A stretch of DNA of 44,956 bases, from assembly GCA_902783895.1 (NCBI GenBank), contig CACZST010000010.1, forward strand, positions 1 through 44,956, written 5' to 3'. Positions 1-44,956 of the stretch are shown piece after piece; the first letter of the stretch is position 1; each line of letters begins with the position of its first letter. The notes beneath the pieces are model-generated. The model saw only the letters and a program-made list of their open reading frames with translations, searched no databases and was not told where the DNA came from. Both the position numbers and the translations under genes were made by a program. Origin of the DNA: an uncultured Erysipelotrichaceae bacterium. GTDB taxonomy: Bacteria > Bacillota_I > Bacilli_A > RF39 > UBA660.

Positions 1-660
1 ATTGTGGAAGGCCTAAAAATCAAATATGGGGTTGTAATGAATGGAAAGAAGGTTTTAAGAATAATGAAAAAATATAATTTAATGCCTGAATATGTAAGAA
101 AGGCAAAAAAGAAAAATAAAAATGAAAGAATAGAAGATAATATTAAGCCAAATTTATTAAATAGAAATTTTAATACTGATGCACCAAATAAAGTATGGGA
201 TACAGATGTGACTTATCTTATATTTAAAGGTTCTCGTGCATATCTATCAACTATTATTGATTTATATGATAGAAAAGTTGTAGCTCATAATATATCTAAA
301 CATAATGATAATAAATTAGTTATTGATACATTGAATGAAGCTATAGTCAAAAGAAAAGATGTAGCTGGATTAATAATACATTCCGACCAAGGATTCCAGT
401 ATACATCTTATGAATACAAAGCAATTTGTGAATCTAATGGTATTACTATTTCTATGGCTAGAAAAGGTACACCAATAGATGATTCACCAATTGAGAGTTG
501 GCACTCTCTTCTTAAAAAAGAAACTTTGTACAATAATAATATCACATCTTTAGAAGAATATATAATTTTAGTTGAAGAGTGGATAGAATTTTATAACACA
601 AATAGACTTAGGGGAAAGAAAATTAATAAGAAGAAAGAATATAATAAAAAAGATAAATAA
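1..660 (+). CDS. IS3-family transposase OrfB, 5' truncated by the window edge
   Basis: This is the catalytic subunit of an IS3-family transposase (rve/DDE integrase fold), which cuts and joins the element's DNA ends. The reading frame is open from base 1, so the true start lies outside the window. The DDE triad is visible, counting from the codon at position 4: Asp in WDTDVTY (about residue 68), Asp in HSDQG (about 128) and Glu in SPIESWHS (about 164). The last two are 35 residues apart, as is typical for IS3. The C-terminus is lysine-rich. A terminator and a likely right inverted repeat follow, so the element ends about 11 bp beyond the stop codon of mfd. OrfA would lie to the left of the window. 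Confidence 0.93.
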   Translation: MVEGLKIKYGVVMNGKKVLRIMKKYNLMPEYVRKAKKKNKNERIEDNIKPNLLNRNFNTDAPNKVWDTDVTYLIFKGSRAYLSTIIDLYDRKVVAHNISKHNDNKLVIDTLNEAIVKRKDVAGLIIHSDQGFQYTSYEYKAICESNGITISMARKGTPIDDSPIESWHSLLKKETLYNNNITSLEEYIILVEEWIEFYNTNRLRGKKINKKKEYNKKDK

Positions 661-699
661 AGATAAACTTTATTTGAATAAATATTATATTTATATAAT

Positions 700-746
700 A
701 AAAATCAAGGGTCTAGTTGAACTCACTTCGTTCGCCCTTGATTTTT
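700..746. terminator. Terminator between transposase and mfd (convergent genes)
   Basis: A perfect 12-bp inverted repeat (AAAAATCAAGGG / CCCTTGATTTTT) encloses a 23-nt loop. A-tracts on one side and T-tracts on the other would let it act in both directions, for the transposase on the + strand and for mfd read-through on the - strand. Confidence 0.75.
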
Positions 747-770
747 TATAAATTAGTTTTTTATTTGATG

Positions 771-790
771 TCTCCTAAACGGGGTTCACA
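771..790. repeat. Probable right terminal inverted repeat of the IS3-family element
   Basis: Read on the minus strand this is TGTGAACCCCGTTTAGGAGA. That resembles the TGAACCGCCCCGG-type ends of IS3-group elements. It lies downstream of the transposase and just before the end of mfd. The left end and any target duplication are outside the window, so the exact boundary is inferred. Confidence 0.6.
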
Positions 791-800
791 TCATGTAAAA

Positions 801-3800
801 TCAGTTTTTTTGTGCATTTTTAATTGCTTTTAATAAATCAAGTAAATAATAAACAAAGTGTTTATCTAATTTAACTGTATCAAGTGTAATAATTAATCTT
901 TGAAATTTCATACTAAATCTAAACATTCGTGTTATATTTGAAACTTCATAGAATAATTTTTCTCCATCAATATTATTAGTTAATTCTTTTGGTAGAGATA
1001 TTTCAATTGAATTTTTGGTTTGTCTTATATTAGTAATGTTAAGTTCTTCGGCTAATTTTTCAAATAGTTCTTCATGCATGTATACAATAAGACTATCAGA
1101 TAATTTACCAAAACGATCTTCTAATTCATGTTTTACTTCATCTAAAGATTTATATGAATCAATTGAATTTATCTTTTTGTGAATTTCAATTTTTAATTCT
1201 TCATCAGAAACATATTTATCATCAATGGTTGTTTCAACATCTACTAAAGGTTGTTTATCATCTTTTTCTTTTGGTATTTCTTTTCCTTGTAGTTTAGCTA
1301 TTTCTTCATTAACCATTTGCATAAAAAGTTCAATACCAATACTATCAATAAATCCAGCTTGCTGACTTCCTAATAAATCACCGGCTCCTCTTATTGATAA
1401 ATCACGCATAGCAATTGCAAAACCACTTCCTAGTTCGGTAAAGTCTTTTATTACTTTTAATCTTTTTGTGGCAACTTCTGATAAGATTTTTTTATTATTA
1501 TACATTAAATAACAGTAGGCGATTTTATTGCTTCTTCCAATTCTTCCTCTTATTTGATATAACTGTGATAGGCCAAAATGGTCTGCATCAATGATTATTA
1601 ATGTATTTGCAGATTCTATATCTATTCCTGTTTCTATTATTGTTGTGCATAGTAAAACATCATATTCTTTATTTACAAATTTCATCATAACGTCTTCAAG
1701 TTCTATTTTACTCATTTTTCCATGAGCAATAGCTATTTTTGCTGATGGTACTAATTTTTGAATTTCAGCTTTTTTTGTTTCAATATTTTGGACATTATTA
1801 TATAAGATAAATGTTTGTCCATCTCTTGAAAGTTCTTTTTCAATTGCGTCTTTTATTATTTGTTTATTTTCACCTAATACATAGGTTTGAACTGGATATC
1901 TATCTTTTGGTGGGGTCTCTATTAATGATAGACTTCTTATTCCTGCCATGGACATTTGAAGAGTTCGTGGGATAGGGGTAGCTGATAGGGTTAAAACATC
2001 AATATTGTTTTTGTATTGTTTTATTTTTTCTTTATGTTTTACACCAAATCTTTGTTCTTCATCAATAACAAGTAATCCTAAATCATTAAATTTTACATCA
2101 TCACTTAAAATACGGTGTGTTCCAATTAATAAATCTATTTGTCCTTTTTCAAGCTTTTCTAATATTTTTTTTACTTTAGCTGGACTTACAAAACGGTTTA
2201 ATATGGCTATATCTATTTTAAAATCTTTAAATCTTTCCATAGCATTTTTATAATGCTGTTCAGATAAAATGGTTGTAGGGCATAAGATAGCTGCTTGTTT
2301 TCCAGAAATGATTGATTTAAATATGGCTCTAAAAGCAACTTCTGTTTTTCCAAAACCAACATCTCCACATAATAGTCTATCCATTGGTTTAGGTGCTTCC
2401 ATGTCTTTTTTTATTTCTTCGGTTACTCTAAGCTGATCTTTTGTTTCTTCATATTTAAATTGTTTTTCAAAATCTATTTGATCTTTTCCATCAGGCTCAA
2501 AGGCAAATCCTTTTTTTGATTCTCTTATGGCATAAACTTTTAATAAATCCTCAGCGATATCTTCAGCATGTTTTCTTGCTTTTGCTTTGGTTTTTTGCCA
2601 ATCTGAACTACCTAATTTATTTAGTTTTGGAGTAATTCCTTCTTTGCCAGAATACTTTGTAATTAAATCTATTTTTTCTACTGGAATATAAAGTTTATCA
2701 TCATCTTTATATGCGATTGTTAAATAATCTTTTTTAAGTCCATTTTTAACTAATGTTTTTAAACCAACATATCTTCCGATTCCGTGTGTTCCATGAACTA
2801 CATAGTCACCTATATTTAATTTTGTTATATCTTTTATTCTTGTACCATATTTAAATTTTGTTTTATAATTACTTTCTGATTTTTTTCCATATAATTCAGC
2901 TTCTGTAATCACAACCATATTGTTTATTTGGAAACCTTCATTTAAAGTTTTAACTATTATATTTATTTTTCCGGGAAATATTTCTTTGTCATTTGTATAT
3001 GTTATATCTTTGTTTTCTAAGAAGTCTAAAAATCTATTTATTTGATAACGACTATTTAAACATATAATAACTGTTTTTTTTAGTTTTATGTAATTATTTA
3101 ATCTTTTGTTAATTTCTTTAGCTTCTTTTGGGAATGGTGAAACTTCAGTGTTTTTATAAATTATACAATCTTTTATTTTTAATGATAATTCGTCTAAATC
3201 TTCAAATATGATTGTTTCTTTTGGTTTTATATCATTAAAATCAAACATATATTTTGTTTTAGGGTCTACTTCTATACCGATATTATAATTAATTATTTCA
3301 TCTTCAAGTAAGGTTAAATTTGTAATTATATTTTGATAATTGTTATATATGGTTATTGGACTATCTAAATATCCATATATATTTGTTGTTCCTTCGTCTT
3401 TAATTAGATCTTTATGGTGTCTTCCGAATTCATAATTTTTCATTATGTTTTCGGTATTTGGATATATTGTTATTTCATCTATTTTTGATGTTGTTAGTTG
3501 TGAATCTATATCAAATGTTTTTATAGAATCAATTTCATCACCCCAAAATTCAATTCTTATTGGATTATCTGAATTTATGGGAAATATATCTAAGACAAAA
3601 CCTCTAGTGGCTATTTCTCCAGTCATGTTTACTGTGGTTTCTTTTTTATATCCTAGGTTAAATAATTGATTAATTAAGCTTTCTATTTTGTATTCTTTTC
3701 CTACTTTTAGGGTTATATAACTTTCCTTAAATAAATTTTTGTTTGGTAAATATCTTAAATATCCCATAAGGTTAGTGATTACAATTGATTTATCTTTTTT

Positions 3801-4082
3801 TAAAATATTATTCATTGTTTCTAATCTTGTTGTTTTTAATTCTGGTGATGTAGCAATTGCTACACTTGTGATAAAATCATCCATAGGGAAAAACCATACA
3901 TTTTCTGTATGGTGAGTTAGTTCATTATATATTTGCTGTGCTTCATGAAGTGTTGAGGTAACATATAATACTGATTTGTTTTCTTTTTTAAATTTATCCA
4001 ATATATAAATTGCTTTTAATTCACTGTTTAATCCTACTATTTCATGAGCACTTTCTTTGAATATGTTGTCTAGAAAGCTCAT
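801..4082 (-). CDS. mfd: Transcription-repair coupling factor Mfd
   Basis: Mfd is a DNA translocase that removes RNA polymerase stalled at lesions and recruits UvrA to start nucleotide excision repair. The order of domains fits: an N-terminal UvrB-like module, a CarD-type RNAP-interaction domain (GDYVVHGTHGIGRY, near residue 425), Walker A (CGDVGFGKTE, near 570), a DEEQRFG helicase motif (near 670), SATPIPRTLQMSM, and a C-terminal TRCF domain. At 1093 aa it is slightly shorter than the roughly 1150-1180 aa usual in Bacilli. It starts 3 nt after pth ends, so the two are probably cotranscribed, the same pth-mfd order as in Bacillus. An IS3 element sits just past its stop codon (TGA), leaving the gene intact. 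Confidence 0.97.
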   Translation of the reverse strand: MSFLDNIFKESAHEIVGLNSELKAIYILDKFKKENKSVLYVTSTLHEAQQIYNELTHHTENVWFFPMDDFITSVAIATSPELKTTRLETMNNILKKDKSIVITNLMGYLRYLPNKNLFKESYITLKVGKEYKIESLINQLFNLGYKKETTVNMTGEIATRGFVLDIFPINSDNPIRIEFWGDEIDSIKTFDIDSQLTTSKIDEITIYPNTENIMKNYEFGRHHKDLIKDEGTTNIYGYLDSPITIYNNYQNIITNLTLLEDEIINYNIGIEVDPKTKYMFDFNDIKPKETIIFEDLDELSLKIKDCIIYKNTEVSPFPKEAKEINKRLNNYIKLKKTVIICLNSRYQINRFLDFLENKDITYTNDKEIFPGKINIIVKTLNEGFQINNMVVITEAELYGKKSESNYKTKFKYGTRIKDITKLNIGDYVVHGTHGIGRYVGLKTLVKNGLKKDYLTIAYKDDDKLYIPVEKIDLITKYSGKEGITPKLNKLGSSDWQKTKAKARKHAEDIAEDLLKVYAIRESKKGFAFEPDGKDQIDFEKQFKYEETKDQLRVTEEIKKDMEAPKPMDRLLCGDVGFGKTEVAFRAIFKSIISGKQAAILCPTTILSEQHYKNAMERFKDFKIDIAILNRFVSPAKVKKILEKLEKGQIDLLIGTHRILSDDVKFNDLGLLVIDEEQRFGVKHKEKIKQYKNNIDVLTLSATPIPRTLQMSMAGIRSLSLIETPPKDRYPVQTYVLGENKQIIKDAIEKELSRDGQTFILYNNVQNIETKKAEIQKLVPSAKIAIAHGKMSKIELEDVMMKFVNKEYDVLLCTTIIETGIDIESANTLIIIDADHFGLSQLYQIRGRIGRSNKIAYCYLMYNNKKILSEVATKRLKVIKDFTELGSGFAIAMRDLSIRGAGDLLGSQQAGFIDSIGIELFMQMVNEEIAKLQGKEIPKEKDDKQPLVDVETTIDDKYVSDEELKIEIHKKINSIDSYKSLDEVKHELEDRFGKLSDSLIVYMHEELFEKLAEELNITNIRQTKNSIEISLPKELTNNIDGEKLFYEVSNITRMFRFSMKFQRLIITLDTVKLDKHFVYYLLDLLKAIKNAQKN

Positions 4083-4085
4083 ATT

Positions 4086-4649
4086 TCACCCCTTTTGGTT
4101 ATATTTATTCATTAAATTATCAAAGGTCATGTTTAAATAATCGGTTAATATTTCTGGGGCTTTGTCAATTACTTCATTTAATTTAGATAAGTCTGCTTTG
4201 GGCATTTTTCCAATTACGTAATTTATACGGTCTGCTTTTTTATCATTTGATATTCCTATTTTAATTCTTTTGTATTCATTTGTGTTAATATTATTTTCAA
4301 TATTTTTTAAACCATTATGACCACCTGATGAACCTTTATATTTTATTTTTATTTTTCCAAGTTCAGTATCTAGGTCATCACATATTACTAATATATCATT
4401 ACTATTTATTTTATAAAAGTTCATAAAGTCTTTTACAACTTCTCCTGATAAGTTCATATATTTTTGGGGTTTTAAAAGAATTATCTTTTCTCCATTATAA
4501 TTAAAATCAGTATATAGTCCTGAAAATTTTTGTTGGTTTATTTTTAAATTTTTACTTTCGGCAAATTTATCAATAAATTTAAATCCAGCATTATGTCTTG
4601 TATTTTCATATTCTTTTCCTGGATTTCCTAAACCAATTATTAATTTCAT
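4086..4649 (-). CDS. pth: Peptidyl-tRNA hydrolase
   Basis: Pth cleaves the ester bond of peptidyl-tRNAs that drop off the ribosome and so recycles tRNA. The N-terminal signature GLGNPGKEYENTRHNAGF is present, with catalytic His19 and Asn9. The second family motif, CDDLDTELGKIKIK, and the glycine-rich GSSGGHNGL follow near residues 90-115. The length of 187 aa is normal. The gene has its own extended -10 promoter just upstream and is followed after 3 nt by mfd, a conserved Bacilli pair. Confidence 0.97.
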   Translation of the reverse strand: MKLIIGLGNPGKEYENTRHNAGFKFIDKFAESKNLKINQQKFSGLYTDFNYNGEKIILLKPQKYMNLSGEVVKDFMNFYKINSNDILVICDDLDTELGKIKIKYKGSSGGHNGLKNIENNINTNEYKRIKIGISNDKKADRINYVIGKMPKADLSKLNEVIDKAPEILTDYLNMTFDNLMNKYNQKG

Positions 4650-4673
4650 GTTATCACCTTTTTTTCCTTGAAT

Positions 4674-4682
4674 ATTATATCA
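4674..4682 (-). promoter_or_regulatory. Extended -10 promoter of pth-mfd
   Basis: On the minus strand TGATATAAT (TGn plus a perfect TATAAT) lies 24 nt before the pth start. No clear -35 hexamer is seen, as is usual for extended -10 promoters. It sits between the rsmI terminator and the pth start. Confidence 0.6.
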
Positions 4683-4712
4683 CGAATTTATAAATGAGGG
4701 AAATTTTTGAAT

Positions 4713-4734
4713 AAAAAAGCAGCCCATTTGCTGC
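4713..4734 (-). terminator. Intrinsic terminator of the dnaX-rsmI operon
   Basis: On the minus strand GCAGC-aaatgg-GCTGC is followed by six T residues. It lies just past the end of rsmI and closes the leftward operon before pth. Confidence 0.8.
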
Positions 4735-4746
4735 GATAAGTTTTGT

Positions 4747-5583
4747 TTATAGTTTATGGTACTTACTATAAACTTCACTTTTTGGTATATTTCTTTCTTT
4801 TGCGACTTTCTTAATAGCGTCATTTGGTTTTAAACCATCTTCTATGTATAAATTAACGTGAGTTTCTATTGGTATATTATCATAATTTTTTATTTCATGA
4901 TTTCCGTCTACTACTAAGACAATTTCACCTTTTAAAGTATCAATTTCATTTATAATATTTTCTAGGGTGTCTCTAATTACTTCCTCATATTTTTTACTTA
5001 TTTCCCGGACAATAGCAATATTTCTATTACCAAATACCTCATAAATATTATTTAATGTTTTAAGTAAGCGGTGGGGAGCTTCATAAAAAACAATAGGGTG
5101 AGGAATTGACTTTAATTTTTCTAATTCTTTTTTTTGTTTAGAATCTTTACTATTTAAGAAACCATAGAAAGTAAATGGACCTCCGGCTAGGCCTGACATT
5201 ACTACAGCAGGTATTACTGCGGTGGGACCGGGTAGACAGACAACATTATAACCTTCTTTGATGGCATTTTGGGCTAGAATGTATCCTGGGTCACTTATAA
5301 CTGGAGTACCTCTATCGCTAACAACAGCTATATTTTTACCTTCTTTTAAGTAATCAATTTCTTTTTTTTCATTATTTTCTTCGTTATATAAATGACTAGA
5401 AATTAATTTCTTTTTTATACCAAAATGATTTAAAAGCATATTTGTAACTCTTGTATCTTCGGCAAATATTAAGTCTACTTCTTTTAAAATATTAAGCGCT
5501 CTTAACGTTATATCTTCCATATTTCCGATAGGGGTGGGAACAAGATATAATGTTGGCGTATTATCATAACTTTTTTGACGCAT
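4747..5583 (-). CDS. rsmI: 16S rRNA (cytidine-1402 2'-O)-methyltransferase RsmI
   Basis: RsmI uses S-adenosylmethionine to methylate the ribose of C1402 in 16S rRNA, which helps decoding accuracy in the P site. It has a tetrapyrrole methylase-like fold: VPTPIGNMEDITLRAL near the start, AEDTRVT, SDRGTPVISDPG (near residues 88-100) and the LPGPTAVIPA loop (near 118-128). The length of 278 aa is typical. Its start codon overlaps the stop of the trmN6-like gene by one base (TAATG), which indicates translational coupling. In Bacillus the orthologue is YabC/YraL-type, next to yabB, as here. Confidence 0.95.
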   Translation of the reverse strand: MRQKSYDNTPTLYLVPTPIGNMEDITLRALNILKEVDLIFAEDTRVTNMLLNHFGIKKKLISSHLYNEENNEKKEIDYLKEGKNIAVVSDRGTPVISDPGYILAQNAIKEGYNVVCLPGPTAVIPAVVMSGLAGGPFTFYGFLNSKDSKQKKELEKLKSIPHPIVFYEAPHRLLKTLNNIYEVFGNRNIAIVREISKKYEEVIRDTLENIINEIDTLKGEIVLVVDGNHEIKNYDNIPIETHVNLYIEDGLKPNDAIKKVAKERNIPKSEVYSKYHKL

Positions 5584-6332
5584 TATTTATCACCTTCATT
5601 TGTAAAATTTCTTGTTATTTCGTTTGTATAATTACCATTTTCATCTTCTATATATAAAGGATGCATTATTTGCAATCCAGGTTTTCCATTTTTTATTCCT
5701 TCAATTAATAAAACATTTGAATTAGAATTTTGTTTCGGGTATACAAATCTTATTTTTTTAGGTTCAATATTATTTCCTCGCATTGTGGTTATAATATCAA
5801 CTAATCTTTCTGGTCTGTGAACAATGGCGATATTTCCACCGTTTTTTAGCAATTTTTTTGAGATATTAAAAAGTTCTTGTAGGTTTAATGTGACTTCATG
5901 TCTGGCAATTGTTTTATAGTCATTTTTATTAAATCTGGAATTTTCTGAAACTTTAAAATATGGTGGATTACACGTTATGGTGTCGAATGATTCTGTAGGA
6001 TATTTATCTTTTAATACTTTAATATCTTCGTTTAGTATTTTTATTTGATCTTCTAGTTTATTTAATTTTACGCTTTCTAAAGCCATTTCACTTACTTCTT
6101 TTTGAATTTCAACACCAATTATTTTGGCTTTGGTTTTTGTCGATAATATTAAAGGAATAGGGGCATTACCACAGCCAATATCTAATATGTTTTTCTTTGC
6201 CGGAGTTATAGTAACAAAGTTTGGTAATAATACAGAATCAATAGAAAAGTTAAACATTTCACTATCTTGAACAATTCTTATATTTTTATACCCTAAAAGA
6301 AAATTAGTTACTTTCATTTTTATCAACCTCAA
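5583..6332 (-). CDS. tRNA1(Val) (adenine-37-N6)-methyltransferase family protein (YabB-like)
   Basis: This is a class I SAM-dependent methyltransferase related to TrmN6/YfiC and Bacillus YabB, predicted to modify adenine in tRNA. The SAM-binding motif DIGCGNAPIP is at residues 51-60, and the N6-adenine catalytic motif NPPY is at 122-125, followed by FK. Two starts are possible: Met1 at 6332 or Met6 at 6317. Both overlap the end of ricT. The position between ricT and rsmI matches Bacillus yabB, except that yabA, the replication-initiation regulator, is missing between it and ricT. The substrate is inferred from the family. Confidence 0.88.
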   Translation of the reverse strand: MRLIKMKVTNFLLGYKNIRIVQDSEMFNFSIDSVLLPNFVTITPAKKNILDIGCGNAPIPLILSTKTKAKIIGVEIQKEVSEMALESVKLNKLEDQIKILNEDIKVLKDKYPTESFDTITCNPPYFKVSENSRFNKNDYKTIARHEVTLNLQELFNISKKLLKNGGNIAIVHRPERLVDIITTMRGNNIEPKKIRFVYPKQNSNSNVLLIEGIKNGKPGLQIMHPLYIEDENGNYTNEITRNFTNEGDK

Positions 6333-7080
6333 TTATTCCACTATCAGGGATTGATACTTTATATTTTTGATTTAAAATATCAAGTCCAACTATTGTTCCT
6401 TTGCCTTTTGATGTATCAATTTCATCACCTATTTGTTTCATATTTAAGCGGCATTTACAATATCCTTCATTTTCATATTTTAAACAACACATTAATCTTC
6501 CACATAATCCATTTATTTTGGTTGGATTCAATGAAATATTTTGATTTTTTGCCATATTGATTGATACTGCATTTAAATCTTTTAAAAATCTGACGCAGCA
6601 TAATACTTGACCACATGGCCCAAGTCCACCGACAATACTTGCTTCATCACGAATGCCGATTTGTCTTAATTCAATTCTTACTTTATATATTTTAGCTAAT
6701 TCTTTGGCTAAAACTCTAAAGTCTATACGTTCTGGGGAGGTAAATCTGAATACTAATTTATCTCTATCAAGGGTATAGAATGAATCAATGATTTTCATAT
6801 TTAAGTTGTTTTTTTGAGCAATACTTCGGCATTTTATTAAAGCTTTATAGGCATCTTTAATATTTTTTTCTTTTGTTTGAAAATCTTTTTTGGTGGCTAA
6901 CCTTTCAATTTTATCTATGATTTTATCATCATTGATTTTATCAGTGACAACTGTGCCTAGAAATAGACCTTGATCATTTTTCACGACGACAAATGATCCT
7001 TTATTTACTTTAATTTTATTTGTTTTAAAATAATATATTTCTCTGTTTATTGGTATAGTTACTCCGATTACTTCAGCCAT
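6304..7080 (-). CDS. ricT: PSP1-domain protein RicT (YaaT)
   Basis: RicT is part of the RicA/RicF/RicT (YmcA/YlbF/YaaT) complex, which in Bacillus carries Fe-S clusters and directs RNase Y-dependent mRNA maturation. The PSP1 region contains the cysteine pairs CGQVLCC (near residue 155), CGRLMCC (near 193) and CKC (near 208), the likely cluster ligands. The 258 aa are close to the Bacillus length of 275. Its start directly abuts the end of holB, and its 3' end overlaps the next gene. The holB-ricT order is conserved in Bacilli. The partners RicA and RicF are not in the window. Confidence 0.92.
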   Translation of the reverse strand: MAEVIGVTIPINREIYYFKTNKIKVNKGSFVVVKNDQGLFLGTVVTDKINDDKIIDKIERLATKKDFQTKEKNIKDAYKALIKCRSIAQKNNLNMKIIDSFYTLDRDKLVFRFTSPERIDFRVLAKELAKIYKVRIELRQIGIRDEASIVGGLGPCGQVLCCVRFLKDLNAVSINMAKNQNISLNPTKINGLCGRLMCCLKYENEGYCKCRLNMKQIGDEIDTSKGKGTIVGLDILNQKYKVSIPDSGIIEVDKNESN

Positions 7081-8016
7081 CTAATTTCTCCCTTCTAAGT
7101 TGATTATCAATTTATCCATTAACAAGTTTAGATTAGCATTGTATTTTATGTTTTGTTTTAATTCCATTATTATATTAATTTTATTACATATCTCTTCTAT
7201 GGTGTTTTTTTCAGCTATTTTATGCATATCATTAATTTTATCATTGAATATATATATATTTCTGTTTAATTTTGATGCGAGTATATCTTTATAATATAAT
7301 AGTATTACTTCGAAAGATTTTTCGGTTTCATCTTTGGTTTTTATATATTGATGCCATAGGGTGCTTAAGTATAGTAATGTATCTATATGATGTGCTTCGT
7401 AATAATTAACAAAGTCAATTATTTTAAGGATTTTTTCTTTATTTTCTTCTTCATTAATTTGATATACTAATTTTTCTATTTTTTCCTCACACTTTATAGA
7501 TGAATCAAAAGTTAGTTTGGTGTTTTTAAAACTTATTATTTGGCATCTAGATCTTATTGTAGTTAAAACTTGATATATATTATCAGTAACAAGTATAGCG
7601 ACAATATTATTATCTGGTTCTTCAAGAAATTTTAATATAGAATTCGCAGATTGTTTATTTAATTTATCAGCTCCATTTATAATATAAACTTTTTTATTAC
7701 CCATTATTGGTTTTTTATTAAATTCGTCTTGGAGAGATTGTAATTGTGATTTTTTTATCCAAAAGCCATCAGGGTTGATGACTTTTAGTTCCGGAAAGTT
7801 TCCCGAATCAACGAGATTACAATATTTGCATTCTTTTTGATTATTCATGTGATGATCTGGGCATACTAGTGCTTTTACGAAGGTAAGAATAAATTCTTGA
7901 TAATTTGGATAACCATTTGTCTCAAATAAATACGCATGTGAACATTCGTCTTTTTCGATTGCTTTTTTTAGTATTCTATGGACTATCGGCTGGGAATTCT
8001 GAAAATCATCTAACAT
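7081..8016 (-). CDS. holB: DNA polymerase III delta' subunit
   Basis: HolB is the delta' subunit of the clamp loader that opens the DnaN ring onto primed DNA. It is an AAA+ relative of DnaX without a working Walker A (ETNGYPNYQ in its place). A zinc-module-like cysteine group (C52, C63, C66) and the SRC motif (IRSRCQIISF) are present. The start at 8016 is chosen over an upstream in-frame codon at 8067 because AAGGAGG lies 7 nt before it; this gives 311 aa beginning MLDDFQNSQP. It is the middle gene of the dnaX-to-rsmI operon, upstream of ricT. Confidence 0.92.
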   Translation of the reverse strand: MLDDFQNSQPIVHRILKKAIEKDECSHAYLFETNGYPNYQEFILTFVKALVCPDHHMNNQKECKYCNLVDSGNFPELKVINPDGFWIKKSQLQSLQDEFNKKPIMGNKKVYIINGADKLNKQSANSILKFLEEPDNNIVAILVTDNIYQVLTTIRSRCQIISFKNTKLTFDSSIKCEEKIEKLVYQINEEENKEKILKIIDFVNYYEAHHIDTLLYLSTLWHQYIKTKDETEKSFEVILLYYKDILASKLNRNIYIFNDKINDMHKIAEKNTIEEICNKINIIMELKQNIKYNANLNLLMDKLIINLEGRN

Positions 8017-8033
8017 AAAAATGCCTCCTTGAT

Positions 8034-8219
8034 CTAGTATATTAATATTTTTATTACGATTAAACATAATAGGGCAGGTAAACTAAATACTGTTAAAAGA
8101 GCTACTGTAATAATATTTATAGGGATTATTGCAGTAGCTGGAACAATGACATTATAGCCATATAAAGTGAAAAAACTTACAACTATTTTTTTTAATATTG
8201 TTATTATTTTATTTAACAT
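8034..8219 (-). CDS. bofA: BofA-like small membrane protein
   Basis: This is a small membrane protein of the BofA family. In Bacillus, BofA holds the SpoIVFB protease inactive so that pro-sigma-K is processed on time. The family signature is clear in the C-terminal half: IIPINIITVALLTVFSLPAL, with two hydrophobic segments. The start at 8219 (MLNKIITILKK, 61 aa) follows GAGGTG; an in-frame TTG at 8231 is less likely. The position right after recR matches Bacillus, which supports the call. Whether this organism sporulates cannot be told from the window, so the role may differ. Confidence 0.8.
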   Translation of the reverse strand: MLNKIITILKKIVVSFFTLYGYNVIVPATAIIPINIITVALLTVFSLPALLCLIVIKILIY

Positions 8220-8256
8220 AAAACACCTCAATTAATTATATTTTTTTTATATATAA

Positions 8257-8856
8257 TTATGAGATTGTTGTTCGATCTTCCATTGCTATTTCTAAGGTTA
8301 GAGGATCAATATAATCAATATCTGCACCCATAGGTATACCATGAGCTATTTTTGTTATTTTAATATCTTTTCCTTCAAGCATTTTCCTTATATATAATGC
8401 TGTTGTTTCTCCCTCAATACTTGGTTTGATTGCTAAAATAATTTCAGCAATTGACTCATCTTCAATTCTTTTTATAAGAGAGTTTAAGTTAATGTTTTCA
8501 GGGTTAATTCCATCTAATGGTGAAATTAACGCTCCTAAAACATGGTATTTTCCTTTAAAAATTCCAACTTTTTCAAATTGGATAACATTTTTGCATTCTT
8601 CTACTACGCATAGGGTAGAGTTATCTCTTTTTGGATCTTCACAAATGTTACAATATGTTTCTTCCGTTAAGCTTCCACATTTTTCACATTTTTTTATTTT
8701 TGTTTTTCCATTTTTAAGAGAACTACTAAATATTTCAATATCTTCTTCGTCTAAATTTAACGCTGCTAAAGCTAGACGTTCAGCGGTTTTTTCACCAATT
8801 CCGGGAAGTTTTTTAAAACTTTCAATTAAATTTAAAATAGTTTTTGGGTAATTCAT
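8257..8856 (-). CDS. recR: Recombination mediator RecR
   Basis: RecR works with RecO and RecF to load RecA onto gapped DNA. The sequence shows an N-terminal helix-hairpin-helix (LPGIGEKTAERLA), a C4 zinc finger (CEKCGSLTEETYCNIC, residues about 57-72), a Toprim domain beginning near CVVEECKNV, and the HVLGALISPLDGI motif. The length of 199 aa is normal. The start abuts the end of ebfC with no gap, so translation is probably coupled. The dnaX-ebfC-recR block is a classic operon. Confidence 0.97.
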   Translation of the reverse strand: MNYPKTILNLIESFKKLPGIGEKTAERLALAALNLDEEDIEIFSSSLKNGKTKIKKCEKCGSLTEETYCNICEDPKRDNSTLCVVEECKNVIQFEKVGIFKGKYHVLGALISPLDGINPENINLNSLIKRIEDESIAEIILAIKPSIEGETTALYIRKMLEGKDIKITKIAHGIPMGADIDYIDPLTLEIAMEDRTTIS

Positions 8857-9153
8857 TTAAAATAATCCTGGCATTCCTTTTGTATATTTGCCCATTTTGT
8901 TTTCTGTTTCTTCATCGACTTTTTTATTTGCTTCATTTACGGCAACTAAAATCATATCTTCTAGCATTTCAATTTCGTCTGCCTCTATTTTTTCTGCATC
9001 GATTTTTACTTTTGTTACTTCTTTTGTTCCTTTAACTGTAACAGTTACAAATGAAGATTTTCCTTCAAATGTTTTATTATCGATTTCCTCTTTTTCTTTC
9101 ATCATATCTTTTTGTAATTTTTGAGCTTGTTTCATCATTGCTTGTATATTCAT
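8857..9153 (-). CDS. ebfC: YbaB/EbfC-family nucleoid-associated protein
   Basis: This is a small dimeric DNA-binding protein of the YbaB/EbfC family (YaaK in Bacillus), thought to coat or bend DNA. Its charged N-terminal helix (MMKQAQKLQKDMMKEKEEI) and central strand region (VTVTVKGTKEVTKVKI) are typical, as is the length of 98 aa. It lies 16 nt after dnaX and directly before recR. Confidence 0.93.
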   Translation of the reverse strand: MNIQAMMKQAQKLQKDMMKEKEEIDNKTFEGKSSFVTVTVKGTKEVTKVKIDAEKIEADEIEMLEDMILVAVNEANKKVDEETENKMGKYTKGMPGLF

Positions 9154-9169
9154 TTTATTCCTTCTTTCT

Positions 9170-10915
9170 TTAATTGTATTCTAATATATCTTCAAACATA
9201 TTTATTATATCTTGATTATCTGGGTTAAGTAAATCTTTTATATTAAAATTTTCTTTTTTATATATAAAAGGTCTTTTTTTATTGTTGAATTCATCTTTTA
9301 TTATTTCCCATTCATCTAATGATGTAGAAATCAAATTATAGTGCTTATTTAATAATTTTTCGATTGTTTCTTCTATATTTATTAATTGTTCATTAAATAT
9401 TTGTGATGTTCTTGAAGTTCGATAAACAAATATTAAATTCTCATCACTTGCGGCTTTTAAGGTTCCATCTAATACAATTGAGGCCGCATCACTGTAATCA
9501 GGATTTAAAATCAATTCATTTAAATCTTCAAGTTTTGGTAATATTTCTTTCATTAATCTTTTATTAAATTTTGACAATGTATTATCTATTCTTATTAGTT
9601 TTATTTGATTTATTTTTTCTAATATTTCTGAATTGTCCGAGTTTGTTTTTTCTGGTGTTTTTGGTTTATCATTTGAAAAATCATCATTAATAGGAAGTGG
9701 AGTAGGTTCAGGTATATATTTTTTTTCTTTATTTACTTGTTTTGTTTCTGTTTCTACGACTTCTGGTTTAGAAGAAAGTTCTTTTTTAGGTATTTCTTGT
9801 TTGATAACTGGCTCTTTTTGTGAAACAATATTATTTAATTCATTGTTTTCTTTACTTGTTCCTAATTTTATTAGTAGAATTTCGAACAATAGTTTGGTAT
9901 TGTTGGTATCTTTCATTTCTAATATGTATTTATTTAGTTCTTCAATATATTTTAGAACTAATGTTCGTGGTATATTTTCTGAAAATTCTTCATAAACAGA
10001 GGTATTTTGAATATTATTTTTAAAATATTCTGGTGCTTCTTTGAAAAGTAGTAAATTTCTTAGGAAATTTATCATTTCTTCGGTAATTTTGATGAAATTC
10101 TTACCAGATTCTTCAAATTTGTCAGTATTTTCTAAAATTTCGTCTATTTTTCCATTAAATATTTCAGAAATTAGTTTACTCATTTGGATTGGGGTAATTG
10201 TTCCATTTATATCATGAATATCATCTATTGTTATTTTTCCGTCTGAGTAAGCTCTTGCTTGATCTAACATTCCAACTGAGTCACGCATTCCACCAGCAGA
10301 TAATCTTGCGATTTCATAAAGAGCATCATTATCAATTTCTATATTTTCTTTTTGGGCAATTTTGCTTAAGTTTTCCACAATTGCTACATCAGAAATTCGT
10401 TTAAAGTCAAATCTTTGGCATCTTGATATTATTGTTTCAGGTATTTTATGAGGATCAGTTGTTGCTAGAACAAAAATTACATGAGCAGGGGGTTCTTCTA
10501 ATGTTTTTAATAAGGCATTAAAGGCACCCGTTGTCAGCATATGTACTTCATCAATAATATATACTTTGTATTTACCTAATGAAGGTACTAAATTAACGTT
10601 ATTTCTTAATTCTCTTATTTCATCAACACCGTTATTTGATGCGGCATCTATCTCAATTATATCGCTATTGTTTTTTTCAGTACAACTTGGACATTGGCCA
10701 CATGGAACACAATTTTCGAGGTTTGAACAATTTACTATTTTACCAAATATTTTAGCAATACTTGTTTTTCCTGTCCCACGAGGTCCAGCAAATAAATAAG
10801 CATGATTTATTTGTTTTTTTTCCACAGAATTTTTTATTATTCTTACTATTGTGTTTTGACCACAAACATCTTCAAGTGTTTTAGGTCTATATTTTCTATA
10901 TAATGCTTGATACAT
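9170..10915 (-). CDS. dnaX: DNA polymerase III gamma/tau subunit
   Basis: DnaX is the ATPase motor of the clamp loader. It has Walker A (GPRGTGKTS, residues 44-52), a four-cysteine zinc module (residues about 63-78), the DEVHML Walker B (near 124) and the SRC motif (SRCQRFDF, near 165). After about residue 370 comes an acidic, proline-rich linker, then a tau-type C-terminal region. An A8 run at codons 397-399 forms an A AAA AAA slippery site. A -1 shift there meets a stop after three codons and would give a gamma-like product of about 402 aa. The gene heads a leftward operon with ebfC, recR, bofA, holB, ricT, the trmN6-like gene and rsmI. Confidence 0.96.
   Translation of the reverse strand: MYQALYRKYRPKTLEDVCGQNTIVRIIKNSVEKKQINHAYLFAGPRGTGKTSIAKIFGKIVNCSNLENCVPCGQCPSCTEKNNSDIIEIDAASNNGVDEIRELRNNVNLVPSLGKYKVYIIDEVHMLTTGAFNALLKTLEEPPAHVIFVLATTDPHKIPETIISRCQRFDFKRISDVAIVENLSKIAQKENIEIDNDALYEIARLSAGGMRDSVGMLDQARAYSDGKITIDDIHDINGTITPIQMSKLISEIFNGKIDEILENTDKFEESGKNFIKITEEMINFLRNLLLFKEAPEYFKNNIQNTSVYEEFSENIPRTLVLKYIEELNKYILEMKDTNNTKLLFEILLIKLGTSKENNELNNIVSQKEPVIKQEIPKKELSSKPEVVETETKQVNKEKKYIPEPTPLPINDDFSNDKPKTPEKTNSDNSEILEKINQIKLIRIDNTLSKFNKRLMKEILPKLEDLNELILNPDYSDAASIVLDGTLKAASDENLIFVYRTSRTSQIFNEQLINIEETIEKLLNKHYNLISTSLDEWEIIKDEFNNKKRPFIYKKENFNIKDLLNPDNQDIINMFEDILEYN
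9719..9726 (-). promoter_or_regulatory. Candidate -1 frameshift (slippage) site in dnaX
   Basis: In-frame GAA AAA AAA TAT contains the heptamer A AAA AAA. In the -1 frame the next codons are ATA TAT ACC TGA, so translation would end at once, just after the ATPase domains. E. coli dnaX uses A AAA AAG in the same place, and Thermus uses transcript slippage on an A-run. No strong downstream stem-loop was seen. Confidence 0.5.
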
Positions 10916-10938
10916 TTTTTATCACCCCATCATTTGTT

Positions 10939-10947
10939 ATTATACCA
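10939..10947 (-). promoter_or_regulatory. Extended -10 promoter of dnaX
   Basis: On the minus strand TGGTATAAT (TGn plus TATAAT) lies 23 nt before the dnaX start, and GGGGTGA serves as the ribosome binding site. No good -35 hexamer is visible. Confidence 0.6.
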
Positions 10948-10981
10948 TATTTGCGCATAAAAAAAGAGGGATATCTTAACA

Positions 10982-11386
10982 TTATTTTCTTTTATTTTTA
11001 AAGAAATCCTTTATAATTTTTCTAGAGTTTTCCACATTTTTTAATTGAATTTTTTCGATATTTTTATAATTTATTTGTTTTTCTTGAGGTGCGGCATAAT
11101 ATATTTTTTTTATTCTAGCTTGTTTTAAAACTTCCATGCACATTGGACAAGGTTCTAGTGTAACATATATTTCGCATTCTGAAAGGTGCCATGTTTTCTT
11201 TTTTTTACATGCTTTTTCCACAGAAATTATTTCTGCATGTCTAGTTATAGAGTGTTTTTTTTCTCTTTCATTATGAGCTTTAGAAATTATTATACCTTTT
11301 TCCACAATTACTGCGCCTATTGGAACATCATCTGTTTTTAAACTTTTTTTAGCTTCTTTTAAAGCTATATCTAGATAGTTATTCAT
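10982..11386 (-). CDS. tadA: tRNA-specific adenosine deaminase TadA
   Basis: TadA deaminates A34 to inosine in tRNA-Arg(ACG), allowing wobble decoding. The zinc site is formed by HAEII (with the catalytic Glu, near residues 50-54) and PCPMCMEVL (near 79-87). IGAVIVEKG matches the substrate-side strand of the family. At 134 aa it is slightly shorter than the Bacillus enzyme (about 161 aa). It lies between SRP RNA and dnaX, the same order as in Bacillus (tadA, scr, dnaX), except that SRP RNA is on the other side of tadA here. Confidence 0.95.
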   Translation of the reverse strand: MNNYLDIALKEAKKSLKTDDVPIGAVIVEKGIIISKAHNEREKKHSITRHAEIISVEKACKKKKTWHLSECEIYVTLEPCPMCMEVLKQARIKKIYYAAPQEKQINYKNIEKIQLKNVENSRKIIKDFFKNKRK

Positions 11387-11401
11387 GTGATCACCTCATA
11401 C

Positions 11402-11480
11402 AAAAAAGGTACACACGCTTGGAGGACCTTAAGGCTGCTATCTTCCGATTCTGACCTGATTCAGTCACAAGAGTTGTACC
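11402..11480 (-). ncRNA. ffs: Signal recognition particle RNA (small 4.5S-like type)
   Basis: This is the RNA scaffold of SRP, which binds Ffh and targets membrane proteins. On the minus strand the conserved domain IV loop is visible as TCAGGTCAGAATCGGAAG followed by AGCAGCC. The ends pair (GGTAC at 11480 with GTACC ending at 11408), and GCGTGTGTACC resembles the 3' arm of known SRP RNAs. At about 73 nt plus a T6 tail (11402-11407) it is the short form without an Alu domain. A good promoter lies just upstream. Confidence 0.92.
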
Positions 11481-11486
11481 AATATA

Positions 11487-11515
11487 AATATATCTTATTT
11501 TACTACAAATTTCAA
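11487..11515 (-). promoter_or_regulatory. Promoter of SRP RNA
   Basis: On the minus strand TTGAAA (11510-11515), a 17-nt spacer and TATATT (11487-11492) stand about 7 nt before the first base of the RNA stem at 11480. Spacing and start position agree well with a housekeeping promoter. Confidence 0.8.
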
Positions 11516-11564
11516 TATAAAAGATATAGTTTTCCACAATTAAATATTATTTTAATTTAAATTT

Positions 11565-11618
11565 CCCAATTTGATACTAATTTTACTTTGAAAATGGCAA
11601 ATTGAAGTAAAAATTGGG
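11565..11618. other. Imperfect long hairpin upstream of SRP RNA
   Basis: TTTTACTT (11581-11588) pairs with AAGTAAAA (11605-11612), and the outer CCCAAT (11565-11570) pairs with ATTGGG (11613-11618), leaving a 10-nt bulge on one side. It lies between the SRP promoter and the parS array, outside any gene. The function is unknown; it could be a protein site or a remnant. Confidence 0.4.
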
Positions 11619-11649
11619 TCTAATTTTCATTTATCATATATTATCCCAA

Positions 11650-11665
11650 TGTTTCACGTGAAACA
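11650..11665. promoter_or_regulatory. parS site 1 (perfect)
   Basis: TGTTTCACGTGAAACA, within a 22-bp perfect palindrome (CAATG...CATTG, 11647-11668). Confidence 0.92.
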
Positions 11666-11758
11666 TTGAGTAAAGTTATACTTATTTATTAGTGATAATG
11701 ATTTTTAGATTTAATTATTTATTAATAAATATTTTATGTTTTTTATATAGTGTTCTTA

Positions 11759-11774
11759 TGTTTCACGTGAAACA
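11759..11774. promoter_or_regulatory. parS site 2 (perfect)
   Basis: TGTTTCACGTGAAACA, within a 24-bp perfect palindrome (CTTATG...CATAAG, 11755-11778). Confidence 0.92.
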
Positions 11775-11883
11775 TAAGATGTATTAAATAGTAAAATTTT
11801 TATTCATATTTGTTTAACCATTAAAAAATAAATATATCTTATATATTTATTAACATTAAATAAAATTTATAATTATGTTATAA

Positions 11884-11899
11884 TGTTTCACGTGAAACA
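11884..11899. promoter_or_regulatory. parS site 3 (perfect)
   Basis: TGTTTCACGTGAAACA. It is followed by TATGAATAA, which looks like a decayed DnaA box at the same spacing as in later units. Confidence 0.92.
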
Positions 11900-11985
11900 T
11901 AGAGTACTATGAATAAATCATTGTTTATTAAGCAAAAAGTATTTTATTGTATTTTTTTATTATAAAAATTTTATTCTCCGATTAA

Positions 11986-12001
11986 TGTTTCACGTGAAAC
12001 A
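11986..12001. promoter_or_regulatory. parS site 4 (perfect)
   Basis: TGTTTCACGTGAAACA, with a perfect DnaA box 8 bp downstream (12010-12018). Confidence 0.92.
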
Positions 12002-12009
12002 TAGAGTGC

Positions 12010-12018
12010 TGTGGATAA
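12010..12018 (-). promoter_or_regulatory. DnaA box paired with parS site 4
   Basis: TGTGGATAA is the reverse complement of the consensus box TTATCCACA, a perfect match. Confidence 0.8.
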
Positions 12019-12094
12019 TCAAATGTTTGTTATTTAGTTTATAAAATTTAATATATAAAAATGTATCTTATTTTTATTTTTTTACTTCGATTAA

Positions 12095-12110
12095 TGTTTC
12101 ACGTGAAACA
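12095..12110. promoter_or_regulatory. parS site 5 (perfect)
   Basis: TGTTTCACGTGAAACA, with a perfect DnaA box 7 bp downstream and a second, one-mismatch box (TGTGGATTA) at 12137-12145. Confidence 0.92.
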
Positions 12111-12117
12111 TAAGTAC

Positions 12118-12126
12118 TGTGGATAA
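12118..12126 (-). promoter_or_regulatory. DnaA box paired with parS site 5
   Basis: TGTGGATAA, perfect reverse-orientation DnaA box. Confidence 0.8.
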
Positions 12127-12232
12127 AATTGTAATTTGTGGATTAATTTTTTTTATTATTTTTAAAAAGAACTAAAAATTGATTAGTATAATTGTATAAT
12201 ATTTATAAATTTATGATAGATTCCTCGTTTAA

Positions 12233-12248
12233 TGTTTCACGTGAAACC
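12233..12248. promoter_or_regulatory. parS site 6 (one change)
   Basis: TGTTTCACGTGAAACC differs from the others only in the last base; the CACGTG core is intact. No DnaA box follows. Confidence 0.85.
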
Positions 12249-12394
12249 TTAGATAATCTTTTTATTAAATTACTATTAGTGCATATTTATATTTTTTTAT
12301 AAATAGAATAGTTAAATTGTATTTCTATTTTAGATAATACTTTTTTTGGTTATTGTATATTTACTTTTTTTTAATTTAATAACTTTTATAATGA

Positions 12395-12410
12395 TGTTTC
12401 ACGTGAAACA
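12395..12410. promoter_or_regulatory. parS site 7 (perfect)
   Basis: TGTTTCACGTGAAACA, with a perfect DnaA box 8 bp downstream. Confidence 0.92.
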
Positions 12411-12418
12411 TAGGATAC

Positions 12419-12427
12419 TGTGGATAA
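12419..12427 (-). promoter_or_regulatory. DnaA box paired with parS site 7
   Basis: TGTGGATAA, perfect reverse-orientation DnaA box. Confidence 0.8.
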
Positions 12428-12506
12428 AATATAATTTGCGAATCATTTGTTTTACTTATAATTTTTTTATTTCGATACCTTCATTTAAAATACGTATTTA
12501 TGGCTA

Positions 12507-12522
12507 TGTTTCACGTGAAACA
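12507..12522. promoter_or_regulatory. parS site 8 (perfect)
   Basis: TGTTTCACGTGAAACA, with a perfect DnaA box 7 bp downstream. Confidence 0.92.
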
Positions 12523-12529
12523 TAAGTAC

Positions 12530-12538
12530 TGTGGATAA
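12530..12538 (-). promoter_or_regulatory. DnaA box paired with parS site 8
   Basis: TGTGGATAA, perfect reverse-orientation DnaA box. Confidence 0.8.
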
Positions 12539-12573
12539 AACTATAATTGTTATTAAACACTTATTTCTTATGA

Positions 12574-12589
12574 TGTTTCATGTGAAACA
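12574..12589. promoter_or_regulatory. parS site 9 (one change in core)
   Basis: TGTTTCATGTGAAACA has CATGTG in place of the CACGTG core, so it may bind more weakly. Confidence 0.8.
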
Positions 12590-12632
12590 TAGGATATATT
12601 TATATTGATATTTGTATTTATATTTTATAAAA

Positions 12633-12660
12633 AAACAATGTTTCACGTGAAACATTGTTT
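12633..12660 (-). terminator. parS site 10, also the gyrA terminator hairpin
   Basis: A perfect 28-bp palindrome (AAACAATG-TTTCACGTGAAA-CATTGTTT) has the parS 16-mer at 12639-12654 as its centre. It starts 6 bp past the gyrA stop codon, and on the minus strand it runs straight into a T-tract. The RNA would fold into a long stem followed by U residues, so one sequence appears to serve as both centromere site and intrinsic terminator. Confidence 0.8.
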
Positions 12661-12666
12661 ATATTT

Positions 12667-15126
12667 CTATTCAGTTGTAGTTGTTTCTTCTGGTTGCTCT
12701 TCAGTTACTTCTTTTTCTAATAGGGCAACTGTACTTACTTTTTGATTATCTTTAAGGTTAATTAATTTAACACCTTGGGCAACTCTTCCTGTTGTAGATA
12801 CTTGTTCTACTGATAATCTAATAACTATACCATTATTAGTTATAATCATTAAATCTTCGTCACCTTTTACTAATTTGAATGATACTATATTTCCATTTTT
12901 CTCTGTTACATTAAGGGCTTTTACACCTTTGCTACCTCTATGAGTCATTCTGTATTCATTTACATCTGTACGTTTTCCGTAACCATTACTTGTTGCAACA
13001 AGTATTTCTTGATTTTCTAAGGCAATTTCACAGCCTACACAGATATTATCGTCAGTTAATTCAATACCTTTAACTCCTGATGCAGTTCTTCCCATAACTC
13101 TTATTTCATTTTCGTTAAATCTTATCATTCTTCCATTAGAAGAGGCTATAATAATTTCATTATCTCCAGTTGTCTTTTTAACTGATATTAATTGATCGTT
13201 TTCTTTTAATGATATTGCTATTTTTCCACTACTTCTAATATTTTCAAATTCAGATATTGCTGTTCTTTTAATTAAACCCTTTTGTGTACAAAATACAATA
13301 AATTGATTTTCTTCATTTTTATCGATTTTTAACATTGCTGTTACTTCTTCACCTTTTTCAAAAGGAAGTAGGTTAACTATTGGTATGCCTTTTGATTGTC
13401 TATTGAATTGAGGAATTTCATATCCTTTTATTCTATAGGCTTTTCCCTTATTAGTAAAGAACATTAGATAATCATGTGTTGTTATTGGGATTAATTTTTC
13501 TACGAAATCTTCTTCATTAGTACTCATTCCTTTTATTCCAACACCACCACGATTTTGTGTTTTGTATGTTTCGCTTGTTATACGTTTGATATAACCCTTA
13601 TTAGTTAGTGTTACAACGATGTTTTCTACAGGTATGAGTGATTCATCCTCTATATAATCAATCGCTGTCATATCTATGTTTGTACGTCTCTCATCGGCAT
13701 ATTTATTTTTAATTTCTAGCATTTCTGTCTTAATTATATCTAATACTTTTTGTTCAGATGCTAGTATTTCTTTATACATTTTTATTTTTTCTAATAAATC
13801 ATTTAATTCTGATTCGATCTTATCTCTTTCTAAGCCTGTTAAACGACGTAATTTTAATTCTAAGATTGCTTCTGCTTGAATTTCGCTTAATTTATATTTT
13901 TCAATTAATTTTTCTTTAGCTATTGTGTCAGTTTTGGCTTCTTTGATAATTTTAATGAAATCATCAATATTATCTAAGGCTATTTTATAACCTTCCAAAA
14001 TATGAACACGTTTTTCTGCTTTATCTAATTCAAATTTAGTTCTTCTTATGATTACTTCTTTTTGATAATCAACGTATTTTGAAATAATGTCTTTAAGTCC
14101 AAGGGTTCTTGGAGTTTTATTGTCTATCATTAATAGGATAATTCCATAAGTTGTTTGAAATTGAGTATGTTTATATAAGTTATTTAATACAACTTGTGGA
14201 TTTGCGTCCTTTTTAAGTGTGATGGTTATTTTGATACCATCTTTTAAATCTGTATGATAATCTGCGATTCCATCTATTACTTTTGTGTGTACAAGTTCAG
14301 CAACTTTATTTTTCAAATCTGATGTATTAACACCATAAGGAACTTCATCGATTACAATATAATGACGACCATTTTTTTCTTCAATTGTTGCTTTACTTCT
14401 TATTGTTATTGTCCCACGACCGGTTTCATAAGCTTTTTTGATTCCACTATTTCCAAGGATTGATGCTCCTGTTGGAAAATCTGGTCCTTTGATATAATTC
14501 ATTAAACCTTCAGTATCAATTTCTGGATTATCAATATAAGCGATACATCCATCTATTACTTCGCCTAGGTTATGTGGGGGAATATTTGTGGCCATTCCAA
14601 CTGCAATACCCATAGTTCCATTAACTAATATATTAGGAAATCTAGAAGGTAATATAGCTGGTTCTTTTTCTGATTCATCGAAGTTTGGAACAAAATCAAC
14701 TGTGTTTTTATTTATATCCCTTAATAATTCTAAAGATATTTTTGCTAATCTTGATTCGGTATAACGCATGGCTGCTGCGCCATATCCTTCAATATTACCA
14801 AAGTTTCCGTGGCCATCTACAAGCATGTATCTATAACTAAAATCTTGCGCCATACGAACCATGGCTTCATATATACTTGAATCACCATGAGGGTGATATT
14901 TACCCATAACATCTCCAACTATACGAGCACTTTTTTTATGGGGTTTATCTGGTGTGTAACCAGATTCATACATTGAATATAAAATACGTCTATGTACGGG
15001 TTTTAAACCATCTCTTAAATCGGGAAGGGCACGAGAGGCAATAACACTCATGGAATATTCAATGAATGAGCTTTCAACTTCATTTACAATATTATTTTCT
15101 TGTAATCTATCTCTTGTATGATCCAT
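12667..15126 (-). CDS. gyrA: DNA gyrase subunit A
   Basis: GyrA is the breakage-reunion subunit of gyrase, which puts negative supercoils into DNA. It has the winged-helix region ([15 protein letters not shown], residues about 34-48), the catalytic tyrosine in [10 protein letters not shown] (near 121) and six C-terminal beta-pinwheel blades. The GyrA box, needed for DNA wrapping, reads QNRGGVG (near residue 525), a variant of the QRRGGRG consensus. The tail is acidic and threonine-rich. The length of 819 aa is normal. It lies 10 nt after gyrB and ends in the terminator formed by parS site 10. Confidence 0.98.
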
Positions 15127-15136
15127 TTGTTACCTC

Positions 15137-17062
15137 CTAAATGTCTAAGTTTTCCGCAAATGCGGCGTTTTCTTCAATAAATTTACGTCTTGGTTCTACT
15201 TCTTCACCCATTAACTTAGCAAAAGCTTCATCAGCTTTCATAATATCATCAACTGTGATTTTTCTTAATATTCTTGTATTTATATCCATTGTGGTTTCAT
15301 TAAGTTCTTCAGCATCCATTTCACCTAAACCTTTCATACGCATTAAATCATATTTTGTATTAGGATTTAGGGAAGCTAAATAGGCATCTCTTTCTTCTTC
15401 ATTTAAAACATATTTTATTGTTTTTCCATGCTTTATACAGAAAAGTGGTGGTTGAGCGGCATATACATGTCCTGCTTCAACAATAGGGCGGAAGAAACGA
15501 TAGAATAGGGTAAGTAATAATACTCTAATGTGTGAACCATCTACATCGGCATCGGTCATAATTATTATTTTGTTATATCTTAGTTTCTTTAAATCAAATT
15601 CTTGACCAATTCCTGTACCAAATGCGGTTATAATTGTTCTTATTTCTTCATTTGATAAAGCTCTATCTAATCTTGCTTTTTCAACATTTAATATTTTACC
15701 TCTTAATGGTAAGATTGCTTGAGTCATAGAGTCACGACCTTTGATGGCAGATCCACCAGCCGAATCTCCCTCGACAAGGAATATTTCACATTTCGAAGGG
15801 TCTTTATCCTTACAATCTACGAGTTTTCCACCAAAATTAATAACGTCTAAATCGCTCTTTCTTCTTGTAAGTTCTCGAGCTTTTTTAGCAGCTACTCTGG
15901 CACGAGCAGCTGTCATATTTTTTTCAACAATAACTTTTGCTTCATCTGGATGTTCAAGTAAATATCTTTCAAATCCTTCAGCAAATACTTTATCAGCTAA
16001 TTTTCTTACTTCGGAATTTCCAAGTCTTCCTTTTGTTTGACCTTCAAATTGTGGGTTAGGGTGTTTACAGGAAATAATCATTGTTAGTCCTTCTTTAACA
16101 TCGTCTCCACTTAATGAGTCGTCTTTTTCTTTTAATAATCCATTTTTTCTTGCGTAATTATTAATTACTCTTGTTAAGGCACGTCTTACTCCTTCTTCGT
16201 GTGTTCCACCGTCGTGAGTGTTTATGTTATTAACAAAAGAATAAATATTACTTGTATATCCGGTATTATATTGCATTGCAACTTCAAAGAATACACCTTC
16301 GTCTTCACCTTCTAGGTGAATTATATCATTTTGAATAGGTGTTTTATTTTTATTTAAATATTTTACATATTCACTTATTCCACCTTCATAATGGAATGTT
16401 TCACCGGTTGTATCTTCTTCATCACGGTCATCTCTTAGAGTAATTTTTAAGCCTTTATTTAAGAAAGCTAATTCCCTTACTCTTTCTTTTAATATTGAAT
16501 AATCATATATATCAGTATCAAATATTTCTGGATCTGGTTTAAATGTGACTGATGTTCCTGTTCTATTTGGATCACATTCACCTATAATCATTAATTTTTG
16601 TTCTATTTTTCCGCCGTCTTTAAATTTGGCTTCATAAATATTTCCACCATTATATACTTTAACGGTTGTCCATTTTGATAGGGCATTTACTACTGATGCT
16701 CCAACTCCGTGAAGACCACCAGATACTTTATATCCACCGCCACCAAATTTTCCACCAGCATGTAAAACAGTATAGACAGTTTCTACTGTGGATAATCCTG
16801 TTTTTGGGTGAACACCAACTGGTATTCCACGACCATTATCTCTTACAGTAATGGAATTTCCTTTATTGATTATAATTTCAATTGTGTTACAGTAACCGGC
16901 AAGAGCTTCATCAATACTATTATCAACAATTTCCCATACTAGGTGATGAAGTCCTTTGACATCTGTTGTTCCTATATACATTCCTGGACGTTTTCTTACT
17001 GCTTCTAATCCTTCCAATACTTGAATATCGGATACATCATAGTGTTCATTATTTTCGGCCAT
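15137..17062 (-). CDS. gyrB: DNA gyrase subunit B
   Basis: GyrB supplies the ATPase of gyrase. The GHKL ATP site is visible as [13 protein letters not shown] (near residues 43-55), DNGRGIPVG, and the lid [19 protein letters not shown]. The Toprim metal-binding domain shows EGDSAGGSA (near 430) and [10 protein letters not shown] (near 510). The length of 641 aa is normal. Its start overlaps the recF stop by one base (TAATG), which indicates coupled translation of recF-gyrB-gyrA. A perfect DnaA-box sequence (TGTGGATAA) lies inside the gene at 16787-16795, perhaps by chance. Confidence 0.98.
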
Positions 17063-18177
17063 TATGCCACCTCGTTTTCTAATATTTTTCCTTTATCAAT
17101 GTGTATTAGGTTAGCATTTTCAAGTAATTGTTTATTTATTGTTTTTAAATCTGTTGTTGTTATTATTACCTGCATTTTATCATCTATATGTTTTAATAGA
17201 TTATTCTTTTTAATATTGTCTAAATCACTAAATACATCATCAAGCAGAATAATTGGATTTTGTTTTTTATAATCTTTGAATATTTCTATTTCAGATAGTT
17301 TTAAGGCGATTACAGCTACTTTTTGCTGGCCCTGAGAGCCAAATTCTCTTAAGTCGTCTTCTTCAATGTTAAAACTAAAATCGTCTCTGTGTGGGCCTGA
17401 AATTGTAGTTTTTAAGATAACTTCTTTTTCATAGTTTTCTTTAAATCTTTTTTCTAAAGTAGCTTTAATATCATTTTTATCAAATGAATCAATCCCACCA
17501 GATGGTTTATATTTTAAATTAAAACCTGGAATTTGTGTAATATCTTCAAATATTTTGGAAATATATTCATTTAATTTTTCCACAAAGGTATGTCGCATTT
17601 GAATTAGGAAAACGCTTTTGTTAATTAAGTAATCAGTTAGAATTTGGAAATAATTTTGATCAACTATTTCATTATTATTTATTTTTTTTAAATAATCATT
17701 ACGCATTTTTAATAGTTTATTAAAGTCACTTAAAGCACTATAATAATTGGCGGAAAGTTGACTTATTTCCAAATTTAAGTATTTACGTCTTCCAGCTGGA
17801 CCACCTTTAATCAAATCTAAATCTTCAGAAGAAAAAATTATAACATTTGTTTTTGCGATATAAGAGGCAATTGTTTTAACATTCTCACCATCAATTTTTG
17901 CCTTTTTAACGCTTTTTCCTATAGAAAGTTCAAGATTATAAGATAAATCGGTTAGTATAGTTCCTTTTAGTACAGCCTTACTTTCATTTGTTTTAATTAA
18001 ATTATCATCAATATAAGCACGGTGAGATTTTGTTTGGGCAAGAACATAAATACTTTCTAAAAGATTTGTCTTTCCTTGCCCATTATTGCCGTATATTATA
18101 TTGACTTTAGGGGTAAATTCGATGTCAAAAAAAGAATAATTACGAAAATTTTGTAGTTCTAAGTGTTTGATGTGCAT
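17062..18177 (-). CDS. recF: DNA repair and replication protein RecF
   Basis: RecF is an ABC-type ATPase that acts with RecO and RecR to start RecA loading at gaps. It has Walker A ([13 protein letters not shown], residues about 31-43), the ABC signature ([16 protein letters not shown]) and Walker B ([12 protein letters not shown]) in the C-terminal third. The length of 371 aa is normal. The gene that normally precedes it (rlbA/yaaA, S4 domain) is absent; comK is there instead. A leftward promoter and the comK terminator lie in the gap upstream. Confidence 0.97.
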
Positions 18178-18251
18178 AAAATACCTCTTTTCGTTTTTTT
18201 TACTCTTCTTTGCGATTATTCCCTTTTTATGTACTCCTATACCTATATATA

Positions 18252-18260
18252 ATTATATCA
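18252..18260 (-). promoter_or_regulatory. Extended -10 promoter of recF-gyrB-gyrA
   Basis: On the minus strand TGATATAAT lies about 75 nt before the recF start. No good -35 is visible. This long 5' leader holds no obvious structure. Confidence 0.55.
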
Positions 18261-18280
18261 TAAAATGGGCCTTATTTATA

Positions 18281-18310
18281 GAAAAAATAAGCTTTTTTTT
18301 GCTTATTTTT
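18281..18310 (-). terminator. Probable comK terminator
   Basis: A perfect 10-bp stem (AAAAATAAGC / GCTTATTTTT) with an 8-nt loop ends in T residues on the minus strand. It begins one base past the comK stop and separates comK from recF. Confidence 0.65.
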
Positions 18311-18311
18311 A

Positions 18312-18767
18312 TTAAAATTTGGTTGTTTTTCGACTTTTTAAAATTAATAGTAATTTTGATGCTCTTAAAATTTGATTTTCGAGGCTTTCAAGTGAAATAT
18401 CCATTATTTGTGGCTGACCTGTTCGGAAATATATTTTGGATTTGTTTTCATATTCTTCATAATGGGTAATATTATTAAGTGATATCCAACAGACATTTAT
18501 ATTTGTATATGATTTAATTGGGAAAAAAATTATTTCCCGAGTTTCCTCAATAATTACAGGTAATTTGTATTTCATTCCAAGCATCTTTTGAGCGCTTTTA
18601 ACTCTCCCTTCAAAAGTGCTTCCAAAATATTCACAGCTATATCTTATAATATCTGTTGGCGGCATGGAAATTTCTATTTCTTTTTCTGCTTCGATCACTT
18701 TACTTGTTTTCCCTAAACCTATAATTGCATTTGTGTTACTATTAATTTCATAATTTAAATTAACCAT
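18312..18767 (-). CDS. comK: ComK-family competence transcription factor
   Basis: ComK is the master activator of competence genes in Bacillus and binds paired AAAA-N5-TTTT boxes. The diagnostic ComK block is present: IIRYSCEYFGSTFEGRVKSA (near residues 39-58), then KLPVIIEE, IIFFPIKSY and CWISLNNI, with a final FRTGQ...SLESLENQILRAS. The start at 18767 (151 aa) follows AAGGGAGG; an in-frame ATG at 18785 is less likely. Terminators on both sides make it a separate unit placed between dnaN and recF, not the usual site for comK. Its N- and C-termini are shorter than in Bacillus (192 aa). The target genes are not in the window. Confidence 0.9.
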   Translation of the reverse strand: MVNLNYEINSNTNAIIGLGKTSKVIEAEKEIEISMPPTDIIRYSCEYFGSTFEGRVKSAQKMLGMKYKLPVIIEETREIIFFPIKSYTNINVCWISLNNITHYEEYENKSKIYFRTGQPQIMDISLESLENQILRASKLLLILKSRKTTKF

Positions 18768-18778
18768 ATAATCCTCCC

Positions 18779-18844
18779 TTGTCATTAATTGACAACTTTC
18801 TTATACTCTTTTTTTATGTCGAAAAAAGTCATTTTTTGTCGAAA
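18779..18844 (-). promoter_or_regulatory. comK upstream control region
   Basis: Just upstream of the comK ribosome binding site lies a perfect inverted repeat (TTGTCA-ttaat-TGACAA, 18779-18795). Farther up, the direct repeat TGTCGAAA occurs at 18817-18824 and again 20 bp on at 18837-18844, two helical turns apart. Between them AAAAAAGTCATTTTTT fits the ComK-box pattern AAAA-N5-TTTT. The fit is loose in such AT-rich DNA, but the exact spacing of the direct repeats points to a regulator site. Confidence 0.45.
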
Positions 18845-18848
18845 CAAT

Positions 18849-18874
18849 AAAAAAAAGAACTTTTAATAAGTTCT
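18849..18874 (-). terminator. dnaN terminator
   Basis: On the minus strand AGAACTT-attaa-AAGTTCT is followed by a run of T residues. The stem overlaps the last codons of dnaN. Confidence 0.8.
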
Positions 18875-19984
18875 AATTGGTAAAATTAACTGAATTACAT
18901 CATCATTATCAGGTGTTTTTAGAATTATTGGTTTTATTTCACCATTAAATTTAAGTTCAATTTCTTCAGATTCCAATGCTCTTATTGAATCCATCATAAA
19001 TTTTGAATTAAATGCTATTTTGATTTCATTATCATTATCCTTAGTTACTGAAATTTTTTCTTCTACATTTCCTATTTCTGGAATGTTTGATGAAATAATC
19101 GCTTGATTTCCAGATGTTTGGAATTTTATTGTATTTTTATCTGCTTCATTTGTAAGAAGGGAAGCACGGTCAATTGCTCCAAAGAATTCATTAAAGTTAA
19201 CTGTCATTGTTAATTCATATTCATTTGGGATTAATTTTGATGTATCTGGATAAGTTCCACTAATTACTCTTGTTAACATAGTTAAACTTCCAAACTTATA
19301 AATTACTTTATTGGCAAATATGTGCATTTCCATATTTTCTTCATCATCATTAAGTAATTTATATAATTCGTTAATATTTCTTGTTGGAATAATTATATTT
19401 GCGTTTTCAATATTTTCATCTGGCAGTTCAACTTTTTTAACAGCTAATCTATAAGAATCAGTAGCAGTACATTGCATTATATTATCTTCTATTTTAAAGT
19501 TTATACCTGTTAATACTGGTCTTGTTTCACTAACACTAGCAGCAAATCCTGTTTGATTTATAATTGTTTTAAATACTTTTTGGTTTAGGATTATTGGGTT
19601 TTTACTGTATTCTAATTCTAAATCAGGAAATTCAGTAGCATTATTACAATTTAAAGTAAAAGATGAGTTTTCTGTAGTAATATAAAGTTTAGAATCAATT
19701 ACTTCTTCTAAATTAATTAGTTCATCTGGTAATTTTTTAACTATTTCATATATATATTTTCCAGAAACAACTATTTCACCAAGTGAATCTATTTTTTGGA
19801 TTTCATTTTTTTCTATAAATGTTTTTATTGCGATTTCATTGTCTGTACTAGATAAATGTAAACCTTCTTCTGTTAATTCAAATTTTATGCAGTTTAAAAC
19901 TGGTCTTAAATTTTTATTTGATATACCTCTAATAGCGTAGTTTAAATGTTCAAGTAAAATATTTTGATTTATTGTGAATTTCAT
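18863..19984 (-). CDS. dnaN: DNA polymerase III beta subunit (sliding clamp)
   Basis: DnaN forms the ring that holds the replicative polymerase on DNA. Its three clamp domains are recognisable: MKFTINQNILLEHLNYAIRGIS at the start, RPVLTGINF and the SYRLAVKKVELP loop in domain 2, and the closing MDSIRALESEEIEL...VIQLILPIRTY. The length of 373 aa is normal. It lies 150 nt downstream of dnaA, in the same direction. That gap contains DnaA boxes. Confidence 0.98.
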   Translation of the reverse strand: MKFTINQNILLEHLNYAIRGISNKNLRPVLNCIKFELTEEGLHLSSTDNEIAIKTFIEKNEIQKIDSLGEIVVSGKYIYEIVKKLPDELINLEEVIDSKLYITTENSSFTLNCNNATEFPDLELEYSKNPIILNQKVFKTIINQTGFAASVSETRPVLTGINFKIEDNIMQCTATDSYRLAVKKVELPDENIENANIIIPTRNINELYKLLNDDEENMEMHIFANKVIYKFGSLTMLTRVISGTYPDTSKLIPNEYELTMTVNFNEFFGAIDRASLLTNEADKNTIKFQTSGNQAIISSNIPEIGNVEEKISVTKDNDNEIKIAFNSKFMMDSIRALESEEIELKFNGEIKPIILKTPDNDDVIQLILPIRTY

Positions 19985-20134
19985 AAAATTATCTCCTTTT
20001 TTATTATTATTTATTTATATATTCTTTATTATTGATGTGGAAAATGTTGATAACTTATCAAATCTATTGTTTTTTAATGGATAATTCGAATTATTTTAGG
20101 TGAATTATCTGTGGAAAAAGTCGAATTTTGCACT
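19985..20134. other. dnaA-dnaN intergenic DnaA-box cluster (one half of a bipartite oriC)
   Basis: Non-coding and AT-rich, it contains TGTGGAAAA at 20036-20044 and 20110-20118 and TGTTGATAA at 20045-20053, each one base away from the consensus box TGTGGATAA. Together with the cluster upstream of dnaA it matches the bipartite origin plan of Bacillus (box clusters on both sides of dnaA). Confidence 0.6.
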
Positions 20135-21481
20135 TTATTTTATTTGATTAATTATTTTTGATATTTCCACTTCTAAATTTTTATCTTTTTTTAATTCTCT
20201 TTTTATTTTTGCAACTGAATGCATAACTGTTGTATGGTCTTTTCCACCAAATTCACTACCTATTTTTGGTAGTGATTCTTTTAGGTGGACACGACATATA
20301 TACATACCTATTTGTCTTGGAACAGCAATTTTGGATAACCTTTTTTTAGATTTAATATCGTCGGCTGTGATATTGTAATTATTAGCGACTAATTGAATTA
20401 CTTGGTCAATTTTGTTTTTAGAAATGATATTTTTACCTATATAATCTTTTAAAGCTTCAATTGCTAGGTCTAATGTTATTTCAGATCCATTCATTATGGT
20501 TGCGTAGGCAAATACTCTTGTTAATGCACCTTCTAATTTTCTAATATCTGTGGTGCAGTTATTGGCAATATATTCTTTTACCTCTGGTGAAACTAGTTCA
20601 GTAATGCCTTGTGCTTCAATTTTCTTATCTAAAATGGCCATACGTAAGTCAAAATCTGGTGGGAGAATATCGATTGTCAATCCCCAGTTAAATCTTGTTC
20701 TTAATCTTTCTTCAAGTTTTTTTAAATCATCTGGTGATCTATCTGATGATATTATTATTTGTTTGTTTTTATTGTGTAAATCATTAAATGTGTTAAAAAA
20801 TTCTTGTTGAGTTTTGCTAGCAATTTCTAGATATTGAATATCATCAATCATTAATACATCAATATCTCTATATTTTCTTTTAAAATTATCCACAGCTTTG
20901 AAGTTACTTGTTTCATTTTTTCTATATATATTAAGGAAATCATCAACAAATTTTTCACTTGTTACGTAAAGGACACGTTTATTTGATGTGGACATTATAT
21001 AATTTCCAATAGCATGCATTAGATGCGTTTTTCCTAAACCACTATTACCATATATAAATAGGGGATTATACATTGAACCTGGTTTTTCCGCAACTGCCAG
21101 ACCAATAGCTTTGGCAAATTTGTTGGAATTTCCTGATATAAAGTTATCAAAATTATATCTATTATCAAGTCCGCTTTCGAATATTGAGTCAGTTTTTTCT
21201 ACTTTTTCTTCTGTTTTAGGGATTCGTTTGTTTTTTTCTTCTTCAGTAATGTATTCAAATTTAAATATTGAACCTGTTACTTCAAGGAATGTTTCTTTTA
21301 TAATTTCGCCATAATTTTCTTGAAGATGTTTTTTGTGAACATCATATGGAACTTGTATAACAGCAAATTCGTCATTTAATTCAATAAGTTTAGTATCTTT
21401 AAACCACGTTTGATAAAGGACGGGTTTAAGTTTAATTTCAATTTTTGAAAGAAAAACTTTCCACATACTTTCTAAATCCAT
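20135..21481 (-). CDS. dnaA: Chromosomal replication initiator DnaA
   Basis: DnaA binds DnaA boxes and melts the origin. It shows domain I (MWKVFLSKIEIKLKPVLYQTWF), a short linker, the AAA+ domain III with Walker A (GNSGLGKTHLMHAIGN) and Walker B (VLMIDDIQYLE), and the domain IV DNA-binding signature GGKDHTTVMHSVAKI. The start at 21481 (448 aa, MDLESMW) is chosen because GGGGG lies just upstream and the family begins there. The reading frame stays open 171 nt farther up through AT-rich origin DNA, but that stretch codes no known domain. A perfect TTATCCACA lies within the gene at 20886-20894. Confidence 0.98.
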   Translation of the reverse strand: MDLESMWKVFLSKIEIKLKPVLYQTWFKDTKLIELNDEFAVIQVPYDVHKKHLQENYGEIIKETFLEVTGSIFKFEYITEEEKNKRIPKTEEKVEKTDSIFESGLDNRYNFDNFISGNSNKFAKAIGLAVAEKPGSMYNPLFIYGNSGLGKTHLMHAIGNYIMSTSNKRVLYVTSEKFVDDFLNIYRKNETSNFKAVDNFKRKYRDIDVLMIDDIQYLEIASKTQQEFFNTFNDLHNKNKQIIISSDRSPDDLKKLEERLRTRFNWGLTIDILPPDFDLRMAILDKKIEAQGITELVSPEVKEYIANNCTTDIRKLEGALTRVFAYATIMNGSEITLDLAIEALKDYIGKNIISKNKIDQVIQLVANNYNITADDIKSKKRLSKIAVPRQIGMYICRVHLKESLPKIGSEFGGKDHTTVMHSVAKIKRELKKDKNLEVEISKIINQIK

Positions 21482-21507
21482 AAATATACCCCCTAAAAAG
21501 CAGTAAT

Positions 21508-21536
21508 CTAATAAACATTTTACATTATTTTGACAA
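21508..21536 (-). promoter_or_regulatory. Probable dnaA promoter
   Basis: On the minus strand TTGTCA (21531-21536), a 17-nt spacer and TATTAG (21508-21513) lie 27 nt before the dnaA start. The -10 is imperfect. Confidence 0.5.
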
Positions 21537-21866
21537 AATATGCCATAAAAAAATAAAAAAAATATAAAAAAGATATCCACATCTATTTTTTCCTTAAAAA
21601 ATAAAGTTTTTTTGAGTTTTCCACAAAAAATGTGGAAAACTAAGTAATCCACTTTGTTTAAAAGTTTTCCTTTTCCACATATGTTGATAAATATGTTTTT
21701 TTAAGAAGAAATAAATGTGAAATATATGTGAAAAAAATTATTTAAAAAAATAAGTGTAATTTTAAGTGTGAAAAAAATGTGAAAAAATTGTTACTTTATT
21801 TTTTTTGTTTTTTGATGTATAATTTAGATATTTGTTGCTTGATTTAGGAATGTTTATATAAAATGA

Positions 21867-21895
21867 TTGACATTTTAAGGTTTTATATATATAAT
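21867..21895 (+). promoter_or_regulatory. rpmH promoter, perfect consensus
   Basis: TTGACA (21867-21872), a spacer of exactly 17 nt and TATAAT (21890-21895) form a perfect vegetative promoter, about 37 nt before the rpmH start. This fits the high output needed for a ribosomal protein. A second TATAAT at 21818 may be an extra, weaker start. Confidence 0.85.
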
Positions 21896-21931
21896 TATTA
21901 AAGCAATTAATTTGTTTTGGGAGGTGGATTT

Positions 21932-22054
21932 ATGAAAAGAACATTTCAACCTAATACTAGAAGAAGAAGTAAAAAAATGGGCTTTTTTGCGCGTATGAAA
22001 TCATCTATTGTTAGTAGAAGAAGAAAAAAAGGTCGTAAAGTTTTAGCTCGTTAA
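21932..22054 (+). CDS. rpmH: 50S ribosomal protein L34
   Basis: L34 is a small basic protein of the large subunit. It begins [19 protein letters not shown] and ends [12 protein letters not shown], the family's start and end. At 40 aa it is four residues shorter than the usual 44; the loss is in the middle, after ARMKSS. A GGGAGGTGG ribosome binding site precedes the ATG. It leads the rpmH-rnpA-yidC-jag operon, separated from rnpA by a terminator hairpin. Confidence 0.95.
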
Positions 22055-22057
22055 TCG

Positions 22058-22080
22058 ACCACTGCGATGCAGTGGTTTTT
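22058..22080 (+). terminator. rpmH terminator/attenuator
   Basis: ACCACTGC-gat-GCAGTGGT is followed by T residues, directly after the rpmH stop codon. It probably lowers transcription into rnpA, so that L34 is made in excess. Confidence 0.85.
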
Positions 22081-22100
22081 ATTAATCTATAGGAGTATAT

Positions 22101-22433
22101 ATGAAGAAAATTAATATTATTAAAGAGGCACGGGATTATACGCGGATTATAAAAAATAATCGTCCCTTTAAATATGGCTGTTTTGTAGTATATAAGGAAA
22201 ATAAGGAAAATGATATTTATAAATTCGGTTTTTCTGTAGGGAAAAAAATAGGTAATGCGGTTGTGAGAAATAAAATAAAAAGACAACTTAAGAATATTGT
22301 GGATAAAAAAAATTACTGTAATAATTTTAATTGCGTTATTATTGTTCGTAAGGAGATTATTTCAAAGTCATTTGATGAAATAAGGAATGATTTATTTTTT
22401 ATCTTTGATAAGCTAAAATTGGAGGAGAAATAA
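22101..22433 (+). CDS. rnpA: Ribonuclease P protein component
   Basis: RnpA is the protein partner of RNase P RNA in 5' tRNA maturation. The family signature (RNR motif) is present as GNAVVRNKIKRQLK, near residues 50-63. The N-terminus begins MKKINIIKEARDYTRIIKN. At 110 aa it is normal. TAGGAG precedes the ATG. It ends one base before yidC, as in the standard rpmH-rnpA-yidC block. Confidence 0.94.
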   Translation: MKKINIIKEARDYTRIIKNNRPFKYGCFVVYKENKENDIYKFGFSVGKKIGNAVVRNKIKRQLKNIVDKKNYCNNFNCVIIVRKEIISKSFDEIRNDLFFIFDKLKLEEK

Positions 22434-22434
22434 T

Positions 22435-23430
22435 ATGAAGAAAAAGTTAATTATATTGATGGTGACTCTTTTTTTGACATTAACACTAACGGGTTGTACT
22501 ACTTATGTTAAGGATGATAAAGGTAGGACGGTAAAGGAGCCAACAACAGGACAAACATTAACAGAGAATATTTTATGTAAGCCAAAAAACGAAGATGTTT
22601 TAAAGACATATGATAAAAACAAGGTTGATATAAGTAAATTACCTGATTGTAATGATTTTACTCCAATGTCTGGTGGATATTCAGGTTTATGGGAAACTTT
22701 ATTTGTTAAGCCTTTAAGTTATGTTATTATTAAACTTGGTATTCTTTTCGGAAATTATGGTTGGGCAATTATCTTTGTAACTTTAATTATAAGGTTAATT
22801 ATATTCCCGATTAGTAAGAAATCTGCTTTACAAGCTGAAAATATGAAGTTAGCTCAAAAGGATTTAGAAAAACTTGAAAAGAAATATAAAGGCCGTGATA
22901 GTCAAGAAGATCAAATGATGAAGGCTCAAGAGATGATGGCAATATATAAGAAGTACAACATTAATCCGATGTCTGGATGTATTTTTGCTTTTATTCAATT
23001 ACCTTTATTCTTAGTTTTCTTGGAAAGTTTAAACAGATTACCAATTATATTTGAAGATAAATTTTTAGGATTTAATTTAGGAACAACACCATTTACAGCT
23101 TTATTTGGTGATAGTTTGAACTTTAATCATTTCTTCGCAAGTTTTGGAAATGGTCAATGGATATATATTTTACTTCCAATTATTGTTGCTTTAGGAACTT
23201 ATTTCTCATTTAAATTTAATTCAGGAATGTCTGGTAATTCTGATGAACAACAAAAACAAATGAATACAATGATTAATATTATGCTTGTATTTATTGTATT
23301 CTCATCATTTGTTATGCCTACAAGTATTATTATTTACTGGATTACTGGTAATATATTTACAATAATTCAAAGTGAATTAATAAGGAGGTCTAAGAATGCT
23401 AGAAGTAATACAAAGGTTATCAAAAAATAA
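22435..23430 (+). CDS. yidC: Membrane protein insertase YidC (lipoprotein type)
   Basis: YidC (SpoIIIJ/OxaA type) inserts proteins into the membrane, alone or with Sec. It has a lipoprotein signal with the lipobox LTGC (Cys21), then the 60KD_IMP core: GWAIIFVTLIIRLIIFPIS (near residues 112-130), a cytoplasmic hairpin with charged helices, and further membrane segments ending in SIIIYWITGNIFTIIQS. An extra hydrophilic segment of about 60 residues follows the lipobox. The last 35 nt overlap the start of jag. Confidence 0.96.
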   Translation: MKKKLIILMVTLFLTLTLTGCTTYVKDDKGRTVKEPTTGQTLTENILCKPKNEDVLKTYDKNKVDISKLPDCNDFTPMSGGYSGLWETLFVKPLSYVIIKLGILFGNYGWAIIFVTLIIRLIIFPISKKSALQAENMKLAQKDLEKLEKKYKGRDSQEDQMMKAQEMMAIYKKYNINPMSGCIFAFIQLPLFLVFLESLNRLPIIFEDKFLGFNLGTTPFTALFGDSLNFNHFFASFGNGQWIYILLPIIVALGTYFSFKFNSGMSGNSDEQQKQMNTMINIMLVFIVFSSFVMPTSIIIYWITGNIFTIIQSELIRRSKNARSNTKVIKK

Positions 23431-23986
23431 TGAACTAGAAAACATTTTGAAAGAAAATAATATTAGTATGCAAGAAGTATACTATGATATTAATGAATCG
23501 GAAAAAGGTATTTTAACTTCAGTTGTGACAAAATATGAAGTTAAAAGATTTATTAAAGAATATTTAAATGAACTTTTTTCTTTAATGAATGTTCAGGCTG
23601 ATATAAGTTATGATTATATTAATGAAGCGTTAGTTGTTTATATTGAAGCGGATAATAATGCTTTAATTATAGGTCATGATGGTCAAACAATGAAAGCTTT
23701 AGAACATATGGTTAGACAAACGTTACGAAAATATGGTCATTTTAACATTAAGCTTAATATTGATGTTGCTGGATATAAAGAAAGAAAAGAAGATAATTTA
23801 AGGAAAGAAATAAAGAAGATTGCATCTGAGGTTTTAAATTCAAAGGTTTCAGTAAAACTTGATCCGATGAATTCTTATGAAAGAAGAATTGTTCATTCTA
23901 TTATTTCTGATTATGGTAAATTAGTTTCACATAGTGATGGTGAGGAACCAGAACGTTTTGTTAGAATAATGTATAAGGAGGATTAA
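23396..23986 (+). CDS. jag: RNA-binding protein Jag (KhpB/EloR)
   Basis: Jag/KhpB is a KH-R3H protein, which in streptococci works with KhpA in cell elongation and RNA binding. It has a short Jag N-terminal domain (residues about 1-50), a KH domain with the loop IGHDGQ (near 93-98), and an R3H motif (ERRIVHSIIS, near 163-172). AAGGAGG is placed upstream of the ATG within yidC, so the start is real although it overlaps yidC by 35 nt. The linker found in longer homologues is missing; 196 aa total. Confidence 0.94.
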   Translation: MLEVIQRLSKNNELENILKENNISMQEVYYDINESEKGILTSVVTKYEVKRFIKEYLNELFSLMNVQADISYDYINEALVVYIEADNNALIIGHDGQTMKALEHMVRQTLRKYGHFNIKLNIDVAGYKERKEDNLRKEIKKIASEVLNSKVSVKLDPMNSYERRIVHSIISDYGKLVSHSDGEEPERFVRIMYKED

Positions 23987-24031
23987 ATTCTTCTTTTCTT
24001 TTATATATTTTTTTCATAATTATAGAAATGA

Positions 24032-24040
24032 TGATATAAT
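24032..24040 (+). promoter_or_regulatory. Extended -10 promoter upstream of the HD-domain gene
   Basis: TGATATAAT (TGn plus TATAAT) lies 26 nt before the TTG start, with TTTCAT at a near-normal -35 distance. Confidence 0.6.
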
Positions 24041-24066
24041 ATAGAAATTGAAGGGGTGGATTTTTT

Positions 24067-24615
24067 TTGAGGAAGAAAGATATTACGAAGGAAATATTAA
24101 ATGATGAAGAGTTTATGGAAATTGTTACTCCAATTTTGGAACATCCTGAGTTTTTAAAAAGGAAAAATTGGCAACATCATGAACATTCTTCTTTATATGA
24201 ACATTGTTTAGCTGTTTCATATTTATCATATAAGGTGTGTAAAAAACATAAGTGGCATTATAAGGATGCGGCTATTGCTGGTTTGCTTCATGATTTTTAT
24301 ACTAAACCATGGCAGGAAAATTTGGGAGAAAAGAAACCTTTTTTTAAACAGCATGGTTTTGTTCATGCTTCTGAAGCTTTAGATAATTCTAGAAAATACT
24401 TTTCTAAATATTTAAATCCAAGGATAGAAAATAGTATTGTTAGACATATGTTTCCCCTTAATATTAAACCACCAAGATATATTGAAGGTTGGGTGGTTAG
24501 CTATGCGGATAAAAGGTTATCACTTGATGTTGTAGTTGATGTTAAAGCATGGCCAAAGTATTTAGGTTTAACAAGAAAAATAAATCATATTAAGAAAATT
24601 TTTAAAAGGAAGTGA
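24067..24615 (+). CDS. HD-domain protein (putative phosphohydrolase)
   Basis: The HD superfamily of metal-dependent phosphohydrolases is suggested by WQHHEHSSLYEHCLAVS (His near residues 37-46), the HD pair in AGLLHDFY (75-76), and later histidines (HGFVHASEA, RHMFP). The substrate is unknown. The gene starts at TTG after a GAAGGGGTGG ribosome binding site and has its own promoter. Its stop codon lies just before the mnmE start. In Bacillus no such gene sits between jag and mnmE. Confidence 0.75.
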   Translation: MRKKDITKEILNDEEFMEIVTPILEHPEFLKRKNWQHHEHSSLYEHCLAVSYLSYKVCKKHKWHYKDAAIAGLLHDFYTKPWQENLGEKKPFFKQHGFVHASEALDNSRKYFSKYLNPRIENSIVRHMFPLNIKPPRYIEGWVVSYADKRLSLDVVVDVKAWPKYLGLTRKINHIKKIFKRK

Positions 24616-24620
24616 TTGTA

Positions 24621-25967
24621 ATGAATGATACAATAGCGGCTATTGCGACTGCTCAAGGTGTAGGAGCGATTGCGATAATAAGAGTTAGTGGTCCTGAGGC
24701 ATTTAATATTGTTTCAAAAATTTTTAGTAATAAAAAATTTAAAGATGCGGATAGTCATACGATTAATTATGGTTATATTTTGGATAATGGTGACAAAATA
24801 GATGAAGTGTTGGTGACAAAAATGATTGGTCCAAAAACATTCACAAGGGAAGATGTAGTGGAAATAAATACTCATGGTGGAATTTTAATTACTAGTAAAA
24901 TATTAGAATTACTTCTTTTAAACGGCTGTAGATTAGCGGAACCAGGTGAATTTACAAAAAGAGCCTTTTTAAATGGTAGAATTGATTTAACTGAAGCTGA
25001 AGGAATTATGGATTTGATTAATAGTAAAACTGATAAAGCTAGAGAGATGGCAATAAATCAAATGAATGGTGATGCTTCTAATATGATTCATAATTTAAGG
25101 GATGAGCTTGCGGGAATTATTTCTAATATCGAAGTTAATATTGACTATCCAGAGTATGAAGATATTGAAGAGATGACACTAGACAAATTATCTTTAAGTT
25201 TGAAAGATTTAGAAGATAAAGTTAATAGGATACTTGTTCGAAGTCGTGAAGGTGAATATATAAAAAATGGTATTAAAACAGTTATTATAGGTAGACCAAA
25301 TGTTGGTAAAAGTAGTTTATTAAATAGGTTACTTGGTCAAAATAAAGCAATAGTAACTGATGTTTTAGGTACTACAAGAGATACAATTGAGGCTACTATG
25401 GTTTTAGATAATATTATTTTGAATTTAATAGATACTGCGGGTATTAGAGAAACTGAAGATAAGGTTGAAAGTATTGGAGTATCTAAGAGTTTAAAATTAA
25501 TGGATGAGGCTGATTTAGTTTTATTTATGCTTAATTATGGTGAAGAGATTACTTCTGATGATAAAAAAATACTAGAAAAATTAAAAGGTAAAAATTATAT
25601 TATTGTTGTTAATAAGACTGATTTAGATAAAAAATTAGATGATAGTATTTTAGATGATCCAGTGTATGTTAGTGTTTTAGATAATAAGAATATAGATGAA
25701 ATTAAAGATAGGATAAAGGAACTATTTAATTTAGAAAAATTGGAAACTGATGATTTAACTTATTTAACAAGTGCGAGAAGTCAGGCAATTTTAAAACAAG
25801 TTTTAGAGTCTGTAAAAGATGTTAAAAATGGTATTAAAAATTATCCAATTGATATGGTTGAGATTGATTTAAAAAATATTTGGAATTTACTTGGTGAAAT
25901 AATTGGTGAGAGTTATGATGAAGAATTATTAGATCAATTATTTAGTAGATTTTGTGTTGGGAAGTAG
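24621..25967 (+). CDS. mnmE: tRNA modification GTPase MnmE
   Basis: MnmE and MnmG together install the carboxymethylaminomethyl group on U34 of several tRNAs. MnmE shows the N-terminal folate-binding domain (NDTIAAIATAQGVGAIAIIR), the G domain (GRPNVGKSSLLNRLL, DTAGIRE, NKTD) and the C-terminal CVGK motif. ATG at 24621 is taken as the start (448 aa), with AGGA 9 nt upstream; an in-frame GTG at 24612 is less likely. Its partner mnmG follows 8 nt later. Confidence 0.97.
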   Translation: MNDTIAAIATAQGVGAIAIIRVSGPEAFNIVSKIFSNKKFKDADSHTINYGYILDNGDKIDEVLVTKMIGPKTFTREDVVEINTHGGILITSKILELLLLNGCRLAEPGEFTKRAFLNGRIDLTEAEGIMDLINSKTDKAREMAINQMNGDASNMIHNLRDELAGIISNIEVNIDYPEYEDIEEMTLDKLSLSLKDLEDKVNRILVRSREGEYIKNGIKTVIIGRPNVGKSSLLNRLLGQNKAIVTDVLGTTRDTIEATMVLDNIILNLIDTAGIRETEDKVESIGVSKSLKLMDEADLVLFMLNYGEEITSDDKKILEKLKGKNYIIVVNKTDLDKKLDDSILDDPVYVSVLDNKNIDEIKDRIKELFNLEKLETDDLTYLTSARSQAILKQVLESVKDVKNGIKNYPIDMVEIDLKNIWNLLGEIIGESYDEELLDQLFSRFCVGK

Positions 25968-25975
25968 GTTAGATT

Positions 25976-27826
25976 ATGGATTATGAAATAATAGTTGTTG
26001 GTGGTGGTCATGCTGGCTGTGAGGCTTGTTTGGCAGCAGCAAGAAAAGGACATAAAACATTACTTATAACAGGAAATATAAATAACATTGCGGATATGCC
26101 TTGTAATCCATCAATTGGTGGAAGTGCTAAAGGAATTGTTGTTAGAGAAATAGATGCTTTAGGCGGTGAAATGGGCAGGAATGCTGATAAAAGTTTATTA
26201 CAGATTAAAATGCTTAATTTTGCTAAAGGTCCTGCTGTTCAATCTTTAAGAGCGCAAGCTGATAAAATAACTTATCCTAAAAATATGCTTAATACTTTAA
26301 AAAACACTCCTAATTTAGATATTAAAGAGGAATTGGTTAAAGATGTACTTACAGAAAATAATAAAGTAACAGGTGTTTTATTAGAAAATGGTGAAATAAT
26401 TAAAGCCCAAGCTGTTATTTTAACAACTGGCACATATATGAATGCGGATATTTTAGTTGGTGATACTCGAAAAAGAGAAGGACCACATGGTGAAAAACCT
26501 TCAAATTATTTAAGTGATAATTTAGAAAAAAAAGGTTTTGTTTTAAAAAGACTTAAAACAGGAACTCCGCCTAGAATTGATAAATCTTCTATTGATTTTT
26601 CAAAAACTAAGTTAGAGCCTGGTGATAATGTTTATCATACTTTTAGTTTTGATAATGAACCTGTTTATAATATTGATAAACAAGTACCATGTTATTTAAC
26701 ATATACTACTGAAGAGACACATAAAATTATTTTGGATAATTTAACAAAGGCTAGTATGTATGGTGGCCTTTCAGATATTAAAGGTGTTGGTCCAAGATAT
26801 TGTCCTTCAATTGAGGATAAGGTTGTAAGATTTAGAGATAAACCACGTCATCAATTATTTTTAGAGCCTGAAAGTATTTATTATGATGATATTTATTTAC
26901 AAGGTTTTTCTAATAGTATGCCTCATGAAATTCAGGAGAAAATGGTTCATTCTCTTCCGGGACTTGAAAATGCGAAGATTTTGAAATATGCATATTCAAT
27001 TGAATACGATGCAATTTATCCTACTCAATTAAAGTTTTCACTAGAAACAAAACTTATTGAAAATTTATTTACAGCTGGTCAGATTAATGGGACAAGTGGT
27101 TATGAAGAGGCTGCTTGTCAGGGATTAATTGCGGGTATTAATGCTTCTTTAAAATTAGAGGGAAAAGAGCCTTTGATATTAAAAAGAAGTGAGGCATATA
27201 TTGGTGTTTTAATAGATGATTTAATTACAAAAGGTATTAGAGATCCTTATAGATTGCTTACTTCAAGAGCAGAATATCGTTTACTTTTAAGGTCTGATAA
27301 TGCTGATTTAAGGTTAAAAGATAAGGCAAGAGAAGTAGGTCTTCTTGATGATTTAAGTTATGAGAAATTTATTTTAAAGAAAAAGCAAATTTCTAAGGCT
27401 AAAGAAGAATTTAAAGAAATAAAGTTAACCCCAAAAGATAATGATTATTTATCAAATATAACAACACCTATTAACGAGGGAATTTCACTTTATAATATTT
27501 TAAAAAGACCAGAAATTAAAGTTTCAGATTTAACTTGTTTTTTGAAAAATGAATATTCTTCAGAGGTTTTAAATCAAGTGATGATTCAAACTAAATATGA
27601 AGGTTATATAGATAAAGCTTTGAAAGAAGTTAAAAAGATGGAACATTATGAAAATAAAAAGATTCCAGAAGATATTAATTATGATGATATGCATAATTTA
27701 GCTAGTGAAGCTAAACAAAAACTTAAGGAAGTAAGACCATTAACTGTTGGTCAAGCAATGAGAATTAGTGGAGTAAATCCTGCTGATATTTCAATTTTGT
27801 TAATGCAAATGAAACGAGGAAAATAA
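25976..27826 (+). CDS. mnmG: tRNA uridine 5-carboxymethylaminomethyl modification enzyme MnmG
   Basis: MnmG (GidA) is the FAD/NADH enzyme of the MnmEG complex. The FAD-binding motif VVGGGHAGCEA stands at residues about 7-17. Other signatures are CNPSIGGSAKG (near 43-53), LKTGTPPRI, and the C-terminal helical domain ending RISGVNPADISILLMQMKRGK. The length of 616 aa is slightly below the usual 625-630. It is followed directly by rsmG. Confidence 0.97.
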   Translation: MDYEIIVVGGGHAGCEACLAAARKGHKTLLITGNINNIADMPCNPSIGGSAKGIVVREIDALGGEMGRNADKSLLQIKMLNFAKGPAVQSLRAQADKITYPKNMLNTLKNTPNLDIKEELVKDVLTENNKVTGVLLENGEIIKAQAVILTTGTYMNADILVGDTRKREGPHGEKPSNYLSDNLEKKGFVLKRLKTGTPPRIDKSSIDFSKTKLEPGDNVYHTFSFDNEPVYNIDKQVPCYLTYTTEETHKIILDNLTKASMYGGLSDIKGVGPRYCPSIEDKVVRFRDKPRHQLFLEPESIYYDDIYLQGFSNSMPHEIQEKMVHSLPGLENAKILKYAYSIEYDAIYPTQLKFSLETKLIENLFTAGQINGTSGYEEAACQGLIAGINASLKLEGKEPLILKRSEAYIGVLIDDLITKGIRDPYRLLTSRAEYRLLLRSDNADLRLKDKAREVGLLDDLSYEKFILKKKQISKAKEEFKEIKLTPKDNDYLSNITTPINEGISLYNILKRPEIKVSDLTCFLKNEYSSEVLNQVMIQTKYEGYIDKALKEVKKMEHYENKKIPEDINYDDMHNLASEAKQKLKEVRPLTVGQAMRISGVNPADISILLMQMKRGK

Positions 27827-28525
27827 ATGAATTTAGATGTTTTTAAAGATGAAGTTAGTAAACTTGGGATTAAGTATACTGATGATATGTTAGAAAAGCT
27901 TGAAAAATATTATGAGTTACTTATTTCATATAACGAAAAAATGAATTTAACTGCAATAACGGAAAAAGAAGATGTATATTTAAAGCATTTTTATGATAGT
28001 TTAACTATTGTTAAGGTTATTGATTTAAATAGTATTAATAGTGTATGTGATATTGGAACAGGTGCTGGTTTTCCTGGAATTGTTTTAAAAATATTTTTCC
28101 CAAATATTGAACTTACCTTAGTGGATGCTTTAAATAAAAGAATTAATTTTTTAGAAACTACTGTTTTAAAGCTTAATTTAACAAATGTTACATGTGTTCA
28201 TGCAAGAGCAGAGGAATATGCGCTTAAAAATAGAGAAAAATTTGACTTGGTAACTGCTAGAGCGGTCGCTTCACTTCCTGTTTTACTTGAGTACTGCTTA
28301 CCACTTGTTAAGGTTTCTGGATATTTTGTAGCAATGAAGGGTAGTGAAGATATTTCTTTAGCTGGTAATGCATTAAATAAACTTTCTGGAGAAATTGATA
28401 TTAATAATAAATTTTTACTTCCTTTTGAAAATAGTAATAGAACTTTGATTAGAGTTAAAAAGATTAATAAAACAGATAAAAAATTTCCTAGAAAATTTTC
28501 AGAAATAAAGAAAAGGCCATTGTAG
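27827..28525 (+). CDS. rsmG: 16S rRNA (guanine-527-N7)-methyltransferase RsmG
   Basis: RsmG (GidB) methylates G527 of 16S rRNA. The sequence shows YNEKMNLTAI (near residues 38-47), the SAM motif CDIGTGAGFPGI (near 76-87), and VTARAVASL. The start ATG follows the mnmG stop without a gap. At 232 aa it is normal. In Bacillus the next gene is noc, as here. Confidence 0.97.
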   Translation: MNLDVFKDEVSKLGIKYTDDMLEKLEKYYELLISYNEKMNLTAITEKEDVYLKHFYDSLTIVKVIDLNSINSVCDIGTGAGFPGIVLKIFFPNIELTLVDALNKRINFLETTVLKLNLTNVTCVHARAEEYALKNREKFDLVTARAVASLPVLLEYCLPLVKVSGYFVAMKGSEDISLAGNALNKLSGEIDINNKFLLPFENSNRTLIRVKKINKTDKKFPRKFSEIKKRPL

Positions 28526-28533
28526 GCTTTTTT
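28511..28533 (+). terminator. rsmG terminator
   Basis: AAAAGGCC-attgta-GGCTTTTTT, with one G-U pair. The stem overlaps the rsmG stop codon. Confidence 0.7.
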
Positions 28534-28594
28534 ATTTATAGTTTAATTAATAAGTAATAAAATTACTTATTAACATTAATTTTTAAATTTACAC

Positions 28595-28646
28595 TCGGGA
28601 AATAATTTTTATAAAGATGTTTTATTTTTATTGAATTATTTCCCGA
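28595..28646. promoter_or_regulatory. Inverted repeat of Noc-type half sites at the noc promoter
   Basis: A perfect 13-bp inverted repeat: TCGGGAAATAATT (28595-28607) and AATTATTTCCCGA (28634-28646), 26 bp apart. Each arm contains the half site (GGGAAAT / ATTTCCC) of the Bacillus Noc-binding sequence ATTTCCCGGGAAAT, but the arms point outward. The right arm sits in the -35/spacer region of the noc promoter, so binding could repress transcription. Autoregulation is an inference. Confidence 0.6.
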
Positions 28647-28659
28647 AAAATAGTATTAT
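28631..28659 (+). promoter_or_regulatory. noc promoter
   Basis: TTGAAT (28631-28636), a 17-nt spacer and TATTAT (28654-28659) lie 33 nt before the start codon. The right arm of the inverted repeat overlaps the -35 and the spacer. Confidence 0.7.
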
Positions 28660-28692
28660 GATATTATAAGAATAGGAAGGGAGGGGTAGTTT

Positions 28693-30822
28693 ATGTATGA
28701 AAATGGTAAATTAGCTGTTTTAAATATAGATGATATATTTCCTAATAGGTTTCAGCCCAGACTTAGATTTGATGAAGATAAGTTAAATGAACTTTCTGAT
28801 TCAATTAGGAAATATGGTGTAATTCAGCCGATAGTTGTAAGACCAATTAATAACAAGTACGAGATAATTGCCGGTGAGAGACGTTATAAGGCAAGTGTGC
28901 TTGCAAATAAATCTACAATTCCCGCTGTTATTGTTTCACTTTCTGATAAAGAGAGTGAGGAAATTGCTTTGCTTGAAAATATTCAAAGGCAACAATTAAG
29001 TCCAATTGAAGAAGCTGTTTCGTATAAAAGAATTTTAGATATGGGTTATATTACTCAAGAAGGTTTAGCTAAAAAAATTGGAAAGGCTCAGTCAACAATT
29101 GCAAATAAAATTAGGCTTTTAAATTTAGATGATGAGGTTCAGGAAGCATTACTTGAAAATAAAATTTCTGAAAGGCATGCTCGTTCTTTATTGCGGCTTA
29201 ATGGTAATCAAAATCAAATTGATATGCTTCATCGTATTATTAATGAAAGATTAACAGTGAAACAAACTGATAATGAGATTGCAAAATTAAAGAATAAAAC
29301 TTCAGATAAAAAAGATACTAATATATATGAAAATAAAAGCAATGACGAAGTTGAGAGTTTGTTTGTTGAAAATCCTCATGAGGAAAGAAAGGGTGGAACT
29401 ATGGATATAGACCGTATTATTCGTGAGGCTAAAGACATTAATGCTCCACAAGCTGAAGATTCAAAGGATTTAACTAATTTAATGAAAAAAGATGATAATG
29501 TTAAAGTATCACCACTTATTAAATCAGAAGAACCTGAAGAAAAATTACCAGTCCAAGAAGATGGTAAATTTGTTAATTTTTCACAGATTAAAGAAGAAAA
29601 GAAAGAAACTACTTTACAAAATAATTCTGGTGTAACATTTGATAATATATTCTCTTCACCAGTAATACTTGAAGAAAATAAGACTGATACTAAAAATGAA
29701 GATAATAAATTAAATGATGATACTTCATCAGTAAACAATAATGAAATAAGTAATGCGGTTGCAGATGCATTTATGAATGTGTCTCAAACAAAGGAAATTA
29801 AGCAAGATGATGAAAATATAAAAGATAATACAAAGGAGGAAGAGGAAATGAATCAAAATAAATTTATTAATCCATCATATGATATTAATGCATCTGTTAA
29901 TACACAGCAGCCAACTGATCCTTTCGGAAATAATAGTTTTGGTAATTCTATGAATGAGTATCAAAATAATACTGTTCAACCAGTAAATCAAACACCTGCT
30001 AATGAAGGATTTAATCAATATACAGAAAGTCAATCTTTTAATAATCAATTTCAAGAAACAGTTACTTCAAATGTTAATAATATGAATGAAAGTAATTCAA
30101 ATGAAGGTCAATTTAGTGGATTTAATGGTAATGCATTTAATCAACCTGTTTCTTCAGATGTTAATAGATCTATGCAACCTAATATGACTGATTTTAATAA
30201 TCAGCAACCACAATCTAATATGAATGATTTTGGTAGTCAACAATCACAGTTTAATAATCAACAACCTACAATGAATAGTGTTCAAGATAATGGTACTCTT
30301 CAAAATTCTATGTATGGTTATCAACAACCAGTTCAAAATAATAATCCATATGATGTAAATGTTAATCAAAATGTGTCTACACCTTCCACAAATGAAAGTA
30401 CATCTAATCAGACATATGCTACTTCTTCAGCAATGCCAAATAACGATTTTAATAACCAAGTTAATCAAGGATCAATGTATGGTCAAAATGTTAATAATTT
30501 AAATAATTATAATGATTTTAATTCTGGTATTAGTCAACCTGAGGCTAATAATATTCCTGATAATATTCAACCTCAACCATATGGATATAATTCACAGGTA
30601 AATCAACAAAATCCTTATAATGAATCTAATACTATGGCTAGCAATATTTCAGAACCTGTTAGAGTTGCTCAAGGTCCTAGTGTAGAAAGTAATTTTTCTA
30701 AGGTTATTAAATTAATTAGACAATGTGCAACTGAAATTGAACAATATGGATATCGTGTTAATTTAGATGAACTTGATTTAGGTAATACTTATCAAGCAAA
30801 CTTTACTATAAATAAAGAATAA
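28693..30822 (+). CDS. noc: Noc/ParB-family protein with a very long Asn/Gln-rich insert
   Basis: This protein of 709 aa is related to Noc, the CTP-binding nucleoid occlusion factor. Residues 7-200 hold the ParB/Noc core: PNRFQPR (17-23), the CTPase motif GERRYKA (61-67), ENIQR (95-99) and the helix-turn-helix. The specificity residues Q133, K139 and R161 agree with Noc (Q, K, R); N144 replaces Lys. The last 45 residues (SKVIKLIRQ onward) match the Noc dimer domain. Between them, about 205-385 is charged and acidic, and about 386-660 is rich in Asn and Gln and probably disordered. Bacillus Noc is only about 283 aa and begins with a membrane-binding helix, which is missing here (a TAG lies just upstream). 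The location after rsmG matches noc in Bacillus. No parA or parB follows. Confidence 0.88.
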   Translation: MYENGKLAVLNIDDIFPNRFQPRLRFDEDKLNELSDSIRKYGVIQPIVVRPINNKYEIIAGERRYKASVLANKSTIPAVIVSLSDKESEEIALLENIQRQQLSPIEEAVSYKRILDMGYITQEGLAKKIGKAQSTIANKIRLLNLDDEVQEALLENKISERHARSLLRLNGNQNQIDMLHRIINERLTVKQTDNEIAKLKNKTSDKKDTNIYENKSNDEVESLFVENPHEERKGGTMDIDRIIREAKDINAPQAEDSKDLTNLMKKDDNVKVSPLIKSEEPEEKLPVQEDGKFVNFSQIKEEKKETTLQNNSGVTFDNIFSSPVILEENKTDTKNEDNKLNDDTSSVNNNEISNAVADAFMNVSQTKEIKQDDENIKDNTKEEEEMNQNKFINPSYDINASVNTQQPTDPFGNNSFGNSMNEYQNNTVQPVNQTPANEGFNQYTESQSFNNQFQETVTSNVNNMNESNSNEGQFSGFNGNAFNQPVSSDVNRSMQPNMTDFNNQQPQSNMNDFGSQQSQFNNQQPTMNSVQDNGTLQNSMYGYQQPVQNNNPYDVNVNQNVSTPSTNESTSNQTYATSSAMPNNDFNNQVNQGSMYGQNVNNLNNYNDFNSGISQPEANNIPDNIQPQPYGYNSQVNQQNPYNESNTMASNISEPVRVAQGPSVESNFSKVIKLIRQCATEIEQYGYRVNLDELDLGNTYQANFTINKE
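29832..29850 (+). promoter_or_regulatory. Possible internal translation start in noc
   Basis: AAAGGAGG (29832-29839) lies 8 nt before an in-frame ATG (29848-29850, Met386). Translation from here would give about 324 aa: the Asn/Gln-rich region plus the dimer domain, without the CTPase and DNA-binding parts. The motif could also arise by chance from the codons of a KEEEE stretch. Confidence 0.4.
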
Positions 30823-30826
30823 AATG

Positions 30827-30849
30827 GGATTACTTTGTAATTCTTTTTT
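30827..30849 (+). terminator. noc terminator
   Basis: GGATTAC-ttt-GTAATTC (one G-U pair) is followed by six T residues, directly after the noc stop codon. Confidence 0.75.
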
Positions 30850-30881
30850 GTTTTGTGTTAAAATTATTTAAGAGGTGGAAT

Positions 30882-31496
30882 ATGTACGATATAAATAAAT
30901 TAAATAGTATTAGATTTGATGTTGATAATATTATTTATTTTGATCCGATTGATTTTGAAGCAAAACATGATGCTGATTATATTTTTATAACTCATAATCA
31001 TGATAATCATTTTGATAAAAATACTATATTAAATTTAAAAAATAAGTATACTAAAATTATTGGTCCTAAGGATATTTATGATTCTTGCACTGAAATGGGT
31101 TTTTCAAAGGAAAATATATTAATTGTTGAACCTGGAATGGATTATGATTTAGATTATATGGATTTTAGATGTGTTTATGCATATAATAAGGATAAAAAAT
31201 ATCATTTGAAAGAAAATGTTTGGGTGGGTTATGTTATTGAAATTGCTGGTATTATATATTATATTGCTGGAGATACCGATTATTTAGAGGAAAATAGTAA
31301 TATAATTTGTGAGGTTGCGATGATACCGATTAATGGTGTTTATACAATGGATGCAACTTCAGCAGCTAATTTTGTAAATAAAATTAAACCTAAAGTTGTT
31401 GTTCCTGTTCACTATGAATTAGATGAATCAGCTTTTGATATTTTTAAAGAAAATGTGGATAATAAAATAGAGGTAAAAAAATGCTCAAAAATTTAA
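30882..31496 (+). CDS. Metallo-beta-lactamase fold hydrolase
   Basis: This is a predicted metal-dependent hydrolase of the UlaG/YtkL-like branch of the MBL fold. The metal motif HNHDNH (in FITHNHDNHFD) resembles HxHxDH, but the Asp before the last His is Asn and an Asp stands one place earlier. Later ligands GDTD and VPVHYE are present. The start at 30882 (204 aa, MYDINKLNS) follows AGAGGTGG; an in-frame GTG at 30855 has no ribosome binding site. The substrate is unknown. It lies alone between the noc terminator and a promoter-hairpin unit. Confidence 0.78.
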   Translation: MYDINKLNSIRFDVDNIIYFDPIDFEAKHDADYIFITHNHDNHFDKNTILNLKNKYTKIIGPKDIYDSCTEMGFSKENILIVEPGMDYDLDYMDFRCVYAYNKDKKYHLKENVWVGYVIEIAGIIYYIAGDTDYLEENSNIICEVAMIPINGVYTMDATSAANFVNKIKPKVVVPVHYELDESAFDIFKENVDNKIEVKKCSKI

Positions 31497-31534
31497 AAAA
31501 TTAAATTTTGGGTATTACATTAAATTTGAAAAAA

Positions 31535-31590
31535 TGCTATAATTTTTTAGTAACGTCACATAAGAACCGGTTAATTGCCGGTTTTTATTT
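31535..31590 (+). promoter_or_regulatory. Promoter and leader hairpin before the DUF2798-like gene
   Basis: An extended -10 (TGCTATAAT, 31535-31543) is followed after about 20 nt by a terminator-like hairpin (AACCGG-ttaattg-CCGGTT, 31565-31583) with a T-rich tail. The next gene starts at 31614. If transcription begins after the -10, most transcripts would stop in the leader, which suggests attenuation or a short RNA. Alternatively the hairpin simply ends the upstream MBL-gene transcript. Confidence 0.55.
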
Positions 31591-31613
31591 TTTTGTGGGA
31601 AGGAGGTAAGAAT

Positions 31614-32093
31614 ATGCCACAAACTAGAGGTCAGGAATTATTTTTTACTGCAGTTATGGTTTTATTTATGGCGTTTGGTATGACATTATATAATGATGTT
31701 TTATCTACTGGAATTATGACAATGGAAGTTTTTTGGATTGCATTATGTTCTTTTCCAATTGTATATGTTATTGCTTTTGTTTTAGAATTTTTCTTTATTG
31801 GTAAATTAGTTCAAAAATTAACTTTTAAGATTATTGATCCAAGTAAAACTCAACCAATTTTTATAACATTAGTTATGCAAGGTATAACTGTTATGTTTAT
31901 GTGTCCTTCAATGAGTTTGGTTGCAGTACTTTTATTTACAGATGTAAATATTAATACTTTTTTAATTAGTTGGCTTAATGCTATTGTACTTAATTTTGCT
32001 GTTGCTTTATTTTATCAAGTATTTTATGCAAGCCCAATTGTAAGAAAAATATTTAGTTTAGTATTTAAACTTAAAAATGAAAATAATAAATAA
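31614..32093 (+). CDS. Four-helix membrane protein, DUF2798-like
   Basis: This small integral membrane protein has about four hydrophobic helices and resembles the DUF2798 family, whose function is unknown. The start at 31614 (159 aa, MPQTRGQELFFTAVM) follows a strong AAGGAGG. The C-terminus is positively charged. It appears to be a single-gene unit behind its own promoter and leader hairpin. The family call is moderate, from the general pattern of the helices. Confidence 0.6.
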   Translation: MPQTRGQELFFTAVMVLFMAFGMTLYNDVLSTGIMTMEVFWIALCSFPIVYVIAFVLEFFFIGKLVQKLTFKIIDPSKTQPIFITLVMQGITVMFMCPSMSLVAVLLFTDVNINTFLISWLNAIVLNFAVALFYQVFYASPIVRKIFSLVFKLKNENNK

Positions 32094-32099
32094 ATTTGA

Positions 32100-32128
32100 T
32101 TGATTTAGTTATCAGGATATTATATAAT
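32100..32128 (+). promoter_or_regulatory. Promoter of the lipoprotein gene
   Basis: TTGATT (32100-32105), a 17-nt spacer and TATAAT (32123-32128) lie 27 nt before the start codon. Confidence 0.7.
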
Positions 32129-32155
32129 ACTTATAGGTAGTAAGGAGAGAGATTT

Positions 32156-32590
32156 ATGAAAAAAGCTTTAATTTTTACTGTTGCATTAGTTACTATTCCT
32201 TTTTTAACAGGGTGTGGTAAAGAAACTTTAACTTGCACTATATCTAAGAAACAATCAGGTATAACTATGAATCAAGAAGTTGTAGCTGAATTTAACAATA
32301 ATGAAGTTACAAATATTGATATGAAAATTAATGTTAAACTTGATGATGCATATAAGAGTTATATAGATACATATAAAACTGCTTTAGAAAGTCAATATAA
32401 AACTTTCACAAATAATGGTGGAGAAGTAAAAATTGATAAAAATAAAGAAAATGGTTTAGATGTTAAAATTAATCTTGATTTAAAGAAAATGACTAAAGAA
32501 CAAAAATCAAAATTACAACTTAGTGATACTTATGGTACTAAAGATGCAACTGCTAAAAAGTTAAAAGAACAAGGTTATACTTGTAAATAG
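32156..32590 (+). CDS. Putative small lipoprotein
   Basis: The sequence begins with a lipoprotein signal peptide and the lipobox FLTGC (Cys20), so the mature protein should be lipid-anchored outside the membrane. The remaining 125 residues are hydrophilic and lysine-rich, with alternating strands (EVVAEFNNNEVTNIDMKINVK, and a second similar strand pattern). Two cysteines (27 and 143) could form a disulfide. It is reminiscent of the YehR/DUF1307 class of lipoproteins, but I cannot assign a function. It has its own promoter and terminator. Confidence 0.75.
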   Translation: MKKALIFTVALVTIPFLTGCGKETLTCTISKKQSGITMNQEVVAEFNNNEVTNIDMKINVKLDDAYKSYIDTYKTALESQYKTFTNNGGEVKIDKNKENGLDVKINLDLKKMTKEQKSKLQLSDTYGTKDATAKKLKEQGYTCK

Positions 32591-32591
32591 T

Positions 32592-32614
32592 AAAGGGCTT
32601 AAGGCTCTTTTTTT
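32592..32614 (+). terminator. Terminator of the lipoprotein gene
   Basis: AAAGGGC-ttaag-GCTCTTT (one G-U pair) is followed by T residues just after the stop codon. Confidence 0.7.
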
Positions 32615-32615
32615 A

Positions 32616-32644
32616 TGGACAAGCTTTTAAAAATTTTATATACT
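32616..32644 (+). promoter_or_regulatory. Promoter of the PAP2 phosphatase gene
   Basis: TGGACA (32616-32621), a 17-nt spacer and TATACT (32639-32644) lie 20 nt before the ATG at 32665. TAGGAGGA is the ribosome binding site. Confidence 0.65.
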
Positions 32645-32664
32645 AATAAGGTAGGAGGAATTAG

Positions 32665-33299
32665 ATGAATGATTTAAAAAAATATATAGGTAAAACTTGG
32701 ATTTGGATTGTTTTTTAATCGCTTTTCTTGGCTTCTTAGATATTGCGAGTGATGTTTTTAAACATGAAATTATATGGATAGATGATGTTGCTTATAAATG
32801 GGTTCATAGTTTTAGAAAAGAATATTTAAATTCAATTATGATTTTTATTACAAATTTATGTAGTCCAATTACGTTACTTCTTATTTGTTTATGTACATTT
32901 TTATTTGTTAAAAATAAAAAAATAAGTTATTTGATGTTTATAAATTTATGTTTATCAACATTACTTAATATTGTATTTAAATATACTTTTCAAAGATCTA
33001 GACCAATTGGATATAATTTGATTATAGAAAATGGTTATAGTTTTCCTTCGGGTCATTCGATGGTTAGTATGGCATTTTATGGACTTATTTTTTATTTCAT
33101 TTATAAAAGTGCTTTTAATAAGAAACTTAAAATATTACTTATGTTTTTAATTTCTCTTTTAATTTTCTTTATTGGAATTAGTAGAATATATTTGGGAGTT
33201 CATTTTGCGAGTGATGTAATTGCAGGATTTATGATTTCTATTATTTATCTAATTTTAATAACAAGATATATTAAGAAATATAATTTAATAAGTTTTTAG
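32665..33299 (+). CDS. PAP2-family membrane phosphatase, frame broken at a T6 run
   Basis: This is a type 2 phosphatidic acid phosphatase, predicted to remove phosphate from lipid phosphates (such as phosphatidylglycerophosphate or undecaprenyl-PP) at the membrane. Its motifs are clear: KYTFQRSRP (KX6RP-like), PSGHS, and SRIYLGVHFASD. The start with a strong ribosome binding site is ATG at 32665 (MNDLKKYIGKTWIWIVF), but this frame stops at TAA 32716-32718, right after six T residues. The phosphatase motifs follow in the -1 frame (LIAFLGFLDIASDVF onward), joining exactly at the T-run. One extra T, or a -1 ribosomal slip at TTT-TAA, restores a protein of about 211 aa. It may be a slippage-controlled gene, a mutation or a sequencing error. 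Confidence 0.75.
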
Positions 33300-33313
33300 A
33301 AAAGAGGTATATT

Positions 33314-33514
33314 ATGAATTGTCCAGCTTGTAGGATTATTAAACTTTTAGCTATGGAAAGAGATGGAATAGAGATTGATTATTGTCCGCAATGTCATGGT
33401 ATATGGCTTCAACATGGTGAACTTGAGAAATTTATGGAAAAAGCTAAGGAAAATGCTTTAGCGTCAGAGGGTAGTTTTAATTTTTTAGATGGTATTTTTG
33501 ATATGTATGAATAA
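33314..33514 (+). CDS. Small zinc-finger protein (TFIIB-type zf)
   Basis: This 66-aa protein carries two CxxC pairs: CPAC (residues 3-6) and YCPQCHGIWL (near 24-33). The second, with a conserved GxWL, fits the small zf-TFIIB (PF13453-type) domain. The rest is an amphipathic helix rich in Glu and Lys. Its role is unknown. It follows the PAP2 gene after 14 nt with an AAAGAGG ribosome binding site and is probably cotranscribed. Confidence 0.75.
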   Translation: MNCPACRIIKLLAMERDGIEIDYCPQCHGIWLQHGELEKFMEKAKENALASEGSFNFLDGIFDMYE

Positions 33515-33864
33515 TGTTATAACAATATTTGACATTTATTTTACAATGATATAAAGATATTATTAATTTTTAAAAAAAATACTTTTTAGTGTTGTTTTAA
33601 GTGGTTAATTCACTTTTTATTTTTGCGTTTTATATATTACATATTGTTATATTTAGTGATATTTTATTGTACTTAGAAAAAAAGTGTGTTATTCTTATGG
33701 TAGGAAGATATTTGTCTTCTTATATACATGAATTTATTTGTGTATATGCAGTATGTTGTACGTTGTATTACGATGTATAAGTTTTAAACATTTATAACTT
33801 TAACATCTCTTAAAATTGTCTATTATATTTATAATAGAAATCTAAAAGGTTGGGAGGTGATATT
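33515..33864. other. 350-bp intergenic region before the exported-peptide operon
   Basis: Very AT-rich. TTGACA at 33535 with TATAAA 15 bp later is a weak promoter candidate. A short hairpin (GAAGA-TATTTG-TCTTC) lies near 33702-33717. A 27-codon ATG frame at 33697 has no ribosome binding site. I see no RNA gene or riboswitch. The long gap and the lower order of the DNA suggest a regulatory region or a gene-insertion boundary. Confidence 0.4.
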
Positions 33865-34257
33865 ATGAAAAAAATTAAAATAGTTGTTTCATTATTTGCA
33901 ATTAGTTTTATTTTTTCTGTTACCGGTGTTAATGCTGCATATCATTCTTTTATAGGTATAACTATACCAAGTATGAGTGGTACATATACAAGTGATAGTG
34001 TATATAAGAATACTATAAGTAATCAAACAGTGAAAAAGAATGGTGCGAAGGATAATCTTTCTGGTGATGAAAGAGCTATTCAATCTAGATTAAATGGAAT
34101 AGGTGCATCATATATTGATGTTGCAACTAGTTATAGAACGCTTGCTAATAATGGATCTTTAGGCCAGATTCCTGGTGATTATAAGATTGAATTTAAAGCA
34201 AAAAAATGGACTGCTTCATCTGTTACTTTTTCTGGTTCATGGATTTTAGATAATTAA
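33865..34257 (+). CDS. Exported small protein of an ABC-transporter operon, bacteriocin-like candidate
   Basis: The 130-aa product begins with a Sec signal peptide (MKKIKIVVSLFAISFIFSVT, probable cleavage after VNA near residue 23). The mature part of about 107 aa has no cysteine, is rich in Ser, Thr, Gly and Asn, and ends FSGSWILDN. I do not recognise the family. A strong GGGAGGTGAT ribosome binding site and a downstream partial terminator suggest high expression relative to the three permeases and ATPase behind it. That layout is common for secreted bacteriocins or signal peptides with their export/immunity ABC system (compare the lactococcin 972 group), but the sequence match is not clear. 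Confidence 0.65.
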   Translation: MKKIKIVVSLFAISFIFSVTGVNAAYHSFIGITIPSMSGTYTSDSVYKNTISNQTVKKNGAKDNLSGDERAIQSRLNGIGASYIDVATSYRTLANNGSLGQIPGDYKIEFKAKKWTASSVTFSGSWILDN

Positions 34258-34272
34258 TATATGTAGTGAATG

Positions 34273-34316
34273 ATGAGAAAATAATAGTGATATCGTTTTC
34301 TCATTTTATTTTTATT
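34273..34316 (+). terminator. Partial terminator between exported peptide and ABC genes
   Basis: ATGAGAAAA (34273-34281) and TTTTCTCAT (34296-34304) form a perfect 9-bp stem with a 14-nt loop, followed by a T-rich tract. It may reduce read-through into the permease genes. Confidence 0.65.
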
Positions 34317-34339
34317 AAAAAGAATCGAGGTGTTCAACT

Positions 34340-35149
34340 TTGAATTGGGTTAAAAGAAATATCTTTTTTGTTATATCGTTTTCTATTTTACTTTTTTGGA
34401 TGTTATTTGAAATAGTAAAAACATATCCTATTTATTTATCTTGTGATACAACTGATCCTGTTTTATTTTTTTATATTATATTTGGAAATAGTAGTTTATC
34501 TTTTCTGCCTTTAATTTCACCTATTTTTATTGTTGTGCCAGCAATATTTAATTTTCATCAGAAATTGCATAGTGGTTTTATGGAATACTATTTAACTAGG
34601 GAAAGTTATGATAAATATATAAAAAAGGAATTTAATAATTCTATAATATGTTCGGTAATTTTTCCTTTAATAATTATTATTTTCTTAGTTATTGGCTGTA
34701 TTTTAAATGGAAATATTGATTTTGGTTCTGGTAGTTTTTTGTATGGTTATTATCCATCGCCACCTGTAAAATATATTTCTATTATTTGGATATTTATGCT
34801 TATATATATATTGAATATTTGGCTTCAAAGTATTTTTTATATTAATGTTGGATTAATTATTTCGAAGAAACATTCCAGTTTTTTAATAACTGTGATATTG
34901 TCTTTTATTTCTTTTATAATAATGAATATTATATTTGAGGTTTTTATCGGTAATTTATTATTAGCTAGAATTCTTAATATACATAATGTTACTGATACTT
35001 TAAATTTATTTAATTATTGGATTTATGATGGCATTAATAATTTATGGCTATCTACTTTATTTTCTTTATTATTATGTGTGGGTTCATTAGTGGTATTCTA
35101 TTTTACTTATAAAAATAAAGAAGGAGTTGTAATTGAAGGTGAAAAGTAG
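34340..35149 (+). CDS. ABC transporter permease-like membrane protein (first of three)
   Basis: This 269-aa polytopic membrane protein has about six hydrophobic segments and starts at TTG after GAGGTG. It shows no motif I can name. The arrangement, with two further membrane proteins and an ABC ATPase, suggests the ABC-2-type permease group found in peptide export or antibiotic-peptide resistance. Hydrophobic segments lie near residues 8-27, 45-72, 100-122, 146-168, 177-205 and 237-257. Its end overlaps the next gene by 17 nt. Confidence 0.65.
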   Translation: MNWVKRNIFFVISFSILLFWMLFEIVKTYPIYLSCDTTDPVLFFYIIFGNSSLSFLPLISPIFIVVPAIFNFHQKLHSGFMEYYLTRESYDKYIKKEFNNSIICSVIFPLIIIIFLVIGCILNGNIDFGSGSFLYGYYPSPPVKYISIIWIFMLIYILNIWLQSIFYINVGLIISKKHSSFLITVILSFISFIIMNIIFEVFIGNLLLARILNIHNVTDTLNLFNYWIYDGINNLWLSTLFSLLLCVGSLVVFYFTYKNKEGVVIEGEK

Positions 35150-35891
35150 TTTTAAATATATTTTTGAAAACTGGAAATATTCTTTAAATACATCACTATT
35201 TACAATTATATTTATATTATCTATGGTTCTTGCTGTTTATGGCGGAATACAAATGGGTTTTAAGTATGATTATATTACAGTTTTTATTTCTGTTTTGAAC
35301 CAAAATTTTTATTCTGTTGTTCTTTTGCTTGTTGTTTTATTAAATACAGTAAATATTAACAATATATTTTCTAAAAATGAATTTTATATTATTAGATGTG
35401 AAACAAAGAAAAAATATTTAATTGATCTTATAAAAAATGTTTTGTTTGGAAATTTTTGTCTTTTTGTTTTAAATATATTATTATTAATGATTGTATTAAA
35501 TGTTACTTGTGCTGGTGGGAATGTTTATATTCAGGTTTATAAAGATATTCCAAATATTGTTTCTTTAGTATTTTTAATTATTAAATTTTTGTTATTAACT
35601 GAGGTTATTTCAATTTTTAATGTATTACTGCTTAAGGTAGTGGATAATAAAATTGTTATTTTTTTAAATATATTATTAATTGTTTCTAATCTTTTAATTC
35701 CAATATCTGATAGTGAAATCACTAATGTTTTTCAGCTTCCTTTATTTATTAATAGTTATTATAGGATAGGTGGGTACAGTGGTTTACTATTTGAAATACT
35801 ATGTTTTTTATTATATTTAAGTTTACTTTTATTATTTACATATTATTTATATAAGTTTGTTATAAGAAAAATGAGAAAGGTTATAGAATAA
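35133..35891 (+). CDS. ABC transporter permease-like membrane protein (second of three)
   Basis: This 252-aa membrane protein, starting at TTG and overlapping the preceding gene by 17 nt, has about six hydrophobic segments and a basic C-terminus (YKFVIRKMRKVIE). No family motif is recognised. Its stop overlaps the next start by one base (TAATG), which indicates coupled translation in one complex. Confidence 0.65.
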   Translation: MKVKSSFKYIFENWKYSLNTSLFTIIFILSMVLAVYGGIQMGFKYDYITVFISVLNQNFYSVVLLLVVLLNTVNINNIFSKNEFYIIRCETKKKYLIDLIKNVLFGNFCLFVLNILLLMIVLNVTCAGGNVYIQVYKDIPNIVSLVFLIIKFLLLTEVISIFNVLLLKVVDNKIVIFLNILLIVSNLLIPISDSEITNVFQLPLFINSYYRIGGYSGLLFEILCFLLYLSLLLLFTYYLYKFVIRKMRKVIE

Positions 35892-36547
35892 TGCGTTATA
35901 TTTTTATTAATGATTTATTTCGTTTTTTTAAGGAAAATATTAAAATAATCATTACTTATTTTATGATTATATTTGCTTCTTCATATGTACGATTACTTAC
36001 TGATAATTTTTTAAATCAAGACTCTTTTTTAGATATTATTGGTTTAAATTTCTCTTTGAATGGTAGTATTTGGCAGATTTTGTTTACTTGTTTAAATATT
36101 GGTTTTTATATATTTTTAGCAATAAAAGTTTTTGAAAATAATTTATCGAGTGGTTCTGAGAATGTATTTTTGAGGGTGAGTAAAGGAAAATGGTATATTT
36201 ATAAGGTTATTTCAATATTAATTATTACTTTTTTAGTTATGTTTGTTTGTTATTTATTAATGTTTATTATATATGGATATAAGATTAATTATGGTATGAT
36301 TTTTATTTATAATTATATATATTTTATTTTTATTGAAATTTTTTCAATTTTACTTTATATATTTTATTATAATTTTAAAAAATTATTTGTAATAATATTT
36401 ATTTTATTGTTTTTAATAATTAAATATTTAATAATAGATTTTAGGTTAATTAACCATTATATTTTTATTATATTTGGGTTATTTGTTTTTATAAATATAT
36501 TTATTTATTTGCTTATTAGATTTAAAAAGATAGATATTTTAAAATAG
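35891..36547 (+). CDS. ABC transporter permease-like membrane protein (third of three)
   Basis: This 218-aa membrane protein is almost wholly hydrophobic, very rich in Ile, Phe and Tyr, with about six helices. A basic segment (FLRVSKGKWYIYK) near residue 98 may contact the ATPase, like the coupling helix seen in many ABC-2 permeases. The start codon overlaps the previous stop. No family motif is recognised. Confidence 0.65.
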   Translation: MRYIFINDLFRFFKENIKIIITYFMIIFASSYVRLLTDNFLNQDSFLDIIGLNFSLNGSIWQILFTCLNIGFYIFLAIKVFENNLSSGSENVFLRVSKGKWYIYKVISILIITFLVMFVCYLLMFIIYGYKINYGMIFIYNYIYFIFIEIFSILLYIFYYNFKKLFVIIFILLFLIIKYLIIDFRLINHYIFIIFGLFVFINIFIYLLIRFKKIDILK

Positions 36548-36558
36548 GAGGTTTTTAT

Positions 36559-37194
36559 ATGAGAATAAAGGTAGAAAACTTAGCAAAAAAATTTCAAGAT
36601 CAAACTATCTTGAGGAATGTTAATTTAGATTTTAATGGTGGACATATTTATGGTATAGTGGGTAGAAATGGTAGTGGTAAAAGTGTTTTTATGAAGTTAC
36701 TTTGTGGTTTTTACAAGCCTACAGAGGGAACTATTTTATATGATAGTGTTGATATAAATTCTAATAATGTTTTTCCACCAAGTACACGTGCACTTATAGA
36801 AAAGCCAACATTTTTACCTGAACTTAGTGGATTTGAAAATTTAAAGTTACTTGCATCTATTCAAAACAAAATTGATGATGAAAAAATAATTGAAACAATG
36901 AGAAAGCTTAATTTGTATGATGAAAGAAATAAAAAATATTCTAAATATTCTCTTGGTACAAAACAAAAATTAGGAATTGTTCAGGTTTTAATGGAAAATC
37001 CAGAAGTTATGATTTTTGACGAGCCTATGAATGGTATAGAAAACGAAACTGTAAAAATTATTAGGGATATTTTAATCACTGAAAAAGGTAAAGGTAAATT
37101 AATAATTGTTGCTTCACATATAAAGGAAGATATTGATAATCTTGCTGACGAAGTGTTTGAAGTAGATAATGGGTATATAAATAAACGAAAATAA
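36559..37194 (+). CDS. ABC transporter ATP-binding protein (BcrA-like)
   Basis: This 211-aa nucleotide-binding subunit energises the transport complex. It has Walker A GRNGSGKS (near residues 36-43), the signature YSLGTKQKLG (near 130-139, in place of LSGGQ, as in bacitracin- and lantibiotic-resistance ATPases), Walker B VMIFDEPMNGIE (near 151-162) and an H-loop (ASHIKED). It is the last gene of the operon, 11 nt after the third permease, with an AGGAGG ribosome binding site. Confidence 0.88.
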   Translation: MRIKVENLAKKFQDQTILRNVNLDFNGGHIYGIVGRNGSGKSVFMKLLCGFYKPTEGTILYDSVDINSNNVFPPSTRALIEKPTFLPELSGFENLKLLASIQNKIDDEKIIETMRKLNLYDERNKKYSKYSLGTKQKLGIVQVLMENPEVMIFDEPMNGIENETVKIIRDILITEKGKGKLIIVASHIKEDIDNLADEVFEVDNGYINKRK

Positions 37195-37217
37195 TTTTTA
37201 ATCTTAAAAATTATTTT
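37188..37217 (+). terminator. Terminator of the ABC operon
   Basis: A long AT-rich inverted repeat (AAATAATTTTTAA-tc-TTAAAAATTATTT) ends in T residues, directly past the ATPase stop codon. Confidence 0.55.
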
Positions 37218-37239
37218 TTATATCCTTATTTTTATATAC

Positions 37240-37268
37240 TTGTGTTTTTTGTATAGACATGCTAAAAT
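37240..37268 (+). promoter_or_regulatory. uvrB promoter
   Basis: TTGTGT (37240-37245), a 17-nt spacer ending in TGC, and TAAAAT (37263-37268) lie 45 nt before the start codon. Only half of a LexA-type site (GAAC, 37274-37277) is seen nearby, so SOS control is not supported. Confidence 0.55.
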
Positions 37269-37313
37269 AGTTTGAACATTATTTATGAAGATGATAAGAA
37301 GGGATGTGAAAAT

Positions 37314-39263
37314 ATGTTTAAAATACATTCTAAATTTAGTCCTAATGGCGATCAGCCACAGGCAATAGATAAACTTGTTGAAGGTATTAATGAAGGCAAG
37401 AAAAATCAAGTTTTACTTGGAGCAACTGGTACAGGTAAAACATTTACTATAGCTAATGTTATTGAAAAAGTTCAAAAACCTACTTTGGTTTTAGCGCATA
37501 ATAAGACTTTAGCTGGACAGTTATATGCGGAGTTAAAAGAATTATTTCCTGATAACCATGTAGAATATTTTGTATCTTATTATGATTATTATCAACCGGA
37601 AGCTTATGTTGCTAAAACAGATACTTATATAGAGAAAGATGCATCTATTAATGATGAAATAGATGAACTTAGACATGCGGCAACAGCTGCTTTAGTATCT
37701 TCTAAAGATGTAATTGTTGTTGCATCTGTTTCATGTATATATGGTATAGGTGAGATTTCTGATTATCGTGATAAAATGTTATTCTTTAGTGTTGGTGAAG
37801 AAATTGATAGGGATAAGGTTATAGAAAAATTAATAAATATGCTTTATGAAAGAAATGATATTGATTTAAAAAGAGGCACTTTTAGGGTACGTGGAGATGT
37901 TTTGGAAATTATTCCTATTGGTCAGCATGCACATGGGGTTAGAATTGAATTTTTTGGTGATGAAATTGAACGTATAAGTGAGTTTGATTTAGTTACAGGC
38001 GCAATTACTAGTGATAAAAAAACATATACAATATTTCCTGCTAGCCATTTCGTTACTAGTGAGGATAAGCTTAAAATTGCTATTAAATCTATAAAAGAAG
38101 AGCTTGATAATCAGCTTAATAAATTTCAAAGTGAAAATAAATTACTTGAATATCAAAGGCTTAAAGAAAGAACTAATTATGATATTGAGATGCTTGAAGA
38201 AACTGGTTTTTGTAGAGGGGTAGAAAATTATTCAGCTCCGCTTTCACTTAGAAAACCAGGAGAAACACCAACTACGTTAATTGATTTCTTTGGTGATGAT
38301 TTTTTACTTGTTGTTGATGAGTCACATGTTACATTACCACAAGTTAAAGCAATGTATAATGGGGATAGAATGCGAAAGATGTCTTTGGTTGATTATGGAT
38401 TTAGACTTCCAAGTGCTCTTGATAATAGACCACTTAAATTTGAAGAGTTTGAGAAGAAAATAAAACAAGCGGTTTATATTTCAGCGACACCAGGTGATTA
38501 TGAACTTGATAAATGTAATCATGAGGTTGTTGAACAAATTATTAGACCTACTGGTCTTTTGGATCCGAAAATTGAAGTTAAACCACAAGCGAATCAAATT
38601 GATGATTTAGTAAGTCAGATTAACAAGCAGATAGATAAAAATGAGCGAACTTTAATTACAACATTGACTATTAGAATGGCTGAAGAGCTTACAATGTATT
38701 TGAAAAAATTAAATATTAAGGTTGCTTATTTGCATAATGAAATTAAGACACTTGAACGCATGAGGATAATTAGAGATCTTCGTTTGGGTAAATATGATGT
38801 AGTTATTGGAATAAACTTACTTCGTGAGGGTATTGATATTCCTGAGGTTAGTTTAATTGCTATATTAGATGCAGATAAACAAGGATTTTTAAGAAGTGAG
38901 CGAAGCTTAATTCAAACAATAGGTAGGGCAGCTAGAAATGCAAATGGTAGAGTTATAATGTATGCAGATACTATAAGTCCTTCTATGGAAGCAGCTATTA
39001 AAGAAACAGAAAGAAGAAGAGTGATTCAAGAGAAATATAATAAAGATCATAATATTACTCCTAAGACTATTGTTAAAGAAATAAGGGATGTTGTTACTAA
39101 TAACAAAGTGGTAGAGGAGAAGGAAGAGAAGAAACTTACTAAGAAAGAGAAAGCTGATTTAATTGATAATATTGAAAGAGAAATGAAATTAGCAGCTAAA
39201 AATCTTGATTTTGAAAGAGCTATGGAACTTAGAGATGCTTTATTTGAACTTAAGAGTGAATAA
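37314..39263 (+). CDS. uvrB: Excinuclease ABC subunit B
   Basis: UvrB verifies DNA damage delivered by UvrA and recruits UvrC to cut. It has the helicase motif I ([11 protein letters not shown], residues about 37-47), the beta-hairpin region [11 protein letters not shown] (near 92-102), DESHVT, the SATPGDYE motif, [11 protein letters not shown], and the C-terminal UVR domain ([22 protein letters not shown]). The start at 37314 (649 aa) is chosen because the family starts at [17 protein letters not shown]; an in-frame TTG at 37272 adds 14 residues without a family match. uvrA, usually the next gene in Bacilli, is not here. Confidence 0.97.
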
Positions 39264-39274
39264 CTCTTTTTTCT
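39252..39274 (+). terminator. uvrB terminator
   Basis: AAGAGT-gaata-ACTCTT plus T residues, overlapping the uvrB stop codon. Confidence 0.75.
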
Positions 39275-39288
39275 TTTTACTTTGAATA

Positions 39289-39297
39289 TGCTATAAT
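39289..39297 (+). promoter_or_regulatory. Extended -10 promoter before the yvlD-like gene
   Basis: TGCTATAAT lies 17 nt before the ATG of the holin-like gene, a close spacing that gives a very short leader. Confidence 0.55.
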
Positions 39298-39314
39298 GGT
39301 TGTAAGGTGATTTT

Positions 39315-39737
39315 ATGAAAAAGAAAATCAAAGGGGCTAATTTGTATAAGGTGTTTGATTGGGTGACAAAGATACTTGGGTATACTGTTATTTTAATGGC
39401 TACATCACTTTTATTTTCAAATACTTTATATATAGATAATGGTAATTTTGGAATATGGGCAGTTATTGCTTCAATATTGGTTTATTTACTTAATATGACA
39501 ATAAAACCATTTTTAGTATGGCTTACTATTCCTATTACTGGACTTACAATGGGACTTTTTTATCCTTTTATAAATCTAATTATTTTAAAAATTGTTAGTT
39601 TAATTTTATATGGTCATTTTGAAATATACGGGATTTGGTTTGCGGTAGTTGCAGCATTTTTAATTTCGGTTATGAATATAGTTGTAGATGATTTACTTGA
39701 TAAAGGAAGGAGAGAGATAAATGGATCCGGTGATTAA
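39315..39737 (+). CDS. YvlD/phage-holin-4-2-type membrane protein
   Basis: This 140-aa protein has four hydrophobic helices and the family motif region NMTIKPFLVWLTIPITGLTMGLFYPFINLIILKIV, typical of PF04020 (YvlD, Phage_holin_4_2). The function is uncertain; Bacillus YvlD belongs to an envelope-stress operon. It starts after AAGGTG and ends by overlapping lgt by 17 nt, so it probably shares the lgt transcript. The name holin refers only to the family; there is no phage context. Confidence 0.8.
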   Translation: MKKKIKGANLYKVFDWVTKILGYTVILMATSLLFSNTLYIDNGNFGIWAVIASILVYLLNMTIKPFLVWLTIPITGLTMGLFYPFINLIILKIVSLILYGHFEIYGIWFAVVAAFLISVMNIVVDDLLDKGRREINGSGD

Positions 39738-40524
39738 TTTAGGTATAATTGAAATACATTGGTATTCTATTTGTTTATTTATTGCTATTTTACTTGGTTC
39801 AAATGTTGTTATTAAAGAAGCAAAAAAATTTGGATATCAAGAAAATTTTATTGTGAATTTATTATTTTTTGGAATATTATTTGGTATTATTGGTGCGAGA
39901 TTATATTTTGTTTTCTTTAATTTTGATTATTATGGTCAGCATCCGTTTGATATATTTAAAGTATGGGAAGGTGGTTTAGCTATTCATGGGGGAATAATAG
40001 CAGCACTTATCTGTATTTTAATTTATTGTCACCAAAATAAAGTTAATACTTTGAAAATATTAGATTTTATAGTTGCTGGAGGTATTTTAGGTCAAGCTAT
40101 TGGAAGATGGGGTAATTTCTTTAATGGTGAGGCTCATGGTCCGGTTACAACGCTTGCTTATTTAAAAGATTTAGGTCTTCCTGATTTTATAATTAATGGA
40201 ATGCATATTGGAGGAAATTATTATATTCCAACATTTTTATATGAATCTATATGGTGTTTACTTGGATTTATTATTATGATTTTAATAAGACACAGAAAAT
40301 TTATGAAGGTAGGTTTTTTAACTAGTTTTTATTTAGTTTGGTATGGCTTTGAAAGATTTTTTATCGAAGGTTTAAGAACGGATAGTTTAATGCTTGGACC
40401 TATTAAGATGGCTCAAGTTATGAGTATTGTAATGGTGATAAGTGGTATTTTATTATTTATTATTTGTTTATTTAAATCAAAGAAATATAATGAGGTGGAA
40501 ACATGCGAAGAACAAAATGTTTAG
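39721..40524 (+). CDS. lgt: Prolipoprotein diacylglyceryl transferase
   Basis: Lgt attaches diacylglycerol to the lipobox cysteine of prolipoproteins (such as YidC and the small lipoprotein in this window). The Lgt signature GRWGNFFNGEAHG (residues about 127-139) is present, along with GIIGARLYFV, WEGGLAIHGGIIAA and a late arginine in EGLRTDSLM. It has seven hydrophobic helices. At 267 aa it is normal. An AAGGAGAG-type ribosome binding site lies within the preceding gene. Its end overlaps trxB by 22 nt. Confidence 0.96.
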   Translation: MDPVINLGIIEIHWYSICLFIAILLGSNVVIKEAKKFGYQENFIVNLLFFGILFGIIGARLYFVFFNFDYYGQHPFDIFKVWEGGLAIHGGIIAALICILIYCHQNKVNTLKILDFIVAGGILGQAIGRWGNFFNGEAHGPVTTLAYLKDLGLPDFIINGMHIGGNYYIPTFLYESIWCLLGFIIMILIRHRKFMKVGFLTSFYLVWYGFERFFIEGLRTDSLMLGPIKMAQVMSIVMVISGILLFIICLFKSKKYNEVETCEEQNV

Positions 40525-41393
40525 TTATTGGTGCCGGTCCTGCGGGAATAACTGCTGGAATTTATTTAAAAAGAGGCGGACTTGATCCAATTATTATTGA
40601 TAAAAATGCTCCAGGTGGACAGTTATTAAAAACTGGTGATATTGAAAATTATCCTGGTTTTGGAGTTATTAGTGGTCCTGAACTTGCGATAAATATGCTT
40701 AAAGGTCTTGATGATTTAGGAGTTAAACCTTTATATGACGAGGTAATTTCTGTTACAAAAAATAATGAATTTATTGTTAAAACCAAAAATGATGAAATAC
40801 ATGCGGAGCACATTATTGTGTGTACCGGCAAAGAAGTTGGTAAATTAGGTTTAGAAGATGAAGATAAATTAGTTGGCAGGGGTATAAGTTATTGTGCGAC
40901 ATGTGACGGATTTTTTTATAGGGATAAAATCACTGGTGTTGTTGGAGGCGGAAATTCTGCGGTAAGTGAAGCAATTTATTTATCTAATTTATGTGAAAAA
41001 GTTTATTTATTTGTTAGAAGCGACATAAAGGCTGATAATATTTTAGTTTCAAGAATGAAGGAGAGAGAAAATATTATTGTTTTAAAAGGTGTTACTATTA
41101 AAAAAATAAATCATGATGATACAGTAACTGGTGTATTACTTAATAATGATGAGGAAGTTTTACTTGATGGTTTATTTTTAGCAATTGGTGGTAAACCTAA
41201 TTTGAGCTTTTTATCTGATTTAAATTTAGATTTAGATAAAGGTTATATTAAAGTTGATAAAAATATGGAAAGTAACATACCGGGTCTTTATGCGGCTGGG
41301 GATGTTATTTTAAAAGATTTTTATCAAATAATTACAGCAGCAAATGATGGTGTAGTGGCAGCTTTAGATATTATAGAAAAAGAAGGTGATTAA
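40503..41393 (+). CDS. trxB: Thioredoxin reductase
   Basis: TrxB is an FAD/NADPH enzyme that reduces thioredoxin. It has the FAD motif VIGAGPAGITAGIYLKR (near residues 6-22), the redox-active pair CATCDGFF (near 132-139), the NAD motif VVGGGNSAVSEA (near 147-158) and the closing YAAGDV. The length of 296 aa is somewhat below the usual 310-320. It starts inside the lgt 3' end. In Bacillus, lgt, trxB, rapZ, yvcK and whiA form one locus; here rapZ is missing. Confidence 0.95.
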   Translation: MRRTKCLVIGAGPAGITAGIYLKRGGLDPIIIDKNAPGGQLLKTGDIENYPGFGVISGPELAINMLKGLDDLGVKPLYDEVISVTKNNEFIVKTKNDEIHAEHIIVCTGKEVGKLGLEDEDKLVGRGISYCATCDGFFYRDKITGVVGGGNSAVSEAIYLSNLCEKVYLFVRSDIKADNILVSRMKERENIIVLKGVTIKKINHDDTVTGVLLNNDEEVLLDGLFLAIGGKPNLSFLSDLNLDLDKGYIKVDKNMESNIPGLYAAGDVILKDFYQIITAANDGVVAALDIIEKEGD

Positions 41394-42341
41394 ATGAAAG
41401 CAGCAGTATTAGGAGGAGGTACTGGTTTAAGTACATTACTTAGAGGACTTAAGGAACTTCCATTTGATATATCAGCCATTGTTTCAGTTTGTGATGATGG
41501 TAGTAGTACTGGAAGACTTAGAGAAGAATTTCATACACCTGCGGTAGGTGATATAAGAAAAGTTTTAATAAGTTTATCGGAAGATGAAGATTCTGTTAGA
41601 CAACTTTTAGATTATAGATTTAAAACATCATCTGATTTAGATGGTCATGCTTTAGGAAATTTACTTTTAACAGGAGCCGCTGAGATAAAGGGAAACGTTT
41701 CTGAGGGAATTGAACTTGTTGGTTCTATTTTAAAATTAAAAGGTAAAGTAATTCCTCTTACTGAGGATAATGTTGTACTTGTTGGTGAGATGAAAGATGG
41801 TTCAGTCGTAGTTGGTGAACATAATATTACTGAATGTGGCAAGGGAATAAAAAGAGTTTTTTATGAAAAAACACCTAAGGTTAATTTAGATGTACTTAAG
41901 GCTATTAGACATGCTGATGTGATTATTTTAAGTATGGGAAGTTTATTTACAAGTATTATTCCTAATTTACTTTGTGACGAGGTAAAAAAAGAGATTGATA
42001 AAAGTCATGCGAAAATAATTTATGTTTGTAATGTAATGACACAACCTGGAGAAACTGATGGATTTAGGGTTAGTGATCATATTAAACTTTTAAATAGTTA
42101 TTTAGGAAAAAGAAAAGTTGATGCGGCTTTAGTTAATATAGGTGATATATCTTTAAATATATTAAATAAGTATGCAAATTCTGAGCAAAAAGATTTGGTA
42201 CTTGCCGATATAGAAGAAGTAGAAAAAATGAATGTTGATATAATTAAAAATGATTATATTACTATTTCTAATGGAACAATAAGACATAATACGCTTAGGG
42301 TTTCACTTGATATATTATCTTATTTATTAGATAGAAGGTGA
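41394..42341 (+). CDS. yvcK: YvcK/GlmR family gluconeogenesis factor (CofD-like)
   Basis: YvcK (GlmR, MgfK) is a UDP-sugar-binding protein of the CofD fold that supports cell-wall precursor supply when gluconeogenic carbon is used. The glycine-rich start GGGTGLSTLLRGLKE (residues about 7-21), VSVCDDGSSTGRLREEF (near 31-47), PAVGDIRK and CNVMTQPGETDGF match the family. It follows trxB directly, with no gap (TAA-ATG), and is followed by whiA. RapZ, which normally precedes it, is absent. Confidence 0.95.
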   Translation: MKAAVLGGGTGLSTLLRGLKELPFDISAIVSVCDDGSSTGRLREEFHTPAVGDIRKVLISLSEDEDSVRQLLDYRFKTSSDLDGHALGNLLLTGAAEIKGNVSEGIELVGSILKLKGKVIPLTEDNVVLVGEMKDGSVVVGEHNITECGKGIKRVFYEKTPKVNLDVLKAIRHADVIILSMGSLFTSIIPNLLCDEVKKEIDKSHAKIIYVCNVMTQPGETDGFRVSDHIKLLNSYLGKRKVDAALVNIGDISLNILNKYANSEQKDLVLADIEEVEKMNVDIIKNDYITISNGTIRHNTLRVSLDILSYLLDRR

Positions 42342-42345
42342 GTTT

Positions 42346-43251
42346 GTGTCATTTACTAGTGAGGTAAAAGAGGAAGTAACTAAACTTGATTTAGATAATG
42401 CGGATAAGATATCTGAACTTTCTGGGATAATGCAAAATAATTATAATGAAATTAAAGTTCAAACAGAAAGTAATAGTGTTGCTAGAAGAGTTTATAGTTT
42501 AATTAAAGATTTATTTAATGTTTCAGCTAAAGTTACATTAAGAAGAGGATATAATTATAATAAAAAAATATTATATATTGTTGAGGTTTTAGAAAATGTT
42601 GATGGTATTTTAAAGTCTTTAGGTATTAAAAATGATGTACCTGAAGAATTTATCTGGGCAGATGAAGATTTAATAAGAGCTTATTTAAGAGGCGTATTTT
42701 TAACTTCTGCTAGTATAAATGATCCTAAAACATCAAGGTATCATTTAGAGTTTAATTTAAGTGATTTAAAGTATGCACAGTTTATTATGATGCTTTTAAA
42801 TAAGTTTAATTTAAATAGTAAATTACTTCATCGTGATAATCATTATATGGTGTATATTAAAGGAGCTTCAGAAATTGGTGATTTTCTTAGAATAATAGGC
42901 GCTGTTAAAGCTGTACTTTATTATGAAGATATTAGAATTTATAGAGATCATAAAAATATGACAAATAGACTTAATAACTGTGAACAAGCAAATGTTGATA
43001 GGATTATTGAAACAGCACTAAGTCAAGTTAATGATATCAATTTAATTAAAGAAGAAAGTGGTCTTGATGTCCTTACAGATAAAGAAAAAGAAGCTGCAAT
43101 ATATCGACTTAAATATAAAGAAGCTTCACTTACTGAATTAAGTGAGATTATTAGTATAGAAACTGGAAATAAAACAGTTAAATCTAGTTTATATTATAGG
43201 TTTAAAAAAATCAAAAAAATGGCTGATAACATAAGAGAAAAATCAAATTAG
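42346..43251 (+). CDS. whiA: DNA-binding protein WhiA
   Basis: WhiA has a LAGLIDADG-like N-terminal domain and a C-terminal helix-turn-helix, and affects cell division and chromosome segregation in Bacilli. It starts at GTG 42346 (SFTSEVKEEVTKL), with GAAGGTGAG upstream. The typical region IRAYLRGVFLTSASINDP (near residues 109-126) and the end EASLTELSEIISIETGNKTVKSSLYYRFKKI are present. At 301 aa it is normal. The yvcK-whiA pair is conserved. Confidence 0.95.
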   Translation: MSFTSEVKEEVTKLDLDNADKISELSGIMQNNYNEIKVQTESNSVARRVYSLIKDLFNVSAKVTLRRGYNYNKKILYIVEVLENVDGILKSLGIKNDVPEEFIWADEDLIRAYLRGVFLTSASINDPKTSRYHLEFNLSDLKYAQFIMMLLNKFNLNSKLLHRDNHYMVYIKGASEIGDFLRIIGAVKAVLYYEDIRIYRDHKNMTNRLNNCEQANVDRIIETALSQVNDINLIKEESGLDVLTDKEKEAAIYRLKYKEASLTELSEIISIETGNKTVKSSLYYRFKKIKKMADNIREKSN

Positions 43252-43277
43252 AACATATAAAGTGTTCTTTTTTTTTA
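43250..43277 (+). terminator. whiA terminator
   Basis: AGAACA-tataaag-TGTTCT is followed by a long T run, immediately after the whiA stop. Confidence 0.85.
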
Positions 43278-43352
43278 ATAATTTTATTAAAAAATATTTT
43301 CATTAAAAAATAATAAGTGTATAATTATATATAATGGAAAAGGAGTAAAGAT

Positions 43353-44426
43353 ATGAAGAAATTTAATTTAGTTTTAGGAATGTTTGTTTTATCATTATTT
43401 TTAATACCAAGTTTTAAAGTTAATGCAGAGGCAGTTACTAATGAAAAGGAACTTAGGGATGCGATTTCCAAAGGTGGAGATGTTGTTATTAATAATAATA
43501 TTACTGTAAGTGATACAATTGTTATTAATAAAAATGTTAAAATTAAAAGTGCATCAGCATCAGATACTAACACTATTAATATTGATGCTGATAAGACTTT
43601 ATTTCAAATTGATTCAGGAAATGTTACTTTTGAAAATATTACTTTAGTAGCAGGTGTTGTTTCAGAAACTTCACCTACTTATAATGGTGGTAAAGCAATT
43701 GTCGCAAATGGTGGAGATGTTGAAATTAATACTTCAATGGTTACTTCTGGTGATGATGCAGTTACAGTAAATTCAGGTGCATATGTAAAAGTAAATGGTG
43801 ATAAAAATAAAACTTTAGAAAATGCTTATATTACTGTAAGTAAGAAAAATGCATTCTTTATTAATGGTGGTACTTTAGAATTATCTGGTGCTCAATATAT
43901 TGGTGGAGCAAATAAAGGCATTTATATTAATAAAGGTGAAAGTAATAGAACTGATGGTAATTCATTAATTTTAACTAATACTTTTGCTTTAGTTAGTAAA
44001 AATAATAAAATGTCTCAATTACTTGAACAAATGCATGGTACATTAAATAGTGATATATACATTAATCCAACTGAAAGAGTTGTAAAAGTTAAAGATGAAC
44101 AAGAATTATTTGTTTTATGTGGAAGACAAATAAAATATATGATTAATACTTGTGAAGCTACAGAAACTGGTGGACAATGCACACAATATGAAACTTTTTA
44201 TACAAATGATTTAGAAGATTGTACAACAATATATATTAATGGTGAAAAAACAATTCTAGGTAGTTCTGATAACTGCCCACCTGTAATTGATGAGGATGAT
44301 ACAACACAAATAGTTGATGTTCCTGCAACTTCTGCATTTGGTTCAATTGTAATAATTGTATTAGGTGTAGTTTGTATAATAGGATCTGCAGTTGTAACTA
44401 AAATGATGACAAAAGAATCTCGTTAA
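43353..44426 (+). CDS. Secreted, membrane-anchored surface protein with beta-helix-like repeats
   Basis: The sequence has a signal peptide (MKKFNLVLGMFVLSLFLIPS..., cleavage probably after NA near residue 25), then about 180 residues of repeated strand-turn pattern (NITVSDTIVINKNVKIKSA; FENITLVAGVV; NTSMVTSGDDAVTVNSG; ITVSKKNAFFINGG) like a right-handed beta-helix of the pectate-lyase/polymorphic-adhesin type. A Cys-containing domain follows (Cys about 255, 270, 279, 291, 307). The C-terminus has PATSAFGS, one membrane helix and a basic tail, similar in layout to a sortase or anchoring signal, though not LPxTG. The function, possibly adhesion, is inferred. Confidence 0.7.
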   Translation: MKKFNLVLGMFVLSLFLIPSFKVNAEAVTNEKELRDAISKGGDVVINNNITVSDTIVINKNVKIKSASASDTNTINIDADKTLFQIDSGNVTFENITLVAGVVSETSPTYNGGKAIVANGGDVEINTSMVTSGDDAVTVNSGAYVKVNGDKNKTLENAYITVSKKNAFFINGGTLELSGAQYIGGANKGIYINKGESNRTDGNSLILTNTFALVSKNNKMSQLLEQMHGTLNSDIYINPTERVVKVKDEQELFVLCGRQIKYMINTCEATETGGQCTQYETFYTNDLEDCTTIYINGEKTILGSSDNCPPVIDEDDTTQIVDVPATSAFGSIVIIVLGVVCIIGSAVVTKMMTKESR

Positions 44427-44441
44427 TTTGAGATTCTTTTA
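44411..44441 (+). terminator. Terminator of the surface-protein gene
   Basis: AAAAGAATCTC-gttaattt-GAGATTCTTTT, a perfect 11-bp stem overlapping the stop codon, ends in T residues. Confidence 0.8.
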
Positions 44442-44540
44442 CGTAAAGTATAATTTAATAAATTAAATATATTTACTAATTATTGTAATTTTAATATTTA
44501 TTTGATATTCTTAAGGTAAGAAAGTAGGAGAGATAAATAT

Positions 44541-44956
44541 ATGAAAAAATTATTTTTAACACTAACAGTAATTATTTTAAGTATATCTTTTTATCCAGTA
44601 AAAGCCATGGAAAAAACTGCAGATATACTAAAGAAAAATGTAGTAACAACCGGTGACGGTTTATATGTAGATTCCACTATAGATGGAAGATATATTTATA
44701 AAGGAGGAAACCCTAATAACTATATTAAACTAGGTGATGATCTTTATAGGATAATATCATTAGAAAAAGATGGAACAATAAGAGTTATTAAACAAGAAAG
44801 TATTGGAAATATGGCATGGGATGAAAAAAATGCAAGATACTCTACAAATAGTGATGATTTTTGCAATGCTCAGTGGGGTTGTAAAGTATGGGGAAGTAAT
44901 ACAACAACTTTAGATACAAATGGTAATAAAGTAACCCAAATGCCATGGGAAGTGAA
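44541..44956 (+). CDS. Secreted protein of unknown function, 3' truncated by the window edge
   Basis: An ATG at 44541 behind TAGGAGAG opens a frame that runs to the window end without a stop. The start MKKLFLTLTVIILSISFYPV with A-M-E after it is a signal peptide. The mature part includes NNYIKLGDDLYRIISLEKDG and later WGCKVWGS, a pattern I associate with large exported proteins of gut Bacillota whose role is unknown. The gene follows another secreted surface protein, so this may be a cluster of cell-surface genes. Confidence 0.7.
   Translation, partial: MKKLFLTLTVIILSISFYPVKAMEKTADILKKNVVTTGDGLYVDSTIDGRYIYKGGNPNNYIKLGDDLYRIISLEKDGTIRVIKQESIGNMAWDEKNARYSTNSDDFCNAQWGCKVWGSNTTTLDTNGNKVTQMPWEV

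Follow-up and report, generated by a model that had tools for sequence, protein, structure and literature searches.

A dense parS array near the replication origin of uncultured Bacilli, with DnaA boxes at fixed distance and side in one clade

Known links between replication initiation and centromeres

It is still an open question how bacteria ensure that chromosome separation comes after the initiation of replication. The links described so far, i.e. Soj with DnaA in Bacillus, DnaA at the centromere of Caulobacter and ParB2 with RctB in Vibrio, differ from one another and come without a clear DNA geometry. The Soj/Spo0J/parS system of Bacillus subtilis has in common with the locus described here the same 16-bp parS, ParA beside ParB and a ParA-DnaA link; to our knowledge, the parS sites of B. 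subtilis are not accompanied by a DnaA box each.

The closest precedent is Caulobacter crescentus. According to the review PMC6399470, which covers Mera et al. 2014, DnaA binds boxes of the centromere region there via its domain IV and is required for segregation, and the likeness lies in the presence of DnaA boxes within an oriC-proximal parS region, which is what is found in the present array. Other systems resemble it in part: cisII and cisMP of Deinococcus radiodurans unite DnaA boxes and ParB repeats in one element (PMC7671480), ori2 of Vibrio cholerae, with rctA and parS2, places a centromere within initiator-binding control sites and displays antagonism between ParB and the initiator (PMC6090056), the DnaA-box clusters (DBCs) of B. 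subtilis restrain initiation from boxes outside oriC (PMC5295017), and Myxococcus xanthus possesses a dense origin-proximal cluster of 24 parS (PMC3778016).

The parS array in the gyrA–SRP RNA interval

The window, i.e. the whole stretch of 44,956 nucleotides that was analysed, contains ten matches to the 16-bp parS palindrome TGTTTCACGTGAAACA near oriC, between positions 11650 and 12654, of which eight are perfect and two (sites 6 and 9) carry one change (Table 1); the chance expectation for the entire window is 0.18 sites, with up to 3 mismatches allowed. The scan with TGTTTCACGTGAAACA bears out the ten sites, eight of them perfect, of the original prediction, as well as its perfect TGTGGATAA located 7–8 bp after sites 4, 5, 7 and 8, and the flanks of the units, which had been taken for diverged copies of one repeat, are indeed 62–84% identical over 50 nt. 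The array takes up the whole interval from gyrA to the SRP RNA gene, beyond which lie tadA and dnaX; 12 bp separate the last base of site 10 (12654) from the end of gyrA (12667), and the start of site 1 is 160 bp away from the SRP RNA, on its upstream side. The palindrome and T run at site 10 could form a terminator-like hairpin for gyrA. The genes dnaA and dnaN and the GC-skew switch are 6–9 kb away from the array, and the predicted distance of about 9 kb to dnaA holds for the 5' end of this gene, its 3' end being 7.5 kb away.

Table 1. Features of the array and its surroundings, with positions in the window.
Feature	Position	Strand	Basis or remark
Five same-orientation TTTTCCACA boxes in dnaX/tadA (10371, 10818, 11028, 11214, 11298)	10371..11306	+	
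tadA	10982..11386	-	far-side boundary of the array
SRP RNA gene	11393..11490	-	array boundary; RF00169, 52.3 bits
DnaA box TTTTCCACA	11530..11538	+	immediately upstream of the promoter of the SRP RNA gene
parS site 1, perfect	11650..11665	.	TGTTTCACGTGAAACA match; tadA/SRP end
parS site 2, perfect	11759..11774	.	TGTTTCACGTGAAACA match
parS site 3, perfect	11884..11899	.	TGTTTCACGTGAAACA match
DnaA-box relic TATGAATAA	11908-11916		2 mismatches; after site 3 at the usual spot
parS site 4, perfect	11986..12001	.	TGTTTCACGTGAAACA match
DnaA box TTATCCACA	12010..12018	-	8 bp after site 4, gyrA/oriC side
parS site 5, perfect	12095..12110	.	TGTTTCACGTGAAACA match
DnaA box TTATCCACA	12118..12126	-	7 bp after site 5
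DnaA box TAATCCACA	12137..12145	-	1 mismatch
parS site 6	12233..12248	.	one change, last base
parS site 7, perfect	12395..12410	.	TGTTTCACGTGAAACA match
DnaA box TTATCCACA	12419..12427	-	8 bp after site 7
parS site 8, perfect	12507..12522	.	TGTTTCACGTGAAACA match
DnaA box TTATCCACA	12530..12538	-	7 bp after site 8
parS site 9	12574..12589	.	one change, central
parS site 10, perfect	12639..12654	.	TGTTTCACGTGAAACA match; core of a 28-bp palindrome, with T run, just after gyrA
gyrA	12667..15126	-	oriC-side boundary of the array
dnaA	20135..21488	-	oriC region with flanks 19985-22100: TTTTCCACA boxes, GC-skew switch
Noc-like protein, 709 aa	28693..30822	+	NBS-type residues, long Q/N-rich tail

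In the rest of the draft genome of the window species (1,035,072 bp in 51 contigs, 78% complete), there is no parS with up to 2 mismatches and thus no second group of comparable density, in agreement with the predicted confinement of parS to a single oriC-proximal cluster. A comparison of the interval in relatives shows the position of this cluster to be conserved, both within the genus (38 genomes) and in other genera (30 genomes). Within the genus, a parS cluster is present in the gyrA/SRP RNA/tadA interval of all 38 genomes in which the interval is assembled (31 of the 31 examined first and 7 of the 7 held out); all of these are drafts in which the arrays often end contigs, and where a contig ends inside the array, only one flanking gene is visible. 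Genomes of the genus without parS were rejected as counter-examples, the gyrA-tadA interval being missing from them or cut by a contig end. In other genera of the family, clusters of 2–9 sites occupy the gyrA-tadA-dnaX segment (30 genomes of 23 genera). Other families of the class have 0–3 parS, found, where inspected, 1–3 kb beyond gyrA or in dnaX-recR-rsmI. Given this family-wide location and the sparse sites in other families, the dense array is no peculiarity of this genome but a trait of the family, an enlargement of an older parS position.

The restriction of parS to one cluster and the sharing of the locus across the family make it very probable that the array is a chromosomal ParABS centromere, ancestral to the family; this high confidence belongs to the centromere part alone. 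Plasmid centromeres lie beside parAB, and the array lies between gyrA and SRP RNA/tadA, with parB about 24–38 kb away in genomes that have both on one contig. A plasmid origin of the array was rejected, as no similar plasmid record was found.

The arrays vary considerably in their fine structure. In several species, the array has turned into a short tandem repeat with a period of 37–73 bp. Many parS of the relatives' arrays are embedded in longer palindromes, the arms of which vary in sequence and stay complementary: palindromic arms of at least 5 bp surround 62 sites, compared with about 16 expected when arms are re-paired within genomes. Terminators explain few of these extended palindromes because T runs are present in only some, and template-switch repair of quasi-palindromes is a possible source. 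In other families of Bacilli, parS is found beside a T-box-like leader (GGGTGGCACCACG), probably that of serS.

The ParB-like protein encoded in the window scores 266 bits against the Noc model, under the cut-off of that model, and its best match is a solved Noc. At the four residues that set the specificity for parS versus NBS (PMC7383237), this Noc-like protein reads Q-K-N-R, the NBS type. The same genome encodes ParA and, adjoining it on another contig (contig 31), a separate ParB of 291 aa with parS-type specificity residues. The ParB of the genus has R173 and N178 (Caulobacter numbering), as in parS binders (PMC7383237); position 201 is G in 29 of 29 relatives and S in the window species, S201 being tolerated among parS-specific variants (PMC7383237). 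Because the Noc-like protein reads Q-K-N-R and the separate ParB has R173 and N178, the array is assigned to ParB, and Noc, initially entertained as a ligand, is rejected, its NBS-like sites being located elsewhere. That the sites serve Noc in nucleoid occlusion, as the encoding of a Noc-like protein 16 kb from the array could suggest, is thus highly improbable: residues of the Q-K-N-R type bind NBS (PMC7383237), NBS (TATTTCCCGGGAAATA) differs from the parS that make up the array, and the only two near-NBS sites of the genome (2 mismatches; 4999 and 28637) lie in the window outside the array. The site at 28637 is 56 bp upstream of the Noc-like gene. The Noc-like protein ends in a Q/N/S-rich tail of 500 residues in which no domain is recognised, and almost every genome of the genus encodes a long version of this kind (about 350–710 aa). 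A scan of viral sequences with the N-terminus of Noc as the query found nothing.

DnaA boxes at fixed spacing and side

In 23 of the 38 genomes of the genus, parS sites are accompanied by boxes of the form TGTGGAWAA at two spacings only, 7 bp or about 18 bp, and the array of the other 15, which serve as a control, lacks such boxes. With all arrays turned to one orientation, 37 of the 37 boxes at 7 bp are on the gyrA/oriC side and 37 of the 37 boxes at 18 bp are on the tadA side (this tally counts 15–20 bp as the 18-bp class). The 258 parS of the 38 genomes have 75 TGTGGAWAA within 60 bp, and 71 of these 75 are at 6–8 or 17–19 bp; dinucleotide-shuffled flanks yield 0.1 boxes in these slots (maximum of 1 in 60 rounds). 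Boxes in the opposite orientation are scattered and number nine, and the seven held-out genomes show the same spacing peaks. The parS and DnaA-box unit of the original prediction therefore recurs in relatives, with boxes that are non-random in number, spacing, orientation and side.

The words are those of the origin itself, with 21 TTWTCCACA in 2.2 kb of dnaA-dnaN spacers of the genus, where TTATCCACA and TTTTCCACA are both present. The window species has the 7-bp type only and its sister group the 18-bp type only. The single 18-bp box in the 7-bp clade is that of site 1, beside the SRP promoter (12 of 14 genomes); the corresponding box of the window is at 11530..11538, and in most related species it is paired with parS site 1 at 18 bp. 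The 11-bp difference between the two classes is only suggestive of helical phasing because the classes stand on opposite sides of parS.

Box types follow the GyrA+DnaX+RecR+YbaB tree. Two early branches (14 genomes) are boxless but for one box in a single genome, and in the derived branch of the genus, 22 of 24 genomes have boxes. Such boxes are absent from the other 23 genera, with one box at 11 bp among their 30 genomes. Because both the early branches and the other genera are boxless, the boxes are a gain that occurred inside the genus, in an array that was already present. The exact unit, parS-N7-8-TGTGGAWAA, is found on 32 contigs among 84,980 GTDB genomes, and all the contigs with at least two such units come from MAGs labelled 'uncultured Bacilli bacterium'. 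Five Dadabacteria genomes have one common parS followed by TGTGGATAA at 8 bp, possibly an independent parS-DnaA-box unit. A single parS among DnaA boxes, possibly within oriC, was observed in Dactylosporangium, Actinoplanes, Bacillus taeanensis, Fibrobacter and a Lachnospiraceae MAG.

The regular spacing could stem from descent only, through duplication of a founder unit that already had a box, with the boxes as neutral passengers. Arrays clearly grow by unit duplication, as the 37–73 bp tandem periods of several species attest, and the box types track the tree, so that part of the regularity is indeed descent; the flanks have diverged, though. Outside parS and the box, 60 of the 74 units are non-redundant (29 in the 7-bp class and 31 in the 18-bp class), yet they keep the box and its distance. 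Moreover, conservation is higher in the columns of the box than in the adjacent sequence further out, also at sites unselected for a box: 0.17 versus 0.03–0.05 for columns 7–15 on the gyrA side, and 0.30 versus 0.06 for columns 18–26 on the tadA side. Descent as the sole cause is accordingly improbable.

The box-rich zone extends beyond the array. In the window, TTWTCCACA reaches 3.9 per kb in the array, 2.3 per kb in the adjoining SRP-tadA-dnaX stretch and 2.8 per kb around dnaA, compared with 0.04 per kb in 549 kb of the other contigs of the genome, so that ordinary sequence is far poorer in boxes than the array, as the original prediction demanded. Over 19 genomes, the SRP-tadA-dnaX stretch has 2.35 boxes per kb, all on one strand. 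Some of these boxes are located inside genes, where V-E-K/N is written as T|GTG|GAA|AA, i.e. as a DnaA box (10371-11306 in the window; gyrA, gyrB, dnaN and rsmI of relatives). V-E-K/N in origin-proximal gyrA, dnaN and rsmI is mostly encoded by TGTGGAAAA, though GTG makes up 6–13% of the Val codons there, and genome-wide only 17 of 117 V-E-K/N use GTG. This codon choice suggests selection for DnaA boxes within genes near oriC. In 515 kb of coding sequence, TGTGGAAAA occurs 16 times, compared with 8.2 expected. Because the excess is mainly on the origin contig, the word is considered an origin-proximal DnaA-box feature, and a genome-wide role of the Chi or KOPS kind was rejected. A ComK-family protein (PF06338, 124 bits) is encoded between recF and dnaN (18312-18785), a position conserved in the genus.

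Such a zone is what would be expected of a cluster for DnaA titration or regulation, of the kind represented by the DBCs of B. subtilis and by datA of Escherichia coli, that happens to share the interval with the centromere, ParB and DnaA having no communication. The enrichment in and beyond the array, the single strand of the boxes and their retention at synonymous sites all fit this explanation. However, titration needs no fixed distance or side relative to parS, and nearly all the boxes of the array obey both, so that titration as the whole account is somewhat unlikely. The wider zone also favours the existence of a DnaA reservoir close to oriC.

Proposed working of the array and comparison with known systems

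The array, its position, its ParB-type sites and the identity, spacing, side and clade distribution of the boxes can be read from the genomes; the binding of ParB and DnaA, their coupling and its direction are predicted. The reading considered reasonably probable is a centromere with DnaA boxes at rigid places in one clade, where DnaA occupancy is coupled to the loading or spreading of ParB. The 291-aa ParB would load at the ten parS and then spread, and loaded ParB would let ParA move and SMC organise the oriC region. In one clade, several units have gained a DnaA box and retained it at a rigid position; DnaA on the box would adjoin ParB in a fixed geometry that exists in two versions about one helical turn apart. 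DnaA occupancy would gate or bound the loading and sliding of ParB at the array, and the array in turn would keep some DnaA near oriC, so that initiation and segregation would read each other's state. As a ParB dimer on parS and DnaA domain IV would be only 7 bp apart, with little space to spare, contact or exclusion between them at loading is likely. The more specific proposal, a composite unit that acts as a ParB-DnaA joint of fixed stereochemistry, with the state of DnaA gating ParB loading or spreading, is put forward tentatively, at somewhat short of an even chance.

DNA-bound proteins can block the sliding of ParB on one side (PMC7053999), and therefore, the boxes could steer ParB clamps or fence the SRP operon. 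The boxes might thus be roadblocks that bound the ParB domain and keep clamps off gyrA and the SRP RNA/tadA/dnaX operon, an idea that suits the site-1 box, which separates the SRP promoter from the array in 12 of the 14 genomes of the 7-bp type. Most of the 7-bp boxes, however, lie between parS sites within the array, where no boundary is needed, and DnaA turns over rapidly at origin regions of B. subtilis (PMC5319796). A pure roadblock is, on balance, unlikely.

Several observations count against the coupling of DnaA occupancy to ParB loading. The 18-bp box of site 1 is also located at the promoter of the SRP RNA gene, which it may serve, an array can do without boxes, as it does in the remainder of the family, and the ParB of the window species has S201 instead of G. 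Furthermore, the control of DnaA by ParA in B. subtilis is independent of parS near oriC (PMC7614844).

The fixed geometry of the boxes suggests that a single piece of DNA couples the copying of the chromosome to its separation. The centromeres of close relatives, some with DnaA boxes at fixed places and some without, form a natural series and a simple test object, and the array is short enough for transfer into B. subtilis or for study with two purified proteins. A literature search, with most subscription journals outside its scope, found no account of parS units in which a DnaA box follows at a constant spacing.

The known systems differ from this array in distinct ways. The cluster of M. 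xanthus is at the parAB locus, and DnaA boxes are not described there in the part of PMC3778016 used here. The DBCs of B. subtilis are not tied to parS in the review PMC5295017. In V. cholerae, the initiator is RctB, parS2 is near 39-mers and the origin is of the plasmid type (PMC6090056), and in cisII and cisMP, which belong to secondary replicons, plasmid-type iterons serve as the origin, with non-canonical boxes overlapping them (PMC7671480). B. subtilis has ten parS over a wide region and controls DnaA via ParA rather than through the position of parS (PMC7614844). Caulobacter, as portrayed in the review PMC6399470, has one parS region in an alphaproteobacterium, whereas here an array in Bacilli, of another phylum, has boxes at two fixed spacings and on fixed sides, with a predicted function. 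What is new here is the DnaA box, at a rigid distance from parS and on a rigid side of it.
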